The notes under the pieces are model-generated. The model saw only the letters and a list, made by a program, of their open reading frames with translations, searched no databases and was not told the DNA's origin. This document shows, piece by piece, positions 1 to 64,000 of a stretch of 64,000 bases of DNA. Source of the stretch: Enterococcus crotali (GTDB taxonomy: Bacteria > Bacillota > Bacilli > Lactobacillales > Enterococcaceae); contig NZ_AYPQ01000003.1 in the NCBI RefSeq assembly GCF_000633635.1, positions 153,694 through 217,693 of the forward strand, read 5' to 3'. The position numbers and the translations under genes were made by a program. Position 1 is the stretch's first letter; each line of letters begins with the position of its first letter.

Positions 1-1455
1 ATCAAAATAAACAGCCAAGATTTGATTTATTTCAGCATGATCTTGATTTTCTGGAAGCCATTCTTTGATTTTTTCAGCTAAAGAATAAGCAACCTTAACC
101 AGCGAATCAATCGGTGCATGTTGATGGATAAATTCTTTCTCTTCTTCATCACAAACTTGTTTGATTTTGTCAAATTCTTTTTCGACTTTGTTAAGTGCAC
201 GAATCAGCTTTGTTTGTTTTTTATCGAGTATCGCTTTTAAAGAAGACATGCGGCTTTTGGATAACACCGCTGAATACATTTCTCTAGAGCGATTCACTAA
301 ATTATGGACTTCATCTACTAAAAATATATTTTCTTTGACTTCTGTCTGCTCCTCAAAAAAACGTCTTAAATAGACAACCGGATCAAATAAATAATTATAA
401 TCGCAAATCACTAAATCACACCACAAACTAACATCTAAAGACAGTTCAAAAGGACATAAGGTATGTTTACGTGCGTAACGTTCGATGACTTCACGAGTAA
501 ATTGATTTTCATTATTTAACAAATCCCATAAGCCTTCATTCAATCGATCATAGTAACCATTGGCAAAAGGACATGCTTCCGGCGTACAATTTCGTTCAGT
601 TAAGAAACAGATTTTATCTTTTGCTGTCAAGGTAACACTTTTTAGCTGCATATCCTTTCGTTTCATCGCTTCCACAGCATCTTCGGCTACTTGGCGAGTG
701 ATTGTTTTAGCAGTTAAATAGAACGCTCTTTCTGCTTGTTCTTCACCGATTGCTTTTAGTGTTGGAAATAAAGTCGAAATAGTTTTTCCCGTTCCAGTCG
801 GTGCTTCAACAAATAATTTTTGATCACTTAAAATTGTTTTATAGACAGCCACAGCCAGTTCCCGTTGACCAGCTCGATAATCGCCATATGGAAAAGGTAA
901 TTTTTGTAATGAGCAATTCCGAATCTGACGCCAATTGGCTTTAAAAATCAGCCATTGTTCATATTTTTGAGTCAGATCGTCAAAGAATATTTTTAGCTCT
1001 TCTTTGGTAAATTCTTTTGTTTGTCGAGTGATTTCTTCGGTTGTAGTTTGATAGTAGGTCAATTGTAACGTGATTTCATCCAAGTCTTCCTGCTGGCAGT
1101 AAATATGTCCGTAGCACATCACCTGATACCAATACATGTCGATTTGTTCTTCTAACAATTCCGAAAAAGCGGGTTCAGATGTTTTGATTTCATCGATTAC
1201 TGTCCGTTTTTGGTCATTGATAAAGAGGCCATCTGCTCGCCCTTCGATTATGTATGTCTGTTGATTCAATTCTATGTCAATGGCTAATTTTATTTCTTTT
1301 TGATACTTCTCACCAGCTGTTTTTTGTAGCTTCCGATGAATTTTAGCACCTTCCAGCGCAGTATGTTCACTGCTTGTATAGCGAGCATCAATGCTGCCTC
1401 TGCGTAAAATGAACTCCACTAATCTGCGGACTGCAATTCTTTGTGTACTTTGCAT
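1..1455 (-). CDS. Nuclease/XPD-like ATP-dependent DNA helicase (C-terminus cut off by window edge)
   Basis: Only the first 485 codons are present; the frame stays open to base 1. The ATG at 1455 follows AGGTGG. Residues about 70-90 carry a PD-(D/E)XK nuclease-like core (GRADG, then IDEIKT). Walker A (EAPTGTGKT) lies near residue 216 and a DEAH-type VDEVHN near 379. Between them are four spaced cysteines (KIC, RNC, EAC, TLCPFE), as in the iron-sulphur domain of XPD/DinG helicases. The likely role is a repair helicase that unwinds DNA, with a fused Cas4/RecB-like nuclease. The family is distinct from the dinG gene at 11-14 kb. The helicase assignment is firm; the substrate is unknown. Confidence 0.88.
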   Translation of the reverse strand, partial: MQSTQRIAVRRLVEFILRRGSIDARYTSSEHTALEGAKIHRKLQKTAGEKYQKEIKLAIDIELNQQTYIIEGRADGLFINDQKRTVIDEIKTSEPAFSELLEEQIDMYWYQVMCYGHIYCQQEDLDEITLQLTYYQTTTEEITRQTKEFTKEELKIFFDDLTQKYEQWLIFKANWRQIRNCSLQKLPFPYGDYRAGQRELAVAVYKTILSDQKLFVEAPTGTGKTISTLFPTLKAIGEEQAERAFYLTAKTITRQVAEDAVEAMKRKDMQLKSVTLTAKDKICFLTERNCTPEACPFANGYYDRLNEGLWDLLNNENQFTREVIERYARKHTLCPFELSLDVSLWCDLVICDYNYLFDPVVYLRRFFEEQTEVKENIFLVDEVHNLVNRSREMYSAVLSKSRMSSLKAILDKKQTKLIRALNKVEKEFDKIKQVCDEEEKEFIHQHAPIDSLVKVAYSLAEKIKEWLPENQDHAEINQILAVYFD

Positions 1456-1603
1456 GTTCGATCCCACCTATCATTTACTCATTATAGAACATACATTCGT
1501 AAAATAAAAGAGGATAGAACAAAATATAGGCATTTTGTTCTATCCATACTAGCATGTATAATTTAGGTGCAACACTAAAAATTGAAGGCGGAAAAGCCTG
1601 TTC

Positions 1604-1682
1604 TGAGGTTGAGCCAGGAGTGTCTAACCTTGAGAAATGAGAAGAGCTGCTTCTGATCCCACCGTTTATTCGGGCTCTTCGT
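1604..1682 (+). repeat. Dispersed intergenic repeat, copy 1 (short form)
   Basis: This copy carries the blocks GAGGTTGAG, GAGAAATGAGAAGA, GCTTCTG and CCCACCGTTTATTCGG. They recur in the same order at 14059-14163 (+), and on the minus strand at 27703-27820 and 33926-34101. It sits downstream of the GNAT gene and upstream of the helicase. It has no convincing ORF. Confidence 0.6.
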
Positions 1683-1695
1683 TCATAGTATAAGC

Positions 1696-2178
1696 TTACT
1701 CTAAATCAATATAATAGAGTAGGATATCTTCATACTCTCCAGAAATATTTCTATAAGCTTTTGGAACTTTACCTATTTTAGTAAATCCAATTTTTTCATA
1801 CAATTGGATAGCGTACTGATTTGTTGTAACAACTGCATTGAACTGTAGTATGTTATATTTCAGTACTTTTGAGATCTCAATAGAATGTAAAACTAACTGT
1901 TTTCCAATCTTGTTTCCTCTAGCACTTTCTTTGACAGCGTAGGAAGCATTTGCGACATGATCAAGTCTTCCTATTGAGTTAGGGTGTAAAATATAAACCC
2001 CGACTACTTCGGAATTGATTATAGCAACCCCAGTAAAGTCTTGGATTTCAAAAAAGACTTTTGCTTCCGTTACTGTTAAAGTATTTTCTTGCGGAAAATA
2101 CATACCTGAGGTGATTGCATCATTCCAGATGCTGGTAATTTCTTTCAAATATTTATCGTTGTATTCTTCAATAATCAT
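1696..2178 (-). CDS. GNAT family N-acetyltransferase
   Basis: The protein is 160 aa with a single GNAT fold. The central stretch VVGVYILHPN followed by ESARGNKIGKQLV is the acetyl-CoA-binding R/Q-x-x-G-x-G/A motif, and QLYEKIGFTKIG is the usual C-terminal motif. I chose the ATG at 2178 because GGAGG ends 8 nt upstream; the in-frame ATG 15 nt earlier overlaps that site. It probably acetylates a small molecule or amino group; the substrate cannot be inferred. It is a single gene between a repeat and an AT-rich spacer. Confidence 0.85.
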   Translation of the reverse strand: MIIEEYNDKYLKEITSIWNDAITSGMYFPQENTLTVTEAKVFFEIQDFTGVAIINSEVVGVYILHPNSIGRLDHVANASYAVKESARGNKIGKQLVLHSIEISKVLKYNILQFNAVVTTNQYAIQLYEKIGFTKIGKVPKAYRNISGEYEDILLYYIDLE

Positions 2179-2436
2179 GTTCTTTTCCTCCATTAATTTG
2201 TATTTATATTAACGAAAGAATGGAACATCACATTCATACAATGTTGAATAAAACATATTTTTTCTCCTTCAATTCAAAAATTATTGTTACATGAAAAGTT
2301 CCTTTACTATAATAATACTAATAATAATTTTGTAATGCAAAAAAGAATTATCAACATTTCTTTTTCTCAAAGATATATTAAATGTTGCACTTGATTTGAT
2401 AATTCTAGTAGATATAAAAATCATACGTTCGTTCCG

Positions 2437-3594
2437 TCAGGTAGAATAATCACTATTTATTTTGACATATTCATAACTTAAATCGCAACCAACCACTTCA
2501 AAGGTTTCTGAACCTTGATGTAAATCTACGGTTAGATAGATATCTTCATTTTTTTCGATGTATTCGGCGATTTGCTTGATGTTGTGTTTTTCTTCATTGT
2601 TGTTTAAAAAAATCGGATAAGCTCCATAATAAATTTCTACTTTGTTTTGATCAAAAATCAAGCCTTCTGTTTTACCTAAAGCCATTGCGATTCGTCCCCA
2701 ATTAGGATCATGACCAAATAATGCTGTTTTCACTAAAGGCGAATTGATGATCGATTTTCCAGCTTGTTTAGCTTGTTCCTTTGTCTCAGCATTTTTAACG
2801 GTGACAAACATCGTTTTTGTTGCACCTTCTGCGTCCTTTACCACATCTATTGCCAATTCTCTACACAGTTGATTCAGTGCTTTTTGTACTTGTGCTTGTT
2901 CGACTTCATAATGGTTACTAGCTAAAAAAGCGACAGTATCGCTTGTGCTCGTGTCAGAATCGATACTGATCGTATTGAAAGATTGATTTACTGCCGTTTT
3001 CAACATCGGATATATCGCTTCTTTCGCTATTTTGATATCAGTTAAAATATAGGCCAACATCGTGGCCATATTGGGTTCAATCATACCTGAGCCTTTGACA
3101 ATTCCTAAAATCGTGCCAGCACCAACTTTTAAACTACGAACCTTGATTCTTTGATCTGTCGTTAAAATAGCGTGCGCAAAATTATTATAGTCCTGATCTA
3201 ATTCAATTGGCTGTTGTTTCAAATACGTTTCGATCAGTTCAATTGGCAACTGAGGACCAATGACTCCTGTGGAAGAAGGCAAAATATTTTCTTTATCGAT
3301 CTGTAGCTTGCTGGATAAGCAGTCTAAAATCTTGAATTCATTTTCTCGTCCAGTTTGTCCTGTTGCAACATTTGCTATACCGCTGGTTACTACGACCGCT
3401 TGTAATTCAGCATTTGCAACATGAGCTTTGCCAATCGGTATACATTCTCCACAAAAGGTATTTTTCGTGAATACAGCCGCCGCGTGACTAATTTCATCTG
3501 CTACTATCAAACCCAAATCCTTTTTTCTTTTTTTGATTCCAACATGAGCACCATAAAACTTAAACCCTTTAGGGACTTCTTCATATTCTTCCAT
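2437..3594 (-). CDS. argJ: ArgJ-family glutamate/ornithine N-acetyltransferase, orphan
   Basis: The protein is 385 aa, close to the usual length of about 400. ArgJ transfers acetyl from N-acetylornithine to glutamate, and in bifunctional forms also from acetyl-CoA. Seen here: the self-cleavage and catalytic region KGSGMIEPNMATML, with the nucleophilic Thr after Ala, and the conserved GHDPNWGRIAMA near the C-terminus. The usual NSGNANACTG signature is altered to TSGIANVATG. No argC, argB, argD or argF lies beside it. Three ARG-box-like sites sit just upstream, so arginine (ArgR/AhrC) control is likely. Family assignment is firm; whether it is mono- or bifunctional is open. Confidence 0.9.
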   Translation of the reverse strand: MEEYEEVPKGFKFYGAHVGIKKRKKDLGLIVADEISHAAAVFTKNTFCGECIPIGKAHVANAELQAVVVTSGIANVATGQTGRENEFKILDCLSSKLQIDKENILPSSTGVIGPQLPIELIETYLKQQPIELDQDYNNFAHAILTTDQRIKVRSLKVGAGTILGIVKGSGMIEPNMATMLAYILTDIKIAKEAIYPMLKTAVNQSFNTISIDSDTSTSDTVAFLASNHYEVEQAQVQKALNQLCRELAIDVVKDAEGATKTMFVTVKNAETKEQAKQAGKSIINSPLVKTALFGHDPNWGRIAMALGKTEGLIFDQNKVEIYYGAYPIFLNNNEEKHNIKQIAEYIEKNEDIYLTVDLHQGSETFEVVGCDLSYEYVKINSDYST

Positions 3595-3652
3595 TCGTTA
3601 CACCATCCTACTATTATTAGCGATACATTAAAACCCCTCTATATTTCTCTAA

Positions 3653-3733
3653 TTTTATAAAAGTATAAATCAAAGAAATCAAATAGTCAATGATTTTTAT
3701 ACACCAAATTGAAGTATAAAGTATTTTTATACA
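3653..3733 (-). promoter_or_regulatory. Cluster of ARG-box-like operators upstream of argJ
   Basis: The best site, 3713-3733, is a near-perfect dyad: GTATAAA, then AATAC, then TTTATAC, read on the minus strand. Related half-site pairs occur at about 3691-3705 and 3653-3669. The form matches Firmicute ArgR/AhrC boxes. Binding is inferred. Confidence 0.5.
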
Positions 3734-3764
3734 AAATAATCACGAAAAACAGTATATTAATGTA

Positions 3765-3802
3765 AAAAAAGAGCACTCAGATTGTTCTGAATGCTCTCGT
3801 TT
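3765..3802 (-). terminator. Rho-independent terminator after the BI-1 gene
   Basis: On the minus strand an 11-bp stem (GAGCATTCAGA / TCTGAGTGCTC, one wobble) with loop ACAA is followed by a run of seven T. Confidence 0.85.
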
Positions 3803-3817
3803 TTATTCTGTTTCTAA

Positions 3818-4498
3818 TTAATTATTTTTACCGAAAATACGCAAGAAAGCTAAGAATAAGTTGATAAAATCAAGATATAATTGTAAAGCGAAAAATACAG
3901 CAATTCCAGTACCAGCTTGTCCACCTGTTTCATTATATACTTGACGAATTCTTTGATTATCATATGCTGTGATTCCAGCGAAAATCAAAACCATCAAGAT
4001 TGAAATGAAAAATGATACTGCACTGCTACGTAAGAAAAAGAAATTGATGACCATTGCAATAATAATCCCGATTAAGGCACTATATGCGGCATGACCCATT
4101 GCAGATAAATCTTTCTTTGTAAACATTCCGACAAATGCCATTGCACCAAATGTTGCTGCAGCACTCACAAAAGCACTTACTACAGTTGCTTGGGCGTATA
4201 ATAACAACGTTGCAGAGATTGTCACACCATTTAAGATAGAGTAAACTAAAAATCCGCTGATTGCTAAAGTCGGATTTTTTTGTGCTCTAACACCTAAAAA
4301 TAAAACTAAGCCAATCTGCAACAACCATAGTCCGAAAAATAATACTGTAGAATTTAGTAATGTTACCAATACAATTGGGAAAACGTTTAAAATCAGATAG
4401 GATACTAAGGCACTAACACCGATTCCCATTGCTAAAAATGCATATATTTTTGAATAAAACTTGTTTATTCCAACATTTGCTACTGCGCCATTATTCAT
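3818..4498 (-). CDS. Bax inhibitor-1/YccA family membrane protein
   Basis: The protein is 226 aa, almost entirely hydrophobic, with about seven membrane segments. It has the family C-terminal pattern GITAYDNQRIRQVY followed by LQLYLDFINLFLAFLRIFG. BI-1 (TMBIM) proteins of bacteria such as YetJ are pH-sensitive calcium leak channels of the cell membrane. Its start overlaps the end of the upstream MaoC-like gene by 8 bp, so the two are probably translationally coupled. A strong terminator follows. Confidence 0.88.
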   Translation of the reverse strand: MNNGAVANVGINKFYSKIYAFLAMGIGVSALVSYLILNVFPIVLVTLLNSTVLFFGLWLLQIGLVLFLGVRAQKNPTLAISGFLVYSILNGVTISATLLLYAQATVVSAFVSAAATFGAMAFVGMFTKKDLSAMGHAAYSALIGIIIAMVINFFFLRSSAVSFFISILMVLIFAGITAYDNQRIRQVYNETGGQAGTGIAVFFALQLYLDFINLFLAFLRIFGKNN

Positions 4499-4973
4499 TT
4501 GTTTCTCCTTCTTTCTCTTCTAAATCTTCTAATGTTACTTGAGGCGGCTGAACCATTACCACTGCATCAAGTACTCGATCTTCTTCTTCATTGACAGCTT
4601 CAATCGAAATCGTCACAACGTCTTTCATTTTATCTACCTTGATCACCTCAAACTGAAACGTCAACGTCTCATAATGAAAAACTGGTTCTACAAAGTTCAC
4701 CGAAAAGTTGACCACATGAGAGCCTGGTCCTGGTAAATGCTTTGAAATTGCACTGGTGATGATTCCCATCAACATGATCGATGGAACGATCGGTTTGTTG
4801 TATTCTGTTTTTTGGGCATAATCATGTTGGATATATAAGGGATTGGCATCGTTTGTTAAGCCCAAATAAAGAAGCAACTCTTTATCTTCGATCGATTCGG
4901 TTAAAGACAGCGAATCGCCTTCCTCAATATCTTCGATGGTTTTGCCTAATTTTCTCGGTTTTCCGATATTCAA
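4491..4973 (-). CDS. MaoC-like hotdog-fold protein, probably lacking the catalytic His
   Basis: The protein is 160 aa, a single hotdog domain. The hydratase 2 motif is recognisable as NDANPLYIQHDYA, but the His normally after N-P-[LIV] (D-x-N-P-L-H) is Tyr here. The second conserved block, YNKPIVPSIMLMGIITSA, is present. Active relatives hydrate enoyl-CoA or dehydrate acyl-ACP; with the His replaced this copy may bind acyl thioesters without hydratase activity. The acidic C-terminal tail (residues 145-160) runs into the overlap with the BI-1 gene, with which it forms a two-gene unit. Confidence 0.75.
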   Translation of the reverse strand: MNIGKPRKLGKTIEDIEEGDSLSLTESIEDKELLLYLGLTNDANPLYIQHDYAQKTEYNKPIVPSIMLMGIITSAISKHLPGPGSHVVNFSVNFVEPVFHYETLTFQFEVIKVDKMKDVVTISIEAVNEEEDRVLDAVVMVQPPQVTLEDLEEKEGETNE

Positions 4974-5036
4974 ATTAGTACACCTCCACTAATGATAAGA
5001 TAATTGTACCAAAATGACGACAAAAGGCAAGTTAAA

Positions 5037-5086
5037 AAGAAGAGGCTTCAACAAATCACAAAATAGATCGTTGAGGCTTCTTCTTC
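5037..5086 (-). terminator. Probable terminator after murC
   Basis: Inverted 14-mers (GAAGAGGCTTCAAC / GTTGAGGCTTCTTC on the plus strand) are followed on the minus side by a short T run. The minus-strand stem has two mismatches that become G-T wobbles on the other strand. Confidence 0.6.
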
Positions 5087-5098
5087 AAATTGATTATT

Positions 5099-6436
5099 TT
5101 ATAAAACGCTTCTTGTTGTATTACTTAATAATGTTTCGTAGGCTTGTTCAAATTTTTGAACATCCCCAGCGCCCATAAAGACCATTACAGCATTTTCATG
5201 ATCTAATAGTGGAGAAACATTATCTTCTTTGATGACTTGACCGCCTTTTTGAATTTTACTTCCTAGATCTTCGATTTTCACGTCACCTTGTTGTTCCCTT
5301 GCAGAACCAAAAATATCACAAAGGTAAACAGCATCCGCTAAATCCAATGCTTCAGCAAAATCATCCATTAACGCAATTGTCCGTGTAAAAGTATGCGGCT
5401 GGAAAACGGCGATGATTTCTTTATCTGGATACTTTTGACGTGCTCCATCGATCGTTGCAATGATTTCTGTTGGATGGTGCGCATAATCATCCACAATGAT
5501 CATGTCAGAGACTTTTTTCTCAGTAAAACGGCGTTTCACACCTTCAAATGTCAACATTTCTTCTGCTACTTTTTTCATATCTAATTTTTCAAAATACGCC
5601 ACTGCAATCACACCTAAAGCATTCATGATGTTATGTTGACCAAATGCAGGCAAGACAAAGTGTCCGACGAATGTATCGTGGTGATACACATCAAAAGAGG
5701 AACCTTGCGTTGTTCGTTTGATATTTTTAGCTTGAATATCATCATCATCTGCTAAACCATAGTAATAAACAGGCACGTCTGTTTCTAATTGACGCAGATA
5801 TTTATCATCACCATAAGCAAAAATCCCTTTTTTAACTTGTTTTGCCATTGTTTGAAAAGCAGAAAATACATCTTCGATACTCTTAAAATAATCTGGATGA
5901 TCAAAGTCAATATTTGTCATGATCGCATAATCTGGAGAATAGGCCAGAAAATGACGACGATACTCACAAGCCTCAAAAGCAAAAAACTCGGCATTTGGAT
6001 CCCCGTGACCTGTGCCATCACCGATCAAATAACTTGTTGGCGCAATACCAGTCAATACGTGAGAAAGCAAGCCAGTTGTACTTGTTTTCCCGTGAGAGCC
6101 AGTTACCGCAACACTTGTATACGGTTGAATAAAGCGTCCAATAAAGTCATGATAACGAATGATTTCAGCACCTAATTCTTTTGCTCGCACCAATTCTTCA
6201 TGTGTATCAGGGAATGCATTCCCCGCAATAACAATCATATCTTTTGTAATATTATCCGCATCAAACGGTAAAATAGTAATGCCCGCTTTTTCTAAGTCAC
6301 GTTGAGTGAAAAAATATTCATCTACGTCTGAGCCCTGTACTTGATACCCTTTTTCAAATAATACAAGCGCCAACGAGCTCATTCCTGATCCTTTGATCCC
6401 AACAAAATGATGTAATTTACTTTCTTGATTGCTCAT
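5099..6436 (-). CDS. murC: UDP-N-acetylmuramate--L-alanine ligase
   Basis: This cytoplasmic enzyme adds L-Ala to UDP-MurNAc using ATP, the first peptide step of peptidoglycan synthesis. The protein is 445 aa, full family length. Motifs in order: N-terminal [11 protein letters not shown] nucleotide-binding loop, [15 protein letters not shown]-loop near residue 110, [11 protein letters not shown], and the C-terminal FQPHTFTRT and MGAGD motifs. The ATG follows GAGGATTAAA. In Bacillus murC follows sftA; here the upstream gene is a short disordered protein with its own terminator, and a 390-bp spacer suggests murC has its own promoter. Confidence 0.97.
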
Positions 6437-6815
6437 TTTAATCCTCTTCTCTTAATTCCTATATAAATATATAATTATTCTACTTATTAAATTCGTACGT
6501 TCCTCATTATCATATAAAATTTGGAAATAATCAACCCATAATATCCTTCAATTTATTAGATATCATAAATCTTTTTTCTCGCAATAACACGCAAGCAATG
6601 GGAAAAACTATTTTTAAGTTTCTTTCTCTCTATTTCGTTTGCTAAATGTTGATACAAAAGCATTCATCAAACAAATTAAATAACAGCTTCTTATAAACTC
6701 ACCAAAAAAAGAGTATTACTTTCTAATTAAATACCCTGTCTTTTTTAATTTTTCTAATTGGATAAGTTATAGCTCTTTATTTCAACCCTTTATTGATCTA
6801 ATCATTTTCTGTATA
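6437..6815. other. Non-coding spacer upstream of murC
   Basis: AT-rich spacer with no convincing ORF or RNA structure. It probably contains the murC promoter, but several equally weak candidates exist and I do not assign one. Confidence 0.4.
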
Positions 6816-6854
6816 TAAAAAACAGTAAGTATTTTAAGAAAAATACTTACTGTT
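6816..6854 (-). terminator. Terminator overlapping the 3' end of the disordered-protein gene
   Basis: A perfect 12-bp stem (ACAGTAAGTATT / AATACTTACTGT) is followed by T6 on the minus strand. The stop codon of the upstream gene (6834-6836) lies inside the hairpin. Confidence 0.85.
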
Positions 6855-7733
6855 CTCAAGTTCCATACTGGAATCTTCAATAATTCCGCTTAGCGGTTTA
6901 TCAAGGATGCCTTTCTTTTTTTCTTGCTCTGCTTCTGCTACTTTTTGCCCGTAAGCTGTTTGGGTTTTAGCATTTTGTTTTGCAGTTTTCAATTCTTTTC
7001 TAGAGCGAGGTAAGGTTTGGCTGATATCCTCTTCTTGTCCAAAACGCTCCATATCAGGTTTGATCTGTTGATACTGACGTCTTGTGACAGGAATTTCCGG
7101 TGAATCTTTAGGAATGTTGAACTTTTGAACGGTTGGGTCTTCATTCCCTTTTACTTGAAACGCGGCCGGTTCATCGTCAAAAAGCAAATACGAACTTTTT
7201 TCTTTTTTCATCGCTGCGGCTAATTCTTGTTCTGATAAAACAGGTGCCGTAGTTTCTGGTATTACGGAAGCTGGAATATATTTCGGTACAAAATAAGAAC
7301 GAGTCTCATACGTAAAATCTTTCGAGAAGGCTGCTTTATTTTTTTTAGAAGTTTGATTAGAACCAAACCCATAAGCGCTTCTTTTTGGCATATCACCAAA
7401 TAAATTGTTTTTTTGCTTCGGTGACGTTGTTTTATTATGTGTCATCATATAATTCGGTAGATTAGATTTATGGCGCGCTAACTCTGCTACCTGTTCTTGA
7501 CTATGAGAAACATGTTGGTTATTGGTTTGTGTAGGCTTTTTTTTCAATGTTGGTTGAACTGAGATTGGATCTATGACCGGAGCACTTTCTTGTACCTGAG
7601 TGTTCGATTGAGTCATCATTGGATCTTCTTGGAACAATGTTCGTTTATTTTCAGAAGTTAATTTCACGCCTAAGTCATCGTCATAAGCTGGAAAACGAAA
7701 ATGTTTTCTTTTGATTTGAGTTGGGTTTTCCAT
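6834..7733 (-). CDS. Disordered protein at the sftA position upstream of murC
   Basis: The protein is 299 aa with no membrane segment and no catalytic motif. It is rich in K, Q, S, T and P, with many short charged stretches, so it is probably intrinsically disordered. A conserved-looking island near the middle, YFVPKYIPASVIPET, resembles the linker motif found before the motor of SftA/FtsK-like translocases. In Bacillus and Listeria the gene just before murC is sftA. I infer, weakly, that this is a motorless relic or replacement of SftA. I chose the ATG at 7733 over the one at 7742 because AAGGA sits 9 nt before it. Confidence 0.6.
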   Translation of the reverse strand: MENPTQIKRKHFRFPAYDDDLGVKLTSENKRTLFQEDPMMTQSNTQVQESAPVIDPISVQPTLKKKPTQTNNQHVSHSQEQVAELARHKSNLPNYMMTHNKTTSPKQKNNLFGDMPKRSAYGFGSNQTSKKNKAAFSKDFTYETRSYFVPKYIPASVIPETTAPVLSEQELAAAMKKEKSSYLLFDDEPAAFQVKGNEDPTVQKFNIPKDSPEIPVTRRQYQQIKPDMERFGQEEDISQTLPRSRKELKTAKQNAKTQTAYGQKVAEAEQEKKKGILDKPLSGIIEDSSMELENSKYFS

Positions 7734-7852
7734 TCGAGTCATTCCTTTATTCTACTTTCTGTCAATTTTACCACAAAATCGTGGAATTCTAAACAAATTA
7801 CCTTACTTTTCTTTTTTCTAGCGACACTTTTAACAAAACAGTTCATTGTTTA

Positions 7853-7899
7853 TAAAAATGAGTCGTTGAAACAAAGAATAAGGCTTCGTTTCAACGACT
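7853..7899 (-). terminator. Terminator after asnS
   Basis: A perfect 12-bp stem (AGTCGTTGAAAC / GTTTCAACGACT) is followed by CATTTTTATA on the minus strand. Confidence 0.85.
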
Positions 7900-7915
7900 A
7901 ACTAAATAGTAATTT

Positions 7916-9213
7916 TTAAGGGTAAATACGGTTTAATAGACGTGGGAATGGACTTGCTTCACGAACGTGCTCAATTCCAGCTAACCAAGTCACTGTGCGC
8001 TCCAAGCCTAAACCAAAACCGGAATGTGGTACAGAACCATAGCGACGTAAATCTAAATACCAAGAATATTCTTTTTCATCTAGATTGTGGTTGCGAATTT
8101 GCTCTAACAAGTAATCATGGTCAATGGCTCTTTCAGAACCACCGATGATTTCTCCATAGCCTTCAGGTGCGATCATATCGGCACAGATCACAACGTCATC
8201 ACGCGTTGGATGTGGTTTCATATAGAAAGCTTTGATAGCTTTTGGATAGTTTAAGATAAATACTGGACGGTCAAATGAATTGGCAATAAATGTTTCATGC
8301 GGTGAACCAAAATCATCGCCCCACTCAATATCATCAAACCCATTTTTCTTCAATAACTCAACTGCTTCGTCATAAGATATACGTGGGAATGGTAATTGCG
8401 TATATTTTTTCAAGACTTCTCTATCACGCTCTAACACGTCTAAGGCATGATCACAATTGTCTAATACGCTTTGAACTAAGAATGCAACATATTGTTCTTG
8501 CACTTCTAAACTTTCTTCTTGGTGCATAAATGCCATTTCTGGTTCGATCATCCAGAACTCGATCAAATGACGACGCGTTTTTGATTTTTCCGCTCTAAAG
8601 GTTGGTCCGAATGAGAACACTTTACCAAAAGCTAACGCTGCTGCTTCCATGTATAGCTGTCCACTTTGAGATAGATACGCTTTTTGGTCAAAATAGTTTG
8701 TTTCAAATAAATCAGTCGTACCTTCTGCTGTACTTGCAGTTAGGATCGGCGGATCGATTTTAACAAAGTTATTGTTGTTGAAAAATTCATATGTTGCACG
8801 AATAATTTCGTTACGGATTTGCATGATTGCGTGTTGACGTGAAGAGCGTAACCATAAATGACGGTGATCCATCAAAAAGTCGGTACCATGTTCTTTGGGT
8901 GTAATTGGATAGTCATGGCTTTCACCGATCACTTCAATACCTGTCACACCAATTTCATAACCAAACTTCGAACGGCTGTCTTCTCTGATTTCACCTATGA
9001 TCCAAACAGAAGTTTCTTGTGTGAGACTTTTTGCTAGCTGAAAGACTTCTTCTGGTACTTCACTTTTTACTACAATTCCTTGAAAATAAGCTGTTCCATC
9101 ACGTAATTGTAAAAAGGCAATCTTTCCGCTTGAACGTTTATTGGCGATCCAAGCCCTATTTTTACTGTTTCCCCTACATGATTTTTTGAATCAATAATTT
9201 GAATTTGTTCCAC
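7916..9213 (-). pseudogene. asnS: Asparaginyl-tRNA synthetase, one frameshift
   Basis: AsnRS charges tRNA-Asn. The class II core (motif 2 region [14 protein letters not shown], motif 3 [10 protein letters not shown]) is intact from 8947 to 7916. The N-terminal anticodon-binding OB domain is in another frame. From the GTG at 9213 (after GGAGAG) the frame reads normally for 19 codons up to GETVKIG, then breaks at 9154-9156. Adding one G to the GGG run restores [20 protein letters not shown] and joins the whole gene (432 aa). Because asnS is normally essential, a sequencing error is more likely than real loss. Order dinG-tseB-aspB-asnS is conserved in Firmicutes. Confidence 0.93.
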
Positions 9214-9262
9214 AATCGTCTCTCCATTCATCTATTCTTTTACCTATCCCGAATTAAGTCAT

Positions 9263-10453
9263 TTATTTGATCGATTTGCTTTCAATAAAGGCTGCAATCC
9301 GCTTAACAGCTTCTTTTAACGTATCTAAATCAGTTGCATAGCTGATCCGGACATTTTCTGGAGCCCCAAATCCAGCACCTGTTACTAGTGCTACTTGCGC
9401 TTCTTCTAATAAATCATCTACCCACTTGGTCACGTCTGTATAGCCGCACATCGTTAGCGTCCCTTTGATATTAGGAAACAGATAAAATGCCCCGTGAGGT
9501 TTTTCTATCTTGAATCCTGGCAATGCCGCAAATAATGGATAGATTTCATTTAACCGGGCTTCAAACGCCTGTCTCATGATTTCAACGGTGTCTTGTTCGC
9601 CTACTAAAGCTTCGACTGCTGCATATTGGCTGACAGTAGTTGGATTACTTGTTGATTGTGACGCAATATCATTCATCGCAGAAATAATCGTTTCATCTCC
9701 GACTGCATACCCAATACGCCAACCTGTCATTGCATAGCTTTTAGAAACACCATTGATGATGACCGTGTGTTTTCTGATAGCCTCAGACAAAGTTGCTATC
9801 GGTGTAAAGGTAGCGCCATTGTAGACAAGTCGACCATAGATATCATCCGATACGATCAAAATATCATTTGCAACGGCCCACTCACCGATTTTGCGTAATT
9901 CATCTTCAGAATAAATCATTCCTGTGGGATTAGATGGAGAATTTAAAATCAATAATTTTGTCTTATTTGTTTTAGCTTCTTCCAATTGTTCCACGGTCAC
10001 TTTAAACTCTTTTTCCTGAGCACAGGAAATAAAAACAGGGACGCCTTCCGCTAATTTGACTTGTTCCCCGTAACTTACCCAATATGGCACGGGAATGATC
10101 ACTTCATCACTTGGATTCAATACCGCTTGGAAAAGAAGATATAACGCAAATTTAGCACCATCTGTTACGATCACATTTTTTGTTTCATAGTTTAATTGAT
10201 AATAGGTCTCAATATATTTTACAACAGCTTCACGCAGTTCCTTGATACCAGCAGAGGCTGTATAATAGCTAGCTTTTCCACTTTCGATTGCTTGGATTGC
10301 TGCTTGTTGGATATTTTTAGGTGTAGTGAAATCTGGTTCACCTACAGTTAAACTTAATACATCTTTCCCTGCCGCTTTCAATGCATTAGCTTTTGCTGAC
10401 GCCGCTAGAGTGACTGAGGGTTCTAATTTTTGTGCACGTCTTGATATATTCAT
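9263..10453 (-). CDS. aspB: PLP-dependent aspartate aminotransferase (AspB type, class I)
   Basis: The protein is 396 aa. It transfers the amino group between aspartate and 2-oxoglutarate with pyridoxal phosphate. Seen: SLTVGEPDFTTP near the N-terminus, LNSPSNPTG, VSDDIYGRLVY, and the PLP lysine in NGVSKSYAMTGWRIGY; the C-terminal Arg is in ENVRISYA. The ATG at 10453 has GGAGTG 7 nt upstream, and the in-frame ATG at 10468 overlaps it. It lies between tseB and asnS as in Bacillus, likely co-transcribed with tseB. Confidence 0.93.
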   Translation of the reverse strand: MNISRRAQKLEPSVTLAASAKANALKAAGKDVLSLTVGEPDFTTPKNIQQAAIQAIESGKASYYTASAGIKELREAVVKYIETYYQLNYETKNVIVTDGAKFALYLLFQAVLNPSDEVIIPVPYWVSYGEQVKLAEGVPVFISCAQEKEFKVTVEQLEEAKTNKTKLLILNSPSNPTGMIYSEDELRKIGEWAVANDILIVSDDIYGRLVYNGATFTPIATLSEAIRKHTVIINGVSKSYAMTGWRIGYAVGDETIISAMNDIASQSTSNPTTVSQYAAVEALVGEQDTVEIMRQAFEARLNEIYPLFAALPGFKIEKPHGAFYLFPNIKGTLTMCGYTDVTKWVDDLLEEAQVALVTGAGFGAPENVRISYATDLDTLKEAVKRIAAFIESKSIK

Positions 10454-10601
10454 ACTTTCACTCCTCATTTTTTATCAGAGATTAGGACAAGCGGATGTAA
10501 CTCCTAGTAAACTAAAGGAGCTGGTCTTTTTCAGACACCATCTATCCTTGTTTCATCATGTAAATAAACATCAACATGATTATTTTTATAAGCTTGTCTC
10601 G

Positions 10602-11126
10602 TCAGACATTCTTAATGATCATGATCTCTTCAGCCTTTTCAAATGATAACAGATAATAATTCAATGAACCATCTTCATTTTTGGTCACGACTTCCCAAGT
10701 TGGTTTATCGTTGTATAGACCTAAGCTGATTTTTTGAATCTCTTTTTCTTTATAATCGGTCTCAATAATTTGACGAATATGCCCTTCTTCCACACCATCT
10801 TTTTGATTCAGGACTGTCACTTTTTCTCCCGTTTTTGGGATAATTACCGCAAGCTCTTCTCCCTTATGATTTTTACCAGTTACGCTGAAATAAGTTTCTT
10901 TTCTAGTAAACCAATAAAAATTATCGACTGTTTCTAGCTGTGCATATTCTTTTGCGATTTCTGTGGCTTCTTTCTTCGCTTGTGTTCTTGGATGCGTTGA
11001 GCGAATATAGAAAATAGTCATCACTACAATAATCAATAATAAGGCCGCAATTATACCTATTAGGATCTTCGTATTTCTTGTTTCCTTTTGGTCTTCTTGT
11101 TCTTGCAATCGCCTCGCCCTTTCCAA
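10602..11126 (-). CDS. tseB: TseB/YpmB-like DUF5590 membrane-anchored protein
   Basis: The protein is 174 aa: a short basic N-terminus, one membrane segment (residues 22-42, ILIGIIAALLLIIVV), then an extracytoplasmic domain of two PepSY/DUF5590-like repeats. In Bacillus the orthologue YpmB/TseB interacts with the elongation penicillin-binding protein PBP2A. The position between dinG and aspB supports the assignment. The start is uncertain: a TTG at 11126 has no clear ribosome site; another TTG seven codons in follows GGGCGAGG; an ATG at 11142 would need one base removed to be in frame. Confidence 0.75.
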   Translation of the reverse strand: MERARRLQEQEDQKETRNTKILIGIIAALLLIIVVMTIFYIRSTHPRTQAKKEATEIAKEYAQLETVDNFYWFTRKETYFSVTGKNHKGEELAVIIPKTGEKVTVLNQKDGVEEGHIRQIIETDYKEKEIQKISLGLYNDKPTWEVVTKNEDGSLNYYLLSFEKAEEIMIIKNV

Positions 11127-11140
11127 ACTTACTGGCTACC

Positions 11141-11149
11141 ATTATAGCA
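11141..11149 (-). promoter_or_regulatory. Extended -10 promoter for tseB-aspB
   Basis: TGCTATAAT (extended -10) lies on the minus strand between dinG and tseB. No clear -35 is seen. Confidence 0.45.
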
Positions 11150-11184
11150 GAAAATCACTTTAATTTAATAGATAGTAGATAAAT

Positions 11185-13952
11185 TTATTTATTTAAAAAT
11201 TCTTTTAGTTCCAAAGCGATCGCTTCTAACGACTCTTCTTTCACCACTAACCCCTTTGGTAATGCTTTTAACATGCGCTTACCATATTTTGCAGTCACCA
11301 ACCGTCTGTCTAAAACAATTAGTGCGCCTTTATCACTATCAGAACGGATCAAGCGACCTAAAGCCTGACGTAAGCGCAGTGCTGCTTTAGGGAGTGCTTC
11401 ATGAGTGAACGGATTGATGCCTTTTTCCTCAAGATGATCATAACGAGCTTTGACAAAGGGACGTTGGGATTTTCAAAAGGCAAACGTGTCACTATCAAAA
11501 TCGACAGCGCTTCTCCCGGTAAATCGACCCCTTCCCAAAAACTGTCAGCGCCCAATAAAATACTATTTTTTGAATGAGCAAATCGTTTTAAGATTTTTTC
11601 TCGACTACCACTGATCCCTTGCGCTAAAAGCTCTCTACCAGCATTTAGAAATTGTGGATGCAAACGATAATACACACTCGATAAAATGTCATGGGATGTA
11701 AATAAAACCAGCATGGAACGATCTTGCTGTTGCGCTAGTTCTTGAATGACAGATGCAATATATGCAGAGAACTCCGCTGCATCAGCTTGACTGATTGCAA
11801 TGGCTTCTGTTGGTATATATAAGCGTGCGTTTTGTTCATAGTTATAAGGATCAGGTAAAGTTTTGAACGAAACGTTCGTCAATCCTAGTTTATTCGGCAA
11901 ATATTTTTTGTCATTGCCAAATTTCAACGTTCCGCCCGTGTAAAGAATTCTCTCATATCGATCATACCAAGTAGTCTCAGGTAAAATACTTGCCTCCAGA
12001 TCATTGATTGAAAGAAAACCATAGCCTTGGGGCGTAATACTGTATTCTTTGATCCACCTTGGCTCCCAACTATTCACATAAATATCAACGCATTCATAAA
12101 CAAATGCGATCCGTTCAAAAAATTGGAGCAAGCTAACAAAAATAATCCGCTCGGATGCTGTATATTTTTCCAATTCATCCGCAATCGATAATTGTAATCT
12201 AGTCTGGATTTCCTGCATCTCTGTCAAAAGAATTTCGATCTTTTGAATCGACACTTCTCCATTTAATGACAAATGATCAAATAGTGGCTTCCTTAGTAGA
12301 ATTGCTTCTGGATGTGACTGCTTCTCTTCTTTAAACAACTGATTCATTTCATAAAATAAATCACTAAATTCTTCAATCAAATCATTCAAAGCATTAGAAT
12401 AAATTCGTAACAATCGCTGCTCCTGCGTTTTAGAACTGAAAATTTGATTGACTTGATCAAAGAGCTGATCTTCTTCCAAATACAAAGCTGCTTGCTTTTT
12501 AAGTGAACTATAATTAAACTGACGGTTGGCAATTTTCCCAGCGATATCCGGCAAATGATGCGCTTCATCAATAATCAAATAAGAACTCTTAGGCAACAGC
12601 GGCACTTCTCTAAGTGTTTCTTGTGCTAAAAATGCATGATTGACGATCAATACATTGCTTTGTCGAACCTTCTTGTAAAGAAAACGCACAAAATCCTCCT
12701 CGTATAAAGAATCTTGTTCCGATAAAAAATCAATGCCGCGATGCGCTACATCACGCCAAAAAACATGATTAAAATTGGTTAACTGTAGTTCATCAAGATC
12801 ACCTGTTTTCGTTTCAACTAACCAAACTAAAATACCCATTTGATACAAAGCATATTGTTTTTGCTGTACAGGATTTTTCAACGTGGCTTTAAACCGCTGC
12901 AAATCGATATAATGACGATGACTTTTAATAATAACAGCCTTGATTGGCTTAGGACTAATTTGATTAGCTAGCGGAATATCTTTTTCAATCAATTGATTTT
13001 GCAAGACGATAGAAACCGTACTGATGATAAGCGGATTCTCAGGTGTCGCTAAATAGCTTAGCGGAAACAAATAACCTAGTGTTTTCCCAGTACCCGTGGC
13101 TGCTTCAATAAATAGATTTTTATTTTCATCATTTGTAAAATGATCATACACTAAGTTCATCATCCGGCTTTGTTCAGAACGATAGCCGATCACCTCAGCA
13201 AAAACTTTTTCTTTCGCCTTTTTCTTTTGAGGAAAAACTGGGTTTCCATATAATTTTTCTTCAAATAATTGAACTTCTTTTTTCCTCAAGGCAATTCCTG
13301 AAACAACATGCTGCTCTTTACCTAAAGGTTGAATATCTTGTTTCATGTCTTCATATATATGATGGATATAAGAGCTCGTGTCCATGCCCGTTTGTTGACT
13401 TAAGCGATCGATTGCCTCCATTGTGATCAGTGGTAAACGTCGCATTTTGGCTTCGATCAATAATAAAAGTTCTGCCGTTACTTGTGCATCACTATCCGCT
13501 TGATGAGGATTGTCATGGATCAAACCTAAACTTTCAGATAAGTCACCTAAGCGGAAACTCTTTTCTGTTGGAAAGAAAATCTGAGCTAATTCCACTGTAT
13601 CGATTCCAGGAATCTTTAGTTTTGGTGTACCACATCGAATCAATTCTTGCGTCAAAAAAGAATAGTCAAAATAGATATTATGAGCAACAAAAACTGTATC
13701 CGCTAATAAATTGTAAATCGTGAGTGCCACATCTTCAAAATAAGGGGCTTTTTGCACGCGAGAATTACTAATACCAGTAAGTTGCTGAATCTGCTTAGAA
13801 ATAGCCTGATTCGGATTGATATCAGTCGCAAAACGGGAAATGATTTTTCCTTCTTGGATCAATACACAGCCGAATTGAATAATCCGATCAACCATTGGAT
13901 CGGTTCCAGTTGTTTCTAGATCAACTACTGCATAGGTCTGCTTTTTCCTCAT
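11185..13952 (-). pseudogene. dinG: DinG-type helicase with N-terminal exonuclease domain, one frameshift
   Basis: Residues 1-170 are a DEDD 3'-5' exonuclease domain (VVDLETTGTDP, VAHNIYFDYSFL, HQADSDAQVTAELL). The XPD-like helicase follows, with EAATGTGKT near residue 288, IDEAHH, and the C-terminal VDLPGEALSILIVTRLPFENP. After that motif the frame breaks at 11455-11457. Adding one base to this short run restores VKARYDHLEEKG and reaches the stop at 11185, giving about 920 aa. Firmicute DinG homologues of this type act as ssDNA 3'-5' exonucleases. The break is probably a sequence error. It heads the dinG-tseB-aspB-asnS cluster. Confidence 0.9.
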
Positions 13953-14058
13953 GGGCTTCCCGCCTTTCCTCTATCCTTGAAAATTATACTACAAAACGGA
14001 ATTTTTTTTTAGTCTTAGTTTGAATGCTTGAGAGGGAAAGGTATTTTTACTCTAGATG

Positions 14059-14163
14059 TGAGGCCGAGACAAAAGTGTTTAGCTCCGAAGAAGTTGCTTT
14101 TTTCTCGCCGTTTATTCGGTTTTAGAGCACACATCAAAACTGATTTTTAGTTTTGTCCCACAC
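14059..14163 (+). repeat. Dispersed intergenic repeat, copy 2
   Basis: GAGGCCGAGACA, AGTGTTTAGCTCCGA, GCCGTTTATTCGG and a final TTTTGTCCCACA match copies 1, 3 and 4. The rest of the 370-bp spacer 13953-14324 is AT-rich and shows no gene. Confidence 0.6.
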
Positions 14164-14324
14164 CCGTTTTTCTTCTCAATAAAAAAAGTAATCACTCTTT
14201 ACTATTTTCAGAACGACTACTTTGATTTCTAAAAACTTTTTCTAATTTAAATGTCCATCAGCTAAAGGAGGAGCACTGTGCCAAGACTCATATGAGCAAT
14301 CTTTCTCATGAGGTTGAGAGAAGC

Positions 14325-14785
14325 TTACTTCTCTGCATCGAACAACACACTTATTAATTCATCATACTTTTTCGGTTTATCGTTACTACCGTACATTGAT
14401 TTTGACTGCCCGTCTTTATAATTAATTGCTAGTGACCATTGATACCCATCCATTATATTCTTATTGACATATTTCTCTTTCCAATTAAAAATACCTGTTT
14501 TGTTGATTTCTTTCTCAAATTTTCTTACCTCACAAATTTCATGCATTTCAAAATCTTGCTCAGGAATACCACCGATTTCACGTGGTGCTCCACCTTTACT
14601 ATACTCAGGATTAATAAATATTTTTTTGGTAGCATCATCCATGTCTACTTTAACCGCTTGAGTTATTACACCAAAACTTGAAGTCGTATATAAAATTTCG
14701 GTAATTTCTTTTGTTTGCTCTTCTTTAGAGCACCCCGATAGTATCAAAACCGCGAATACCATGACTAGATACCTGTATTTTTCAT
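14325..14785 (-). CDS. Small lipoprotein (start disrupted by a probable missing base)
   Basis: The lipobox is clear: a hydrophobic stretch VMVFAVLILSGC, with Cys as the acylated residue. The natural start is the ATG at 14785, which follows AGGAGGAGTAA. It is out of frame by one base: restoring one A in the run at 14778-14782 gives MKKYRYLVMVFAVLILSGC. The mature domain of about 135 aa has no motif I recognise. It is probably exported and anchored in the membrane. It is the last gene of the accessory block. Confidence 0.7.
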
Positions 14786-14875
14786 TTACTCCTCCTGCTC
14801 TAATCCTTTTGCTAGCAGCTATCATCGTTCTTTTAGACTATTACAAAACTTTTTCAAATCGCCTTTGAGAATTTG

Positions 14876-15193
14876 TTATAACATTGATTCGTTAGAATAA
14901 TAGCTGATCATTTTATTATTTAGTTTGGCATATTCTATCTCTCTTCTTGTACTTTCTCCAATGTAGCCGTCAACATCGATCACAAAAATTTCGTCAGCTA
15001 TTTCTACTTTTTTAAAATGGATTCTCCCAAGTAATTGGGCTGTTTCATCTGTCATTTCAACATTTTCATTTTCTTCAAAAAAACAGGGGCTTAGCACTGC
15101 CACTCCCTTTTGAGTTAGCTTCGCTTCAACTTCTTTAAATTCTTTAATAAATTTTATTGAGCCACATAATGTTACTACCGTTATATTATTCAT
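14876..15193 (-). CDS. Nucleoside 2-deoxyribosyltransferase-like small protein
   Basis: The protein is 105 aa. The N-terminal TLCGSIKF, a central HFKKVEIADEIFVIDVDGYIG, and ESTRREIEYA are typical of the nucleoside 2-deoxyribosyltransferase/DUF4406-like Rossmannoid fold. Many such short proteins in gut bacteria are uncharacterised. The ATG at 15193 has AAGGA 6 nt upstream; the GTG just before it is less likely. It sits between a one-helix membrane protein and a lipoprotein. The biochemical role is not certain. Confidence 0.65.
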   Translation of the reverse strand: MNNITVVTLCGSIKFIKEFKEVEAKLTQKGVAVLSPCFFEENENVEMTDETAQLLGRIHFKKVEIADEIFVIDVDGYIGESTRREIEYAKLNNKMISYYSNESML

Positions 15194-15307
15194 CACTTTC
15201 CTTCTTTCTGATTGTTTTGAGAGTAAACACTCCTTTGTCTTATGAACGATGTTTCTTATTGTAAAAATAAGAGAAATAGCTTATACACTTTTTACAACAG
15301 CTTTAAA

Positions 15308-15670
15308 CTAAACATCATATTTTAATTTAAATTTTTTTGGATTATCTTGAGCATATAAAATAGTTACAAACTTACCTTCTTGAAAAAAAGCTCTATTTTT
15401 GGTTTTTGTCCAAACTGTTTGAGTCGCAACTACAGAATTTCCATCGTTGAGAACGATGTTGACTGTTAATTTTACTCGACGAGTTGATTCACCTTTTGCA
15501 TAAGATATATCATTTCCGTATGTACGTTTTGAAAATTCACTTTTTATAATCTCCACATTGGTTTCGATCCAAGTTACATCCGCCGACTGTTGTATCCAGC
15601 GAAAATAGAGCATTCTAGCCAAAAAGAATAGTACAATACCTACAACAGATATAACAATTAAATTTTCCAT
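15308..15670 (-). CDS. Single-pass membrane protein of unknown function
   Basis: The protein is 120 aa, with one membrane segment at residues 4-23 followed by a beta-rich domain, probably facing outside (ITVEIIKSEFSKRTYG region, RVKLTVNIVLNDG, FVTILYAQDNPKKFKL). The layout resembles DUF3592-like proteins but I cannot confirm that. No enzyme motif is visible. It belongs to the accessory block of short envelope proteins. Confidence 0.6.
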   Translation of the reverse strand: MENLIVISVVGIVLFFLARMLYFRWIQQSADVTWIETNVEIIKSEFSKRTYGNDISYAKGESTRRVKLTVNIVLNDGNSVVATQTVWTKTKNRAFFQEGKFVTILYAQDNPKKFKLKYDV

Positions 15671-15844
15671 ATGCTAATTCTCCTTCAATTGTCCAAGTAG
15701 AAAAACTAAGAGGCCATTACTCGATCTATTTCATCATCGATTTTTTAGAGTCATTACCTGCTTCAGACTATATTATTTTTCATGGATTATTTTTAAGTTT
15801 TACTTTTTACGAGGTCTAGAAGTTAACATTTGTCTTAGTTTCCT

Positions 15845-17206
15845 CTAGCTAATAACCTCTATTATAACTGACGAGAATTTCAAATGAAAATCCGTTTCTC
15901 TCTGAAATTCTTCTCCAATATCAATTAGATGTTGTTCACAAAAATTATCTGCAATTATTTGCATACCGATCGGTAAATTCTTATCCGAGAAACCAATGGG
16001 GACCGTTAAAGTAGGTAATCCAGCATTTGAAAATGGAACATTAAATTTAGGAGATCCCGTTTTTTCTAGTCCTTCTGGAGCTGTTTCTGGTGTAGTCGGT
16101 GTAATTAAAAGATCAAATTCTTTAAATAACTCTCTCATACTTGATTTATAATCATTTCTTAAAAGTTGTGCATTTACATACTCGACAGCTGTATATGACA
16201 TACCAACTCTAATATCATCGTTCAATTCTTTACTAAACAATTCTTTATTCACTTCTAACCTATCTTGATGGTATGCTGCTGTTTCAGAATCCACTACAAG
16301 TCCGTGGGCACGATTCGCTTCACCAAAGTTTTTAGGCATCTTGCATGACAAAATAATATGACCTTGTTTTTCAAGAACTCTAATTGCATTTTCTAAATTA
16401 GACATAACCTCTGCTGATCCTTCAAAATAGTTATCTTTTATCAGTCCAATTTTAAATTTTTTACTAGAACTACTATTTACATTTAATTCAGATACTATGC
16501 GATTCAAAGAAAAGCAATCTTTTGCGTCATATCCTTTAATTTGATTAAATACATACGTAAGATCTCTTACGTTTTTTGTAAATATACCCACACAATCTAT
16601 ACTCGGACTAGCAGGCAATATGCCATATTTACTTATAGTACCAAATGTTGGCTTTAAAGCTGAGAGCCCATTGTATGATGCAGGACGCATTACTGAACCT
16701 GACGTTTGAGTTCCTAGGGAGAAAAGTACCATACCACTTGCCAAGGCTGCTGCAGAACCAGTACTTGAACCTCCAGGTGTATGAGATAGATTCCATGGAT
16801 TTCTTGTTTGAGGAGCCCCTCCCCCACTTGCAAATTCTGTTGTGGTCGTCTTTCCTAATAATAATGCACTCGACTTATTTAATTTTTCAATAACTGTCGC
16901 ATTTTGGTCTGGTATAAATCCTTTTAACGTTTTGGAACCTGCTTCTGTTCGTATATTTTTTGTTAAGAAAATATCTTTCACTCCATATGGAATAAAAGAA
17001 AGTGGTGATAAGTTATTAGATTCTTTACTAATATTTATTTGCTTTATTACAGACATTTCACTCTTTAAAGTTTCCCAAGCTAGAATTTGTGGCTCAACAA
17101 TTGTAATGTGTTTATAAAATTCATGGACTAGTTCTTCTGGTGAAATACTTTTTTTACTCAACAAATTTTTAGCTTGTTCAATCGTCAGTTTATGTATATT
17201 CATCAT
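15845..17206 (-). CDS. Amidase signature family hydrolase
   Basis: The protein is 453 aa. The Ser-cisSer-Lys catalytic triad of the amidase signature family is visible: Lys in PYGVKDIF near residue 72, the glycine/serine-rich TPGGSSTGSAAALASG near 142-157, and the second Ser region GTQTSGSVMRPAS. It hydrolyses an amide; GatA and fatty-acid amidases are relatives. It has no gatB/gatC neighbours, so it is not the tRNA amidotransferase subunit. The ATG at 17206 follows AGGAGG and overlaps the stop of a degraded upstream frame (TAATG). Confidence 0.85.
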   Translation of the reverse strand: MMNIHKLTIEQAKNLLSKKSISPEELVHEFYKHITIVEPQILAWETLKSEMSVIKQINISKESNNLSPLSFIPYGVKDIFLTKNIRTEAGSKTLKGFIPDQNATVIEKLNKSSALLLGKTTTTEFASGGGAPQTRNPWNLSHTPGGSSTGSAAALASGMVLFSLGTQTSGSVMRPASYNGLSALKPTFGTISKYGILPASPSIDCVGIFTKNVRDLTYVFNQIKGYDAKDCFSLNRIVSELNVNSSSSKKFKIGLIKDNYFEGSAEVMSNLENAIRVLEKQGHIILSCKMPKNFGEANRAHGLVVDSETAAYHQDRLEVNKELFSKELNDDIRVGMSYTAVEYVNAQLLRNDYKSSMRELFKEFDLLITPTTPETAPEGLEKTGSPKFNVPFSNAGLPTLTVPIGFSDKNLPIGMQIIADNFCEQHLIDIGEEFQRETDFHLKFSSVIIEVIS

Positions 17207-17442
17207 TATCTCCTCCTAATAATTTGAAAATCACTTCTCAGCTCTTTTACTATTAGTATACTAATCCCTATTACTATAGCTATAAAAAAATAATTATTCA
17301 ACGTATCAAACCACTTTATTTGCACTGTCTTATTTTCCTGACAGTTTTGATAATTTTCTTTGCACTCTTTAGGTAATGAATAATAAAGGAAGGTAACAAC
17401 AAAAACTCTTTTCCTCTTTTTATTGATCGCTCTTAGCAGATC
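17206..17442 (-). pseudogene. Degraded small membrane-protein frame overlapping the amidase start
   Basis: A 78-codon open frame ends in TAATG, sharing one base with the amidase ATG, as coupled genes do. It encodes one membrane segment (YFFIAIVIGISILIV) near its C-terminus. No ATG, GTG or TTG in frame is usable. It may be a gene whose start was lost by mutation or sequence error, or chance. No family recognised. Confidence 0.25.
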
Positions 17443-17480
17443 CTATCTTTTTTAATAAATCAGCGGGTTGATTATTCTAT

Positions 17481-18110
17481 TCACTCAGGTATATTTATTT
17501 GCTCTAAAGGATAACTTGTTAAATCACTTTCTTCTGAAGGAGCTTCTTTTCGAGCAATCATCAATGTTCCATCATATTTATAGTAAAGATAATAATATAC
17601 ATCTCTGTAAGTACCATCAACAGTTGGTTTATTCACTTTAATTTTTGTTTTAAGTTTAATATCAACCTGTTCATTTCTTCTAAAATCAAACACTCTATGA
17701 GTTTGTTCATTATCATCAATAATAATTTCATAATCTAATTCATTTCCAAATAGATCCTGAAACTTATTTTCATAAAACCCTTCTCTGGGTTGATTCTCAA
17801 CACCAGTTGAATTTCCTTCATACCAAGATTTTCCATTAATCAACTCTTTTGTAATTTTAGGATAGGTAGTTTCATCTGAATTTTTCGTGCCATCAGAATT
17901 TATATTTCCTGTTGACTCCATTGTATTTCCAGAGTTCATAGTTTCTGTTGATTCTGTAATTATAGAATTTGACAATAAACTTTCTTTTGTTGTTTGAGAA
18001 GTATTGACTGTAGATTGTTTTGTATGACTTGTGGCAGCTTCTTTCTTTTCGTTACAGGCACTAAGTATAAAGAGAGCAGAAATTAAAATCACTAACGTTA
18101 ATTTTTTCAT
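17481..18110 (-). CDS. Lipoprotein with Ser/Thr-rich linker
   Basis: The protein is 209 aa. The signal MKKLTLVILISALFILSAC has a lipobox with Cys19. Residues 25-85 are a low-complexity S/T/N linker, and a C-terminal domain of about 120 aa (INGKSWYEGN to the end) is beta-rich with many charged residues. The ATG at 18110 has AAGGAG 8 nt upstream; the GTG at 18119 lies within that site. It is probably an envelope-anchored binding protein of unknown ligand. It lies between a two-helix membrane protein and the amidase. Confidence 0.75.
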   Translation of the reverse strand: MKKLTLVILISALFILSACNEKKEAATSHTKQSTVNTSQTTKESLLSNSIITESTETMNSGNTMESTGNINSDGTKNSDETTYPKITKELINGKSWYEGNSTGVENQPREGFYENKFQDLFGNELDYEIIIDDNEQTHRVFDFRRNEQVDIKLKTKIKVNKPTVDGTYRDVYYYLYYKYDGTLMIARKEAPSEESDLTSYPLEQINIPE

Positions 18111-18186
18111 ATAAAACACTCCTTAATCAATAAGTAACTATGGAATCTCATCGGAACAATTATTGTTTCAAGCATAATACAAGTAA

Positions 18187-18519
18187 TTAATTCTTATTCT
18201 TTTTGGGAAATTTTTTTTGTTTAATTCGATTATATTTTCTTCTTTTCAAAAATAGCCATAATACTAATAGTAAGATTGATACACATAATATTACCAAGCT
18301 TACACATACTTCAATCAATATCGCTGAACAAACTTCTTTCGTATTGCCTTTGTATAAAATTTTATAGCGTTCATAAACGCTAGGTCGTCCATATCTTCCA
18401 AAAAAAATAAAAGATATAAAAACTGAGACGACAGCACTTATACAATAAAATATCATTAGGATACTTTTATAAAGTGGCGTTGCTGGCTTACCTTTATGTT
18501 TTAATTTCCGTCTACTCAT
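18187..18519 (-). CDS. Two-helix membrane protein with FPKKN tail
   Basis: The protein is 110 aa. It has a basic N-terminus, membrane segments at about 20-40 and 68-91, and a strongly basic cytoplasmic tail ending in KKFPKKNKN. That tail ending is shared with the next small membrane proteins at 18774 (KMFPKKNQ) and 19784 (KFPENNQ). There is no enzymatic motif. Arrays like this are often immunity or stress proteins, but here that is only a guess. Confidence 0.6.
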   Translation of the reverse strand: MSRRKLKHKGKPATPLYKSILMIFYCISAVVSVFISFIFFGRYGRPSVYERYKILYKGNTKEVCSAILIEVCVSLVILCVSILLLVLWLFLKRRKYNRIKQKKFPKKNKN

Positions 18520-18544
18520 GAGTGATCCTATCCTTTTGGGTTAG

Positions 18545-18757
18545 TTACGGTACAATTTTGATTGATACTGTAATAGTCGTTTGTGATTTTGCTTTTTGAA
18601 GCAAACTGACATCCTCTTCAGCTAATCGAACGTGCTAATATTTTTTCGCATCTTTGGGATCACTTTTGAACAGAGGTTATCTTTTATTTCATTTTTAGAA
18701 ATAAACAGCTTTAAAACTACTAGTAGTTTTAACCAGAAATCGAAACTCTATTTTCAT
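18545..18757 (-). pseudogene. Decayed or frameshifted small ORF
   Basis: A very good ribosome site (GGAGG, 6-7 nt before the ATG at 18757) starts a frame of 20 codons that stops at TAA. Downstream frames continue coherently (KNEIKDNLCSKVIPKMRKN, then RLAEEDVSLLQKAKSQ) up to a stop at 18545. At least two frame changes are needed to join them. The product would be about 70 aa, of no known family. It may be real decay or missing bases like those elsewhere in this sequence. Confidence 0.4.
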
Positions 18758-18773
18758 GATCTCCCTCCTTCAG

Positions 18774-19106
18774 TTATTGATTCTTTTTGGGAAACATTTT
18801 ATGTTTGTTATATAATAAAATAAGATTAGTTACTAAAATATAGACCAACATAAATGTTAAACTCTGGAGTACGATAATCATTATCGGAAATATCGTCAAA
18901 TCTCCCCACATTGAATTGTAGCTCCCTCTTAAACTTTTTGGCAGAACGTTTACTATGAAATTTCCAATTGCCCACAAAAATACACTAAGCATGCCCGTAA
19001 AATTCACGACAAATCGTTTCGATAATTTTGTCCTTTTTTCGATTATTTTATATAGTAAATAATGTGTAGGGAACACCACTAAGAAAATTATTCCATATAT
19101 TATCAT
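18774..19106 (-). CDS. Three-helix membrane protein with FPKKN tail
   Basis: The protein is 110 aa with membrane segments at about 2-20, 33-55 and 75-98, and a short basic tail ending in KMFPKKNQ. No family is recognised. It sits two genes downstream of the paralogous pair at 19784 and 20300 and shares the C-terminal motif with its neighbours. Confidence 0.6.
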   Translation of the reverse strand: MIIYGIIFLVVFPTHYLLYKIIEKRTKLSKRFVVNFTGMLSVFLWAIGNFIVNVLPKSLRGSYNSMWGDLTIFPIMIIVLQSLTFMLVYILVTNLILLYNKHKMFPKKNQ

Positions 19107-19194
19107 TCTATTTAACTCTCTCCTACTGATCCTTTTTGAAAATCTATACCTATCATTTCTAATTTACACTTGCTTCAACATAATCTGTCTTCAA

Positions 19195-19692
19195 TTATTT
19201 ATTTCTGTATGTATATCCAGTTTTAATAACCTCTAGATTTGATTTCAAAATCCTAAATAAGCCCTCTCCTTTATTTTGAAGTTGCTTACGATTAATATAT
19301 AAGACAACTTTTTCATTACTAAAATCATGATTCAGTTCTATGTTGCCTTTTACCCTAGAAATTCCATCGGAAAATCTAAAAGGTTTTGATTGTCGAATGA
19401 TTTTTTTTATTGAGAAAGTATTTTTATAATTAAGTTTAGCATACTTGCTCGATACAGTTATTCCAAGTATATATTGGAAAGAAAGAGTACCTGGGATTGA
19501 AACACTTTCATCAAAAATGGTTGCTATCTCCGACCAAGGTACAAAAATTTGTTTCCTAGAAAAATTTCTGATTACTCCGTCAGGTAATATTTGAATTATT
19601 GGTTTTCCTTTCATAATGAAATTTATTATAAAGTTCCCATAGAAGTTCTTCGTGTATATCTCAGTTATTTTTCTATTTCTTGCTTCTCCCAT
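19195..19692 (-). CDS. Soluble PH-like domain protein, unknown function
   Basis: The protein is 165 aa without membrane segments. The alternating beta pattern (PIIQILPDGVIRNF, QIFVPWSEIATIF) resembles bacterial PH-like domains that follow a membrane anchor in other proteins; here the anchor is missing or supplied by a neighbour. The ATG at 19692 is preceded by AAGGA at a wide spacing of 12. It is the only clearly soluble gene in this array of membrane proteins apart from the 58-aa ORF. Confidence 0.5.
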   Translation of the reverse strand: MGEARNRKITEIYTKNFYGNFIINFIMKGKPIIQILPDGVIRNFSRKQIFVPWSEIATIFDESVSIPGTLSFQYILGITVSSKYAKLNYKNTFSIKKIIRQSKPFRFSDGISRVKGNIELNHDFSNEKVVLYINRKQLQNKGEGLFRILKSNLEVIKTGYTYRNK

Positions 19693-19783
19693 AATTATAA
19701 AATTCCTTCCATATTAGTCTTAGGAATACTATCTGTATTTATTGATTTTGTTTTATTTGCCATACAAGACTTGCTTCTCTAAG

Positions 19784-20038
19784 TTATTGGTTATTTTCAG
19801 GAAATTTATACTTATACCACATATACAAGAGAAACATGATCAACGCAAATGGAATAGTTATTAGCAAGCCAGCTATCCCCCATATCATACAAATCAAAGG
19901 ATAGACTCCTAAACCATTTTCACTTGAATCTAAATTGGGAAATATCTTAAAAATAAATAGAAAGACTGATGTTGGAACAATGAGTATAAATATATTGATT
20001 ATTAATAGAACTTGGCTTACAACAAAGATTTTCTTCAT
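19784..20038 (-). CDS. Small membrane protein, paralogue A
   Basis: The protein is 84 aa with two long membrane segments (residues 5-32 and 45-75) and a tail KYKFPENNQ. It is clearly homologous over its whole length to the protein at 20300-20545: MKKIF[VI]VSQVL, PTS[VI]FLFIF, FPNL..SENGLG.YPL, GLL[IV]TIPF. I chose the ATG at 20038 because the longer reading frame overlaps a separate small gene at 20079-20255. Function unknown. Confidence 0.6.
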   Translation of the reverse strand: MKKIFVVSQVLLIINIFILIVPTSVFLFIFKIFPNLDSSENGLGVYPLICMIWGIAGLLITIPFALIMFLLYMWYKYKFPENNQ

Positions 20039-20078
20039 TTCACACTCTTTCTTATACTTTTTAGAAAGTTCCTTTACT

Positions 20079-20255
20079 CTAGTAATGTTCAAAATAGTAT
20101 TTAAAATCATAAAACGTTGAACCTTTTATACCTGTTTCATATAAGCTTCCCCATATCTGAACCTTTTCTATATTTTCATTATTAATCATTTTATCAATTT
20201 TAATATCCGGGTGATTCTTTTTTAAATACACTTCAACTTTTTCTGAATTTAGCAT
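20079..20255 (-). CDS. 58-aa soluble protein between the membrane paralogues
   Basis: A short ORF from the ATG at 20255, with GGAG 7 nt upstream, to a TAG at 20079. It is hydrophilic, rich in K, N, I and Y, with no membrane segment and no recognised domain. It fits exactly between the two paralogous membrane proteins, so it was probably part of one repeated unit. It could also be the remaining N-terminal part of a longer gene. Confidence 0.45.
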   Translation of the reverse strand: MLNSEKVEVYLKKNHPDIKIDKMINNENIEKVQIWGSLYETGIKGSTFYDFKYYFEHY

Positions 20256-20299
20256 CTCTTTTCTCCTATTAAACTTTTTAAAACTTTCTTCAATGCCAC

Positions 20300-20545
20300 T
20301 TATTTTTGTACTCTATATTTATACCACAAGTATAATATAATCATAACAAATGAAAATGGAATTGTTACTAGCAAACCTGCACCGCCACATATCACAAAGA
20401 GCAAAGGATACGCTCCAAGTCCATTTTCGATTGATCTTAAATTGGGGAATAGATAAAAAATAAATAAAAAAATTGATGTTGGAATAATGAGTATAAATAA
20501 ATTAATAGCTACTAACACTTGGCTTACAATAAAAATCTTCTTCAT
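20300..20545 (-). CDS. Small membrane protein, paralogue B
   Basis: The protein is 81 aa, with the same two-helix layout and sequence motifs as the protein at 19784-20038. The ATG at 20545 follows GGAGAATTG; the 52 codons of open frame upstream look non-coding. The tail (KYRVQK) lacks the FP-N motif. Paralogues this close suggest a recent tandem duplication that included the 58-aa gene or its ancestor. Confidence 0.6.
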   Translation of the reverse strand: MKKIFIVSQVLVAINLFILIIPTSIFLFIFYLFPNLRSIENGLGAYPLLFVICGGAGLLVTIPFSFVMIILYLWYKYRVQK

Positions 20546-20827
20546 CAATTCTCCTTCCCGATTCTTTTTAAGATTACTTACTATTGTTTTTTGGGTGGCT
20601 ATTTCCAGAAATTTTTTTGTCTGAATCAGTCCATTCTTATACTTAAACTGTCCCCTCTTGAAACAATAAATATTTTGAAAATTTCGGTTCAATATAACCA
20701 AATCGGTTCACTGAAGGAATCTGCCCGTAATCCTTGTGCTAGATCCTTCTTTAGAGATAAGTAATCGTAGGAGCAAATAAGTAAAAATGATCTAGTTTGG
20801 GTCTCTCAAGAAGAAACTCAATAAAAA
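20546..20827. other. Spacer with coding remnants
   Basis: No intact gene. On the minus strand, short frames such as RPKLDHFYLFAPTITYL and KKDLAQGLRADSFSEPIWLY read like C-terminal ends of proteins but have no start and overlap each other. They are probably debris of lost genes at the edge of the accessory block. Confidence 0.3.
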
Positions 20828-20893
20828 ATCGACCTACAAGCGTTTCCTATCATCTCTAGTATGACAGGAAATGGTTTTTAGGTCGATCTTTTT
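20828..20893. terminator. Bidirectional terminator hairpin
   Basis: ATCGACCTA (20828) pairs with TAGGTCGAT (ending at 20887), with a further inner TTTCCT/AGGAAA pairing, and T runs flank it on both strands. It closes the transcript of the 21-23 kb genes. Confidence 0.75.
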
Positions 20894-21021
20894 TTATGAG
20901 GCGATAGCCACCATAAATGTTTTTCTCAACTTCTTTACAATAGTTCTTTAATTTAAAATACTATCTAATTTCCTACAATTTTTAGTAATGCTCGCGTCGG
21001 TTTTATTTCCTTAGAAACCTT

Positions 21022-21441
21022 TCAAATACGTTCAACCATCGGATGGCCTTCATGAAACTGTACAAGATCCCATAAGTTACCATAAAGATCTTTAAACACT
21101 GCAATAGTCCCATATGCAGCTTCTTTAGGCTCTCTAACAAATTCAATGTTATTTGCAATCATGCTATCATAATCTCTATAAAAATTATCCGTCTCTAAAA
21201 ATACAAAGACTCGGCCGCCTGCTTGATTACCTATAAAAGCATGTTGAATCGCTTTTGATGCTTTTGCCAATAAAATTGTTGTACCTTTTGAGTTTGGAGG
21301 CGTAACGACGACCCATCTTTTCTCTTGCTCCGGTTGATACGTATCTTCTATCAAAGTAAAATTAAGTTTTTGAGTGTAAAAAGTGATGGCTTCATCCTAA
21401 TCATCTAAGACTAATGCGATGTGAACTATAGACTGTTTCAT
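21022..21441 (-). pseudogene. VOC/glyoxalase-fold protein with in-frame stop
   Basis: From the ATG at 21441 the frame reads MKQSIVHIALVLDD, then TAG at 21397-21399, then DEAITFYTQKL and on to 21022, giving a normal 139-codon VOC protein. The metal/substrate region FLETDNFYRDYDSM and the C-terminal DLYGNLWDLVQ are typical. In relatives the stop position is usually Tyr, one base away (TAC/TAG). It may be a point mutation, a sequencing error, or a gene starting internally. Confidence 0.7.
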
Positions 21442-21473
21442 AAAAAGGACTCCTGTTTTTCTTTTAACATTTT

Positions 21474-22237
21474 TTAATACGTTCCTTCTTCTCCTTGAGA
21501 TGTTAAAATGACTGGTCCGTTTTTAGTAATAGCCAAACTATGTTCATATTGACAGCTTAAGCTGCCGTCTTTTGTCTTAGCAGTCCAACCATTTGGCTCC
21601 ATCTCCATTTTCCATAAACCTGCATTGACCATTGGTTCTATTGTTATAGTCATGCCTTCTTTTAAACGTATGCCTTTACCTGGTTCTCCATAGTGTGCAA
21701 AAAATGGTTCCTCATGGATCGTAGGGCCAATTCCGTGAGCGATAAAGTCTCGAACAACGCTGTATCCTTGTGCCTCAACATAACTTTGAATTGCGTGTCC
21801 GATATCCCCCACACGCTGACCAACTTGAGCTTGCTCAATTCCCAAATATAAGGCTTCTTTAGTCACGTCCATCAAGCGTTGCATTTCCTCTGTCGATTCC
21901 CCTACTGCGTACGACCAGCATGAATCTGAAATTGCTCCATTTAAATCAATACACATATCTACCTTGATCAAATCACCATTTTTGAGTACTTTTTCCTAGG
22001 AAAACCATGACAAATCTCATCATTGATGCTGCAACATGTAGCATATTCATACTCATCAAAGCCAATTTGAGCCGCAATTCCACCATGACTTTCAATATAA
22101 TGACGAACAAATACTTCAATATCCCAGCTCGTAATTCCTGGTTTAATGAACGTTCGTAGTTGCTTATGCACATCTGCAAGCAAAGCACCAGATTCCGCCA
22201 TTTTTTCTATTTCTCTTTTTGATTTTAAGGTAATCAA
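21474..22237 (-). pseudogene. map: Type I methionine aminopeptidase, one frameshift
   Basis: The enzyme removes the initiator Met from nascent proteins in the cytoplasm. The first 85 codons are in one frame up to ICHGFPRKK. One missing base in the run at 21990-21994 then breaks the frame; restoring it gives VLKNGDLIKVDMCIDLNG and leads to the stop at 21474 (about 254 aa). All five metal ligands are present: two Asp in the VDMCIDLNGAISDS segment, His in AHGIGPTIHEEPFF, Glu in TIEPMVN, Glu in QYEHSLAI. map is normally essential unless duplicated, so a sequence error is the likely cause. Confidence 0.88.
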
Positions 22238-22302
22238 CTATCTTCCTCTTTTCTTTATATGAGTAAACTATTAGTTTTGTTCATTTTTTTGTATTATTCT
22301 TG

Positions 22303-23011
22303 TTATCTCAAATATCCACCATTATTTAGATCAAAAGTAGCTCCAGTATAATGATTACTCTCATCTGACAAAAGGAAATTGACCGTATTTGCCACATCAT
22401 TGGCGGATACCGGCTCTTTAATTAAATGGTGAGCATTATACTCTTCTTTTCGCCAGGCTGGAATTATGTCCATCATTTTGTCTCGATCATAGTTGGCGCA
22501 ATAGCGTTGACTAGAACAGTCGAGGCAAAACGTAAAGCTAAACTTTTAGTTAATCCGATGATAGCCGCTTTTGTGAGTCCATATAGTGCGTCTGAACTAC
22601 CTTCCTGACCGGAAATAGAGGAAATATTGATAATTTTTCCTTGCTGATTATTCAACTGCAAGTTTTTTATGAAAAATGATGAACAGATTGTTGGTCCCTT
22701 AATATTTACATTCAAAACCGTGTCCATCATTCTTCGTTATACTCGAGAAGACTGATCCCTTTATAAATGCCTGCATTATTGACTAATCCAACAATAGAGG
22801 AATCATCTTTTAGTTGGTTAAAAAAGGTTGCCACCTCATTATAATTGCTAATATCGAGGACCTTAGTTTCAATATTTTCTAAATGTTCAATTGCTGTTAA
22901 AGCAACCTCATCTACATCGATGGCAATCACACCAAACCCTTCTTTAGTACTTCGCTCGCAGATTGCTTGTCCAATTCCGCCACCAGCACCTGTCACTATT
23001 ATCTTTTTCAT
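22303..23011 (-). pseudogene. Short-chain dehydrogenase/reductase, two frameshifts
   Basis: Classical SDR: TGAGGGIG cofactor loop near residue 8, VNNAGIY, catalytic SSISGQEGSSDALYGLTK with Ser, Tyr and Lys. The frame breaks twice, near 22731 (GAAGAATG needs one A) and near 22490 (ACAAAATGATGG needs one A). Repaired, it gives about 235 aa ending DLNNGGYLR at the stop at 22303. The substrate is not inferable; 3-oxoacyl or sugar reductases are possible. It lies between map and a DUF697 protein. Confidence 0.8.
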
Positions 23012-23174
23012 TATTGCTTTCCTCCCTTTTCTTCCGTTTATACTTATTTACTTTAGCGCTTACTCGTTGCGATTACAAGTCTGCTTTTGAGCTATTTTTA
23101 AAGTATCGTAACAAACTATAGGAAGAAGTTTTGAGGGAAATGCACTGTTTTTGGTGGTGATCAATCGTACCTGC

Positions 23175-23888
23175 CTATTTCGGCTTCTTACTAGACTTTT
23201 GTACAGCTTTAAATAATGTTTGAAATTGTCCTTTAAAGGTCATCGTTTGTTCGAAAATATCTTCTCCATCATTTAACATTTTTACAGTCACCCAGCCTAG
23301 CGTTTCTGTAATCGTACTTGCTACCGTAGCATTGATTGCAGCGCCTGTAACCGTTCCTACAGCTGGAATCAGTTTTATTATATTGCCGACGGCGCTTTTA
23401 CCCAATCCTACAACAATGATTTCTTTGCCAATACTTTTCCCCATGCTTTCGGACCATGATTGACCAAAAATTTTATGCAAACGAGCCATCATCGTTAATT
23501 GAACAGGAACAAGTAAAAATGCATCAGAAAATGGGATCGGTGAACATCCTATAATTGCAGCAGTCAACGAGGCCGCATGAACTGTTTTATGACATTTCTT
23601 ACGAGTCGCTTCATCTACACCTTGTAGAAATTCATCAAAGATACTATCAAATTGATTTTTACTGTTTGCTAGAATTTTTTCAGCACGTCCTTTGGATTTG
23701 CTGTAGCTATTCAAAATAATAGCAGATGTCTTTTCAGGAAACTTGCTGATTACTTCAGAGAAAAAAGAATCAAATTCCTTTTCATCCGTGCTCACAATTT
23801 TCTGCTCTTTTTTTATGCTACGTTTTGATGCTTTTTTTGAGCTCAATTTCTTCTCATCTGTTGTTTTTTTCTTAAACATGTTCTTCAT
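23175..23888 (-). CDS. DUF697 (YcjF-like) membrane-associated protein
   Basis: The protein is 237 aa. A basic, Lys-rich N-terminus (residues 1-40) is followed by the DUF697 region: hydrophobic helices with SLTAAIIGCSPIPFSDAFLL, VGLGKSAVGNIIKLIPAVG, and GAAINATVASTITETLG. DUF697 domains are often attached to or next to GTPases; no GTPase is nearby here. The ATG at 23888 has GGAGG 8 nt upstream. Probably a cell-envelope stress or homeostasis protein; the function is not known. Confidence 0.75.
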   Translation of the reverse strand: MKNMFKKKTTDEKKLSSKKASKRSIKKEQKIVSTDEKEFDSFFSEVISKFPEKTSAIILNSYSKSKGRAEKILANSKNQFDSIFDEFLQGVDEATRKKCHKTVHAASLTAAIIGCSPIPFSDAFLLVPVQLTMMARLHKIFGQSWSESMGKSIGKEIIVVGLGKSAVGNIIKLIPAVGTVTGAAINATVASTITETLGWVTVKMLNDGEDIFEQTMTFKGQFQTLFKAVQKSSKKPK

Positions 23889-24058
23889 CCAAATAACCTC
23901 CAATACATTCGTCTGATAGATTGTATAAACTGACTCTATAGTTTATATCATACATTAGAAATCTTATTTAACCAAAAGACTTCACTTTTAATGTTTTAGG
24001 CAGCCAACAGATATAGCCGCATGAAAAATAGGTTGCCCAGTCCCTTAACAAATTAAAA

Positions 24059-24103
24059 AACAGACTAGATCAAAACTGTACAGTTTCCTCTAATCTGTTA
24101 AAA
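24059..24103 (-). terminator. Terminator after the 512-aa unknown gene
   Basis: An 11-bp stem (AACAGATTAGA / TCTAGTCTGTT, one wobble) with an inner AACTGTACAGTT palindrome is followed by T6 on the minus strand. Confidence 0.7.
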
Positions 24104-24130
24104 ACTATTTATTTTTCGTAACACTATTAG

Positions 24131-25669
24131 TTACTTCTCAACCGGCATCAAACTTAGATTTTGCATATATCGATCCATTAAGATATACCCTTCTAAACGA
24201 CGTAACAAGTCAACCGAACAGCGGACTTTTTTACCAAACAATGAACGGCTGTATGCGATTTCCCGCATTTCCTGCAAAAAGTCATCCAGAGCAGAAACTA
24301 AGCCACCACAACTAAGACGTCCGCAAATCAACACATCTTCTTTTCGTTGTCTTAAGACTTGTCCCCAGGAATAATTTAAATATTCCGCTTGGCTAATTTG
24401 AGCGAGTAATTCAGAGCGAAGGATACTTTTTTTCTGTGGCTTGCTTTTTTTCGCCCCTAAACGCATCCGCTTATTCATGAAACACAAATAAATTTCATCT
24501 TCCAAGCCTTCCATCTCACTTTTAGAAAAATTAGGAATCTTCGCTGGCGCTTCGATAAGTTTGCTTGCCTTTAGCTGTTTAGAAAAACGCGGCCAATTAC
24601 TTGGCGTTGCTTTTTTGATATTCTTCTTTTTCAGTACCAATAAATTTAGATCTAGCGGTTCTGGTACTACACTTTTTTGTTCTGCTTTATCTTTTATATC
24701 TGTTTCAACTGGTTCATTTGTTTGCTCCATTTGTTTACGTTTTAATTTGATTGAAGTACGTTCTTTTTTTACAGGAGCAACCTGATCTGCTTGTTCCTCA
24801 TTTTTTGGCTCTTGCGTTTGGGAAGTTGTAGGTTCGTCTATGACTTGGGAATCTTCTTCCATTGGTTTTTCCGCCAATGCGGGCATCGACTTTTTTTCCG
24901 CGACTTCCTCTACTTTTTTCTTTGGCTCTGCCCCTAGATCTGCTGCGCTAGTCGTCTCCGTTGCTTCAATAGTTGATTCGTCAACTAACTCCACATTAAC
25001 ATCGACAGATTCATCTGATGTAGACATTTCTTCTTGTGCTTTGTTTTCCTCGATTACTAAGGGCTGAGCTCTTTTAAGATGGATCGTTTGAATACTTCTA
25101 GAAATGATGGGGTCACTTTTTGCGGCATACATTTCGATTTTTCCATGATTGATTGTATCAGTTAAATCGGTGATCATTTTACGCAAACGAAAAATCTCAT
25201 TCGAGGTTTCAATCATTTGTTTCATCATTCCCTGCATTTCACTAGAGTTCAATGTAGGTTCACCTTTATGGATTAGAGAGCGTTCTTGTTTTTCAAGCGT
25301 AATTTCTTCGAACCATTGTTTCAGATTCATTCGAAGCTCTCGTCTGGTTGGCTCAAAACTTCCCATAAATAATGTATAATACATGGCATCTGTTTCAACA
25401 TACATGTAAATCTTTTTAACTACTAGTTCTTCAAAATCTTCTGTTTCATCCCAGCTATCACAGATTGCATCAAAAAAAGCTTCACCTTCAGCTAAATTTT
25501 GATAATCTTTTGCCAGAGTTAACTTTCTAACTAAATAAAATGAATAAGGCGTATCTACATTATCAGCATAGACTTCGCGGCCTAAGTAATCTGGATCTAC
25601 TTCTTTACAAAGATAGGTTGATCGTTCTTCTTTTTCTGGTTGACGTTGTCGCTTACTAATCGTTCTCAC
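24131..25669 (-). CDS. 512-aa protein of unknown function with charged linker
   Basis: Three parts: residues 1-180 are a mixed alpha/beta domain (YLGREVYADNVDTPYSFYLV region, then FEELVVKKIYMYVETDAMYYTLFMG); residues 190-360 are a low-complexity acidic/basic linker rich in E, K, T and S; residues 390-512 are a helical domain (RSELLAQISQAEYLNYSWG, LRRLEGYILMDRYMQNL). No signal peptide, membrane segment or enzyme motif. It is alone, with its own terminator. I do not recognise the family. Confidence 0.65.
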   Translation of the reverse strand: MRTISKRQRQPEKEERSTYLCKEVDPDYLGREVYADNVDTPYSFYLVRKLTLAKDYQNLAEGEAFFDAICDSWDETEDFEELVVKKIYMYVETDAMYYTLFMGSFEPTRRELRMNLKQWFEEITLEKQERSLIHKGEPTLNSSEMQGMMKQMIETSNEIFRLRKMITDLTDTINHGKIEMYAAKSDPIISRSIQTIHLKRAQPLVIEENKAQEEMSTSDESVDVNVELVDESTIEATETTSAADLGAEPKKKVEEVAEKKSMPALAEKPMEEDSQVIDEPTTSQTQEPKNEEQADQVAPVKKERTSIKLKRKQMEQTNEPVETDIKDKAEQKSVVPEPLDLNLLVLKKKNIKKATPSNWPRFSKQLKASKLIEAPAKIPNFSKSEMEGLEDEIYLCFMNKRMRLGAKKSKPQKKSILRSELLAQISQAEYLNYSWGQVLRQRKEDVLICGRLSCGGLVSALDDFLQEMREIAYSRSLFGKKVRCSVDLLRRLEGYILMDRYMQNLSLMPVEK

Positions 25670-25866
25670 TTCCTCAATTTTTTTCCTTTATAAATCGTAT
25701 CATTTTTTTAGAAAAAAGAACAGACTTCCCTTCCATTATACCGATAAAAACGGAAAAATGTTCTCATTTTTTTAGAAATATATGGAATTAAAAGAAAAAC
25801 GGTAATTGAAATCACAATTTAATAGACAAATCATAAAAATAAATGAATAATCATAGAAATAATTAT

Positions 25867-27017
25867 TTACGCTTCCTTCAATGTCCTCGTCAGAAAAATC
25901 AAGGTCATAGATAATAGCAAAACAAACAGTAGTGACGCATGTTGATTAAGAAAGAGTTCACTTACTAATCCCATAATAATTGGAACACAACCGCCAATGA
26001 TGTATCCAAATGATTGTACCATTCCTGTCCAAGCACTTGCCTCTTCCGGCGTATGCGTCAGTTTCAGCGGCAATAATAATGCAATCGGAAATAGCCTCCT
26101 AAACCTACTGCAATTAAAAAGATAGCGCAAATAAAGAGCCAAAACGGTCCTTCAACAATTAACCCCAAAATACCGATCACAACAATCAAACTGCAAAAAA
26201 AAGCCCAGCTCTTTACCTTCCCACGATAATCCATCAGCACTGGGATCACAAAACTAAAGATCATTTGAGTCAGGGTGTAAACAGTCAACATATACCCCGC
26301 GGATACCATATTTGCCCCGCGTGAAAAAGCAATCGTACTAATCCATGTAGTCAATCCGTAAAAAATACCTGATTGAATCCCAAAAAACAATGTAACTTTC
26401 CACGCTTGAGCGTTCTTCAAAGGTAAAGACACCCGTCGGTTTCTCTGTTTAGCCTCTCTAACCGTTTTTGTGCCGCTTTTCCAAAAGAAAAATCCAAGTA
26501 AACTAAAACTACCAAAAACTGCTAACGCCAGATTCCAACGTCCCTGAAAATAACTCGTTAAACGTACCACACTCCCTGAACTAATCGAAGCACCCAAACC
26601 CATACTTAACGAATAAACACCAATCAGCAAACCAGCTCTAGTTGGAAATTCACTCTTGATATAACCAGATAAAAGTGGTCCAATGATCGCTACTGCAATT
26701 CCAATGGCAAAAGCAGTCCCAACTAATCCAACATAATTGTCAGTCACTCCTCTTAATGAGATAGCGAAGCTCAATACTAAAAGAAATGTTAAAATACCTT
26801 TTCTGCGGCCCAAATTCTGTTGGACAAAGGGAACGAATAAGGCAAATATTCCCATACAAACCACAGGGATACTTGTGAGCAAACTAGCTGCTACATCAGA
26901 GATCCTCAATTGCGTTTGAAGTAATGGCAATAAAGGCGGAATCGTAGAAATACCCACACGTAAACTAAAAGCAACTAAAAAGACCAACCAAACTTTTTTT
27001 CTATCTGCTTTTTCCAT
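25867..27017 (-). pseudogene. MFS transporter (CynX/NimT-like), one frameshift
   Basis: Twelve-helix major facilitator of about 383 aa once repaired. The first 308 codons read to FLIAVGLGG; there GGCTATTTCCG lacks one T (about 26092). With it the frame continues LFPIALLLPLKLTHTPEEAS to the stop at 25867. The N-terminal pattern (RVGISTIPPLLPLLQTQL) is like the cyanate/nitroimidazole-type MFS. It starts 1 bp after the stop of the GntR regulator, so it is the likely target of that regulator. Substrate unknown. Confidence 0.82.
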
Positions 27018-27018
27018 A

Positions 27019-27639
27019 CTATTTACGCCTACTATTTTCTAAGATCGCAGTGGTAAGCTTTTCTGGATCTTTTTCCATAACCGCTTCAAACATAATCTGA
27101 TGTTGTTTTGTATTATCAAGATAATTTTTTGAATCGAGTACTAATCCGCTCAACATTATTTTTAAGTCTTCCATTATTTCTTGATACCATCGAATCAGAA
27201 AAGTATTTTTACTACTCTTAATCATTAACAGATGAAACTCCAAATCTGCTTGGATATACTCCGCAAACTGACCTTGTTTCAATAAACGATTCCGTTTAAA
27301 TAGTGCTTGATTCAAATCAGCTAAATCTTCTTCTGTTCGATTGTGACAAGCCAATTTACCAGCAGTGCTTTCGATCATTTCTCTTGCTTCAATCAATTCC
27401 TTTACCCGATCGTGATTCTTCTTTGCCTCTTTTACAAACGTACCTGAACCCTGTCTTACTTCCAATAAATCACTGTATTCCAAAATCTTAACCGCTTCTC
27501 TTAGTGTCGAACGACCAACTCCAAATTTTTCTGCAAGTTGTTTTTCTATTGGCAGTTTAGTGCCCGCTGCAAATTCCTCTGAAACTATATATTGCCTTAA
27601 CTGTACGATAGTTTCTTGCACAAGATTCTTATTTTTCAT
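27019..27639 (-). CDS. GntR-family (FadR subfamily) regulator
   Basis: The protein is 206 aa. The N-terminal winged helix reads KLPIEKQLAEKFGVGRSTLREAV, with LEVRQGSGTFV as the wing. The C-terminal all-helical FCD effector domain has the metal-site pattern (His/Asp in DLEFHLLMI, His in TKQHQIMF). It represses or activates in response to a small carboxylate. The ATG at 27639 follows AGGAG by 8 nt. It is one base upstream of, and co-transcribed with, the MFS transporter. Confidence 0.85.
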   Translation of the reverse strand: MKNKNLVQETIVQLRQYIVSEEFAAGTKLPIEKQLAEKFGVGRSTLREAVKILEYSDLLEVRQGSGTFVKEAKKNHDRVKELIEAREMIESTAGKLACHNRTEEDLADLNQALFKRNRLLKQGQFAEYIQADLEFHLLMIKSSKNTFLIRWYQEIMEDLKIMLSGLVLDSKNYLDNTKQHQIMFEAVMEKDPEKLTTAILENSRRK

Positions 27640-27702
27640 CTGTCTCACTCCTAATCATCATATGATTTTAAATTCATCATATCATTTATCGATCAAAAAG
27701 AA

Positions 27703-27820
27703 AAGAGGACCGAGCTTAACTCTTCGAGTCAAGTCTCAGTCCCTTTAAAATCCGAATATACGTTGTGAAAATGCTGCTCTAACTTATTTCTCAAAGCGAA
27801 ACATTTTTATCTCGATTCCT
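27703..27820 (-). repeat. Dispersed intergenic repeat, copy 4, ending in a terminator-like hairpin
   Basis: On the minus strand: GAGATAAAAATGTTT, GAGAAATAAG, GTATATTCGGATTTTAAAG, then a long hairpin GGACTGAGACTTGACTC-GAA-GAGTTAAGCTCGGTCC. The hairpin resembles that of copy 3 and sits after the APC permease, for which it probably acts as terminator. Confidence 0.6.
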
Positions 27821-27835
27821 TACTCTATTCCTGAT

Positions 27836-29269
27836 TTAAGCTTTCTTTTTATCACGTCGAGCAAGGGCTGGTAAGATCATTCCCAATAAAATCAGCACAA
27901 TAGGTGTAATAACATTCGACGCTAATTGGAAGAACCATGCTTTAGGATCAGCATTGAAATCGATTTTTGGTACCATTCCTAAAATACAAGCAAACGCCGT
28001 AAACAAGAAGCACCATAAGCCAAAGGCAAAAGCAATTTTTGGATTTTTAATAAACTTATATTCTGATGTATAATTTTTATAGGCTTTATTCAACATCATA
28101 TAAGCGAAGAATACCCATAGATAACGCATTGGCATTACAACAGAGTTCAAGTTAGTCAACCATTTGACCAATTCTTTGATATTGTCGATACCAAACATCG
28201 GCAACACAATGATGATGCTGACCAAAATACCTGTTAGTAGGTAACCATTGACCAACGTTCCTTTTTTACTTCTTTTACGTAACGCGGCTGGCACGTAATC
28301 AGGATCTGCATCAGCTAAAAGAATTTGTAATGGCGCATCGATTGAAAACGCCAATGCCGAAATTTGTCCGATCCCATTTGTAATAGCATAAATGATCATT
28401 AATAAATTACCCACACCATAATACTCACCTAACAATTGGAACGCTGTGTAGGCACCATTTGCCATTAAATCTTCTGGGATATTGTTACTTGCAAAAAGCA
28501 TCCCCATTGCAAATGAACCTAACACTGCAGAAACACCGACCATCGCTGCTAAAAAGATCATTCCTTTTGGAAATTCCTTTGCCGGATTTCTCATTGAATT
28601 TACATATGGTGAAATTTTCTCAGCTCCACCAACAGCAAATACTAACATGGAAACAGTCGTAAAATAACTAAAATCAAATTTAGGGATATACGTACTGATC
28701 TTATCCATGTGCGGTGTAGCGAATTCAACGGTTGAATTCATCATTGGTGCGCCAACTGCTAGTAAAATGAAAAGCATAGACATCACAAAAATTGCTGTTC
28801 CTGCCATTCCTCCAATCACTTTCAAAGTCATCAAGCCTTTTGTCGACAACAATAAGAATAATAGAAAAATAGCTAACGAAATCAATGTGATTCCAACAAC
28901 GGAGAAATTATTTACTATGTCCCCATTACCTTGAATCGCCCAACCAAAGGCAATCAGAACTAATTGAGGCTTTTGAGCTAGATATGGAATATGTACCACC
29001 CAATACGTCCACGCTGCATAATAAGCCAAGCGCTTCGTACTTGTATTTTGTACCCACGAACTGACGCCTCCACTGCTGTCTTTAAACGTTGAACCAAGTT
29101 GCCCTACAATCAATGCGTAGGGAATAAAATATAAGACCAAAATCAAAACCCATGATGTCACAACTGAAATTCCTTGTTGTGCATAGTTATTCACGACGTT
29201 ACCTAAGCCCCAAACCATGTTGAAAGCGATCAGGCCAACGGTAAACCACCGCAACTGCTTTTGTTCCAT
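27836..29269 (-). CDS. APC-superfamily amino-acid permease
   Basis: The protein is 477 aa with about 12 membrane segments. The N-terminal segment FNMVWGLGNVVNNYAQQG occupies the position of the first APC helix with its broken Gly-rich substrate site; FAVGGAEKISPYVNSM corresponds to helix 6. The sequence belongs to the branch related to glutamate/GABA-type antiporters, but the substrate cannot be fixed. The ATG at 29269 follows TAGGAG by about 8 nt. It is a single gene in the cell membrane. Confidence 0.82.
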   Translation of the reverse strand: MEQKQLRWFTVGLIAFNMVWGLGNVVNNYAQQGISVVTSWVLILVLYFIPYALIVGQLGSTFKDSSGGVSSWVQNTSTKRLAYYAAWTYWVVHIPYLAQKPQLVLIAFGWAIQGNGDIVNNFSVVGITLISLAIFLLFLLLSTKGLMTLKVIGGMAGTAIFVMSMLFILLAVGAPMMNSTVEFATPHMDKISTYIPKFDFSYFTTVSMLVFAVGGAEKISPYVNSMRNPAKEFPKGMIFLAAMVGVSAVLGSFAMGMLFASNNIPEDLMANGAYTAFQLLGEYYGVGNLLMIIYAITNGIGQISALAFSIDAPLQILLADADPDYVPAALRKRSKKGTLVNGYLLTGILVSIIIVLPMFGIDNIKELVKWLTNLNSVVMPMRYLWVFFAYMMLNKAYKNYTSEYKFIKNPKIAFAFGLWCFLFTAFACILGMVPKIDFNADPKAWFFQLASNVITPIVLILLGMILPALARRDKKKA

Positions 29270-29605
29270 CAAAACACTCCTACTCATAATTAAATATAAA
29301 ATATCTTTTTAATCATAATCATTTTTATACATTTAAACAAGCTTTCCTCTGCATAATTATCGGTTTTATCAGCAATTTATTAGATTAATAAGAAAACTTT
29401 TTCTTATTCTCATAAGCTGATCTTACTTCTTTCATTCACCTAGCAAAAAATCCGGAAACACTAGTTATATAGTGTTTCCGGCTCTTTTCTATTTACTCAT
29501 ACTATCTCATTAAACTGTAGCTTTTTCTAATCCAAAACACATCAGCAAGCTTTAGGTATTGCTTACTTGGCTTTTAGTTTTTGTCTACGAGTTGGGCTTT
29601 TTACC
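29270..29605. other. Spacer between ABC operon and APC permease
   Basis: The only feature I can support is the terminator at 29445-29481. The remainder is AT-rich and shows no ORF. Confidence 0.5.
29445..29481 (-). terminator. Terminator after the ABC operon
   Basis: A perfect 11-bp stem (CCGGAAACACT / AGTGTTTCCGG) is followed by ATTTTTTG on the minus strand. Confidence 0.88.
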
Positions 29606-30418
29606 TTAACTCAATGAAACATCTCTCTTTTTAAATAGCTGTTGCATCAATAAATAAATAACCAAACTATACACCAAGATTCCTCCAGCCATTTGCCAGA
29701 AATTCAGATAAGCTGCATAACTGTTTTCAGCTCCGGAATTTTCCATGACCGTATTTTTGATATTTAACATATTAAATGGGTTCCATTTTAACCATTGATA
29801 CTTTTGGATCACCATATTCAAAAATGAATTAATAATGCTGCTGCCAAATAGAACACCTAACCCAACACCTACCGCTAAGCTTTGAGAACGAATCGCAGCG
29901 GATATAAACAAGGTGATCGTGACATATAAAAGAATCAACAGTAGATTGGCACCTGCGTAAGCACCTGCAACTGTCAGCGCATTCCACCCATGATAGCCCT
30001 TAACGATCATCAATGGAGATTGACTAGCAAGTAATAGATTTGCAGAAATCAAACTGCTCAGATATAAAATCACAGTTCCAATTACACTATAAATCATACA
30101 AACAACAAATTTTGAAAATAAAATCTGGCTTCTCGTAAAAGGACGGATCAATAGGAACTTAATTGTTCCACGACTAAATTCTTCCGCAACGATAGACGCT
30201 GCAACAATCACGATAAATAAATTGAGAAATGATGTCATTTCAGTCAAACTTGCAAATAGATCATTAGCTTTCATCATCGCTTCACCGTTTTGAGAAGTGG
30301 TGGTTGATTTGACTATTAAAGTGATTCCAAAGGTCATTGCAACTAGTATGATCCACATGATCCAAGATGATTTTTTCTTGATCAACTTGACCCATTCATT
30401 TTTTATCAATACACCCAT
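29606..30418 (-). CDS. ABC-2 type permease
   Basis: The protein is 270 aa with six membrane segments; the region IVAASIVAEEFSRGTIKFLLIRPF is the ABC-2 coupling-helix pattern seen in BcrB-like and YtrF-like proteins. The ATG at 30418 follows GGAGGGTTATAAG and lies just past the stop of the partner ATPase. Last gene of the six-gene operon; pairs with the ATPase at 30420-31334. Confidence 0.85.
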   Translation of the reverse strand: MGVLIKNEWVKLIKKKSSWIMWIILVAMTFGITLIVKSTTTSQNGEAMMKANDLFASLTEMTSFLNLFIVIVAASIVAEEFSRGTIKFLLIRPFTRSQILFSKFVVCMIYSVIGTVILYLSSLISANLLLASQSPLMIVKGYHGWNALTVAGAYAGANLLLILLYVTITLFISAAIRSQSLAVGVGLGVLFGSSIINSFLNMVIQKYQWLKWNPFNMLNIKNTVMENSGAENSYAAYLNFWQMAGGILVYSLVIYLLMQQLFKKRDVSLS

Positions 30419-30419
30419 C

Positions 30420-31334
30420 TTATAACCCTCCATCTTCTGTCCAACGCAAGAAATTTTCCTCTAAAGAATCAACATGGACTTTCAACTCTTTGATGCCGAT
30501 CCCCGCCTCAACCAATTGTTTGACTAGAACCGTTCTAACATCCTCAATCAGTTCGATCTTCAAATATCTTTCTTCCACCGCGACACTATATTGTTGTTCC
30601 GTCAAGAACGTTAACGCCTCTTGTTGTTGATCTGTTTCCAGTAATAAAATTAATTTATTGTCTTCTTCTGGATTATTCATTGGGCCAATATAAGTAATCT
30701 CCCCTTTTTGAACAATCACCAAATCATCACACAATAATTCCATATCGCTTAGCTGATGACTTGAAATCAGAACACCCACACCTTGTTTTTTCAATGATTC
30801 AATCATCTCACGGAATTCCCGCATTCCTTTTGGGTCTAAGCCATTCATCGGCTCATCTAAAAGCAACAGATCAGGTTGATGCAAAATTGCTTGTGCTACG
30901 CCTAATCGTTGACGCATTCCTAAAGAGTAGGTTTTGACCTTTTGATCGATGTTATTTTCTAGATGAACACTGTGGATCACCTGATCCAAGGCCTCATCTG
31001 TGATTGTTTTTTGCGACATCCTTGCATATTGTTTTAAGTTTTCCATTCCCGTCATATAATTATAGAACTCGGGATTTTCAACAATTGCACCTACATGAGC
31101 CATCGCTTCTTTAAAATCAGTTGATAATGATTGTCCCTTGATTTGAATCGATCCTTCATCATGACTCATCAACCCAACTAGCATCCGAATGATCGTTGTT
31201 TTTCCAGCACCGTTAGGCCCTAACAAACCAGTAACGCTCCCGCTTTTAACTGTAAATGACGCTCCCTTGATAATTTTCTTTTTACCGACACGTTTTGAAA
31301 TGTCTTTTACTTCTAAGACCTTCTTGTTTTCCAT
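30420..31334 (-). CDS. ABC transporter ATP-binding protein (BcrA-like)
   Basis: The protein is 304 aa. Walker A GPNGAGKTT near residue 38, ABC signature YSLGMRQRLGVAQA, Walker B LLLLDEPMNGLDP, switch His in ISSHQLSD. The C-terminal 80 residues are the extension common to bacitracin/lantibiotic-type exporter ATPases. It probably powers the downstream ABC-2 permease. Part of the GntR-controlled operon. Confidence 0.9.
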   Translation of the reverse strand: MENKKVLEVKDISKRVGKKKIIKGASFTVKSGSVTGLLGPNGAGKTTIIRMLVGLMSHDEGSIQIKGQSLSTDFKEAMAHVGAIVENPEFYNYMTGMENLKQYARMSQKTITDEALDQVIHSVHLENNIDQKVKTYSLGMRQRLGVAQAILHQPDLLLLDEPMNGLDPKGMREFREMIESLKKQGVGVLISSHQLSDMELLCDDLVIVQKGEITYIGPMNNPEEDNKLILLLETDQQQEALTFLTEQQYSVAVEERYLKIELIEDVRTVLVKQLVEAGIGIKELKVHVDSLEENFLRWTEDGGL

Positions 31335-31337
31335 AAT

Positions 31338-32069
31338 TTACCTTCTTTCTGCCTCAATGTAATTCTTCAAAATAAAGATGCTGACTGTAGCACTGATCAC
31401 AAGTAAACATGCGTCAAAAATCAAATCTCCTAAATACAATGGGACATACCCAATAGTGATTTTGAACTGATGACTATCAATAAATGCAAGCTCTCTATAA
31501 CCGTTTAACAGTTGTTCGCTGATTGTTACTTCTGCTGCAAACAAAAGGAAAAAGAGAACATACTTTGCTACTCGTTGCAATCTGATCGGTGCTTTCATGC
31601 TGATCAAACTACTTAATAAATACACCAACTGAATATAAATCGATGTTGAAAAGAAAAAGTAACTGGCAATCAAAAGATGCTTCCAGTACTCTTGAAAATT
31701 CGCCATATCTACTTGCTTATCTAACAGAAAGACTATACTGAATAAACATAAATAGTACCCGAATAAAAAAATCGTCGTCGTAAACCAGCTAAACAAGATA
31801 TTGCTGAAATAAAATTTAGCATCACTGATCGGCAGTAACCGATATTGACTATTTTTCCATGATTTGATTTGTCGGTACATCTCCCAGATAAGATGAACAA
31901 ACATAAATAAAAGTACGACAATTAAAACAAATTGAGAAATCCCTTCAAAATGAATGTGTTGAACGCCTAATTTATAAATAAGAAAGCCACTAACAAATAA
32001 AAAGGCAAAGCTGCTAAACATCCAAAATAAGCGGCTCTCTCTCTTATATTCATTCCACAGTTGCCACAT
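31338..32069 (-). CDS. ABC transporter membrane subunit (YtrC/D-like)
   Basis: The protein is 243 aa with six hydrophobic segments and few charged residues between them. It is weakly similar in layout to the protein just upstream at 32070-32771: both have a run like FRTTDFRLLPV/KNSQYRLLPISDAKFYF after helix 2. It abuts the upstream gene with no gap. Likely the second permease of the ytr-like exporter. Confidence 0.7.
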   Translation of the reverse strand: MWQLWNEYKRESRLFWMFSSFAFLFVSGFLIYKLGVQHIHFEGISQFVLIVVLLFMFVHLIWEMYRQIKSWKNSQYRLLPISDAKFYFSNILFSWFTTTIFLFGYYLCLFSIVFLLDKQVDMANFQEYWKHLLIASYFFFSTSIYIQLVYLLSSLISMKAPIRLQRVAKYVLFFLLFAAEVTISEQLLNGYRELAFIDSHQFKITIGYVPLYLGDLIFDACLLVISATVSIFILKNYIEAERR

Positions 32070-32771
32070 TTATTTATCCCCCGCTTCCACATAACGATTG
32101 ATCGTCCAGATGCTTAGACTAAAATAGAAACAGGCTATTACTAATTGTAGAATTACTCTAAAATAAAGTTCTTGCTCCAAACCAAGCCGATCAACCTCAA
32201 GCCATTTTATTATATTCAAATCAAAAACGGATAAACGATCCATCAAAAACGTAAATAAGATGAATAAAATAATTTCCAAGATCCAACGAAATTTTTTTTG
32301 AACAAACTGCTTAATCGCAGAGTAAATACAAACTAGAAATTGTATAATCAAAAATAGCACTATTACATCAACAGTTGCCGCTAAGCCTTCGAGCCACGTC
32401 GTATCTATAGCAAATGGGATATTAATTATCACGTAATTTGTCATCACGCCGATGATCACATTTCCTATAAAAAAACTAACACCTACAATCACACTGAACA
32501 CCAAATTATAGAAATAAAGAGTTCCCGTATTAACGGGCAATAAGCGAAAATCTGTTGTTCGAAAAAACTGATAGATACGATTGGATTCCAATACAAAGAA
32601 CAACAAGAAAAAAATCATAATTGAAAACACTAAAAATGCCATGCTAAATTCGACAGAATGTCGACCTACACTGTACACATTTACAAGCCCCAACAAAAAA
32701 GTCAAAACTAGACTAATACTATAAATAAGAAAAAGTGTTTTTGAAAAAAAAAGACGAAAAAACTTTGTCAT
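32070..32771 (-). CDS. ABC transporter membrane subunit (YtrC/D-like)
   Basis: The protein is 233 aa with six membrane segments. It shares the FRLLPVNTGTLYFYNLVFS motif type with its neighbour, indicating the two subunits are paralogues. Its start overlaps the end of the ATPase gene by 4 bp. It probably forms a heterodimeric permease with the next protein, driven by the ATPase at 32768. Confidence 0.7.
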   Translation of the reverse strand: MTKFFRLFFSKTLFLIYSISLVLTFLLGLVNVYSVGRHSVEFSMAFLVFSIMIFFLLFFVLESNRIYQFFRTTDFRLLPVNTGTLYFYNLVFSVIVGVSFFIGNVIIGVMTNYVIINIPFAIDTTWLEGLAATVDVIVLFLIIQFLVCIYSAIKQFVQKKFRWILEIILFILFTFLMDRLSVFDLNIIKWLEVDRLGLEQELYFRVILQLVIACFYFSLSIWTINRYVEAGDK

Positions 32772-33466
32772 ATTTCATACACCTCCCGATACAACTCTTC
32801 TAAGTCCTTATGTTTTACTTCTTTGATAGCTTCTAAAGACTCATGGAGGATGATCTGCCCATCTCGCAAAAACATCACTTCGTCAATGATCATTTCGATT
32901 TCTCTTAGCTGATGTGTAGTGATAATGATCGTACTTTCTTCATCAAACCACTGGAGCAATGATTGAATGATTTTCTCTCTAGATAATAAGTCCACTCCGC
33001 TTAACGGTTCATCTAACAAATATAGTTTCGCTCTTCTTGCCAAGGTCATACTTAAAGCGAATTTTTCAGCATTTCCTTTGGATAAGTTACCTAATTTTTC
33101 TGATTCACTCAAATTCATGAAACGTAATAATTCATACGCTCTACGCTTGTCAAAATCTGAATAAAAGCGTGCATAAAATGAAATGACCTCTTCTAATTGT
33201 TGATTCGGTTGAAAATTATTTTGATCTTCTAAATAAGCCACAAAAGACTTTGTCTTTGTCCCAACAACACAATTATCGATCAAAATCTGTCCTTTGAAGT
33301 TTAAAGCTAAGCCGGAAAGCAAACGCATGATCGTTGTTTTTCCAGAACCATTCTCGCCGATCAATGCAATGATTTTCCCCGACGAAACAGAAAAATCCAG
33401 CTGACTAAAAATCTGTTTCATTCCTTTACGGTAACTTAATTGTTCAATCTTAACTAATTCCTTCAT
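32768..33466 (-). CDS. ABC transporter ATP-binding protein (YtrB-like)
   Basis: The protein is 232 aa. Walker A GENGSGKTT, ABC signature NLSKGNAEKFALSMTLA (a relaxed LSGGQ), Walker B LYLLDEPLSGVD, switch His in ITTHQLRE. The ATG at 33466 overlaps the stop of the GntR gene (ATGA). The order regulator-ATPase-two permeases matches the B. subtilis ytrA-F cell-envelope antibiotic stress operon. Confidence 0.88.
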   Translation of the reverse strand: MKELVKIEQLSYRKGMKQIFSQLDFSVSSGKIIALIGENGSGKTTIMRLLSGLALNFKGQILIDNCVVGTKTKSFVAYLEDQNNFQPNQQLEEVISFYARFYSDFDKRRAYELLRFMNLSESEKLGNLSKGNAEKFALSMTLARRAKLYLLDEPLSGVDLLSREKIIQSLLQWFDEESTIIITTHQLREIEMIIDEVMFLRDGQIILHESLEAIKEVKHKDLEELYREVYEI

Positions 33467-33831
33467 CGTTCCTTCTCCCTTTCGATGTACTCTCCCAGTA
33501 AATCTTTCGCTTGTTCTTGTGTCCAACCAAATTTTTTCATCTCAACTAAAAAGTTTTCAATTACGTTCCCAACTGCTTGTTTTTGCAGCAGTCTGATTGT
33601 TTCCCTATCTTCAGTGACAAAGCGACCCAACCCACGTTTAGAAAACAAAATAGCCTCACGCTCTAATTCTTGTAAAGCACGTTGCACAGTATTTGGATTT
33701 GTGGCTAATTCGACTGCCATTTCTCGTACAGCTTTGACTTTATCCCCAGGTTTAAGCTTTCCAGAAACGATTTGCTGAATGATAAAGTCCATAATCTGTA
33801 AATAAATCGGTCGATCTGTATGGAAATCCAT
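33463..33831 (-). CDS. GntR-family regulator (YtrA subfamily)
   Basis: The protein is 122 aa, the short form typical of YtrA. The N-terminal winged helix has MAVELATNPNTVQRALQELE and the wing FSKRGLGRFVTED. The C-terminal 40 residues form the small dimerisation helix pair. It should repress the operon from the palindrome at 33864-33887, until relieved by envelope antibiotics, by analogy with ytr. ATG at 33831 follows GGAGGTAAAGCC. Confidence 0.88.
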   Translation of the reverse strand: MDFHTDRPIYLQIMDFIIQQIVSGKLKPGDKVKAVREMAVELATNPNTVQRALQELEREAILFSKRGLGRFVTEDRETIRLLQKQAVGNVIENFLVEMKKFGWTQEQAKDLLGEYIEREKER

Positions 33832-33863
33832 GGCTTTACCTCCAATTGATTTTCACCTTCACT

Positions 33864-33906
33864 AGTGTTCTAGTTAAATAGTACACTAATTTTAATAAAA
33901 GTGCAA
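33864..33906 (-). promoter_or_regulatory. Promoter with overlapping GntR operator
   Basis: Minus strand: -35 TTGCAC (33901-33906), 17-bp spacer, -10 TACTAT (33878-33883). The dyad AGTGTWCTA-N6-TAGWACACT at 33864-33887 covers the -10, as expected for a repressor site of the YtrA-like protein. Confidence 0.7.
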
Positions 33907-33925
33907 AGTATTTTTCAATAACTAG

Positions 33926-34101
33926 AAGTGAGTGGGACATAACTCTTCGAGTCATATCCCACTCACTTGGAATCCAGATAAACGGTGGGAGCAGAAGCAA
34001 TCCCTTCGGAAATAAGCTGAAATTCACAAAAATTTGAAGAACAATTTTCGTGAATTCCTTCTTATTTCTCGGGATTAAACACTTCTGTCCCATCCTCTTC
34101 T
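33926..34101 (-). repeat. Dispersed intergenic repeat, copy 3 (long form, two hairpins)
   Basis: On the minus strand: GGGACAGAAGTGTTTAATCC, GAGAAATAAG, an imperfect hairpin around GAATTCACGAAAATTG/CAAATTTTTGTGAATTTC, GCTTCTGCTCCCACCGTTTA, then a very strong hairpin GTGAGTGGGATATGACTC-GAA-GAGTTATGTCCCACTCAC (33927-33967). It is the longest member, located after the TraB-like gene. Confidence 0.65.
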
Positions 34102-34103
34102 AG

Positions 34104-35000
34104 TTATTCTCTTTTAATCACTGAATAGTCTTCATTTTCTAGCAATGTAATCAAACCAGACTTTCCGTATAGATGCCCTGCACCAACAACGATAAATGTT
34201 TGCTTTTGAGTTGGCAACTTTTCTTTTAGTTTTTGTAGCCAATTTAAATTCCGTTTTTCTAAAATAATTTCTGAAAATCCCTCATAAAGATTCTCTTGAA
34301 AAATCTCGCTGAAATTCTGCTCAAGTTCACCTGAAATGTACATAGTTAAAAGTCTTTCATTTTCTGTGATAGCCTCTGATAATTCTGGTATATCCTCAAT
34401 CCAACTTGCCTTTTTGGTTATATCAGCTGTGGCTTCATTCATAAATTGATATTGTTCAGCAGCTGTTTCAAAACCAGTGTTGTTGATTTTACTTTTCTTA
34501 ACTTCATTTGCGACGTTCATATCAACCCCTTGTAAGAAATCGCTAGCCGTCATATATTGTCCTTGCAACATAGATAATAAGCCAAAATAATTCAAATCCT
34601 TCAAATCTTCTAGCTGAAAATTGTAAGAAGCTAATTTTTTACTTAATCGTTCTTTTTCATCTTCTGTCAACTCTGTCAAGATATGCGGTTTTTCAGCCAT
34701 CGCTTTTTGGGACAGCGCTATTGTGGTTGGTGAATCAAACGATGCAAAGGCGACCTCTGAAACTACTTCTGAGGAATCATGAATCGCCTCTAGAATTTCA
34801 TTTGGGAAAGGGTACATTTCTTTTTTTCCAACATGAATAGAACCTAATAGATACCCCACAATTTGATCATCCGAACGGATTTCATAAAAAGGCCAATCTA
34901 CCTGTTCTTTTTGTTTTACTTGCTGTTTTTGATTCCCACACCCTGAAAAAATAAATAAAACGATACTTATTAAACTAACCACTCTTCCCCAATTTTTCAT
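34104..35000 (-). CDS. TraB/GumN-family lipoprotein
   Basis: The protein is 298 aa. Signal MKNWGRVVSLISIVLFIFSGC with a lipobox. The TraB/GumN domain motifs are present: GSIHVGKKEMYPFP near residue 55, a long helical middle, and VVGAGHLYGKSGLITLLE at the C-terminus, the two GxxH motifs thought to bind metal. TraB of E. faecalis controls pheromone shutdown; this member is chromosomal and its role is not known. It is 10 bp downstream of thiE and may share its transcript. Confidence 0.85.
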   Translation of the reverse strand: MKNWGRVVSLISIVLFIFSGCGNQKQQVKQKEQVDWPFYEIRSDDQIVGYLLGSIHVGKKEMYPFPNEILEAIHDSSEVVSEVAFASFDSPTTIALSQKAMAEKPHILTELTEDEKERLSKKLASYNFQLEDLKDLNYFGLLSMLQGQYMTASDFLQGVDMNVANEVKKSKINNTGFETAAEQYQFMNEATADITKKASWIEDIPELSEAITENERLLTMYISGELEQNFSEIFQENLYEGFSEIILEKRNLNWLQKLKEKLPTQKQTFIVVGAGHLYGKSGLITLLENEDYSVIKRE

Positions 35001-35010
35001 TTGCTCTCTC

Positions 35011-35649
35011 CTAATGTTGTTTTAAGTTCCCCACTGCTTCTTTAATATCTTTTGCCAGTGTAATCGCCGTGATCACTGATACACCATCGACATGTGTCTC
35101 TAATACGCTTTGAGCATTTTTCGTATTGATACCGCCTATGGCAACAACTGGTTTACACGCTTTCTCCGTTAACTCTTTCAGTTTCGCTATGCCAATCGGC
35201 AATTCTGCATCTTCTTTTGATATCGTACCGTAGATTGGGCCGATTCCATAATAAGTGATTCCTGCCAGTTCATTTGCTACCAGAACTTCCTGTTCATCAT
35301 GACAAGATAAACCAACAATTTTATCTGTGAAAAGCGTTAAGACTTCTTCGATAGCCTGATCTTTTTGCCCCACATGAATCCCGTCAGCCCCAATTTCTAA
35401 AGCTAGAGCAACATCGTCGTTGATCAAAAAAGGAACCTGATACTGCTCACATAATTGCTGACAAATTTGCGCCATCTCCTTTTTGGCCTCTGGGTGCGGC
35501 AAACTCCCTTTGCCTTTCTCCCGATATTGAAAACACGTGATCCCAGCCTTCAAAGCCGACTCCAACACGCTTGGTAAATGATCGCCATTTTGGATATCTT
35601 GAGTTCCTGCAATAAAATAAACTGATAGCATTTCTTTACTGTTCTTCAT
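35011..35649 (-). CDS. thiE: Thiamine-phosphate synthase
   Basis: The protein is 212 aa. It joins HMP-PP and THZ-P to thiamine monophosphate. TIM barrel with QYREKGKG near residue 35, FLINDDVALALEIGADGIHVGQ (phosphate/Mg site), and VVAIGGINTKNA. The ATG at 35649 overlaps the end of thiD by 14 bp, as in a coupled operon. Last gene of tenA-thiM-thiD-thiE. Confidence 0.93.
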   Translation of the reverse strand: MKNSKEMLSVYFIAGTQDIQNGDHLPSVLESALKAGITCFQYREKGKGSLPHPEAKKEMAQICQQLCEQYQVPFLINDDVALALEIGADGIHVGQKDQAIEEVLTLFTDKIVGLSCHDEQEVLVANELAGITYYGIGPIYGTISKEDAELPIGIAKLKELTEKACKPVVAIGGINTKNAQSVLETHVDGVSVITAITLAKDIKEAVGNLKQH

Positions 35650-36457
35650 TACTTTCGACCTTTCTATACGCCCAATGATTCGTTGGACCATTGCCCAATC
35701 CAACTTGGATCCCATCAGCGATTGCTGCTTGGATAAATGCTTTCGCTATATGAACAGCTGATCTGACAGAAGATCCTTTCGCTAATTCAGCTGTAATGCA
35801 GGCTGAAAAGGTACAACCTGTACCGTGAGTGTTTTTAGTATTGATTCTAGGTGCTGATAACCAGTCCAGCTGACCATCTTCTAGTAATAATAAATCTGTT
35901 GATTGTGTCCCTTCAAGGTGATGGCCGCCTTTTACAACAATATTTTTTGCGCCCAACGCTTGGATCTTTTTCGCAGCAATAATCATTTCAGCCTTAGTTT
36001 TGATCGGCATATTGCTGATCACTTCTGCTTCTGGAATATTCGGCGTAATAACAAATGCTTGTGGTAGTAATTCTTCAATCAACGATCTGACAGCTGAATC
36101 CTTAAGTAAAGCATGTCCGCTTTTAGCAATCATCACAGGATCAATAACCAAAGGACCGAAATCGGCTGTTTTTAAAAACTCCGAAACTAAATGTGTAATT
36201 TCAGCGGTAAAAAGCATACCTGTTTTTACCGCTGAAAGCTTGAAATCCTCTTTAACAATAGCTAATTGATCTTGAATCGCTTCCAAAGGAATATCATAGA
36301 CTTTTTTTACACCTTGTGCATTTTGGATCGGTAATGCTGTCAAAACAGAAGTGCCAAATACAAAGCGCTCTTGAAACGTTTTTAAATCTGCCTGCATTCC
36401 TGCTCCACCACCACTGTCGAAACCTGCTATCGTTAATGCTTGGCTAGTTTCATTCAT
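35636..36457 (-). CDS. thiD: Hydroxymethylpyrimidine/phosphomethylpyrimidine kinase
   Basis: The protein is 273 aa. It phosphorylates HMP twice. Ribokinase-like fold: IAGFDSGGGAGMQADLKTF at the N-terminus, DPVMIAKSGHALL, and the C-terminal catalytic NTHGTGCTFSA. It overlaps thiM by 4 bp at its start. Expression should follow the TPP riboswitch upstream of tenA. Confidence 0.95.
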   Translation of the reverse strand: MNETSQALTIAGFDSGGGAGMQADLKTFQERFVFGTSVLTALPIQNAQGVKKVYDIPLEAIQDQLAIVKEDFKLSAVKTGMLFTAEITHLVSEFLKTADFGPLVIDPVMIAKSGHALLKDSAVRSLIEELLPQAFVITPNIPEAEVISNMPIKTKAEMIIAAKKIQALGAKNIVVKGGHHLEGTQSTDLLLLEDGQLDWLSAPRINTKNTHGTGCTFSACITAELAKGSSVRSAVHIAKAFIQAAIADGIQVGLGNGPTNHWAYRKVESNEEQ

Positions 36458-37263
36458 TGCTTATTGCTCCTTTCAACATTTGCTTTTTGCTGAACTATTA
36501 AACGATCTAAAACTGATAATTGGTCCAGTAAATAGGTTCTAAATGACCCCACAGAAATCTCTGTTAGTTGTTCTGCTACTAATTCGCCCGCTAAAGCATA
36601 CATCACACTCGCTGTAACAACACTTTCCAACGACTGCTCTTCATCAATTGCCAAGAAAGCACCACAGATACATCCATGCAGACAGCCTGCTCCTGTCATT
36701 TTAGTGAAATAAGACGTTCCATTTTTTACGAGATAGCTTTTGCTCCCATCTGTGATTGTATCTATTGCGCCACTGACAGCGATAAAGCAATTCAGTTTTA
36801 ACGCTAGATTTTCGGCAATTTTTGTTACATCACCAGATCCAGTTCCAGCATCCACGCCTTTAGCTGCCCAATCACTACCTTCGATTGCTGCAATTTCACC
36901 CGCATTTCCTCTGATCAACGTTGGTTTAACTTGATTCAATAGTTTTTCAACCGCCTGTTTGCGATAGCTTGTTGCTCCTGCACCGACTGGATCTAAAACT
37001 ACTGGTTTTCCTAATTCATTCGCTTTTTTACCAGCCAAGATCATCGCTGTTAATTGTTCCTCATTTAACGTTCCCATATTCAAAACAACTACATCCGAAA
37101 TCGACACTACTTCTTCCATCTCTTCAACAGTACTAGACATAAATGGCGATGCACCAATCGCCAATAAGCCATTTGCGGAATCATTGGCAACAACGATATT
37201 CGTAATATTATGGACGAGTGGATTTTTTAAACGTAATTCATCAATCAATTGATAATCAATCAT
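36454..37263 (-). CDS. thiM: Hydroxyethylthiazole kinase
   Basis: The protein is 269 aa. It phosphorylates the thiazole alcohol for thiamine salvage. The motifs PLVHNITNIVVANDSANGL at the N-terminus, VLDPVGAGATSYR, and the C-terminal TGAGCLHGCICGA (catalytic Cys) are clear. Overlaps tenA by 8 bp. No thiC or thiG is seen, which fits salvage rather than de novo synthesis. Confidence 0.95.
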   Translation of the reverse strand: MIDYQLIDELRLKNPLVHNITNIVVANDSANGLLAIGASPFMSSTVEEMEEVVSISDVVVLNMGTLNEEQLTAMILAGKKANELGKPVVLDPVGAGATSYRKQAVEKLLNQVKPTLIRGNAGEIAAIEGSDWAAKGVDAGTGSGDVTKIAENLALKLNCFIAVSGAIDTITDGSKSYLVKNGTSYFTKMTGAGCLHGCICGAFLAIDEEQSLESVVTASVMYALAGELVAEQLTEISVGSFRTYLLDQLSVLDRLIVQQKANVERSNKQ

Positions 37264-37927
37264 CTTTTAACCCCCATTTTTGTTTTGTATAAGCCATTTC
37301 CCAAAAATTTAATTCTTCATAGCTGCTGATAAGAAAGGCTTGTTTCATAAGTAAACGTTCTTCTGTCGCTACTTGTTCCGCTAAACGATCCGTCAATCTC
37401 CTTTGTCGACTAACAGCTGCCCGGTAAGTTTCGCTATCGTACGTTTCGATCCAGCGTTGATATAAGGGATCAGGCGAACCGCTTTCAATCAGCTCTTCTC
37501 CAATTTCTTGATACAACCAATAACAAGGTAATAGTGCGGCAGCTGTTCTAGCAAGACTTTTTGTTCCAACCTCTCGATACATATGTGAGGTATAGTGATA
37601 AGCAGTAGGTGTGATTGGTGTTTGAATGATTTCTTCTTCTGTCACGTCAAGTTCTTTGAAAAAAGTCTTTCTCACTGATATTTCTGCTGCCTCTAAACTT
37701 TTGACGCCATCTAAGAAACAAGTTCTGATCTCCTTATCCGTTGCTAGTTCTGCTGCCTTTAGATGGATTTTACTAAATTGTTCCAGATAATAGCGATCTT
37801 GAATCAAATAAAAACGAAAAATTTCAGGGGACAGTGTTCCAGCCTTTAATTCTGAGATAAATGGATGTTCCTTACTTTCTTGCCAAATTTTTTCAGCCGA
37901 TGCTCTTACTTCTTCTGTAAACGTCAT
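37256..37927 (-). CDS. tenA: Aminopyrimidine aminohydrolase (thiaminase II family)
   Basis: The protein is 223 aa, all-helical. It hydrolyses the aminopyrimidine released from degraded thiamine to HMP. Typical residues: HPFISELKAGTLSPEIFRFYLIQDRYYL near the N-terminus (given here as 17-43), ALLPCYWLYQEIGE with the catalytic Cys near 137, and a C-terminal Glu in ELNFWEMAY. First gene after the TPP riboswitch. Confidence 0.94.
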   Translation of the reverse strand: MTFTEEVRASAEKIWQESKEHPFISELKAGTLSPEIFRFYLIQDRYYLEQFSKIHLKAAELATDKEIRTCFLDGVKSLEAAEISVRKTFFKELDVTEEEIIQTPITPTAYHYTSHMYREVGTKSLARTAAALLPCYWLYQEIGEELIESGSPDPLYQRWIETYDSETYRAAVSRQRRLTDRLAEQVATEERLLMKQAFLISSYEELNFWEMAYTKQKWGLKDD

Positions 37928-37969
37928 GCAATTCCTCCTCTAAATTTTTGAGAAGTATCTTAAAAACAG

Positions 37970-38009
37970 AAAAAACTCCATGAAATGACAAAGAACCATT
38001 TCATAGAGT
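37970..38009 (-). terminator. Riboswitch expression-platform terminator
   Basis: The stem CTCTATGAAATG / CATTTCATGGAG followed by T6 lies between the TPP aptamer and tenA. It is expected to form when TPP is bound. Confidence 0.85.
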
Positions 38010-38034
38010 CGAGTCGTCTTATTCTATTTCTTAG

Positions 38035-38116
38035 ACTACTTCCCTACGCGAGTATCAACTCACAGGTTCAAAGGGTCCGTTCAAACGAACGTCTCAGTCA
38101 AAATGACTCCCCTAGT
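38035..38116 (-). ncRNA. TPP riboswitch (THI element)
   Basis: Minus strand shows the conserved blocks GGGGAGT, CTGAGAC, ACCCTTTGAACCTG, TGATACTCGCGTAGGGAAG in order. It controls tenA-thiM-thiD-thiE. An extended -10 (TGCTATACT) lies just upstream at about 38128-38136. Confidence 0.95.
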
Positions 38117-38197
38117 ACGTGTCTAAAGTATAGCATATTATTTTGGTATTAGCTGTTAATATTGGGATTTTGCTATTTAATTTCTTCTAACGTTCAA

Positions 38198-38245
38198 ATA
38201 AAAAAGAGCAATACGAAATATTCTCTATTTCGTGCTACTCTTTGC
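38198..38245 (-). terminator. Terminator after the flippase-like gene
   Basis: A 16-bp imperfect stem (AGAGTAGCACGAAATA / TATTTCGTATTGCTCT) followed by T6 on the minus strand. Confidence 0.85.
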
Positions 38246-38281
38246 ATGTTTTCAAATTTCAACAGAATGATCCTACCTTCG

Positions 38282-39328
38282 TTAAGAATCAATACGTTCT
38301 TTTTTCTCTTCTTTAACAGCATGAAGTCCTAATTTTATTTCTCGTCTTTTTTGAATCAAGACGTAAACAAAACCAATCAAAAATGGCAACACAAAACTGC
38401 CAAATCGGTATAATAGCAATGATGATACTGCATCCACAGTACCTACTAAAGGTTTAAATAATAATAAATAAACAAATTCAAACGGACCAATTCCCGCTGG
38501 AGTTGGAAAAACACCCGATAAAATAACCGAAAAACTAGTAAAAGAAAGAACCAAAAGAAAATCGATATTCGGATGATTCTCAACCAATACAACGTACGGA
38601 ATCACGTACCAGAAAAGTAACTTAGCGACATTCCAACCAAAAATACGCATCATCGCTGAACGATCTTTTGTAATCGTCTGGACAGTTTCTCTCAACGAAT
38701 AGATTTGTAAATTACACTTATCCACCCAATCGCGTAATCTTTTACGTTTGAAATGCTTGTTTGTCCATTTGATTAAAAGAATTTGAAGATTGATACTGCT
38801 GGAAAGAACTAGCAGCGAAAAAATAATCACAAAAGTTAACCCGACTCCTACTAATATAAAAGGAATCATTTTCGGGGCACGCTCATAAAATAAAGAAAAT
38901 TGGAAAACCAGACCCAAAATAGATAAAAAAATGACAGCAACTTTATACATGATCATGTGTAAAGCTGTCACGCCAACTCCTTGAGATACAGCGAGTCCTT
39001 TCTTCTTATAAAAATAAATTTCAGAAAGCAATGTCCCTGTCCCAAACGAAATCACACGATAAAAAGCGACATAGCATGAGGTAAAAAAACCGTCTGTTGT
39101 TGTAAAATCTTTCTGAAAATAAGAAGCAATCTCTTTAATAGAACGACCTTCCACAATCTGATAGATCACACCCAACAAGATGACCAAAGCCACAACAACC
39201 CAACTCGTTTTCATTAATTGAGCAAAGATATCACTAAGTGAATTATCCATCACATAAATGATTACTCCAATAAAAATTGCCAGCAAACCGATATTCAGAA
39301 AAACCTTTGTTTTAGAATTGCTTTTCAT
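38282..39328 (-). CDS. LPG synthase/YbhN-like integral membrane protein
   Basis: The protein is 348 aa with about eight membrane segments, of the UPF0104/AglD family related to the flippase domain of MprF. The stretch FPTPAGIGPFEFVYLLLF near residue 275 is the family signature, with GTGTLLSEIYFYKKKG near 95. It lacks the aminoacyl transferase domain, so lipid flipping or a related envelope role is the most that can be inferred. 29 bp downstream of the DUF1294 gene. Confidence 0.82.
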   Translation of the reverse strand: MKSNSKTKVFLNIGLLAIFIGVIIYVMDNSLSDIFAQLMKTSWVVVALVILLGVIYQIVEGRSIKEIASYFQKDFTTTDGFFTSCYVAFYRVISFGTGTLLSEIYFYKKKGLAVSQGVGVTALHMIMYKVAVIFLSILGLVFQFSLFYERAPKMIPFILVGVGLTFVIIFSLLVLSSSINLQILLIKWTNKHFKRKRLRDWVDKCNLQIYSLRETVQTITKDRSAMMRIFGWNVAKLLFWYVIPYVVLVENHPNIDFLLVLSFTSFSVILSGVFPTPAGIGPFEFVYLLLFKPLVGTVDAVSSLLLYRFGSFVLPFLIGFVYVLIQKRREIKLGLHAVKEEKKERIDS

Positions 39329-39357
39329 AGTTTCTCCCCACTATATTGTATTCGCGA

Positions 39358-39636
39358 TTATCTTTTATAACTAACACAAATAATTGCAATAGTCACAAGT
39401 GTACCAAAAATAAAAGCAAAATAAAAGCGTAACTTCCTTGTCTTATGATGAAAAAGCTGCTGCGCAAACAAACCGCCAACGCCTCCACCGATCAATCCGA
39501 TAACCAGAAGATCAACTTCTGGTACTCGCCACTTTTTCCTTTTGGCTCTTTGTTTATCAAGATACATCACAAAAAATCCAACCAAATTTACAATGAGCAA
39601 ATACGCCCATGGTAAATGATTCAACAAACCTGTCAT
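39358..39636 (-). CDS. DUF1294 small membrane protein
   Basis: The protein is 92 aa with three membrane segments. The family signature is present: YLDKQRAKRKKWRVPE near residue 25 and GGVGGLFAQQLFHHKTRKLRF in the middle. The function of DUF1294 is unknown. Co-directional with the YbhN-like gene and probably in one transcript. Confidence 0.85.
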   Translation of the reverse strand: MTGLLNHLPWAYLLIVNLVGFFVMYLDKQRAKRKKWRVPEVDLLVIGLIGGGVGGLFAQQLFHHKTRKLRFYFAFIFGTLVTIAIICVSYKR

Positions 39637-39776
39637 TCTTCTCCCTCCAAAAACATTCTCCTAAATAGAATACCTTGAAAGCATACGTGATGTAAAGTTA
39701 ATTCAACAATTAAACAAAAACTTAATTTGACACTATGATTTTGGCACAAAAACGGTCAACCCATGCTTCACGACTT

Positions 39777-40640
39777 TCATTTGACTGGTAGCTCCTCACT
39801 TGGATCGCCATCAACGCGTGTACCAACTTTCTTTTCCCGTGAACTTTTAATACTTATTTCAGCTGCCGTTATATATTTAATATCAGGAAGTTCATAAACT
39901 TTACCCAGAATGATCTTCGGTAGGTAAAAAGCTAATTTAAAAATATTTAATTTCGGTAAAATGGTTAGATGAAATAAACCATCATCAGGTGATGCCGAAT
40001 CATCAAAGTTAGTATAGCCGCCGACCGAGTTAGTCATCGTCACGGTCACCAGTTGTGTTTTTCCACGCCATTGTTCTTTTTCTGTTTTGATTTCTAAGTG
40101 ATATCTTTTTTTCTTAGCCAGTAATTTAAAAAAGTTCTTTACAAATATAAGCTTCCCATATTTTTGTTTCTCTTCTTGACTGATCCGAGCCGCTGTATCT
40201 GCTAAAATACCAATAGTCATTGTGCTGACGATGACTTTTTGATTAATCATTCCATAATCTATTTTCCTAGTAGTACCACCCAGAATAATATCAGCTGCTG
40301 CTTCAAACTTCATAGGAATCCCTAACACTCTTGCCATATTATTGACTGTCCCGCCAGGCAACAATCCCACCTTTAGATGCGGCAACTCCTCTTTAAAATC
40401 TGCCACATTATGATTGATTGTACCATCTCCGCCAATAAAAATCAGTGTATCGATTTTTTCAGCTTTTGCTTTTTCAACTGTTTTTTTACTATCACAATCT
40501 GGACCTACTTGTTCTAATAAAAAATGTGTATTTGTTTGTCCATGATTTTTTGCATAATCTACAAATTGTTCAGCTAATTCTCTACCTTTATCCTTACCAG
40601 ATGTTTCATTAAAAAGAATCATTACATTTTCCATCGTCAT
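39777..40640 (-). CDS. Diacylglycerol kinase-family lipid kinase (YegS/BmrU-like)
   Basis: The protein is 287 aa. The N-terminal catalytic part has LIFIGGDGTINHNVADF (GGDGT) near residue 75 and LLPGGTVNNMARVLGIP; the C-terminal beta-sandwich ends in RVDGDPSEELPV. These enzymes phosphorylate diacylglycerol or related lipids in the membrane. The ATG at 40640 is 6 nt from AAAGGA. Single gene. Confidence 0.88.
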   Translation of the reverse strand: MTMENVMILFNETSGKDKGRELAEQFVDYAKNHGQTNTHFLLEQVGPDCDSKKTVEKAKAEKIDTLIFIGGDGTINHNVADFKEELPHLKVGLLPGGTVNNMARVLGIPMKFEAAADIILGGTTRKIDYGMINQKVIVSTMTIGILADTAARISQEEKQKYGKLIFVKNFFKLLAKKKRYHLEIKTEKEQWRGKTQLVTVTMTNSVGGYTNFDDSASPDDGLFHLTILPKLNIFKLAFYLPKIILGKVYELPDIKYITAAEISIKSSREKKVGTRVDGDPSEELPVK

Positions 40641-40766
40641 CACATTTCCTTTCAAGTAAAACTATGCAGTGAATCATCTAACCTCGACAGAAAAATAGGA
40701 AGTAAGTCACTCCATGTAACTGTACTCCCTCTTTTCAATTTTTACTATTATTTGAGCAAAATAGTA

Positions 40767-41996
40767 TTATTTAGCGTTAGATTCCGCAATTTTCACGATA
40801 ACATTCGTTGCTTTTTCCATCGCTTGTAATGAAACGAATTCAAAGCGTCCGTGCATATTTTCACCACCGGCAAAAATATTAGGTGTTGGAATACCTAGAT
40901 AAGAAATCTTTGACCCGTCTGTTCCACCACGCACTGGTTCGATCAATGGTTTGATATCCAGATCGATCATCGCATTTTTGGCTAATTCAATAATACTCAT
41001 ATCTTTTTCGATCACTTCACCCATATTGTAATATTGATCGAATAAATCGATTTGCACACGATCTTGGTCAAAAGGCTGATTGATGATTTCTTGAATCTTA
41101 AGAATCAACGCTTTACGAGCTTCAAATTTTTCACGATCATGGTCACGAATGATATACGTCATTTTAGCTTCTTCTGGTGTTCCGCTCATTTGTGCTAAAT
41201 GGAAGAACCCTTCGTACCCGTCTGTTTTTTCTGGTACTTCGTTTTGTGGTAATTGATTATGGAAATCAATGGCTAACTGCAGAGCATTGATCATTGTATT
41301 TTTAGCCGTTCCTGGATGAACATTTTTCCCTTGAATCGTCACTTCAGCTTGGGCAGCGTTGAATGTTTCGTATTGCAACTCTCCCACTGGACCACCATCC
41401 ATCGTGTAAGCAAAATCCACATTGAATTGTTCCACATCAAATTTATCTGCGCCAACACCAATTTCTTCATCTGGTCCAAATGCCACACGGATCGTACCAT
41501 GCTTGATTGATGGATCCTTGATCAAGATTTCCATTGCTGTCATGATCTCAGCGATTCCAGACTTATCATCCGCTCCTAAAAGAGTGGTTCCATCCGTTGT
41601 GATCAAGGTTTGATTGGCATAATTTTTTAGATTAGGGAAATCAGTTGTATTTAAAGTAAACTTCCCTTCGCTATCTAATTTGATGGTCGATTCACCATCG
41701 TAGTTTTCAATGATTTGCGGATTCACATTGACTGCATTGAAATCTGCCGTATCCATATGGGCAATAAATCCGATTGAGCGCACCTTTTTTTCTATATTAC
41801 TTGGTAAAGTAGCGATCACAAACCCATTGGCTTCATTGTAGATCACATCACTCATCCCAATTTCTTCCAATTCTTTTTTCAACGTTTGCGCAAAAGCAAC
41901 TTGTGTTTGTGTTGAAGGGGTTGTTTTACTGTTTGGATTAGAACGTGTTTCTGTTTTTACGTAACGTAAAAAACGTGGTAATAAATTTTCATACAT
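40767..41996 (-). CDS. pepT: Peptidase T (tripeptidase)
   Basis: The protein is 409 aa, an M20 zinc aminopeptidase that removes the N-terminal residue from tripeptides in the cytoplasm. Metal and catalytic motifs: [55 protein letters not shown], and C-terminal [12 protein letters not shown]. Full length. Confidence 0.95.
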
Positions 41997-42015
41997 CGTT
42001 TCGTTCCCTCTTTCT

Positions 42016-43134
42016 TTATCTAAATTGAAATGGATTTGTATTTACCTCTGATTCGATAAATTCTATGTTCCAATTATAATCTTTTTTCCATTGATTGAAT
42101 AGTTCAACCAACTTTGGCTTACATAATTGCTCGATATAATGTCCTGGATCGATCACCGGTAAGCCTTCTGTCAGCATATCATGTCCTGTATGATAATAAA
42201 CGTCCCCTGTAATATAAACATCTGCTTGTTTTTTGATAGCATCACGGAAGAATTTTTCACCACTACCGCCACAAATAGCCACACGCTGAATCAGTTTTGT
42301 GTCGTCCTCTGCTACTATTCGTAATCCGTCTAAATCAAAGACTTCTTTGACGATAGATACAAATTCTTTTAGAGAAATTGGTTTAGCTAAATGACCAATA
42401 CGTCCTAAGCCATATTCTTTCGTTATATTGTCTATTTGATAGACATCATAGGCGGGTTCTTCATAAGGGTGTGCCGTTCGCATTGCTGTGATGACTTGCA
42501 TTTCGATCGTTTCAGGAAAAATAACTTCAATTTTTGCTTCCTGAACAGCTTCTTCTTTACCAATCGTACCTATTGTTGGGTTGGCACCTGCAACTGGCGT
42601 AAATCTGCCTGTTCCGATCAATGAATAGCTCGTATTTACATAATCTCCTTGCAAACCTGCGCCTGCTTGTCCAAGTACTTCACGCATCTTCGCAGCATCC
42701 TCTACAGGGACAAAAACAGCTAATTTCTTATAACCAACGGTATGAGTCTTGGTTAAGTAAGTCGGCTCTTGGATTCCCAACAGCTCACAAAACCAGTCAT
42801 TTAACCCATTATCAATAATATCCATATTGGTATGTGCGGCAAAAACGGCAATATCGTGTTTTAATAAATCAGCATACATTTTTGTTTGAAGATCATCCGT
42901 ATCTAAGCGTTTCACTGGTCTGAAAATAGGCGGATGTTTAGCAATGATCAAATCGATTTTTTTCGCGATTGCTTCTTCAACTACTTCTGGTCGGACATCT
43001 AATGTGACCATGACACGATTCAATGGTTTGTTCAATGTACCAATGTGCAGGCCAACAGGATCACCTGCTTCAGCCAGCCATTGAGGGCAATACGTTTCAA
43101 AACGATCAATAAATACTGTACCATCAAGACTCAT
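42016..43134 (-). CDS. Nif3-like dinuclear metal centre protein (YqfO type)
   Basis: The protein is 372 aa. The Nif3 fold has two halves with an inserted PII-like domain (residues 130-230), as in YqfO. Metal ligands: IIAKHPPIF and FAAHTNMD (His), and near the C-terminus [11 protein letters not shown] and DPGHYIEQ. Such proteins may act as GTP cyclohydrolase-like hydrolases or metal chaperones; the role is unproven. It overlaps trmK by 11 bp, the usual Firmicute pair. Confidence 0.92.
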
Positions 43135-43834
43135 CTGACAAAACCTCCTTAATTTCAGCGATTTCCTTTTCTATTTGTTGAATTCTAAGCGTTTGGTCAC
43201 CAGATGCTTTGGCCAATTGAGCTAAAATAGTTTCACGCTGGTTTAGCTCACCTAACCATTTTTTACGAAAAATAGGGGATTGTTTTTTTAGTAAGATAGG
43301 ACCGAAAAGGCGTTCTTTTTCTGAATAAGCAACTCTTAGCTCTTGTCTGGACGCGACAATGATTTCATAGATTTTATTATTTTCTTCTAAGATATCTTCT
43401 TCGATAATTGTATAGCCATGGACTGTCAACCAATCGCGTAACGGTTTTTCGCCAACATTGGGTTGTAAAACTAAGCGTTCGTTTCCTTGAAGACGCTGCT
43501 TATTCCAACCAGCATCTAAAATGTCACGAATTAGAACACCACCCATACCACAAATCGTGACAGCGGTTATTTTGTCTGTTTCTTTTACAGCATCTAAGCC
43601 ATCAGCTAAACGGACGATGATTTGTTCTGTTAAACCATTTTTTCTAACTTGTTTTTTGGCTGCTTCATATGGACCTGTTACAACTTCTCCAGCCACCGCA
43701 AAATCAAGTTTCTTTTGTAAAACTAATGCTACAGGTAAATACGCATGGTCAGAACCGATATCTGCTAAACGGCTTTGTTCAGGGACTAATTCGCCCACAC
43801 GTGCTAAACGCTTTGATAATTGATTTTCATTCAT
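43124..43834 (-). CDS. trmK: tRNA (adenine22-N1)-methyltransferase
   Basis: The protein is 236 aa. It methylates A22 in the D-loop of tRNAs using SAM. The Rossmann motif DIGSDHAYLPVAL is at residue 25, and ITAVTICGMGGVLIRDIL around 90 is the family signature; the C-terminal coiled coil (residues 190-236) is typical of TrmK. Overlaps the Nif3-family gene. Confidence 0.93.
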   Translation of the reverse strand: MNENQLSKRLARVGELVPEQSRLADIGSDHAYLPVALVLQKKLDFAVAGEVVTGPYEAAKKQVRKNGLTEQIIVRLADGLDAVKETDKITAVTICGMGGVLIRDILDAGWNKQRLQGNERLVLQPNVGEKPLRDWLTVHGYTIIEEDILEENNKIYEIIVASRQELRVAYSEKERLFGPILLKKQSPIFRKKWLGELNQRETILAQLAKASGDQTLRIQQIEKEIAEIKEVLSDES

Positions 43835-43945
43835 TCGACATATTCCTCCGTGGTTATTATACCATTGAAAAATCGGGTTGAAAACTTTGAAAGAGATAAT
43901 TTAATTACAACTCTTTTTTCAGCGAATTATGTAATACATTTCCTA

Positions 43946-43990
43946 AAAAACGAAACAATAATCCGCCAAATAACGGACTACTATTTCGTT
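43946..43990 (-). terminator. Terminator after the nitroreductase
   Basis: A 17-bp imperfect stem (AACGAAATAGTAGTCCG / CGGATTATTGTTTCGTT) followed by T5 on the minus strand. Confidence 0.85.
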
Positions 43991-44006
43991 TCCCAGTTTT
44001 TATACA

Positions 44007-44753
44007 TCAAATTAATCTTTGTTTTTTCAATCCCTCAACTGTTTTTGCAGGATAGTTTTGCTCTTTATAATAGTTTTTAAACCGGCTTAACCACGGTTCT
44101 GACATGTAGCCATTCTCCTTTGCATAAACTTGAAGTTGGTGCTCATATTCTTTGATTTCTTCATTTGAAGCTGTTTTATGAGCATTTGAACCAGAAAAAA
44201 CAGTTGATTCTACAGATAGGCGAGGTTTAGGTACTGCCTTTTTTAATGGGCTTCCAATTGCCAATCCAACAAGTGGAAATATGTATTCGTTTATCCCAAA
44301 ACTATCAATGATCTCTGTAGATACTCTTCTAAGTCCACCGATTACACAGGTTCCTAGATCAAAACTTTCTGCTGCAATCAAGGCATTTTCCAATGCTAAT
44401 GAAGCATCCATTGTACCAATAATAAGCGGCTCCAACTCATTTTCAAAAGAATCCCTCGCATTTTCTAGCCCATAACGACTAAAGTCAATACAAAATAATA
44501 AAAACAGCGATGAGCTTTCGATGATCTTAGCGTTAGAAATATTTTCTTGGTCTTGACTTAAAATCTCTACAAGTTTTCGTTTTTCATCCTCTTCTTGAAA
44601 CGTCAGTATACTGTAAGCTTGTCCATTCATCCAGGAAGGAGCCTGTTTACTTGCCTTGATTATTTCCGCTTTTACCTCATTGGAAATAGCATAGTCAGCA
44701 TCAAACTTTCTGACCGTTGCGTGATTTTGCAATACTTTTACAACCTCATTCAT
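44007..44753 (-). CDS. NfsA-like FMN nitroreductase/oxidoreductase
   Basis: The protein is 248 aa. Nitroreductase fold with the N-terminal NHATVRKFDADYAIS and KQAPSWMNGQAYS (FMN contacts), FDLGTCVIGGLRR near 130, and PLVGLAIGSP. It probably reduces nitro- or quinone-type electrophiles with NAD(P)H. Divergent from an HxlR regulator with a Cys-x-Cys N-terminus, an arrangement like the hypochlorite/diamide-responsive HypR-HypO pair of Bacillus. Confidence 0.88.
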   Translation of the reverse strand: MNEVVKVLQNHATVRKFDADYAISNEVKAEIIKASKQAPSWMNGQAYSILTFQEEDEKRKLVEILSQDQENISNAKIIESSSLFLLFCIDFSRYGLENARDSFENELEPLIIGTMDASLALENALIAAESFDLGTCVIGGLRRVSTEIIDSFGINEYIFPLVGLAIGSPLKKAVPKPRLSVESTVFSGSNAHKTASNEEIKEYEHQLQVYAKENGYMSEPWLSRFKNYYKEQNYPAKTVEGLKKQRLI

Positions 44754-44786
44754 TTTAAAATCATCCTTTCTTCATTACCTTTTCTA

Positions 44787-44815
44787 TTGTAAACCATGAC
44801 TATAAAATATATAAT
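44787..44815 (+). promoter_or_regulatory. Promoter for the HxlR gene
   Basis: -35 TTGTAA (44787-44792), 17-bp spacer, -10 TATAAT (44810-44815). A minus-strand -10 (TACAAT) for the nitroreductase overlaps the -35, so one bound regulator could affect both genes. Confidence 0.6.
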
Positions 44816-44858
44816 ACTGTTATATTTAAGACTACTGTCAAAAAGGATAGTGATTTCA

Positions 44859-45191
44859 ATGAGAAAAACCTATGAACAAATGACAAAATGCAATTGTGCG
44901 ACAGCAAATACTCTAGCTATCATCGGAGGAAAATGGAAAATATTGATTTTATATTATCTGCTTGAATCTAATCGGCGCTTCAACGAATTGCAACGTTTAT
45001 TGGATTCCATCACACCACATACTCTTAGTAAGGAATTAAAAGAACTTCAAGAGGATGGGCTGGTGAATAAGCAAGTTTTGCAAGCAATCCCTCCAAAAAC
45101 AGAGTACTCATTAAGCAAAAAAGGCCAAGAATTAAAAACAGTTTTAGTAGAAATTCGAAAATTTGGTGAAAAATATCCTTTGACTAAATGA
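44859..45191 (+). CDS. HxlR-family regulator with N-terminal Cys pair
   Basis: The protein is 110 aa. Winged helix of the HxlR type: ATANTLAIIGGKWKILILYYL, RRFNELQRLLDSITPHTLSK, LKELQEDGLV. Cys11 and Cys13 sit just before the first helix, where redox-sensing HxlR proteins (HypR, QorR, YodB) have their reactive Cys. The ATG at 44859 is preceded by AAGGA at 11 nt; the longer frame from 44796 overlaps the promoter. It likely senses electrophiles and controls the divergent nitroreductase. Confidence 0.85.
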   Translation: MRKTYEQMTKCNCATANTLAIIGGKWKILILYYLLESNRRFNELQRLLDSITPHTLSKELKELQEDGLVNKQVLQAIPPKTEYSLSKKGQELKTVLVEIRKFGEKYPLTK

Positions 45192-45224
45192 TTTTCCCTT
45201 TGTGCTTACTCTATCTCTAAAAAA

Positions 45225-45271
45225 GAGCGAAAGACAATAATCAGATTCTCTCTGACTGTTGTCTTTCGCTC
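45225..45271. terminator. Bidirectional terminator between HxlR and MutS2-like genes
   Basis: Perfect 12-bp outer stem GAGCGAAAGACA / TGTCTTTCGCTC with an inner TCAG/CTGA pairing, preceded by A5 on the plus strand. It serves the convergent genes on both sides. Confidence 0.8.
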
Positions 45272-45295
45272 ACTTTTGGGTTTCATTATGAAAAG

Positions 45296-47200
45296 CTAGT
45301 CTTCTGTTTTCGCCTGTCTCATCTGCATTTCTTTTTTTAATTTCTTGTGGGCTTTTTTAGAACCACGTTCCAGATCCCTGATTTTTTTACGCTCATGATA
45401 ATTTTCAAATAAGGAATCTAGATCATAATTTGGTGGATATAGTTCTTTTGCGCTACGATCTAGTTTTAATTGGCGTTTATGAACGGTTATTTTTTCATTG
45501 TCCACATAAATCACAACATCATTCGTCATTTCTATGGGTTCAAATACCAAACCAATTTTCTTATTCTCTGTCCAAAAGACCCGATCCCCTTTTTCATACG
45601 TTGGAAAAATCGTTTGTTCTTTTTGTTTTTTGACTTTTTGAAGGGACGCTTCCTTCTTAGTTGAATAGTTGCGATCATGTAAATAATTTTGAGCAAGTTT
45701 AACGACATGTTTATCTAAGTTCATCTTATTTGCGATCCAAAAAGCGTTGCTTTCACCAGTTTCTCCCAAAATCAATTGGTATTTAGGCATTAAGTTCTCT
45801 GAGTCAAACGCCATTGCAGCAGTGAGAAAATCTTCATGTTGTTCAGAAAAACGTTTAATTTCTCCATAGTGCGTCGTTGTAATAATGATACTGCCTTTTT
45901 TGTAGAAAGCTTCCATGATCGCGATTGCTAATGCTGCACCTTCATTTGGTTCGGTTCCACTACCGATTTCATCGAGTAAAATCAAGCTGTTTTGTTTCGT
46001 TTTAGCAAGAATTTCAGAGATATTATGCATATGTCCTGAGAAAGTGCTCAACGCATTCTCGATACTTTGCTGATCTCCGATATCAACGAAAATCTGATCA
46101 AAAATAGCAATATTCGTGCCGTGATCAGCAATAATTTGCACACCAATCATCGTTTGCAGCGAAATCAGTCCAACCGTTTTTAGCACAACCGTTTTTCCTC
46201 CTGCATTCGGTCCGGTGATCGTCAGCCCACGATACTCTTTGCCAAGTGAGAGATTCAACGGTACAGCCGTGTCACCTAACAATGTGTGTTTCACATTGAC
46301 AAATTCGATGATTCCTTCTTGATTGATTTTAGGTTCAATGCCGTTGATTTCTCTGCTGTATTTCGCTTTAGCAAAAATCATGTCATATTGTGCAACCACT
46401 TCTAAGTTTGATTGGATCGAGCTCATTTGTTCTGCAATCAAGCCAGTCAGAGTAGATAAAATTTGGTACACTTCTGTCGCTTCTTCCATCTTTAGCTGAT
46501 ATAACTTATCATTCAGTTTAGCTACAGTTGCCGGCTCAACAAAAACAGTCGTCCCTTTCGAAGAAGCATCTATAATGGTTCCTGAGATTTGGTTTTTATA
46601 AGTTGCTTTGATCGGTACTGTGTATCGGTCGTTTTTCTTGACCACGATTGCTTCTTGAATTTTCGGTTTATTTTGCGCATTTCTAAGAAATGAATTTAGT
46701 TTCAGTTCAATTTCTTTTTCACACTCTTGAACAGCCCGACGAATTTTACGAAGCTCACGACTGGCATCATTTTCCACTTGATTGTTGCGAATGACCTGAT
46801 AAATTTCATCTTCAATATCAGAAAAGAGCTGTAACGATTCGCTATATCTAGCTAAAATTGGTGCGATAAACTGATTTTTTTGCATGAATGATTGAATCAA
46901 ACGACTACTCCTAAGAAAATCTGCGTAGCTGACTAACTCATTAGGCTCTAAAATAAACCCCTTTTCAACTTGATTGGTTAGATGTTCAATATTGTTTAAG
47001 CCCATAAATGGAACATGTAGATTTGCGAGAAGCAAGGCTTTTGCTTCTGAGGTTTCTTGTAAACGTTTTTTGACCACATCTAAGTGACTACTTGGCTGTA
47101 ATGCGTTGATTCGCTCTTTTCCGTAGTAACTGATTGCATAGGTCATTAGTTTTTCTTTGATTGTATTAAATTGCGTTTTATTATATGTTTCTTGATTCAT
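45296..47200 (-). CDS. MutS2-like ATPase lacking the Smr nuclease domain
   Basis: The protein is 634 aa; canonical MutS2 is about 780-790 aa. Residues 1-300 are the core and lever helices (DASSKGTTVFVEPATVAKLN is typical of MutS2). The ATPase follows: GPNAGGKTVVLKTVG near 330, LLDEIGSGTEPNEGAALA, ITTTHYGE. A KOW-like segment (KGDRVFWTENKKIGLVFEP) follows, but the chain ends in a basic coil where MutS2 has its C-terminal Smr endonuclease. B. subtilis MutS2 acts on collided ribosomes, so this paralogue may be ribosome-directed. ATG at 47200 after GGAGATACCA. It sits behind an attenuator-like leader. Confidence 0.88.
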   Translation of the reverse strand: MNQETYNKTQFNTIKEKLMTYAISYYGKERINALQPSSHLDVVKKRLQETSEAKALLLANLHVPFMGLNNIEHLTNQVEKGFILEPNELVSYADFLRSSRLIQSFMQKNQFIAPILARYSESLQLFSDIEDEIYQVIRNNQVENDASRELRKIRRAVQECEKEIELKLNSFLRNAQNKPKIQEAIVVKKNDRYTVPIKATYKNQISGTIIDASSKGTTVFVEPATVAKLNDKLYQLKMEEATEVYQILSTLTGLIAEQMSSIQSNLEVVAQYDMIFAKAKYSREINGIEPKINQEGIIEFVNVKHTLLGDTAVPLNLSLGKEYRGLTITGPNAGGKTVVLKTVGLISLQTMIGVQIIADHGTNIAIFDQIFVDIGDQQSIENALSTFSGHMHNISEILAKTKQNSLILLDEIGSGTEPNEGAALAIAIMEAFYKKGSIIITTTHYGEIKRFSEQHEDFLTAAMAFDSENLMPKYQLILGETGESNAFWIANKMNLDKHVVKLAQNYLHDRNYSTKKEASLQKVKKQKEQTIFPTYEKGDRVFWTENKKIGLVFEPIEMTNDVVIYVDNEKITVHKRQLKLDRSAKELYPPNYDLDSLFENYHERKKIRDLERGSKKAHKKLKKEMQMRQAKTED

Positions 47201-47525
47201 TGGTATCTCCTTCTCTTTTAAGAGATACCTATCTTCTTTTGAATAGGCCAAAGAAATTCCTTTTAGCTGCGTATATGTTTTATCGATCAATAGGATATAC
47301 AAAAAGGGATGAAGTGTCCCTTCATCCCTCACTAATCAATAAATAAAGATAGATATACGACAGTCTATCAGGTGATTTTTTATGAGTTAAGATAGGTATC
47401 AACATAGGTATGCTAAAGAAGCCATCTAAAAATGGTTGTTTATTCTTCAGCTATTCATTTCCTCTAGTTAGATACTTACACTCACAAAAACACCTCTATG
47501 GCTTTCTTTGGCTATTCATTTCTCG
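47201..47525 (-). ncRNA. Structured attenuator-like leader of the MutS2-like gene
   Basis: The leader of about 320 nt contains an 8-codon small ORF (47519-47496), a second 6-codon ORF with AGAGGTG before its GTG (47485-47468), and a near-identical repeat GAAATGAATAGC at both ends of this part. AAAGAAAGCCAT (about 47511-47499) can pair with ATGGCTTCTTT, and GATACCTATCTT with AAGATAGGTATC, flanking an intrinsic terminator (47304-47332). This is the layout of translation-sensing attenuators. The function is inferred. Confidence 0.6.
47304..47332 (-). terminator. Intrinsic terminator inside the MutS2-like leader
   Basis: GGGATGAAG / CTTCATCCC perfect 9-bp stem, loop GGACA, followed by TTTTTGT, about 105 nt before the start codon. 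Confidence 0.8.
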
Positions 47526-47530
47526 CTAAA

Positions 47531-47559
47531 AGTATACCGCAGTTATTTTTATTGGTCAA
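47531..47559 (-). promoter_or_regulatory. Promoter of the MutS2-like transcript
   Basis: -35 TTGACC, 17-bp spacer, -10 TATACT on the minus strand. Transcription should start near 47524, giving the long leader. Confidence 0.75.
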
Positions 47560-47568
47560 CAAAATTAT

Positions 47569-49005
47569 TTAGAATCCCATCATTTTTTGATATAAATCCA
47601 AGTATAATCGGCTTGATTTTTCCCAACTAAAATCCTTTGCCATTGCTGTTTCCATCAATTGTATCCATGTTTTCTGATCGTTCCAATACAAATCAATCGC
47701 CATATTTGTGCTATATAATAAGTAATAGGAACTAAAATCTGAGAAACCAAAACCTGTTCCCGTTTTTGTCACTGGATTAAAAGGAATCACCGTATCTTTC
47801 AAGCCGCCAATTTCGTGAACGATCGGTAAAGTACCGTAACGCATGGCAATCATTTGTGATAATCCGCATGGTTCTGTTGCAGATGGCATCATAAACAGAT
47901 CAGAACCCGCATAAATCAATTGCGCCAAGTCAACATCAAACGTAATCTTCGCTTTAAATTTAGTTGGATAATGCTCAGAAAAATAGTTAAACGACTGTTC
48001 AATTTCCGGGTCTCCCGTTCCAAGAAGCACCAGTTGAACCTCTTTTTCCAAAAGTTTCGCTAAATCATCTAAAATCAGATGAAATCCTTTTTGAAACGTT
48101 AAACGACTGACGATACCAATCAACGGTACATCATCCCGAATGGGCAGTTCCATTTTCGTTTGCAACGCTTTTTTGTTTTTCTTTTTACCTGATAAGTCGT
48201 TTATCGAAAAATTTGCTGGGATCGATTGATCTGTCTCTGGATCATTCATATCATAGTCGATTCCATTTAAAATGCCGGTCAATTTTTCTTGTTCTAGCCG
48301 TAAAATACCATCTAGGCCAAAACCAAATTCAGGTGTTTTTATTTCTTCTGCGTATGACGGACTCACGGTATTCACTCGATCAGCGTATAAGATCCCCGTT
48401 TTTAAATAATTGACGCCATCTCCAAAGCCGACAGCAGCATCATAGTCACGATCTGGTCCCATTCCAAAAAAGTCTGACAATAACTCTTTGCTATACGCTC
48501 CTTGAAATTCAATATTATGAATCGTTAACACCGTTTTGATTGAACGATAAGCTTCGATCCATCGATCTTTTTCCTTTAACAGAAAAGGAATCATCGCTGT
48601 GTGAAAATCATTTACATGGATAATATCAGGTAGCAAGTTGATTTTCGCCAACATTTCTATGATTGCTAAAGAAAAGTAGGCAAAGCGTTCTCCGTCATCC
48701 TCATAGCCATATAGATTTTCACGATCAAAATAATATGCGTTCTCAATAAAATAATAGGTAACATCATTCCGAACTAACCGTTTAATCCCACAATATTGAT
48801 GGCGCCAACCAACATCAACATAAAAGCTGGTTAGATCCTCACATTGTGCTTTAAAGGATTCGGGGATCTTTGTAAAATACGGCAAAACAACAGAAATTTT
48901 TGCCTCTTTTTTAGCTAGTTCTTTAGGCAATGCTCCTATTACATCACCTAATCCTCCCGTTTTGAAAAAAGGGGCGCATTCTGCTGCTGCAAATAATACA
49001 TTCAT
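47569..49005 (-). CDS. glgA: Glycogen synthase (ADP-glucose type)
   Basis: The protein is 478 aa, a GT5 glycosyltransferase that adds glucose from ADP-glucose to the glycogen chain. Motifs: EcapFFKTGGLGDVIGALPKEL at the N-terminus (KTGGL binds ADP-glucose), DIIHVNDFHTAM, GIVSRLTFQKGFHLI, and the C-terminal PSATEPCGLSQMIAMRYG. The ATG at 49005 overlaps the glgD stop (TGATG). Last gene of glgB-C-D-A; no glgP follows. Confidence 0.95.
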   Translation of the reverse strand: MNVLFAAAECAPFFKTGGLGDVIGALPKELAKKEAKISVVLPYFTKIPESFKAQCEDLTSFYVDVGWRHQYCGIKRLVRNDVTYYFIENAYYFDRENLYGYEDDGERFAYFSLAIIEMLAKINLLPDIIHVNDFHTAMIPFLLKEKDRWIEAYRSIKTVLTIHNIEFQGAYSKELLSDFFGMGPDRDYDAAVGFGDGVNYLKTGILYADRVNTVSPSYAEEIKTPEFGFGLDGILRLEQEKLTGILNGIDYDMNDPETDQSIPANFSINDLSGKKKNKKALQTKMELPIRDDVPLIGIVSRLTFQKGFHLILDDLAKLLEKEVQLVLLGTGDPEIEQSFNYFSEHYPTKFKAKITFDVDLAQLIYAGSDLFMMPSATEPCGLSQMIAMRYGTLPIVHEIGGLKDTVIPFNPVTKTGTGFGFSDFSSYYLLYSTNMAIDLYWNDQKTWIQLMETAMAKDFSWEKSSRLYLDLYQKMMGF

Positions 49006-50156
49006 CACTCAGTTCCCCCAATAACATCTTTCTCAACCACTTGATTTTTATGGATCACGACAGGATTTTGTGCTGTACCAGAAATTTTCACTCCGGCCTT
49101 GACCGTGACATTTTTATCTAATATAGCATATTCGATCACTGCATCTTCTTCAATTTGAGCGTTCGACATCACGATCGTTCGTGTCACTTTGGCTCCTTTT
49201 TTAATCATCGTTCTTCTTGAAATCAAGCTGTTTTCCAAATGTCCCTCGATGATACAGCCGGTTGCACACTGACTATTTTTTACACTAGAATTCTCTGAAT
49301 AATAGGTCGGCACTTCATTTTTACGTTTCGTATAAATTTTTTGTTTTGTATACATCAATGCATTGAATTTTTTTACGTCCAACATATCCATATTAGCCTG
49401 ATAGTAAGAAGTAACATCATCGATATTACTTAAATATCCAGTATATTCGTATGCTGTCGTCTGAGTATCCCCTATTTTTTCTCCTAAAAATTCAATCAGA
49501 CTTGTCGAACTGTTATTGGCTTGACCGATTATTAATTCTTCTATCAGCCACTTGGTTTGAACGATAAAGATGTCCATAGAAAGGCTCACTTGTTTTTCTT
49601 TCTCTAATTCTTGCTCAAAGGCCTGAACACTTGCGACATTTCCTGCTTTGTCGACTTGAATGATTCGATTATTCGCTGATAGTTTTTCTGGTTCCATCCG
49701 TTTATAAACAACCGTCATCTTATTGTTTTGTTTTTGATGCGTTTTCAAAACAGCCCGCAGATCAATCGCACAAAGCATGTTACTTCCCATAAAAACTGTA
49801 TACTCAGATTCTGATTTTTCAAGATAATCGATCACCGCAGAATAATAAGGCAACCCTTGTGCTTTTTGCTTTAAAAAATCCTGATAGAAATAAACAAAAT
49901 AGCTATTTTGAAGAGAATCTAAATTCCATTCTTTCCCACCACCAATATGATCAAAAACTGAACGGGTTTCCCCTTCATTGAATATCATAAAAATCGAGTT
50001 GATGTTTGCATTAGCAATACTTGAAAGAGGAAAATCGATCAACCGATATTTGCAATCAAAAGGCAATGTATCTAAGGGTCGCTCTTCCGTTAATGGTAAT
50101 AAGCCTTGAAATGCTGATACATTTCCTAAAATCGCACACATTTTTTTAGTCTTCAT
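49005..50156 (-). CDS. glgD: Glucose-1-phosphate adenylyltransferase, regulatory subunit
   Basis: The protein is 383 aa. Paralogue of GlgC: nucleotidyltransferase-like N-terminus ([21 protein letters not shown]) and a left-handed beta-helix C-terminus, but the GGxGxRL catalytic loop is replaced ([16 protein letters not shown]), as expected for the modulating GlgD subunit. It forms a heterotetramer with GlgC. Overlaps glgC by 11 bp. Confidence 0.93.
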
Positions 50157-51288
50157 CGCTTTGCACCCCAATCACTTCAGAATAGCCGATCACTTCAATG
50201 TCATCTTCTTTATAAATCACTGCATTGTCACCAATGATCGCATTTTCACCGATAATCGCATTTTTGATTTTAACATTTTTTCCAATCGTTGCACCCGGCA
50301 TGATCACGCTACTTTCAATCGTTGACCCAACCTTTACTTGCACATTCGTTGAAAGAATACTATCTTTGACTGTTCCTGCTACATAACAGCCATCAACTAC
50401 TAATGAATTGCTAACTGAGGCTGTTTCAGTAATAAAATGAGGAGGAGAAATGGTGTTTTTTGAAAACATACGCCAACTTTTATCTCGCATGTGTAACTCA
50501 TTTTCCAAACTTATAAATTCCATACTTGCTTCCCATAAAGACTCGATCGTTCCGACATCTTTCCAATAACCATCAAAACGATAAGCATAAACATTTTCAC
50601 CAGCATCCAAGTAGGAAGGAATGACGTGTTTTCCGAAATCAAGCATTTGACCATCTTTCGAATAGTTGTTTAGTAAGACAGTTCGTAGACGTCCCCAATT
50701 AAAAATATAAATCCCCATCGAAGCCAAATTACTCTTAGGTTCTTCTGGTTTTTCGTCAAACTCGATGATCCGATTATTTTCATCTGTATTCATGATACCA
50801 AAGCGGGATGCTTCTTTAAGCGGTACTTCAATAACAGCCACGCTCAATGAGGCATTATTGGCAATATGTTCTTCTAACATCGCTTCATAATTCATTTTAT
50901 AAATATGGTCCCCAGATAAAATCAATACATATTGCGGATCCATTTGATCGATATAGGAAATATTTTGATAAATTGCGTGGGCGGTCCCTTCAAACCATTT
51001 TTCACCATCAGAACTAGAATAGGGTTGTAAAATCGTCACGCCAGAATCAATCCCATCTAAGCCCCAGCTTGCGCCATTTCCAATATGGTTATTTAATGCA
51101 AGCGGCTGATATTGGGTGACGACGCCAACATTTTTGATGCCAGAATTGATACAATTACTTAATGTAAAATCAATAATTCGATATCTGCCGCCAAAAGGCA
51201 CAGCAGGTTTAGCGATATTTTTCGTTAACTTTCCTAGGCGTGTTCCTTGCCCACCAGCTAAAATCATGGCCAACATTTCTGTTCTCAT
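50146..51288 (-). CDS. glgC: Glucose-1-phosphate adenylyltransferase, catalytic subunit
   Basis: The protein is 380 aa. It makes ADP-glucose from ATP and glucose-1-phosphate, the committed step of glycogen synthesis. [28 protein letters not shown] carries the nucleotide loop (residues 8-35); [13 protein letters not shown] is the Mg site; the C-terminus is a hexapeptide beta-helix. Upstream is glgB with a 71-bp gap. Confidence 0.95.
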
Positions 51289-51359
51289 CTACTTCGGGTG
51301 AAATTCCACCCTGCCCCCTTTCAAAAATCCCTGTTCTTTCCTCTGAAATCAAGAATTCG

Positions 51360-53267
51360 CTAGTTAACTTTCGTTCTTTTTATTCCCGTGTTGATTGTTT
51401 TTGGCTTTAAAATGATTGCTCCAAGAGCAGGTACAATGGTCTGAATTCGATAATCAAATTGTTTAAAAGACTCTTTACTGGTTTCACTTATTTGATTTGG
51501 TTCGATCCATGTCCCACCGAATTCTTTCATCTCAGTATTCAGTACTTCCTCATAAGTTCCAGGAAATGGCACACCAATCGTAAAATTTTGTCTTTCTACA
51601 GGTGAAAAATTCAAGATAACGATCAAAAAATCTTTTTTGCTCTTCCCTTTCCGGATAAAACTCAATACTGTTTCTTCGCTGTTATCAGCGTCGATTATCT
51701 CAATCGTTTCGGATACATGATCTAATTCCCACAATGCCTTTTCTTTTTTATAAAACTGATTAAGGATCTTTGTAAAATACTGCATACCATCATTCATTTC
51801 ATCCTCAAGATCGATCCATTCCAGACTTTTATCTGACTTCCATTCTAAAAACTGACCCCATTCACTTCCCATAAACAGAAGTTTTTTACCAGGATGGGTC
51901 ATCAAGTAGACGTATAGATTACGAAGCTGAGCAAATTGCTTATACCGATCGCCCCACATTTTATGCATCAAACTTCTCTTTCCATGAACGACCTCGTCGT
52001 GAGATATGGGTAAAATGTACTTCTCGTTCATCATATACATAAACGAAAAAGTCAGTAGACGAAAATTATATTTTCGAAACACAGCATCCATTTCATAAAA
52101 ACGCAACGTATCATTCATCCAGCCTAAATCCCATTTGTAGTCAAAGCCTAAAGCCCCGCTTTCAACCGTTCCAGTTATTTTAGTCTCTGAGGAACTTTCT
52201 TCGGCAATCATGACGACTTCTGGATGACTCTGTTTGATGACCGCATTTAGTTTTTGTAAAAAGTAAAAACCAGCCCAATTACGATTGCCTTCTTCTGGAT
52301 CAATAAACGTAGGTCCTTCATCATAATCGAGATAAAGCATATTGGAAACAGCGTCCACACGTATCCCATCAACATGAAATACCTCGATCCAATATAAGGC
52401 GCTGGAAATCAAAAAACTCTGTACTTGAGGTTTGCTTAAATCAAAATTAAGCGATCCCCAACGAATATTCTCTGCGCGAACAGGATCGTCATACTCAAAT
52501 TGCGGCGTTCCATCATAATAAGCCAATGCATCATCATTAACACAAAAATGCCCAGGCACCCAATCAATCAAAACACCAATATCATTCACATGGCAGGCTT
52601 CCACAAACTCTTGAAACTCAACTGGTGTACCATAATATGAACTTAGTGCAAAATAACCAATCAACTGATAGCCCCAAGACTCACCTAAAGGATGCTCCAT
52701 CAAAGGCATAAATTCAATATGAGAAAAACCCATTTCTTTTACATAAGGAATCAGTGTGTCTTTTAACTGTTTAAATGTATAAGGCGTTCCATCCTCTTCA
52801 CATTGCCAAGAACTTGCGTGAACTTCGTAAATATTTAATGGCTGTTTGAAAAAATCCTGTTGTTTTTTTTCTTGACGCCAAAGCCCATCACGCCAATTTT
52901 TCTCAGCTATTGTGTAGACCATTGAAGCATTATTGGGTCGTTTTTCGAAAAAAGGAGCAAAAGGATCGATTTTATAAACTTCTCTACCATCTGCTTGTTT
53001 CACTAAATATTTATAGAAATCCCCTTCTTTTGCCCTTGAGGTGAAAATCTCCCAGCTACCAAACGCTTCTTCTTTTGCCATAAGTAATGAACGATCCCAG
53101 TTATTAAAATCCCCCACCAACCAAACAGCTTGCGCATTTGGTGCCCACACTCGAAAAACAAATCCTTCTTGATCCTCATAAACTGCTTGGTGAGAACCAA
53201 AATAGCGTTGACTATAGAAATTTTCGCCTGTGTGAAACTGTTCGATCTGGCTTTTTTCATTAGACAT
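51360..53267 (-). CDS. glgB: 1,4-alpha-glucan branching enzyme
   Basis: The protein is 635 aa, GH13. An N-terminal CBM48 domain ([20 protein letters not shown]) precedes the catalytic barrel: [22 protein letters not shown] (nucleophile Asp), MIAEESSS (acid Glu), [11 protein letters not shown]. It makes alpha-1,6 branches. First gene of the glycogen operon. A 7-bp inverted repeat lies upstream over a possible -10. Confidence 0.95.
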
Positions 53268-53623
53268 TTATCTAGCCTCACTCTCTTAAAACGCATGTAG
53301 ATTAATTTTCTACTTACATATGAATGAAAAAAATCATGATTATATTTCATGATAGACAAAAAAGTTACAGAAAATATTTTTTCTTTCAGACTTTTGCAAA
53401 AGAAAACACACGAAACTTTCTGAAACTATCACTGATTTTAACCGTTCAATAGAATAAAAAAATCACAGATCACTTCTATGAAATAAGGATTTTTTCACTT
53501 TATTTTTTTGTACTTATATAAACTATTCACCCCATCATTATTAAATGAATATGAGTAATACTATCTTAAATCTAACAACAAAATGAAAAAAATGAAAGAA
53601 ATTGCCCTCTGAATCGAAAAAAT
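53268..53623. other. Spacer upstream of the glycogen operon
   Basis: AT-rich, no ORF. It contains the dyad at 53333-53353. No convincing catabolite (cre) site is seen. Confidence 0.4.
53333..53353. promoter_or_regulatory. Inverted repeat over possible glgB promoter
   Basis: Perfect dyad ATCATGA-N7-TCATGAT with TATAAT (minus strand) inside it, 66-86 bp before glgB. It looks like an operator covering a -10; the -35 is weak (TAACTT). Confidence 0.45.
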
Positions 53624-53665
53624 AAAAAAGCAGACAAAACCATGTCACTCGGTTTTGTCTGCTTT
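53624..53665 (-). terminator. Terminator after alaS
   Basis: Perfect 12-bp stem GCAGACAAAACC / GGTTTTGTCTGC followed by T6 on the minus strand. Confidence 0.9.
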
Positions 53666-53670
53666 TAGTA

Positions 53671-56310
53671 TTAATTTGCTAACCAGTTGGCTACTTCATT
53701 CAATGCATCACTGATCCCCGCTGGATTTTTACCGCCAGCTTGGGCCATATCTGGACGGCCACCACCGCCACCGCCGACTTTTGGTGCGATTGTTTTGATT
53801 AAATCGCCAGCTTTTAGACCTTTTTCATTTGCTGCTTTAGACATAGCTGCTAACAAGCTGACTTTTTCCTCTTGCGCTGTTGCTAAAACTAAAACATCTG
53901 ATAATTCTTTTTGTTTCCATTGATCTGCTAATTGACGTAATTGATTCATATCTTTTACATTTACTTGTGCCGCAATGTATGTTGTGCCATTGATTTCTTT
54001 AATATCTTTGAAAATGTCGCCTGCTTGTTGATTTGCTAATTTTCCAGCAAGTTGTTCATTTTCTTTTTGTAAATCGCGTAGTTGTTGTTGTAATTGTTCA
54101 GTTTTTGACACAACTTCTTTCAATTGAGGGGATTTAACAATGCCGGCAATTGTTTTTAATTGTTTTTCTTCTTCGTTCATAAGCTCATAGGCTTCTTTAC
54201 TTGTCACAGCTTCGATCCGGCGTACACCAGCTCCAATACCTGATTCAGAAACAATTTTGAAAATACCTATATCTTCTGTATTTGTTACATGCGTTCCACC
54301 ACAAAGCTCGATCGAGTAGCCACCGATATTGACAACACGGACCTCTTTCCCATATTTCTCACCGAATAAAGCCATAGCCCCCATATTTTTAGCAGTATCG
54401 ATATCTGTTTCGACTGTTTCAACTGGAATGGCTTCCCAGATTTTTTCATTGACGATAGCTTCCATTTGAACTAACTCTTCTGGCGTAACTTGTCCAAAAT
54501 GAGTGAAGTCAAAACGCAAGTGCCCTGGAGCAACCAATGAACCGGCTTGGTTGGCATGATCGCCTAAAATATCTTTCAGCGCACGATGTAGTAAGTGCGT
54601 TGCTGTATGATTTTTTAAGATGCGATTACGCATTTTTTCATCTACATGTAATTCGTATGTTGCGCCTTCAACTAATTTACCAGTCACTTGAACGGTGTGT
54701 AAAAATTGACCATTTGGTGCTTTTAAGACATTTTCTACATGAGCTACGATCGTACCATTTTGATCTTTGATCGTACCATGATCAGCAACTTGTCCACCCA
54801 TTTCTGCATAGAAAGGAGTTTCAGCAAAAATCAACTGTGCTGTACCTTCTGATAGTTCGTTAAGGATTTCTTCGTCTTTTAGAATGATCAAAAGCTTGCT
54901 TGTCGCTTCTAAGTTACTATAACCGACAAAGGTACTTTCAACTTTAATATCCGTCAAAACAGCCGATTGAACCCCCATTGAAGTTGCTTTACTTCTTGCA
55001 GAACGAGCACGATCTCTTTGAGCTTCCATTTCTTTTTCAAAACCTGCATGGTCAACTTTCAAGCCAGAATCTTCTGCAACTTCTTCCGTTAATTCAACAG
55101 GGAAACCATATGTGTCATATAATTTGAAGATATCTTTACCATTTAAAGTAGCTTCATTTGCCGCTTTCACTTTTGAGATCAAGTCATTTAAAATATCTAG
55201 TCCTTCATTGATCGTTTCATGGAAACGTTCTTCTTCAGTACGCACAACTTTTTCGATAAATTCTTTTTGTTGCAGCACTTCTGGATAATAACTTACCATC
55301 ACGTCTCCAACAACAGGAACTAGTTTGTATAAGAATGCTTCATTGATTCCTAATTTTTTCCCATGCATGACCGCACGGCGTAATAAGCGGCGCAACACAT
55401 AGCCACGGCCTTCATTTGAAGGTAGCGCTCCGTCACCGATTGCAAAAGATAATGCACGGATATGATCAGCAATAACTTTAAAGGAAATATCTGTTTGCGG
55501 TGATTGACCATATGTTACTTGTCCACTCAATTTTTCAACCGCATGAATGATCGGCATAAACAAATCTGTTTCAAAGTTAGTTGGTGCATTTTGAACGATG
55601 GAAACCATACGCTCTAAGCCCATGCCTGTATCAATGTTTTTATGAGGTAATGGCTCATAAGTATCATCCGCTTGGTGATTAAACTCAGAGAATACTAAGT
55701 TCCAAATTTCTAAATAACGTTCATTTTCGCCACCAGGATAATTTTCTGGATCATCTTCTGCGACATCGTTGAAAGACTCACCACGATCATAGAAAATTTC
55801 TGAATCTGGACCACAAGGACCCGCACCGATATCCCAGAAGTTATCTTCGATATCAATGATATGATCCATCGATAAACCAACTTCTTCATGCCAAATACGT
55901 TTTGCTTCTGTATCTTTTGGATAAACTGTGACATATAATTTTTCAGGATCAAAGGCCATCCATTCAGGAGACGTTAAAAATTCCCACGCCCAATGGATCG
56001 CTTCTGTTTTAAAATAATCACCGATCGAAAAGTTTCCTAACATTTCAAACATTGTATGGTGACGAGCTGTTTTCCCAACATTTTCGATATCATTGGTACG
56101 AATCGATTTCTGTGCATTCGTGATTCTTGGATTTTCAGGTACAACAGAACCATCAAAATATTTCTTCAATGTCGCAACACCTGAGTTGATCCATAATAAT
56201 GTTGGATCATTGACAGGAACTAAAGAAGCACTTGGCTCCACAGAGTGTCCTTTTGATTTGAAAAAGTCTAAATACATTTGACGAACTTGACTGCTTGATA
56301 ATTGTTTCAT
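53671..56310 (-). CDS. alaS: Alanyl-tRNA synthetase
   Basis: The protein is 879 aa, full length. The class II catalytic domain begins [18 protein letters not shown] with [19 protein letters not shown]; the editing domain has the zinc/editing motif [12 protein letters not shown] near 565 and ELCGGTHV; the C-Ala end has [16 protein letters not shown]. Upstream are a P-loop kinase-like gene and an alanine-type T-box, so transcription is induced by uncharged tRNA-Ala. Confidence 0.97.
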
Positions 56311-56362
56311 TGTTCAATTCCTACTTTCTAAAATAATAGTTTATTGTTTATAGCTCAAGAAA

Positions 56363-56926
56363 TTACTCTAATTTAAATTGTTTTATAATTTGATCCGCTG
56401 CTTGCTGGGCTGTCAATTTTGTGACATCTAATCGATAATAATACTTTTCATCGATTTCACCTGGAAACGAGTTCAATCGATGGTCTTCATTAGCTAATAA
56501 AAGTTCCTTTTCAGAATGAGCCACATTCCGCTTTGATGCTTTTTTACTTAAACGATATTCTGTTTTGTTTCTGTATAATCTTTCTTCTATCGTTGCTTCT
56601 AGTTCTACAAAATAAATATTGATTCCTTGATCAGCAAAAATTGCCTTGTATCGATTAAACTCTTCAATATCCTCTTTCATGTCAAAAGCTAAAACAAAAG
56701 TAAAAACTAAACCATTACAAGTTGGCTCTTCTACAAACTTGTTAAAAATCGCTTCACGAAATTCTTTTGAAAGAGTAAACGTTGCAGGAGTCCAACCAAA
56801 TAATGGCTGCAGCAACTCCAAAGTCATATGATTATGAAGCAATGGTAGCTTTAATTGATCAGCAATACGTTCTCCAATCGTCATTTTCCCAACGGCCTGG
56901 GGACCAAAAATGAAAAATACTTTCAA
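56363..56926 (-). CDS. P-loop kinase-like protein between T-box and alaS
   Basis: The protein is 187 aa. Walker A FIFGPQAVGKMTIGERIA, a mid-domain VFTFVLAFDM, and a lid-like RNKTEYRLSKKASKRNVAHS. It resembles shikimate/adenylate-type kinases and AAA_33-like NTPases that phosphorylate small molecules. Its position between the alaS T-box leader and alaS (52-bp gap to alaS) makes it part of the tRNA-Ala-controlled transcript. The substrate is unknown. Confidence 0.78.
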   Translation of the reverse strand: MKVFFIFGPQAVGKMTIGERIADQLKLPLLHNHMTLELLQPLFGWTPATFTLSKEFREAIFNKFVEEPTCNGLVFTFVLAFDMKEDIEEFNRYKAIFADQGINIYFVELEATIEERLYRNKTEYRLSKKASKRNVAHSEKELLLANEDHRLNSFPGEIDEKYYYRLDVTKLTAQQAADQIIKQFKLE

Positions 56927-57004
56927 TCAACTACTCCTTTCTTTAGGTAGTGACTTTATGCCCCGTTGCCTCTTTAGGGACAATTCTATAAAACTAGTCC
57001 GAAT

Positions 57005-57228
57005 ACGCAAAAACACCATTGCAGTCAAGGACGAATTACTCGCGGTACCACCTTGATTGCAATGATGTTTATCATTACCTCTTAATCTCCATAACGCAGA
57101 GTCTCGTTGATATTTCTATCAAATTTATGCAAAGGGAGCAATTACATTTCCGTGCTATTCTTCTTTCAGCAATGAAGAACTTTCTGTAAGCACCATAAAA
57201 CGAATCATATCCTTTAGTTTCCCTACAA
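57005..57228 (-). ncRNA. T-box leader (tRNA-Ala-sensing) for the kinase-alaS operon
   Basis: Minus strand contains the T-box core AAGGTGGTACCGCG (about 57040-57053). It can form either the antiterminator, with bulge UGGU pairing with ACCA of tRNA-Ala, or the terminator CATCATTGCAATCAAGG / CCTTGACTGCAATGGTG followed by T5. A GCT codon in ATTGCTCCC in the Stem I part is the likely alanine specifier. Confidence 0.93.
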
Positions 57229-57257
57229 ATTATAAGGAAAGATTGAAAAAAAGTCAA
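57229..57257 (-). promoter_or_regulatory. Promoter of the T-box transcript
   Basis: -35 TTGACT (57252-57257), exactly 17 bp, -10 TATAAT (57229-57234) on the minus strand. Confidence 0.85.
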
Positions 57258-57266
57258 TGCTTTCAA

Positions 57267-58373
57267 TCAACTTTCAATTTTAATGACTTTTCGATAAAGA
57301 TACTCTTTTGGATTTAATTTTTGATCTGCTGAAATGCTATGATCTGGACGGAAATAGGTTGAAAGTGGCAACATTTTTTCAATCAAGGTCTCTTTTTCTA
57401 CTCGTTGATTGATTAATTTACTTTTCGTTAAATCATCCGTCAGCTCAAAATGATTTTGTTCAGTATCAATCACCAAACCAAACATATTAGCTCCATCCAT
57501 TTTACTTTTAATATGACGACCAGATTCATTGTCTTGAATTAGCAATTCATTTCCCCAACGAAATAAGCGACGAGTCCCACCGCCTATGGCAAACTCCCAT
57601 TGATCTTCAGAAAATAAATCAAATCCTTGTTTTTTGATTGCTAATTTCAACTCTTCATGTGTAAAATCATGATGACTGTACACAAAATAATAATCTGATT
57701 CAGGTAAGAACTCTAAGTAAAATTGGTTTTTGACCAGTAAAGAGTCGGGAAATGACCATGTAAAGCTTTCCTCAGCGGATAATTCAGGAAAAAGTTGCGT
57801 ACAAATAATTTCTTCATAAGGGATAAATTGTTCTACTTCCCCTTCAAATGTACCCGTTACAGTATCAAATATTCCTAAAAATTCAGTCCCTGCTGGTAAT
57901 GCGTATTTTTGAACAAACATGGCAGGAATTGCTACCTTTCTTAACGTTGTCGTATACTCATTTATGTAATCAGAAATCCCCTCTAATGATGTTAGATCGT
58001 ACTGCGGATCCTCTTCTAACCATTCAGATGCAGGTAAAATTGCTTCATTTGTCAAAGTTGTTTTGAAGGTATTTTTATCCAAAGCTTCCCTTTCAAAATT
58101 TAATAGCTCATGTGAGCGTAGACCTTCTGCGCCTAAATCCCAGCCAAGGATCGCCTCACTATTTCCAGGAATAAACACAAACAATTCGCCATCAAACTCT
58201 AATTCAAACGTTCGACATTTAATCCCATACAATTCAAAATTTACTAATTGAATCGTATTGATTTCAACAGTCGGTGGAACAAAATACATCAATAATTGAT
58301 GCAACAACACTTCTTTTTCTGAATCCTTTAACTTTTTCCAATTTGCCCATTCAACTTGTTCAAATAAGTCCAC
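57267..58373 (-). CDS. Unknown protein with a SUMF1/FGE-like motif
   Basis: The protein is 368 aa, soluble. Most is acidic and shows no known fold. Near residue 255-275 the stretch EDQWEFAIGGGTRRLFRWGN strongly resembles the EWEYAARGG..R.FPWGN signature of formylglycine-generating/EgtB-like domains, but the rest of that domain is not evident. No sulfatase is nearby. Its 3' end lies 9 bp from the T-box promoter of alaS. I cannot assign a function. Confidence 0.65.
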   Translation of the reverse strand: MDLFEQVEWANWKKLKDSEKEVLLHQLLMYFVPPTVEINTIQLVNFELYGIKCRTFELEFDGELFVFIPGNSEAILGWDLGAEGLRSHELLNFEREALDKNTFKTTLTNEAILPASEWLEEDPQYDLTSLEGISDYINEYTTTLRKVAIPAMFVQKYALPAGTEFLGIFDTVTGTFEGEVEQFIPYEEIICTQLFPELSAEESFTWSFPDSLLVKNQFYLEFLPESDYYFVYSHHDFTHEELKLAIKKQGFDLFSEDQWEFAIGGGTRRLFRWGNELLIQDNESGRHIKSKMDGANMFGLVIDTEQNHFELTDDLTKSKLINQRVEKETLIEKMLPLSTYFRPDHSISADQKLNPKEYLYRKVIKIES

Positions 58374-58467
58374 ATTATCCCCTCCTCGTGCGTTTCAAAA
58401 ATATCTGTTATGATTAAGTATACCATTGAATGATTCTTTCATTAAGAAAATTATCTGGAGGTTCAAA

Positions 58468-58910
58468 ATGCACATACATTTTGGGAATGAACGATGCATC
58501 AAGCAGCGGCTTTTGCCTTACGTTATGAGGTTTTTGTCATCGAACAGGGTATTTCAGCCCAAGACGAGTTTGATGAACTAGACACTGTAGATCGGTATTA
58601 TTTTGTGGTCTATGAAGAGTCACTTGCTATTGCAACCATTCGTTATCAAGCAAAAGATGAGAACACTATCCAGCCCGATCGCTTTTGTGTTCGAAAAGGC
58701 TATCGTGGGAAAGGGATCGGAAAAAAGTTGCTTTTATTATTAGAAACTAAGGCCTTAAATGATGGATACAACTTTAGCATTCTATCTGCCGAAAAAACAG
58801 CTTGCTCTTTTTATAGATCATTAAGTTACTCAGTAAACTCTGAAGAGTATTTAGAAGATGGTATCGTATGCATAGAAATGATCAAAAATTTAAGCAGCCA
58901 AGAAGAATGA
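58468..58910 (+). pseudogene. GNAT acetyltransferase (ElaA-like), one frameshift near the start
   Basis: The ATG at 58468 has a strong GGAGG site 6-7 nt upstream and reads MHIHFGNE, then the frame breaks at 58490-58491 (one A missing). With it the product is one chain of about 147 aa: MHQAAAFALRYEVFVIEQGI, RFCVRKGYRGKGIGKKLL (acetyl-CoA motif), ACSFYRSLSYS. Without repair translation could start at 58494, which has no ribosome site. Probably a sequence error. Divergent from the 57-58 kb gene and convergent with cshB. Confidence 0.8.
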
Positions 58911-58928
58911 ACTCTTCTTGGCTGCTTA
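58892..58928 (-). terminator. Terminator after cshB overlapping the GNAT gene end
   Basis: Perfect 15-bp stem AAGCAGCCAAGAAGA / TCTTCTTGGCTGCTT followed by AAATTTTTG on the minus strand. It covers the last codons and stop of the convergent GNAT gene. Confidence 0.8.
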
Positions 58929-58931
58929 AGT

Positions 58932-60284
58932 CTATTTATAACTATTCTTTTTAGATTTTTTAGCTGTTCTTGTTTGCTGACGTCGCTCAACTTTGCGTTT
59001 TTGCTTATTACTAGCTGAAATCGCCCATTCGATTTTCTTCTTGTATCCTGGTTTAATTTTTTTCTTTTTCTTTTTCACTAAACCAATCAAGGTAGGATCT
59101 TCTAAAGCGTCTTTTGATTTCTCACGCTTCGTACGTCGATTACGATCATATGTATCGACTAATTCACCATTTTTTATTTCTTTTGGTTGGAACTTGATAC
59201 CTAGTTCTTCCACTTCAGAAATTGCTTCTTCATCCGCTGGCGAATAAAGAGTGATAGCTGTTCCATCTAACCCATTTCGGCCTGTTCTACCAACACGGTG
59301 AATAAAGAAGTCCAAGTCACTTGGCACTTCCGCATTGATGACATGAGACACCCCTTCAATATCGATGCCGCGTGCCGCTAAATCAGTCGCCACTACATAT
59401 TGAAATTCTAAGTCTTGCACTTGACGCATAACACGTTTTCGTTCTCTAGGAGAAATATCGCCATGGATTTTGGCCACTTTTAAGCCTTGATCTTTTAAGT
59501 AGTCCGTGATTTCATCCACGCGTTGTTTTGTATTGGCAAATATGATCACAAGATAGGGATGCCCAATTGTCAATAATTGGTAAATCAGACGATTCTTATC
59601 TTTCCCTTTTGTTGATATCAACCAATTATCGATCGTTTCTGAGATAATGTTTTTAGGTTTGATATGTTCAATGATCGGATTTTCCATGTACTTCTTCAGG
59701 AACGGTTTTAATTTTTCTGGAATCGTTGCAGAGAAAACGAGCATTTGTAGTTTATCTGGCAAACGCCCAGCGATTTGATCGACCTCTTCTAAAAAGCCCA
59801 TATCTAACGTCATATCTGCTTCATCTACGACAAACGAAAAAGCAGTATGTGCTTTTAGTGCTTGCTCGTTCATCAAATCTAAAATCCGACCTGGCGTTCC
59901 AATAACCACATGAGGTTGTTGATGTTTTAATTTAGCGATCTGACGTTGCTTATCTGTTCCACCGACAAAGTTCGTCACACGCATCTCTGGCTGACTGAAT
60001 TTTGCGATTTGGATCGCTTCTTGATAAATTTGATTCGCTAATTCACGACTAGGCGCCGTGATCAAAATTTGTACTTCATCCAATTGAGGATTTACTTTAT
60101 TCATCAATGGTAATAAAAATGTATGGGTCTTGCCGCTTCCGGTTTGCGATTGCCCGATTACACTTTTGCCTTTTTTAATGACGGGAATCAATTTTTCTTG
60201 TACTTCTGTTGGTTGTTCAAACCCTTTATCCGCTAGTGCTTCCATGATAAAATCGTTGAACTGAAATTGTTTAAATGAACTCAT
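58932..60284 (-). CDS. cshB: DEAD-box RNA helicase (CshB-like)
   Basis: The protein is 450 aa. All SF2 motifs are present: Q motif FEQPTEVQEKLIP, GQSQTGSGKTHTFLLP, VDEADMTLD (D-E-A-D), SATIPEKL, ARGIDIEGVSHVIN, HRVGRTGRNG. The C-terminal 70 residues are very basic (KKKKKKIKPGYKKK). It unwinds RNA in ribosome assembly or mRNA turnover, with the cold-shock CshB type as the closest fit. Confidence 0.9.
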   Translation of the reverse strand: MSSFKQFQFNDFIMEALADKGFEQPTEVQEKLIPVIKKGKSVIGQSQTGSGKTHTFLLPLMNKVNPQLDEVQILITAPSRELANQIYQEAIQIAKFSQPEMRVTNFVGGTDKQRQIAKLKHQQPHVVIGTPGRILDLMNEQALKAHTAFSFVVDEADMTLDMGFLEEVDQIAGRLPDKLQMLVFSATIPEKLKPFLKKYMENPIIEHIKPKNIISETIDNWLISTKGKDKNRLIYQLLTIGHPYLVIIFANTKQRVDEITDYLKDQGLKVAKIHGDISPRERKRVMRQVQDLEFQYVVATDLAARGIDIEGVSHVINAEVPSDLDFFIHRVGRTGRNGLDGTAITLYSPADEEAISEVEELGIKFQPKEIKNGELVDTYDRNRRTKREKSKDALEDPTLIGLVKKKKKKIKPGYKKKIEWAISASNKQKRKVERRQQTRTAKKSKKNSYK

Positions 60285-60350
60285 TTACCTCACCTCTTTC
60301 AAACTTGTTGTGTAAGTCCTCATGCATTATACCACAAAAACTACAAATCC

Positions 60351-61526
60351 TTATTGATTTTCTGTATTTTTCTTCTCTTTTATCGTGCTGATTGTATAGG
60401 TGTGACTTGCTTTTTCATAAAACAATCGCCGTTTTTTTCTGATCAGTACATAGAAAACATTGATAAAAAACAAGAGTAGTAAAAGTGAGCAAAATAGAAA
60501 CAGCATAAAACTCACAAGCTGCAGCATCCGATTATTCGAGTTCAACAAATCAGATGCACTTGTCATATATGAACTGATCAGCCCATAAACAACATACAAA
60601 TACCCATATCGAATCAATAACGCCTTAAAACGAATTTTTTCATGTCCTTCTTCCACTACTTGAATACGCACGACTTTCTTACCGATCGTTTCACCATTCG
60701 TAAGTTTTGGCAGTAACATAAATACTAAGAATACCATGACGAAAAACCAGACTTGTCCTTCCAACGCAGGATATCCTGCAAACCATTCTTTATACTGAGG
60801 AATAAAATTGAGAAGAAACATCGCCATTGTTTGAACGATCGAAATCACAAACCAATCAATCAAAAAAGCCACAAAACGCCTGAATAAGCTAACGGACTGT
60901 CCTTTTTCATAGGCCGCCTCATCCAATTCATCTCTTGTTGGAAATAAAAAGGTCAACATCGGCGTGATTGCATAACCAACCATTCCACCAAAGGTATTAT
61001 TGATCAGATCATTTACATCAGCTAAACGGTAGGGTCTAGGATAAATAAGGTATAACCCGCTCAATTGCGTCAATTCAAAAAATAACGATAAGAAAAAGCT
61101 CGCTAAAACAACTTTTTTAAATGACAGTTTGTAATAATAACGCAAATACACACCGAATGGCACGAGTAACAAGACATTAAACACAGGTTCCAAGACAACG
61201 CCTTGTCTCAAAGCAGGAATAAACGTGCTTGAATCATGAATATTTAATACTGTGTCCTGTAAAAATCGACTGACGAAATAAAATGGCCGCAATTCCAAAT
61301 ACTGACTCGTATATTGCGCCACTTCCGCTCGAGGTGGCAAGGGTAAAATAATCAAAAAATACGCACATAGTAAATAAAAAACAAATGAATACAGGATAAG
61401 AGCTCGCCTAAATAAAAAGGTTCCGTATTTCCGATACTCACGAATAACGAGCACAAACGATATCGCAAACGCTAAAAAAGGAAAAACGAGTATCGCCGTT
61501 TTGATTGGGACGGCATAAGCTGACAT
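60351..61526 (-). CDS. VanZ-RDD fusion membrane protein
   Basis: The protein is 391 aa. N-terminal half: VanZ-like domain with LPLPPRAEVAQYTSQYLELRPF, VFNVLLLVPFGVYLRYYY, FFELTQLSGLYLIYPRPYRLADVND (a typical VanZ motif; residues 150-174). C-terminal half: RDD domain starting SLFRRFVAFLIDWFVISI with LTNGETIGKKVVRIQVV. About nine membrane segments. VanZ confers low-level teicoplanin resistance; RDD proteins include Na+/H+ antiporters. Role of the fusion is unknown. Confidence 0.87.
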   Translation of the reverse strand: MSAYAVPIKTAILVFPFLAFAISFVLVIREYRKYGTFLFRRALILYSFVFYLLCAYFLIILPLPPRAEVAQYTSQYLELRPFYFVSRFLQDTVLNIHDSSTFIPALRQGVVLEPVFNVLLLVPFGVYLRYYYKLSFKKVVLASFFLSLFFELTQLSGLYLIYPRPYRLADVNDLINNTFGGMVGYAITPMLTFLFPTRDELDEAAYEKGQSVSLFRRFVAFLIDWFVISIVQTMAMFLLNFIPQYKEWFAGYPALEGQVWFFVMVFLVFMLLPKLTNGETIGKKVVRIQVVEEGHEKIRFKALLIRYGYLYVVYGLISSYMTSASDLLNSNNRMLQLVSFMLFLFCSLLLLLFFINVFYVLIRKKRRLFYEKASHTYTISTIKEKKNTENQ

Positions 61527-61712
61527 CTAACATCACTCCTTCTTTCTTAGTGTAGTAGAAAATAAAAGCTTTGTCATTTCTAAAACCATAGCTTAACAAA
61601 AAATATATTTTGCAAATTGAAAAAATTGCAGTATGATTGAAGTATAAAGCAACAGACGACAATACTGCTAACACATTATAGTATTCAACTTTTACATACG
61701 GAGGCTTTTTTT

Positions 61713-62035
61713 ATGTTAAATCCATACTTTGCATTTGGCGTTCCTATCTTTCTACTTTTTTTATACGTTGTATTTGCTATCATTAGGAAAAAAAGTAAGC
61801 TGCATTATATTGGATTCGTTCTTTTATTGATTGCAACCTTTATGATGGCCTTTAGTTTTCAGGTATTACAAGGATTGTGGACCTTGGAAGATACTCAGGC
61901 ATCAGACAACTTGCTAAATTAAATTATTCGCCAGAGTTATTGTGGATCCCGCTTGTATTAGGTGGCATTTTGGCTGTTGTTAATCTTTGGCGTGGAGTGA
62001 AGAGAGTGAAGTCTTTTCGTGAAAATCAAAAGTAA
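61713..62035 (+). pseudogene. Small two/three-helix membrane protein, one frameshift
   Basis: The ATG at 61713 (after GGAGGC) reads 69 codons with two membrane segments, then stops at LLN. In the next frame a third segment follows (SPELLWIPLVLGGILAVVN, then GVKRVKSFRENQK) up to the stop at 62035. One A missing in the run at 61917-61919 explains the break, giving about 107 aa. A terminator follows at 62041. Function unknown. Confidence 0.65.
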
Positions 62036-62040
62036 AAAAT

Positions 62041-62082
62041 AAAACGGTGGAGTGAGGGCAAGCCTGTACTCCATCGTTTTTT
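62041..62082 (+). terminator. Terminator after the small membrane protein
   Basis: AACGGTGGAGT / ACTCCATCGTT stem (one wobble) with a T6 tail on the plus strand. Confidence 0.85.
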
Positions 62083-62155
62083 CTAAACTATAGCTGTTCT
62101 ATGAAATGTAACCTGGTTATAATGAATAGTATCAATAGTTGAATGGAGTGAAATG

Positions 62156-62578
62156 ATGGATATCTGGGAAACATTGTATGAAAAAGCTAAAAAAGAGTAT
62201 TATCCCACAGAAGTTACACCTTTTATTTATGCGCATCATGTTGTTTGCGCATTAGAAAGTGAAAACGGTGAAATTTATACTGGCTTTTGTATTGAAAGTT
62301 GTGGTGGTGTTATGGATTTATGCGCTGAGCGGACAGCCGCATTAAATATGTACATGAATAGCGGTCAAACAGTCATTAAACGCAGCATTACATTTCGTAG
62401 TGATGCTCCTGAAGGTTTAGGTGGAATGCCTTGTGGTGGTTGTAGAGAACTATTACTCCAATTTTCTCCTAAAAATAAAGATACTGAGATCATGGTCGAT
62501 TATCAGACACGAGAAACGGTTAGACTTGAAGAGTTAGTTCCAAAATGGTGGGGTTGGACGCGGTATGAAAATCAATAG
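62156..62578 (+). CDS. Cytidine deaminase-like zinc protein
   Basis: The protein is 140 aa. The CDA fold zinc motif is CAERTAA (C-A-E, Cys instead of His as in blasticidin-S and tetrameric deaminases) with PCGGCREL 30 residues later. It is probably a nucleoside or blasticidin-type deaminase, cytosolic. The ATG at 62156 is 7 nt after GGAG; the adjacent ATG at 62153 is possible. A TATAAT lies 30 bp upstream. Confidence 0.85.
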   Translation: MDIWETLYEKAKKEYYPTEVTPFIYAHHVVCALESENGEIYTGFCIESCGGVMDLCAERTAALNMYMNSGQTVIKRSITFRSDAPEGLGGMPCGGCRELLLQFSPKNKDTEIMVDYQTRETVRLEELVPKWWGWTRYENQ

Positions 62579-62714
62579 ATCTTAACACTTGCGAAAAGGG
62601 GTAAAAAGGACAAAAAACAATACACGCTCACTTTCTCCTATTTATTACCTATTAATTACGCACTATTTACGATTTTTCATGAAAATAAAGTTTAAAAAAT
62701 TTCTTCTGTTCCCG

Positions 62715-62743
62715 TTGAGCCGACGTATTCAATTCGGTATACT
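62715..62743 (+). promoter_or_regulatory. Promoter of a plus-strand small RNA
   Basis: -35 TTGAGC, exactly 17-bp spacer, -10 TATACT. No gene follows; the transcript would run to the terminator at 63006. Confidence 0.7.
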
Positions 62744-62749
62744 TAAGTT

Positions 62750-63006
62750 GTAGAATAGAAATGAAACGAAGGTAGCTTTTCCTAGTTTAAACGATAATTA
62801 AATAATCATTGGCACTTTTCAATGGACCGCCAATCCAATGAAAAAGAACATTGTAATGACAGCACACACTGCCGGAACAACTTGCCAATAGTGCGAGAAA
62901 CAAACTCGCTTGTTTTGTTGTATCTAACTTCTTTTTAGATATAAAAGACAGGTTTATTTGTTGGACTATTGTCAACGGTATTAGTGAAAGCTGATACCGT
63001 TTTTTC
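62750..63006 (+). ncRNA. Plus-strand small RNA, antisense to the 62.8 kb element
   Basis: A clear promoter upstream, no ORF with a ribosome site inside, several hairpins, and a strong terminator AACGGTAT..ATACCGTT followed by T6 (62974-63006). It would be about 255 nt and covers the minus-strand element at 62795-62935 completely. Confidence 0.5.
62795..62935 (-). ncRNA. Structured RNA element 1 of a related pair
   Basis: Minus strand: hairpin GCGAG..CTCGC, GGCAAGTTGT, hairpin around AGTGTGTGCTGTC, hairpin TTTTCAtTGG..CCAtTGAAAA, ending AAAGTGCC. The same order and core occur in element 2. Its terminator part lacks a clean T run and its promoter is weak. Confidence 0.4.
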
Positions 63007-63065
63007 TATTCTGCTAGTTTTACCTGGGAGGTGAATAGTTTACACGTTGTACAAGCATAAAACAG

Positions 63066-63171
63066 AAAAAAATAGGCACTTTATCACTTGGCGCCAACCG
63101 AGTGATAAAGCCCTGCATAGACAGCACACACTATCTATACAAGTTGCCCTTGCTAGTTCCGAAGTTCTAGC
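63066..63171 (-). ncRNA. Structured RNA element 2 of a related pair
   Basis: Minus strand: hairpin GCTAG..CTAGC, GGCAACTTGT, hairpin ATAGA..TCTAT enclosing AGTGTGTGCTG, then terminator hairpin CTTTATCACT / AGTGATAAAG and a run of T. A TACAAT -10 lies at 63178-63183. An RNA of about 105 nt without an ORF. Confidence 0.5.
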
Positions 63172-63343
63172 TTCTTTATTGTACCGAACTTTTGTCTGAA
63201 TTTCTAGACATGATTGTTATTTTTCGGTCGTTTTGCTAAACTTCTCTCGCATTGGAAACGATATTGGTAGTTGTGCGCTGCTTGTATCGTTTTTTTTGTA
63301 TCATTTCACACATTATTTTAAACGAAAGAAAGGAAGATTTTTT

Positions 63344-63622
63344 ATGAAAAAACCAGTAAAATGTGTTAAAGCAATTCCGTATCAGGATATTTTAGATGTA
63401 AAAGAGGTCTTAGAAAGAATGCAATCTTGGGAAAAACCGTTGTTATTATTGAATGATTTTTTTAGTGATCAAAATATACCTGTGAACAAAAAGAAAATCA
63501 TTCGCGAATATTATGCATGCGGAAAAATCTATCATAGCTATTTTAAAGAAGTGGAAAGCATGCTACAAATTTTAGAGAAACAGATTTGTGTTATTACTGA
63601 AAAACAGTCGATTTCTATATAA
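63344..63622 (+). CDS. Small soluble protein of unknown function
   Basis: The protein is 92 aa, mainly helical and charged, with several Cys (residues 7, 57 and 84). The ATG at 63344 follows AAAGGAAG; the longer frame from 63233 looks non-coding. Size and helical pattern are like small bacteriocin-immunity or regulatory proteins, but no signature supports that. It lies between the structured RNAs and the holin-like toxin. Confidence 0.55.
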   Translation: MKKPVKCVKAIPYQDILDVKEVLERMQSWEKPLLLLNDFFSDQNIPVNKKKIIREYYACGKIYHSYFKEVESMLQILEKQICVITEKQSISI

Positions 63623-63775
63623 CAAAATACCGACAAAATGAATAAAATAAACATATATTCTTAATGTTTATTATGATACAATAAAAAAACAGAGAAGTTA
63701 TGACGGTGGCTACTTCTGAAAGGTGGTGGTGCTTATGAAAGTAAGTACTGAAATCTTTAGAGAGGAGAATGCCTT

Positions 63776-63874
63776 TTGTCCGCATTGGAAGCAATTCAGC
63801 TGATTTTAAGCTTTGGTATGTTTACCATCGCCTTGATCAAACTGATTGTGGAATTGCTTAAAGACAAAAAATAA
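63776..63874 (+). CDS. Holin-like type I toxin peptide
   Basis: 32 aa from a TTG with GGAGA 7 nt upstream: a short start SALEAIQLILSFG, one membrane helix (MFTIALIKLIVELL), and a basic KDKK tail, the pattern of putative holin-like toxins of Lactobacillales. An ATG at 63735 with an AGGTGG site is one base out of frame; restoring a T in the run at 63774-63777 would give a 46-aa toxin starting MKVSTEIFREENAFLSALE. Expression of such peptides is toxic to the membrane. An antisense RNA is encoded opposite. Confidence 0.7.
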   Translation: MSALEAIQLILSFGMFTIALIKLIVELLKDKK

Positions 63875-63981
63875 CCGTCAGCTTTAGCAGGGCAACGGTT
63901 ATTCTTAAAAAAATAATTTAGTCTAGTTACCGTCTTAAACGGCTCTGTCGAAGAGGGTATGTTAGCGCATATCCTCTTTAC
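63865..63981 (-). ncRNA. Probable antisense antitoxin RNA of the holin-like toxin
   Basis: Minus strand -10 TATAAT at 63988-63993 near the window edge, then a hairpin AGAGGATATGCGC..AT.CCTCTT region, and a terminator AATAACCGT / ACGGTTATT with T5. It overlaps the 3' end and terminator of the toxin mRNA, like RatA or RNA II antitoxins. The -35 lies beyond or at the edge. Confidence 0.5.
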
Positions 63982-64000
63982 GAGCTTATTATAGCATAAA

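Follow-up and report, generated by a model that had tools for sequence, protein, structure and literature searches.

In translational attenuation of the ermC kind, leader segments 1:2 and 3:4 stand against the alternative pairing 2:3, and erm leader peptides are longer than the upstream open reading frame (uORF) considered here. According to a figure legend on ermC, a stalled ribosome frees the start site through this exchange of segments (PMC10219788). Inducible leaders precede the ribosome-protection genes vmlR, msrD, and cplR (PMC9226507; PMC10314930; PMC10201436), and such leaders have led to new ribosome-protection genes, such as lmo0919 (PMC5418344). In the cited account of the ABC-F gene vmlR of Bacillus subtilis, the uORF lies in an anti-antiterminator helix, and is accompanied by a hairpin carrying the pause motif TTNTTT, an intrinsic terminator, and a hairpin over the Shine-Dalgarno (SD) sequence of the gene, and transcription attenuation acts together with translation attenuation; the uORF reads MIN, and variants such as MDN work (PMC9226507). 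The msrD leader, as described in the source, has a six-codon peptide before UAA (MsrDL, MYLIFM), a terminator, and an embedded TTNTTT; macrolide-dependent stalling at the stop codon is known for MsrDL, and MsrD negatively regulates its own leader (PMC10314930). Short uORFs are also given for the Bacillota ribosome-protection factors CplR (MR[I/M]), VmlR2 (MK[L/Q]), and LsaA (MAGN), and the same source takes the very short uORFs of ABC-F genes to be sensors of drugs acting directly after initiation, largely irrespective of sequence (PMC10201436).

The window analyzed here is a stretch of 64,000 nucleotides from Enterococcus crotali. On its minus strand lies the gene of a MutS2-like ATPase, and in front of it a first-pass annotation had described a promoter, two tiny ORFs, a direct repeat, segments able to pair in alternative ways, and a terminator, and had read them as a translation-sensing attenuator of the erm/ABC-F type. 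On inspection of the sequence all of these leader features were found (Table 1). The leader, first put at about 320 nt, measures about 325 nt to the ATG when counted from the deduced transcription start. Among 11 promoter-like sites in 46500-49800, the promoter TTGACC-17-TATACT scores highest (10/12 matches), and it is retained in the genus leaders inspected; the scan alone proves nothing, because shuffled sequences yield 11.5 sites against the 11 real ones. The leader RNA folds with -104.6 kcal/mol compared with -63.0 +/- 5.1 for 100 shuffles (z = -8.2). At the gathering score no Rfam family matches 47201-47559. Elsewhere in the window, Rfam places a TPP riboswitch at 38024-38123, and rli28 and RatA near the end, at 63667-63842 and 63905-63991.

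Table 1. Features of the leader and its gene (positions in the window).
Feature	Position	Strand	Basis or remark
glgA stop	47569	-	Promoter lies downstream of it
Sigma-A-type promoter TTGACC-17-TATACT	47559-47531	-	Promoter scan; -10/-35 seen in genus leaders
Transcription start (inferred)	near 47525	-	Deduced from promoter
Direct repeat GAAATGAATAGC, two copies	47522-47511 and 47461-47450	-	Sequence
First tiny ORF ATGAATAGCCAAAGAAAGCCATAG, 8 codons, MNSQRKP*	47519-47496	-	Sequence
5' strand of long-range helix	47517-47503	-	Inside first tiny ORF; partner-swap test
SD AGAGGTG of conserved uORF	47497-47491	-	Sequence; kept in relatives
Conserved uORF GTGAGTGTAAGTATCTAA, GTG AGT GTA AGT ATC TAA, MSVSI*, 6 codons	47485-47468	-	Candidate stall sensor; 85/85 family loci
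Segment 1, last codons of uORF MSVSI*	within 47485-47468	-	Pairing
Third mini-ORF ATG AAT AGC TGA	47458-47447	-	Read as base of pause hairpin, not as conserved ORF
Conserved hairpin	47452-47412	-	Helix covariation
TTCTTT, instance of the TTNTTT NusG pause motif	47420-47415	-	In 3' strand of conserved hairpin
Segment 2 GATACCTATCTTAACTCA	47400-47383	-	Predicted to pair with uORF (segment 1), terminator 5' arm, or segment 3
Intrinsic terminator, 11-bp stem, loop of 5, U tract	47330-47304	-	Terminator scan; about 105 nt upstream of ATG at 47200
3' strand of long-range helix with mRNA 5' end (TTTCTTTGGCCTATTC with GAATAGCCAAAGAAA)	47256-47241	-	Fold; swap test 85/89
Segment 3 GATAGGTATCTCT	47233-47221	-	Complementary to segment 2; in the alternative state, to the gene start site
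Hairpin sequestering gene SD	47229-47203	-	Predicted fold
Gene SD AAGGAG	47212-47207	-	Inside sequestering hairpin
Smr-less MutS2 paralogue, 634 aa	45296-47200	-	MutS core, ABC ATPase, possible KOW/SH3-like stretch, conserved tail

Among the systems compared, vmlR appears to be the closest documented architecture. The two leaders agree in the elements listed above for vmlR, but here Met-Ser is kept as a peptide, a segment past the terminator pairs with the mRNA 5' end in an additional long-range helix, and the target is a MutS2 paralogue instead of an ABC-F gene. With msrD the leader shares the six-codon peptide before UAA, the terminator, and the embedded TTNTTT, whereas the peptide sequence is unrelated. 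It resembles ermC in its segment logic and differs from it by the added terminator. The uORFs of CplR, VmlR2, and LsaA, as given in the cited text, are similarly short and differ in peptide and effector (PMC10201436). A literature search by subject rather than by peptide sequence, covering few subscription journals, turned up no publication that describes a leader upstream of a Smr-less MutS2.

The ATPase gene is located downstream of glgA on the same strand, and the minus strand of 46500-49800 has just this terminator-like site and an overlapping shorter form, which would fit a plain terminator of the glg operon followed by an independent gene start, with the uORF incidental. The probability of this reading verges on negligible, however. 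The promoter sits between glgA and the terminator, and therefore the leader can be its own transcript; moreover, different genera retain the uORF, the hairpin, and the terminator, and this unit is also found in front of other genes. A stall-responsive attenuator of the vmlR/erm kind accounts for the leader with good probability, and its parts are considered in turn below.

The second of the two tiny ORFs (8 and 6 codons) in the first-pass annotation is the one that is conserved. Together with its SD, and in the form (A/G)TG-AGT..., it was found upstream of the ATPase gene in 85/85 family loci, 180-575 nt from the gene; 24 of the loci were additionally inspected by eye. The search pattern required AGT or AGC at position 2, so Ser2 is no evidence in this count, while codon 3, which was free except for A or G as its first base, was Val in 84/85. 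Common peptides were MSVSI, MSVVI, MSVxGI, and MSVLGI; the consensus is M-S-V-x-G-I-stop, with MSAVVSK* or MSGVGIN* as the forms of Bacillales/Clostridia. With the same pattern, 10 of 39 further order-level loci had no such uORF, and the proteins of these ten show 38-48% identity, except for one partial locus (53%). In the set of 114 leaders, Val was encoded by GTA (77), GTC (14), GTG (7), or GTT (6); this total of 104/114 is biased because the choice of leader rows, which limited codon 3 to V, A, G, T, or E and favored MSV among several uORFs, leaned to MSV, a bias from which the 84/85 is free.

A less biased test ranked uORFs solely on their SD, their length, and their downstream complementarity at 71 Bacillales/Clostridia loci (L168-L240; 73 loci minus one truncated and one Enterococcus, with one Aerococcus among those kept). 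The top-ranked uORF began with Met-Ser in 50 of the 71, and all six Ser codons were used (TCG 27, AGT 15, TCT 4, AGC 2, TCC 1, TCA 1). At 18 of the other 21 loci a Met-Ser uORF was present but ranked lower or was without a 6-base complement; the ranked lists of L216, L217, and L218 contained none, although L217 has one by eye. TCN and AGY codons are not interconvertible by one change, and therefore this comparison of sequences indicates that the uORF is selected at the peptide level, with the proviso that the loci and the genomes behind the leaders are related, so that the counts are not independent. The strict Met-Ser start in turn speaks for a uORF that would act as a sequence-dependent staller. 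When 20 genomes were scanned with a pattern for the Cytobacillus/Peribacillus uORF, 10 had a single site each and none had a second.

Attenuators that respond to starvation for an amino acid or its charged tRNA also use a short uORF and a terminator, and the layout would therefore fit a leader in which the uORF codons are the sensor. This is very improbable here. The uORF has no run of regulatory codons, its Ser2 is encoded by AGT or TCG, which are read by different tRNAs, and its codon 4 is highly variable in the 114-leader set; besides, judged by family name, none of the five gene families found under the leader (see below) makes Ser, Val, Gly, or Ile.

Three smaller elements did not hold up in the roles considered. 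The first tiny ORF, as a conserved peptide, was rejected since its sequence changes within the genus and it is not retained beyond it. The repeat GAAATGAATAGC noted in the first-pass annotation is present, but it is a genus-level feature not kept in other genera, and its copies are read as structural: the first supplies the 5' strand for the long-range helix and the second forms the base of the conserved pause hairpin. The mini-ORF MNS* was rejected as a tripeptide sensor like the MIN of vmlR, as other genera mostly carry TTGAATAGC-like sequence at this place.

A search for a conserved leader in relatives had been proposed at the outset, and it showed that the second uORF, the pairing hairpin, the terminator, and a complement close to the start site are widely kept, while the first uORF and the repeat are not. 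The proposed covariation analysis covered 42 leaders, 9 of them upstream of other genes. The helix of the uORF end with segment 2 (GATACC-type) plus the pause hairpin was paired in 89.4% of cells, compared with 26-43% for slid versions, a comparison that favors the structure since it was named by hand from these same sequences, because automatic consensus folding of the mixed alignment gave just one 5-pair helix. Changes on both sides were seen in 10 of the 14 pairs, which 1 of 500 shuffles equalled; the helix of uORF and segment 2 taken singly was paired in 87.1%, with both-side changes at 6/9 pairs. The segments with alternative pairing capacity noticed at first reading are present, and two helices covary.

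In 111 of 114 leaders the motif TTNTTT occurs 38-112 nt past the start of the uORF, with A (92), C (12), or T (7) as its variable base; shuffled sequences give 23.4. It is the NusG pause motif described for vmlR (PMC9226507; PMC12288461), and by itself it is insufficient for pausing (PMC12288461). In the present leaders it comes with an RNA hairpin and has the sequence features of a NusG-dependent pause site, at which pausing is predicted. A strict terminator was present in 100 of 119 leader rows (5 of them duplicates), although a few of these picks are poor, with stem pairing near zero on folding. Near the gene start site, a run of at least 8 bases complementary to segment 2 was found in 91/112 leaders, and the match was shorter in the other 21; the mean run was 9.4 compared with 6.1 after shuffling. 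An unexpected helix pairs the mRNA 5' end with the segment after the terminator. Its sequence is replaced between genera and its pairing is retained: native partners beat the mean of swapped ones in 85/89 leaders and every swap tried in 51 (mean -19.8 vs. -13.1 kcal/mol).

Folding at equilibrium with the uORF masked lowered terminator pairing by more than 0.05 in just 5/86 leaders and freed the start site in just 10/102, none going the opposite way; with a control mask placed elsewhere, the start site was freed in none of the 102 leaders and became closed in 3. In the leader of the window neither terminator nor start site changed. Equilibrium masking rarely flips the terminator, and therefore the switch would be kinetic or work otherwise. 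When the RNA was ended before the 3' arm of the terminator, as in a nascent transcript, blocking of the uORF led to stronger pairing between segment 2 and the 5' arm of the terminator in 74/96 leaders and to weaker pairing in none (0.00 to 0.50 in the window). Total terminator-arm pairing rose in 54 and fell in 14 of the 96; in the window it dropped (0.66 to 0.53), as the arm has other partners when the uORF is not blocked. Shuffling of segment 2 halved the arm pairing (0.50 to 0.24), and the real value exceeded the shuffled mean in 78/96, while in the window the shuffled segment nearly equalled the real one (0.39) and 6/20 shuffles were as high. A partner-swap test of segment 2 with the terminator arm was not significant (n = 36, p = 0.064). 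Nascent-RNA folding thus backs a switch only in part: a terminator switch is considered likely, but kinetic and unproven, and for a start-site switch the complementarity is widely kept, but equilibrium folding releases the start site in a minority of leaders.

The product scores 565.6 bits against TIGR01069 (MutS2), over model positions 1-531 of 790 only, and 373 bits against B. subtilis MutS2 (PDB 7qv3, 8qpp) over residues 1-534. Like MutS2 it has the MutS core, the clamp, and the ATPase; unlike MutS2 it has no detected Smr domain, carries its own RGSKKA signature, and falls into a separate clade of a 40-row tree (support 100/99). The description of the protein as a MutS2-like ATPase without Smr therefore stands: Smr was not found in the window protein in Pfam at E up to 1 (6 families matched), nor among the matches listed for 34 members from Lactobacillales, Bacillales, and Clostridia (25 of 56 Pfam families). 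The ABC ATPase of the window protein carries Walker motifs, and those 34 sequences, the window protein included, have invariant GxNAGGKT and DExGSGT columns and a common C-terminal tail (LYPxxYDLDSLF...RGSKKA) with several invariant columns. A weak profile match (4.4 bits) aligns a possible KOW/SH3-like stretch at 516-585 to MutS2 620-687. The score against the KamC reactivase ATPase model NF052383, 213.1 bits, is under the curated cut-off of 300. The same genome encodes a separate 788-aa MutS2 with the Smr signature LDLRG, 35% identical. By these comparisons, the product is a Smr-less MutS2 paralogue with a C-terminal tail of its own.

The window ATPase is 97% identical to a protein of Enterococcus ureasiticus (L162). 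At E <= 1e-120, orthologues were present in 21/22 genus genomes, 85/105 family genomes, and 78/295 order genomes (family members included), and the remaining 20 family genomes gave no MutS2-like match. The one genus genome of 22 without an ATPase match at this threshold (G010) is also the only one without a leader hit (E <= 0.5), leader and gene being missing together. Spread by plasmids was considered and rejected: no plasmid record matched the window leader or one RsgA leader, and the 15 plasmid records with a protein match (E <= 1e-60) all show less than 60% identity. One Mef-like leader matched one 919-kb replicon of Enterococcus gilvus. A second, more distant Smr-less type (L242, L243) is found on plasmids of Cytobacillus and Paenibacillus and lies on the MutS2 side of the midpoint root of the 40-row tree. 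L242 has upstream of 1801 its own uORF-like MLGVVLN, a complementary segment, and a terminator, and L243 has a matching TTAGTTAAGAAC.

According to the cited text, loss of MutS2 makes B. subtilis hypersensitive to chloramphenicol, tetracycline, and erythromycin, a MutS2 Walker B mutant is sensitive to erythromycin but SMR mutants only slightly so, and removal of the SMR domain strongly cuts the binding of MutS2 to ribosomes (PMC10897456). This last result speaks against a simple transfer of function to a protein without Smr. By analogy with MutS2 we consider it reasonably likely that the Smr-less protein acts on ribosomes, a confidence slightly lowered because the missing SMR is needed for strong binding of MutS2.

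The leader was searched for with the uORF pattern and then with covariance models R1 and R2. The pattern gave 11 extra places, 7 of them leaders and 4 chance matches. R1, built without the pump and polyamine leaders, nevertheless found four of them; the leaders used to build R2 included each of the five groups. Across the 105 family genomes, R2 gave 106 hits of at least 48 bits, with the next hit at 33 bits; 85 hits are at the MutS2-like gene, one per genome having that gene, and 21 are elsewhere. In 398 class genomes it gave 5 hits, all preceding a MutS2-like gene, of which three are known leaders and two were newly inspected.

All 21 leaders at other genes were inspected, and most group members were assigned by reading their translation. 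Eight precede an RsgA-type GTPase of 446-447 aa (L103-L105, L108, L109, L143, L148, L149); L103, the member that was tested, has an RNHCP domain, and no publication on RNHCP together with RsgA came up in a text search. Seven precede a Mef-like MFS pump, of which one member was tested (257.5 bits to Mef(A), under the cut-off of 675) and two look interrupted (L147, L155). Four precede a fusion of a BpsA-type polyamine synthase with AdoMet decarboxylase, SpeD (L145, L146, L153, L156; tested on the first two), and possibly link translation stress to polyamine synthesis; the uORF of these leaders reads MSSVTVSI* and similar. The last two precede a GNAT enzyme. The first-pass gene is therefore one of five gene families under the same leader, which apparently form a regulon, and the original observation is confirmed as real and larger than first described.

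Nine weak R2 hits (29.5-33.4 bits) were excluded, and five were inspected, namely one of three copies in one genome and four others. The former (L159, G066:C3) belongs to a ribosomal protection protein resembling Tet(M), which scores 496 bits against tet_protect (cut-off 775), and its leader shares the TTATTTGGTGTG pause hairpin; the three copies are spaced by 8,440 bases along a contig of 25,275 bases, and the repeats look like a concatenated 8.4-kb replicon. L158, L160, and L161 belong to a SAM-dependent methyltransferase with a different leader (31-33 bits to R2), in which a long stem and a terminator accompany a pause hairpin of similar kind.

The distribution of the leader bears on what it would sense. 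Ribosomes might stall naturally on MSVxGI*, for example at the stop codon, and be cleared by the ATPase or by the rescue systems of the cell, in which case the leader would gauge the load of stalled ribosomes and not a drug. The gene product is related to a splitting factor for collided ribosomes, and MsrD, which is described to act on the stalled complex and thereby to repress its own leader, offers a precedent (PMC10314930). Such self-sensing is nevertheless unlikely, given that some of the genes behind the leader have no known part in ribosome rescue (Mef-like pump, BpsA-SpeD, GNAT) and that one genome (G101) has the leader without a MutS2-like match at E <= 1e-120.

For the stall-responsive attenuator, which the uORF (85/85), the terminator (100/119), and the two covarying helices support as first proposed, the following sequence of events may be envisaged. 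In the OFF state, ribosomes would complete the uORF MSVSI*, segment 1 would pair with segment 2, and RNA polymerase would terminate at the intrinsic terminator; in any read-through RNA, segment 3 would mask the gene start site. In the ON state, a pause of RNA polymerase at the TTNTTT hairpin would give a ribosome time to load on the uORF, and its stalling there, caused by a drug or another ribosome poison, would cover segment 1. Segment 2, now free, would pair first with the terminator 5' arm and allow read-through, and next with segment 3, by which the start site would be released. The MutS-type ATPase thus induced might, by its kinship with B. subtilis MutS2, split or clear the stalled ribosomes.

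Tentatively, and with somewhat less than even confidence, one ancestral stall-sensing leader of the M-S-V-x-G-I type may have spread over five unrelated gene families to form a ribosome-damage regulon of Bacillota, in which the Smr-less MutS2 would be an inducible ribosome-splitting resistance factor working without the collision-reading Smr domain. If this is true, Smr-less MutS2 would be a further kind of inducible resistance factor beside ABC-F and the HflX-type proteins, which are resistance factors as well. The leader, which spans Clostridia to enterococci, points to the Smr-less MutS2 family as a likely factor that is inducible and directed at ribosomes, and through it four more gene families are linked to this signal. 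The leader also raises the testable question of how MutS2-type ATPases would act on ribosomes when they lack the Smr domain, and it makes the uORF a candidate stalling peptide whose ligand can be sought.
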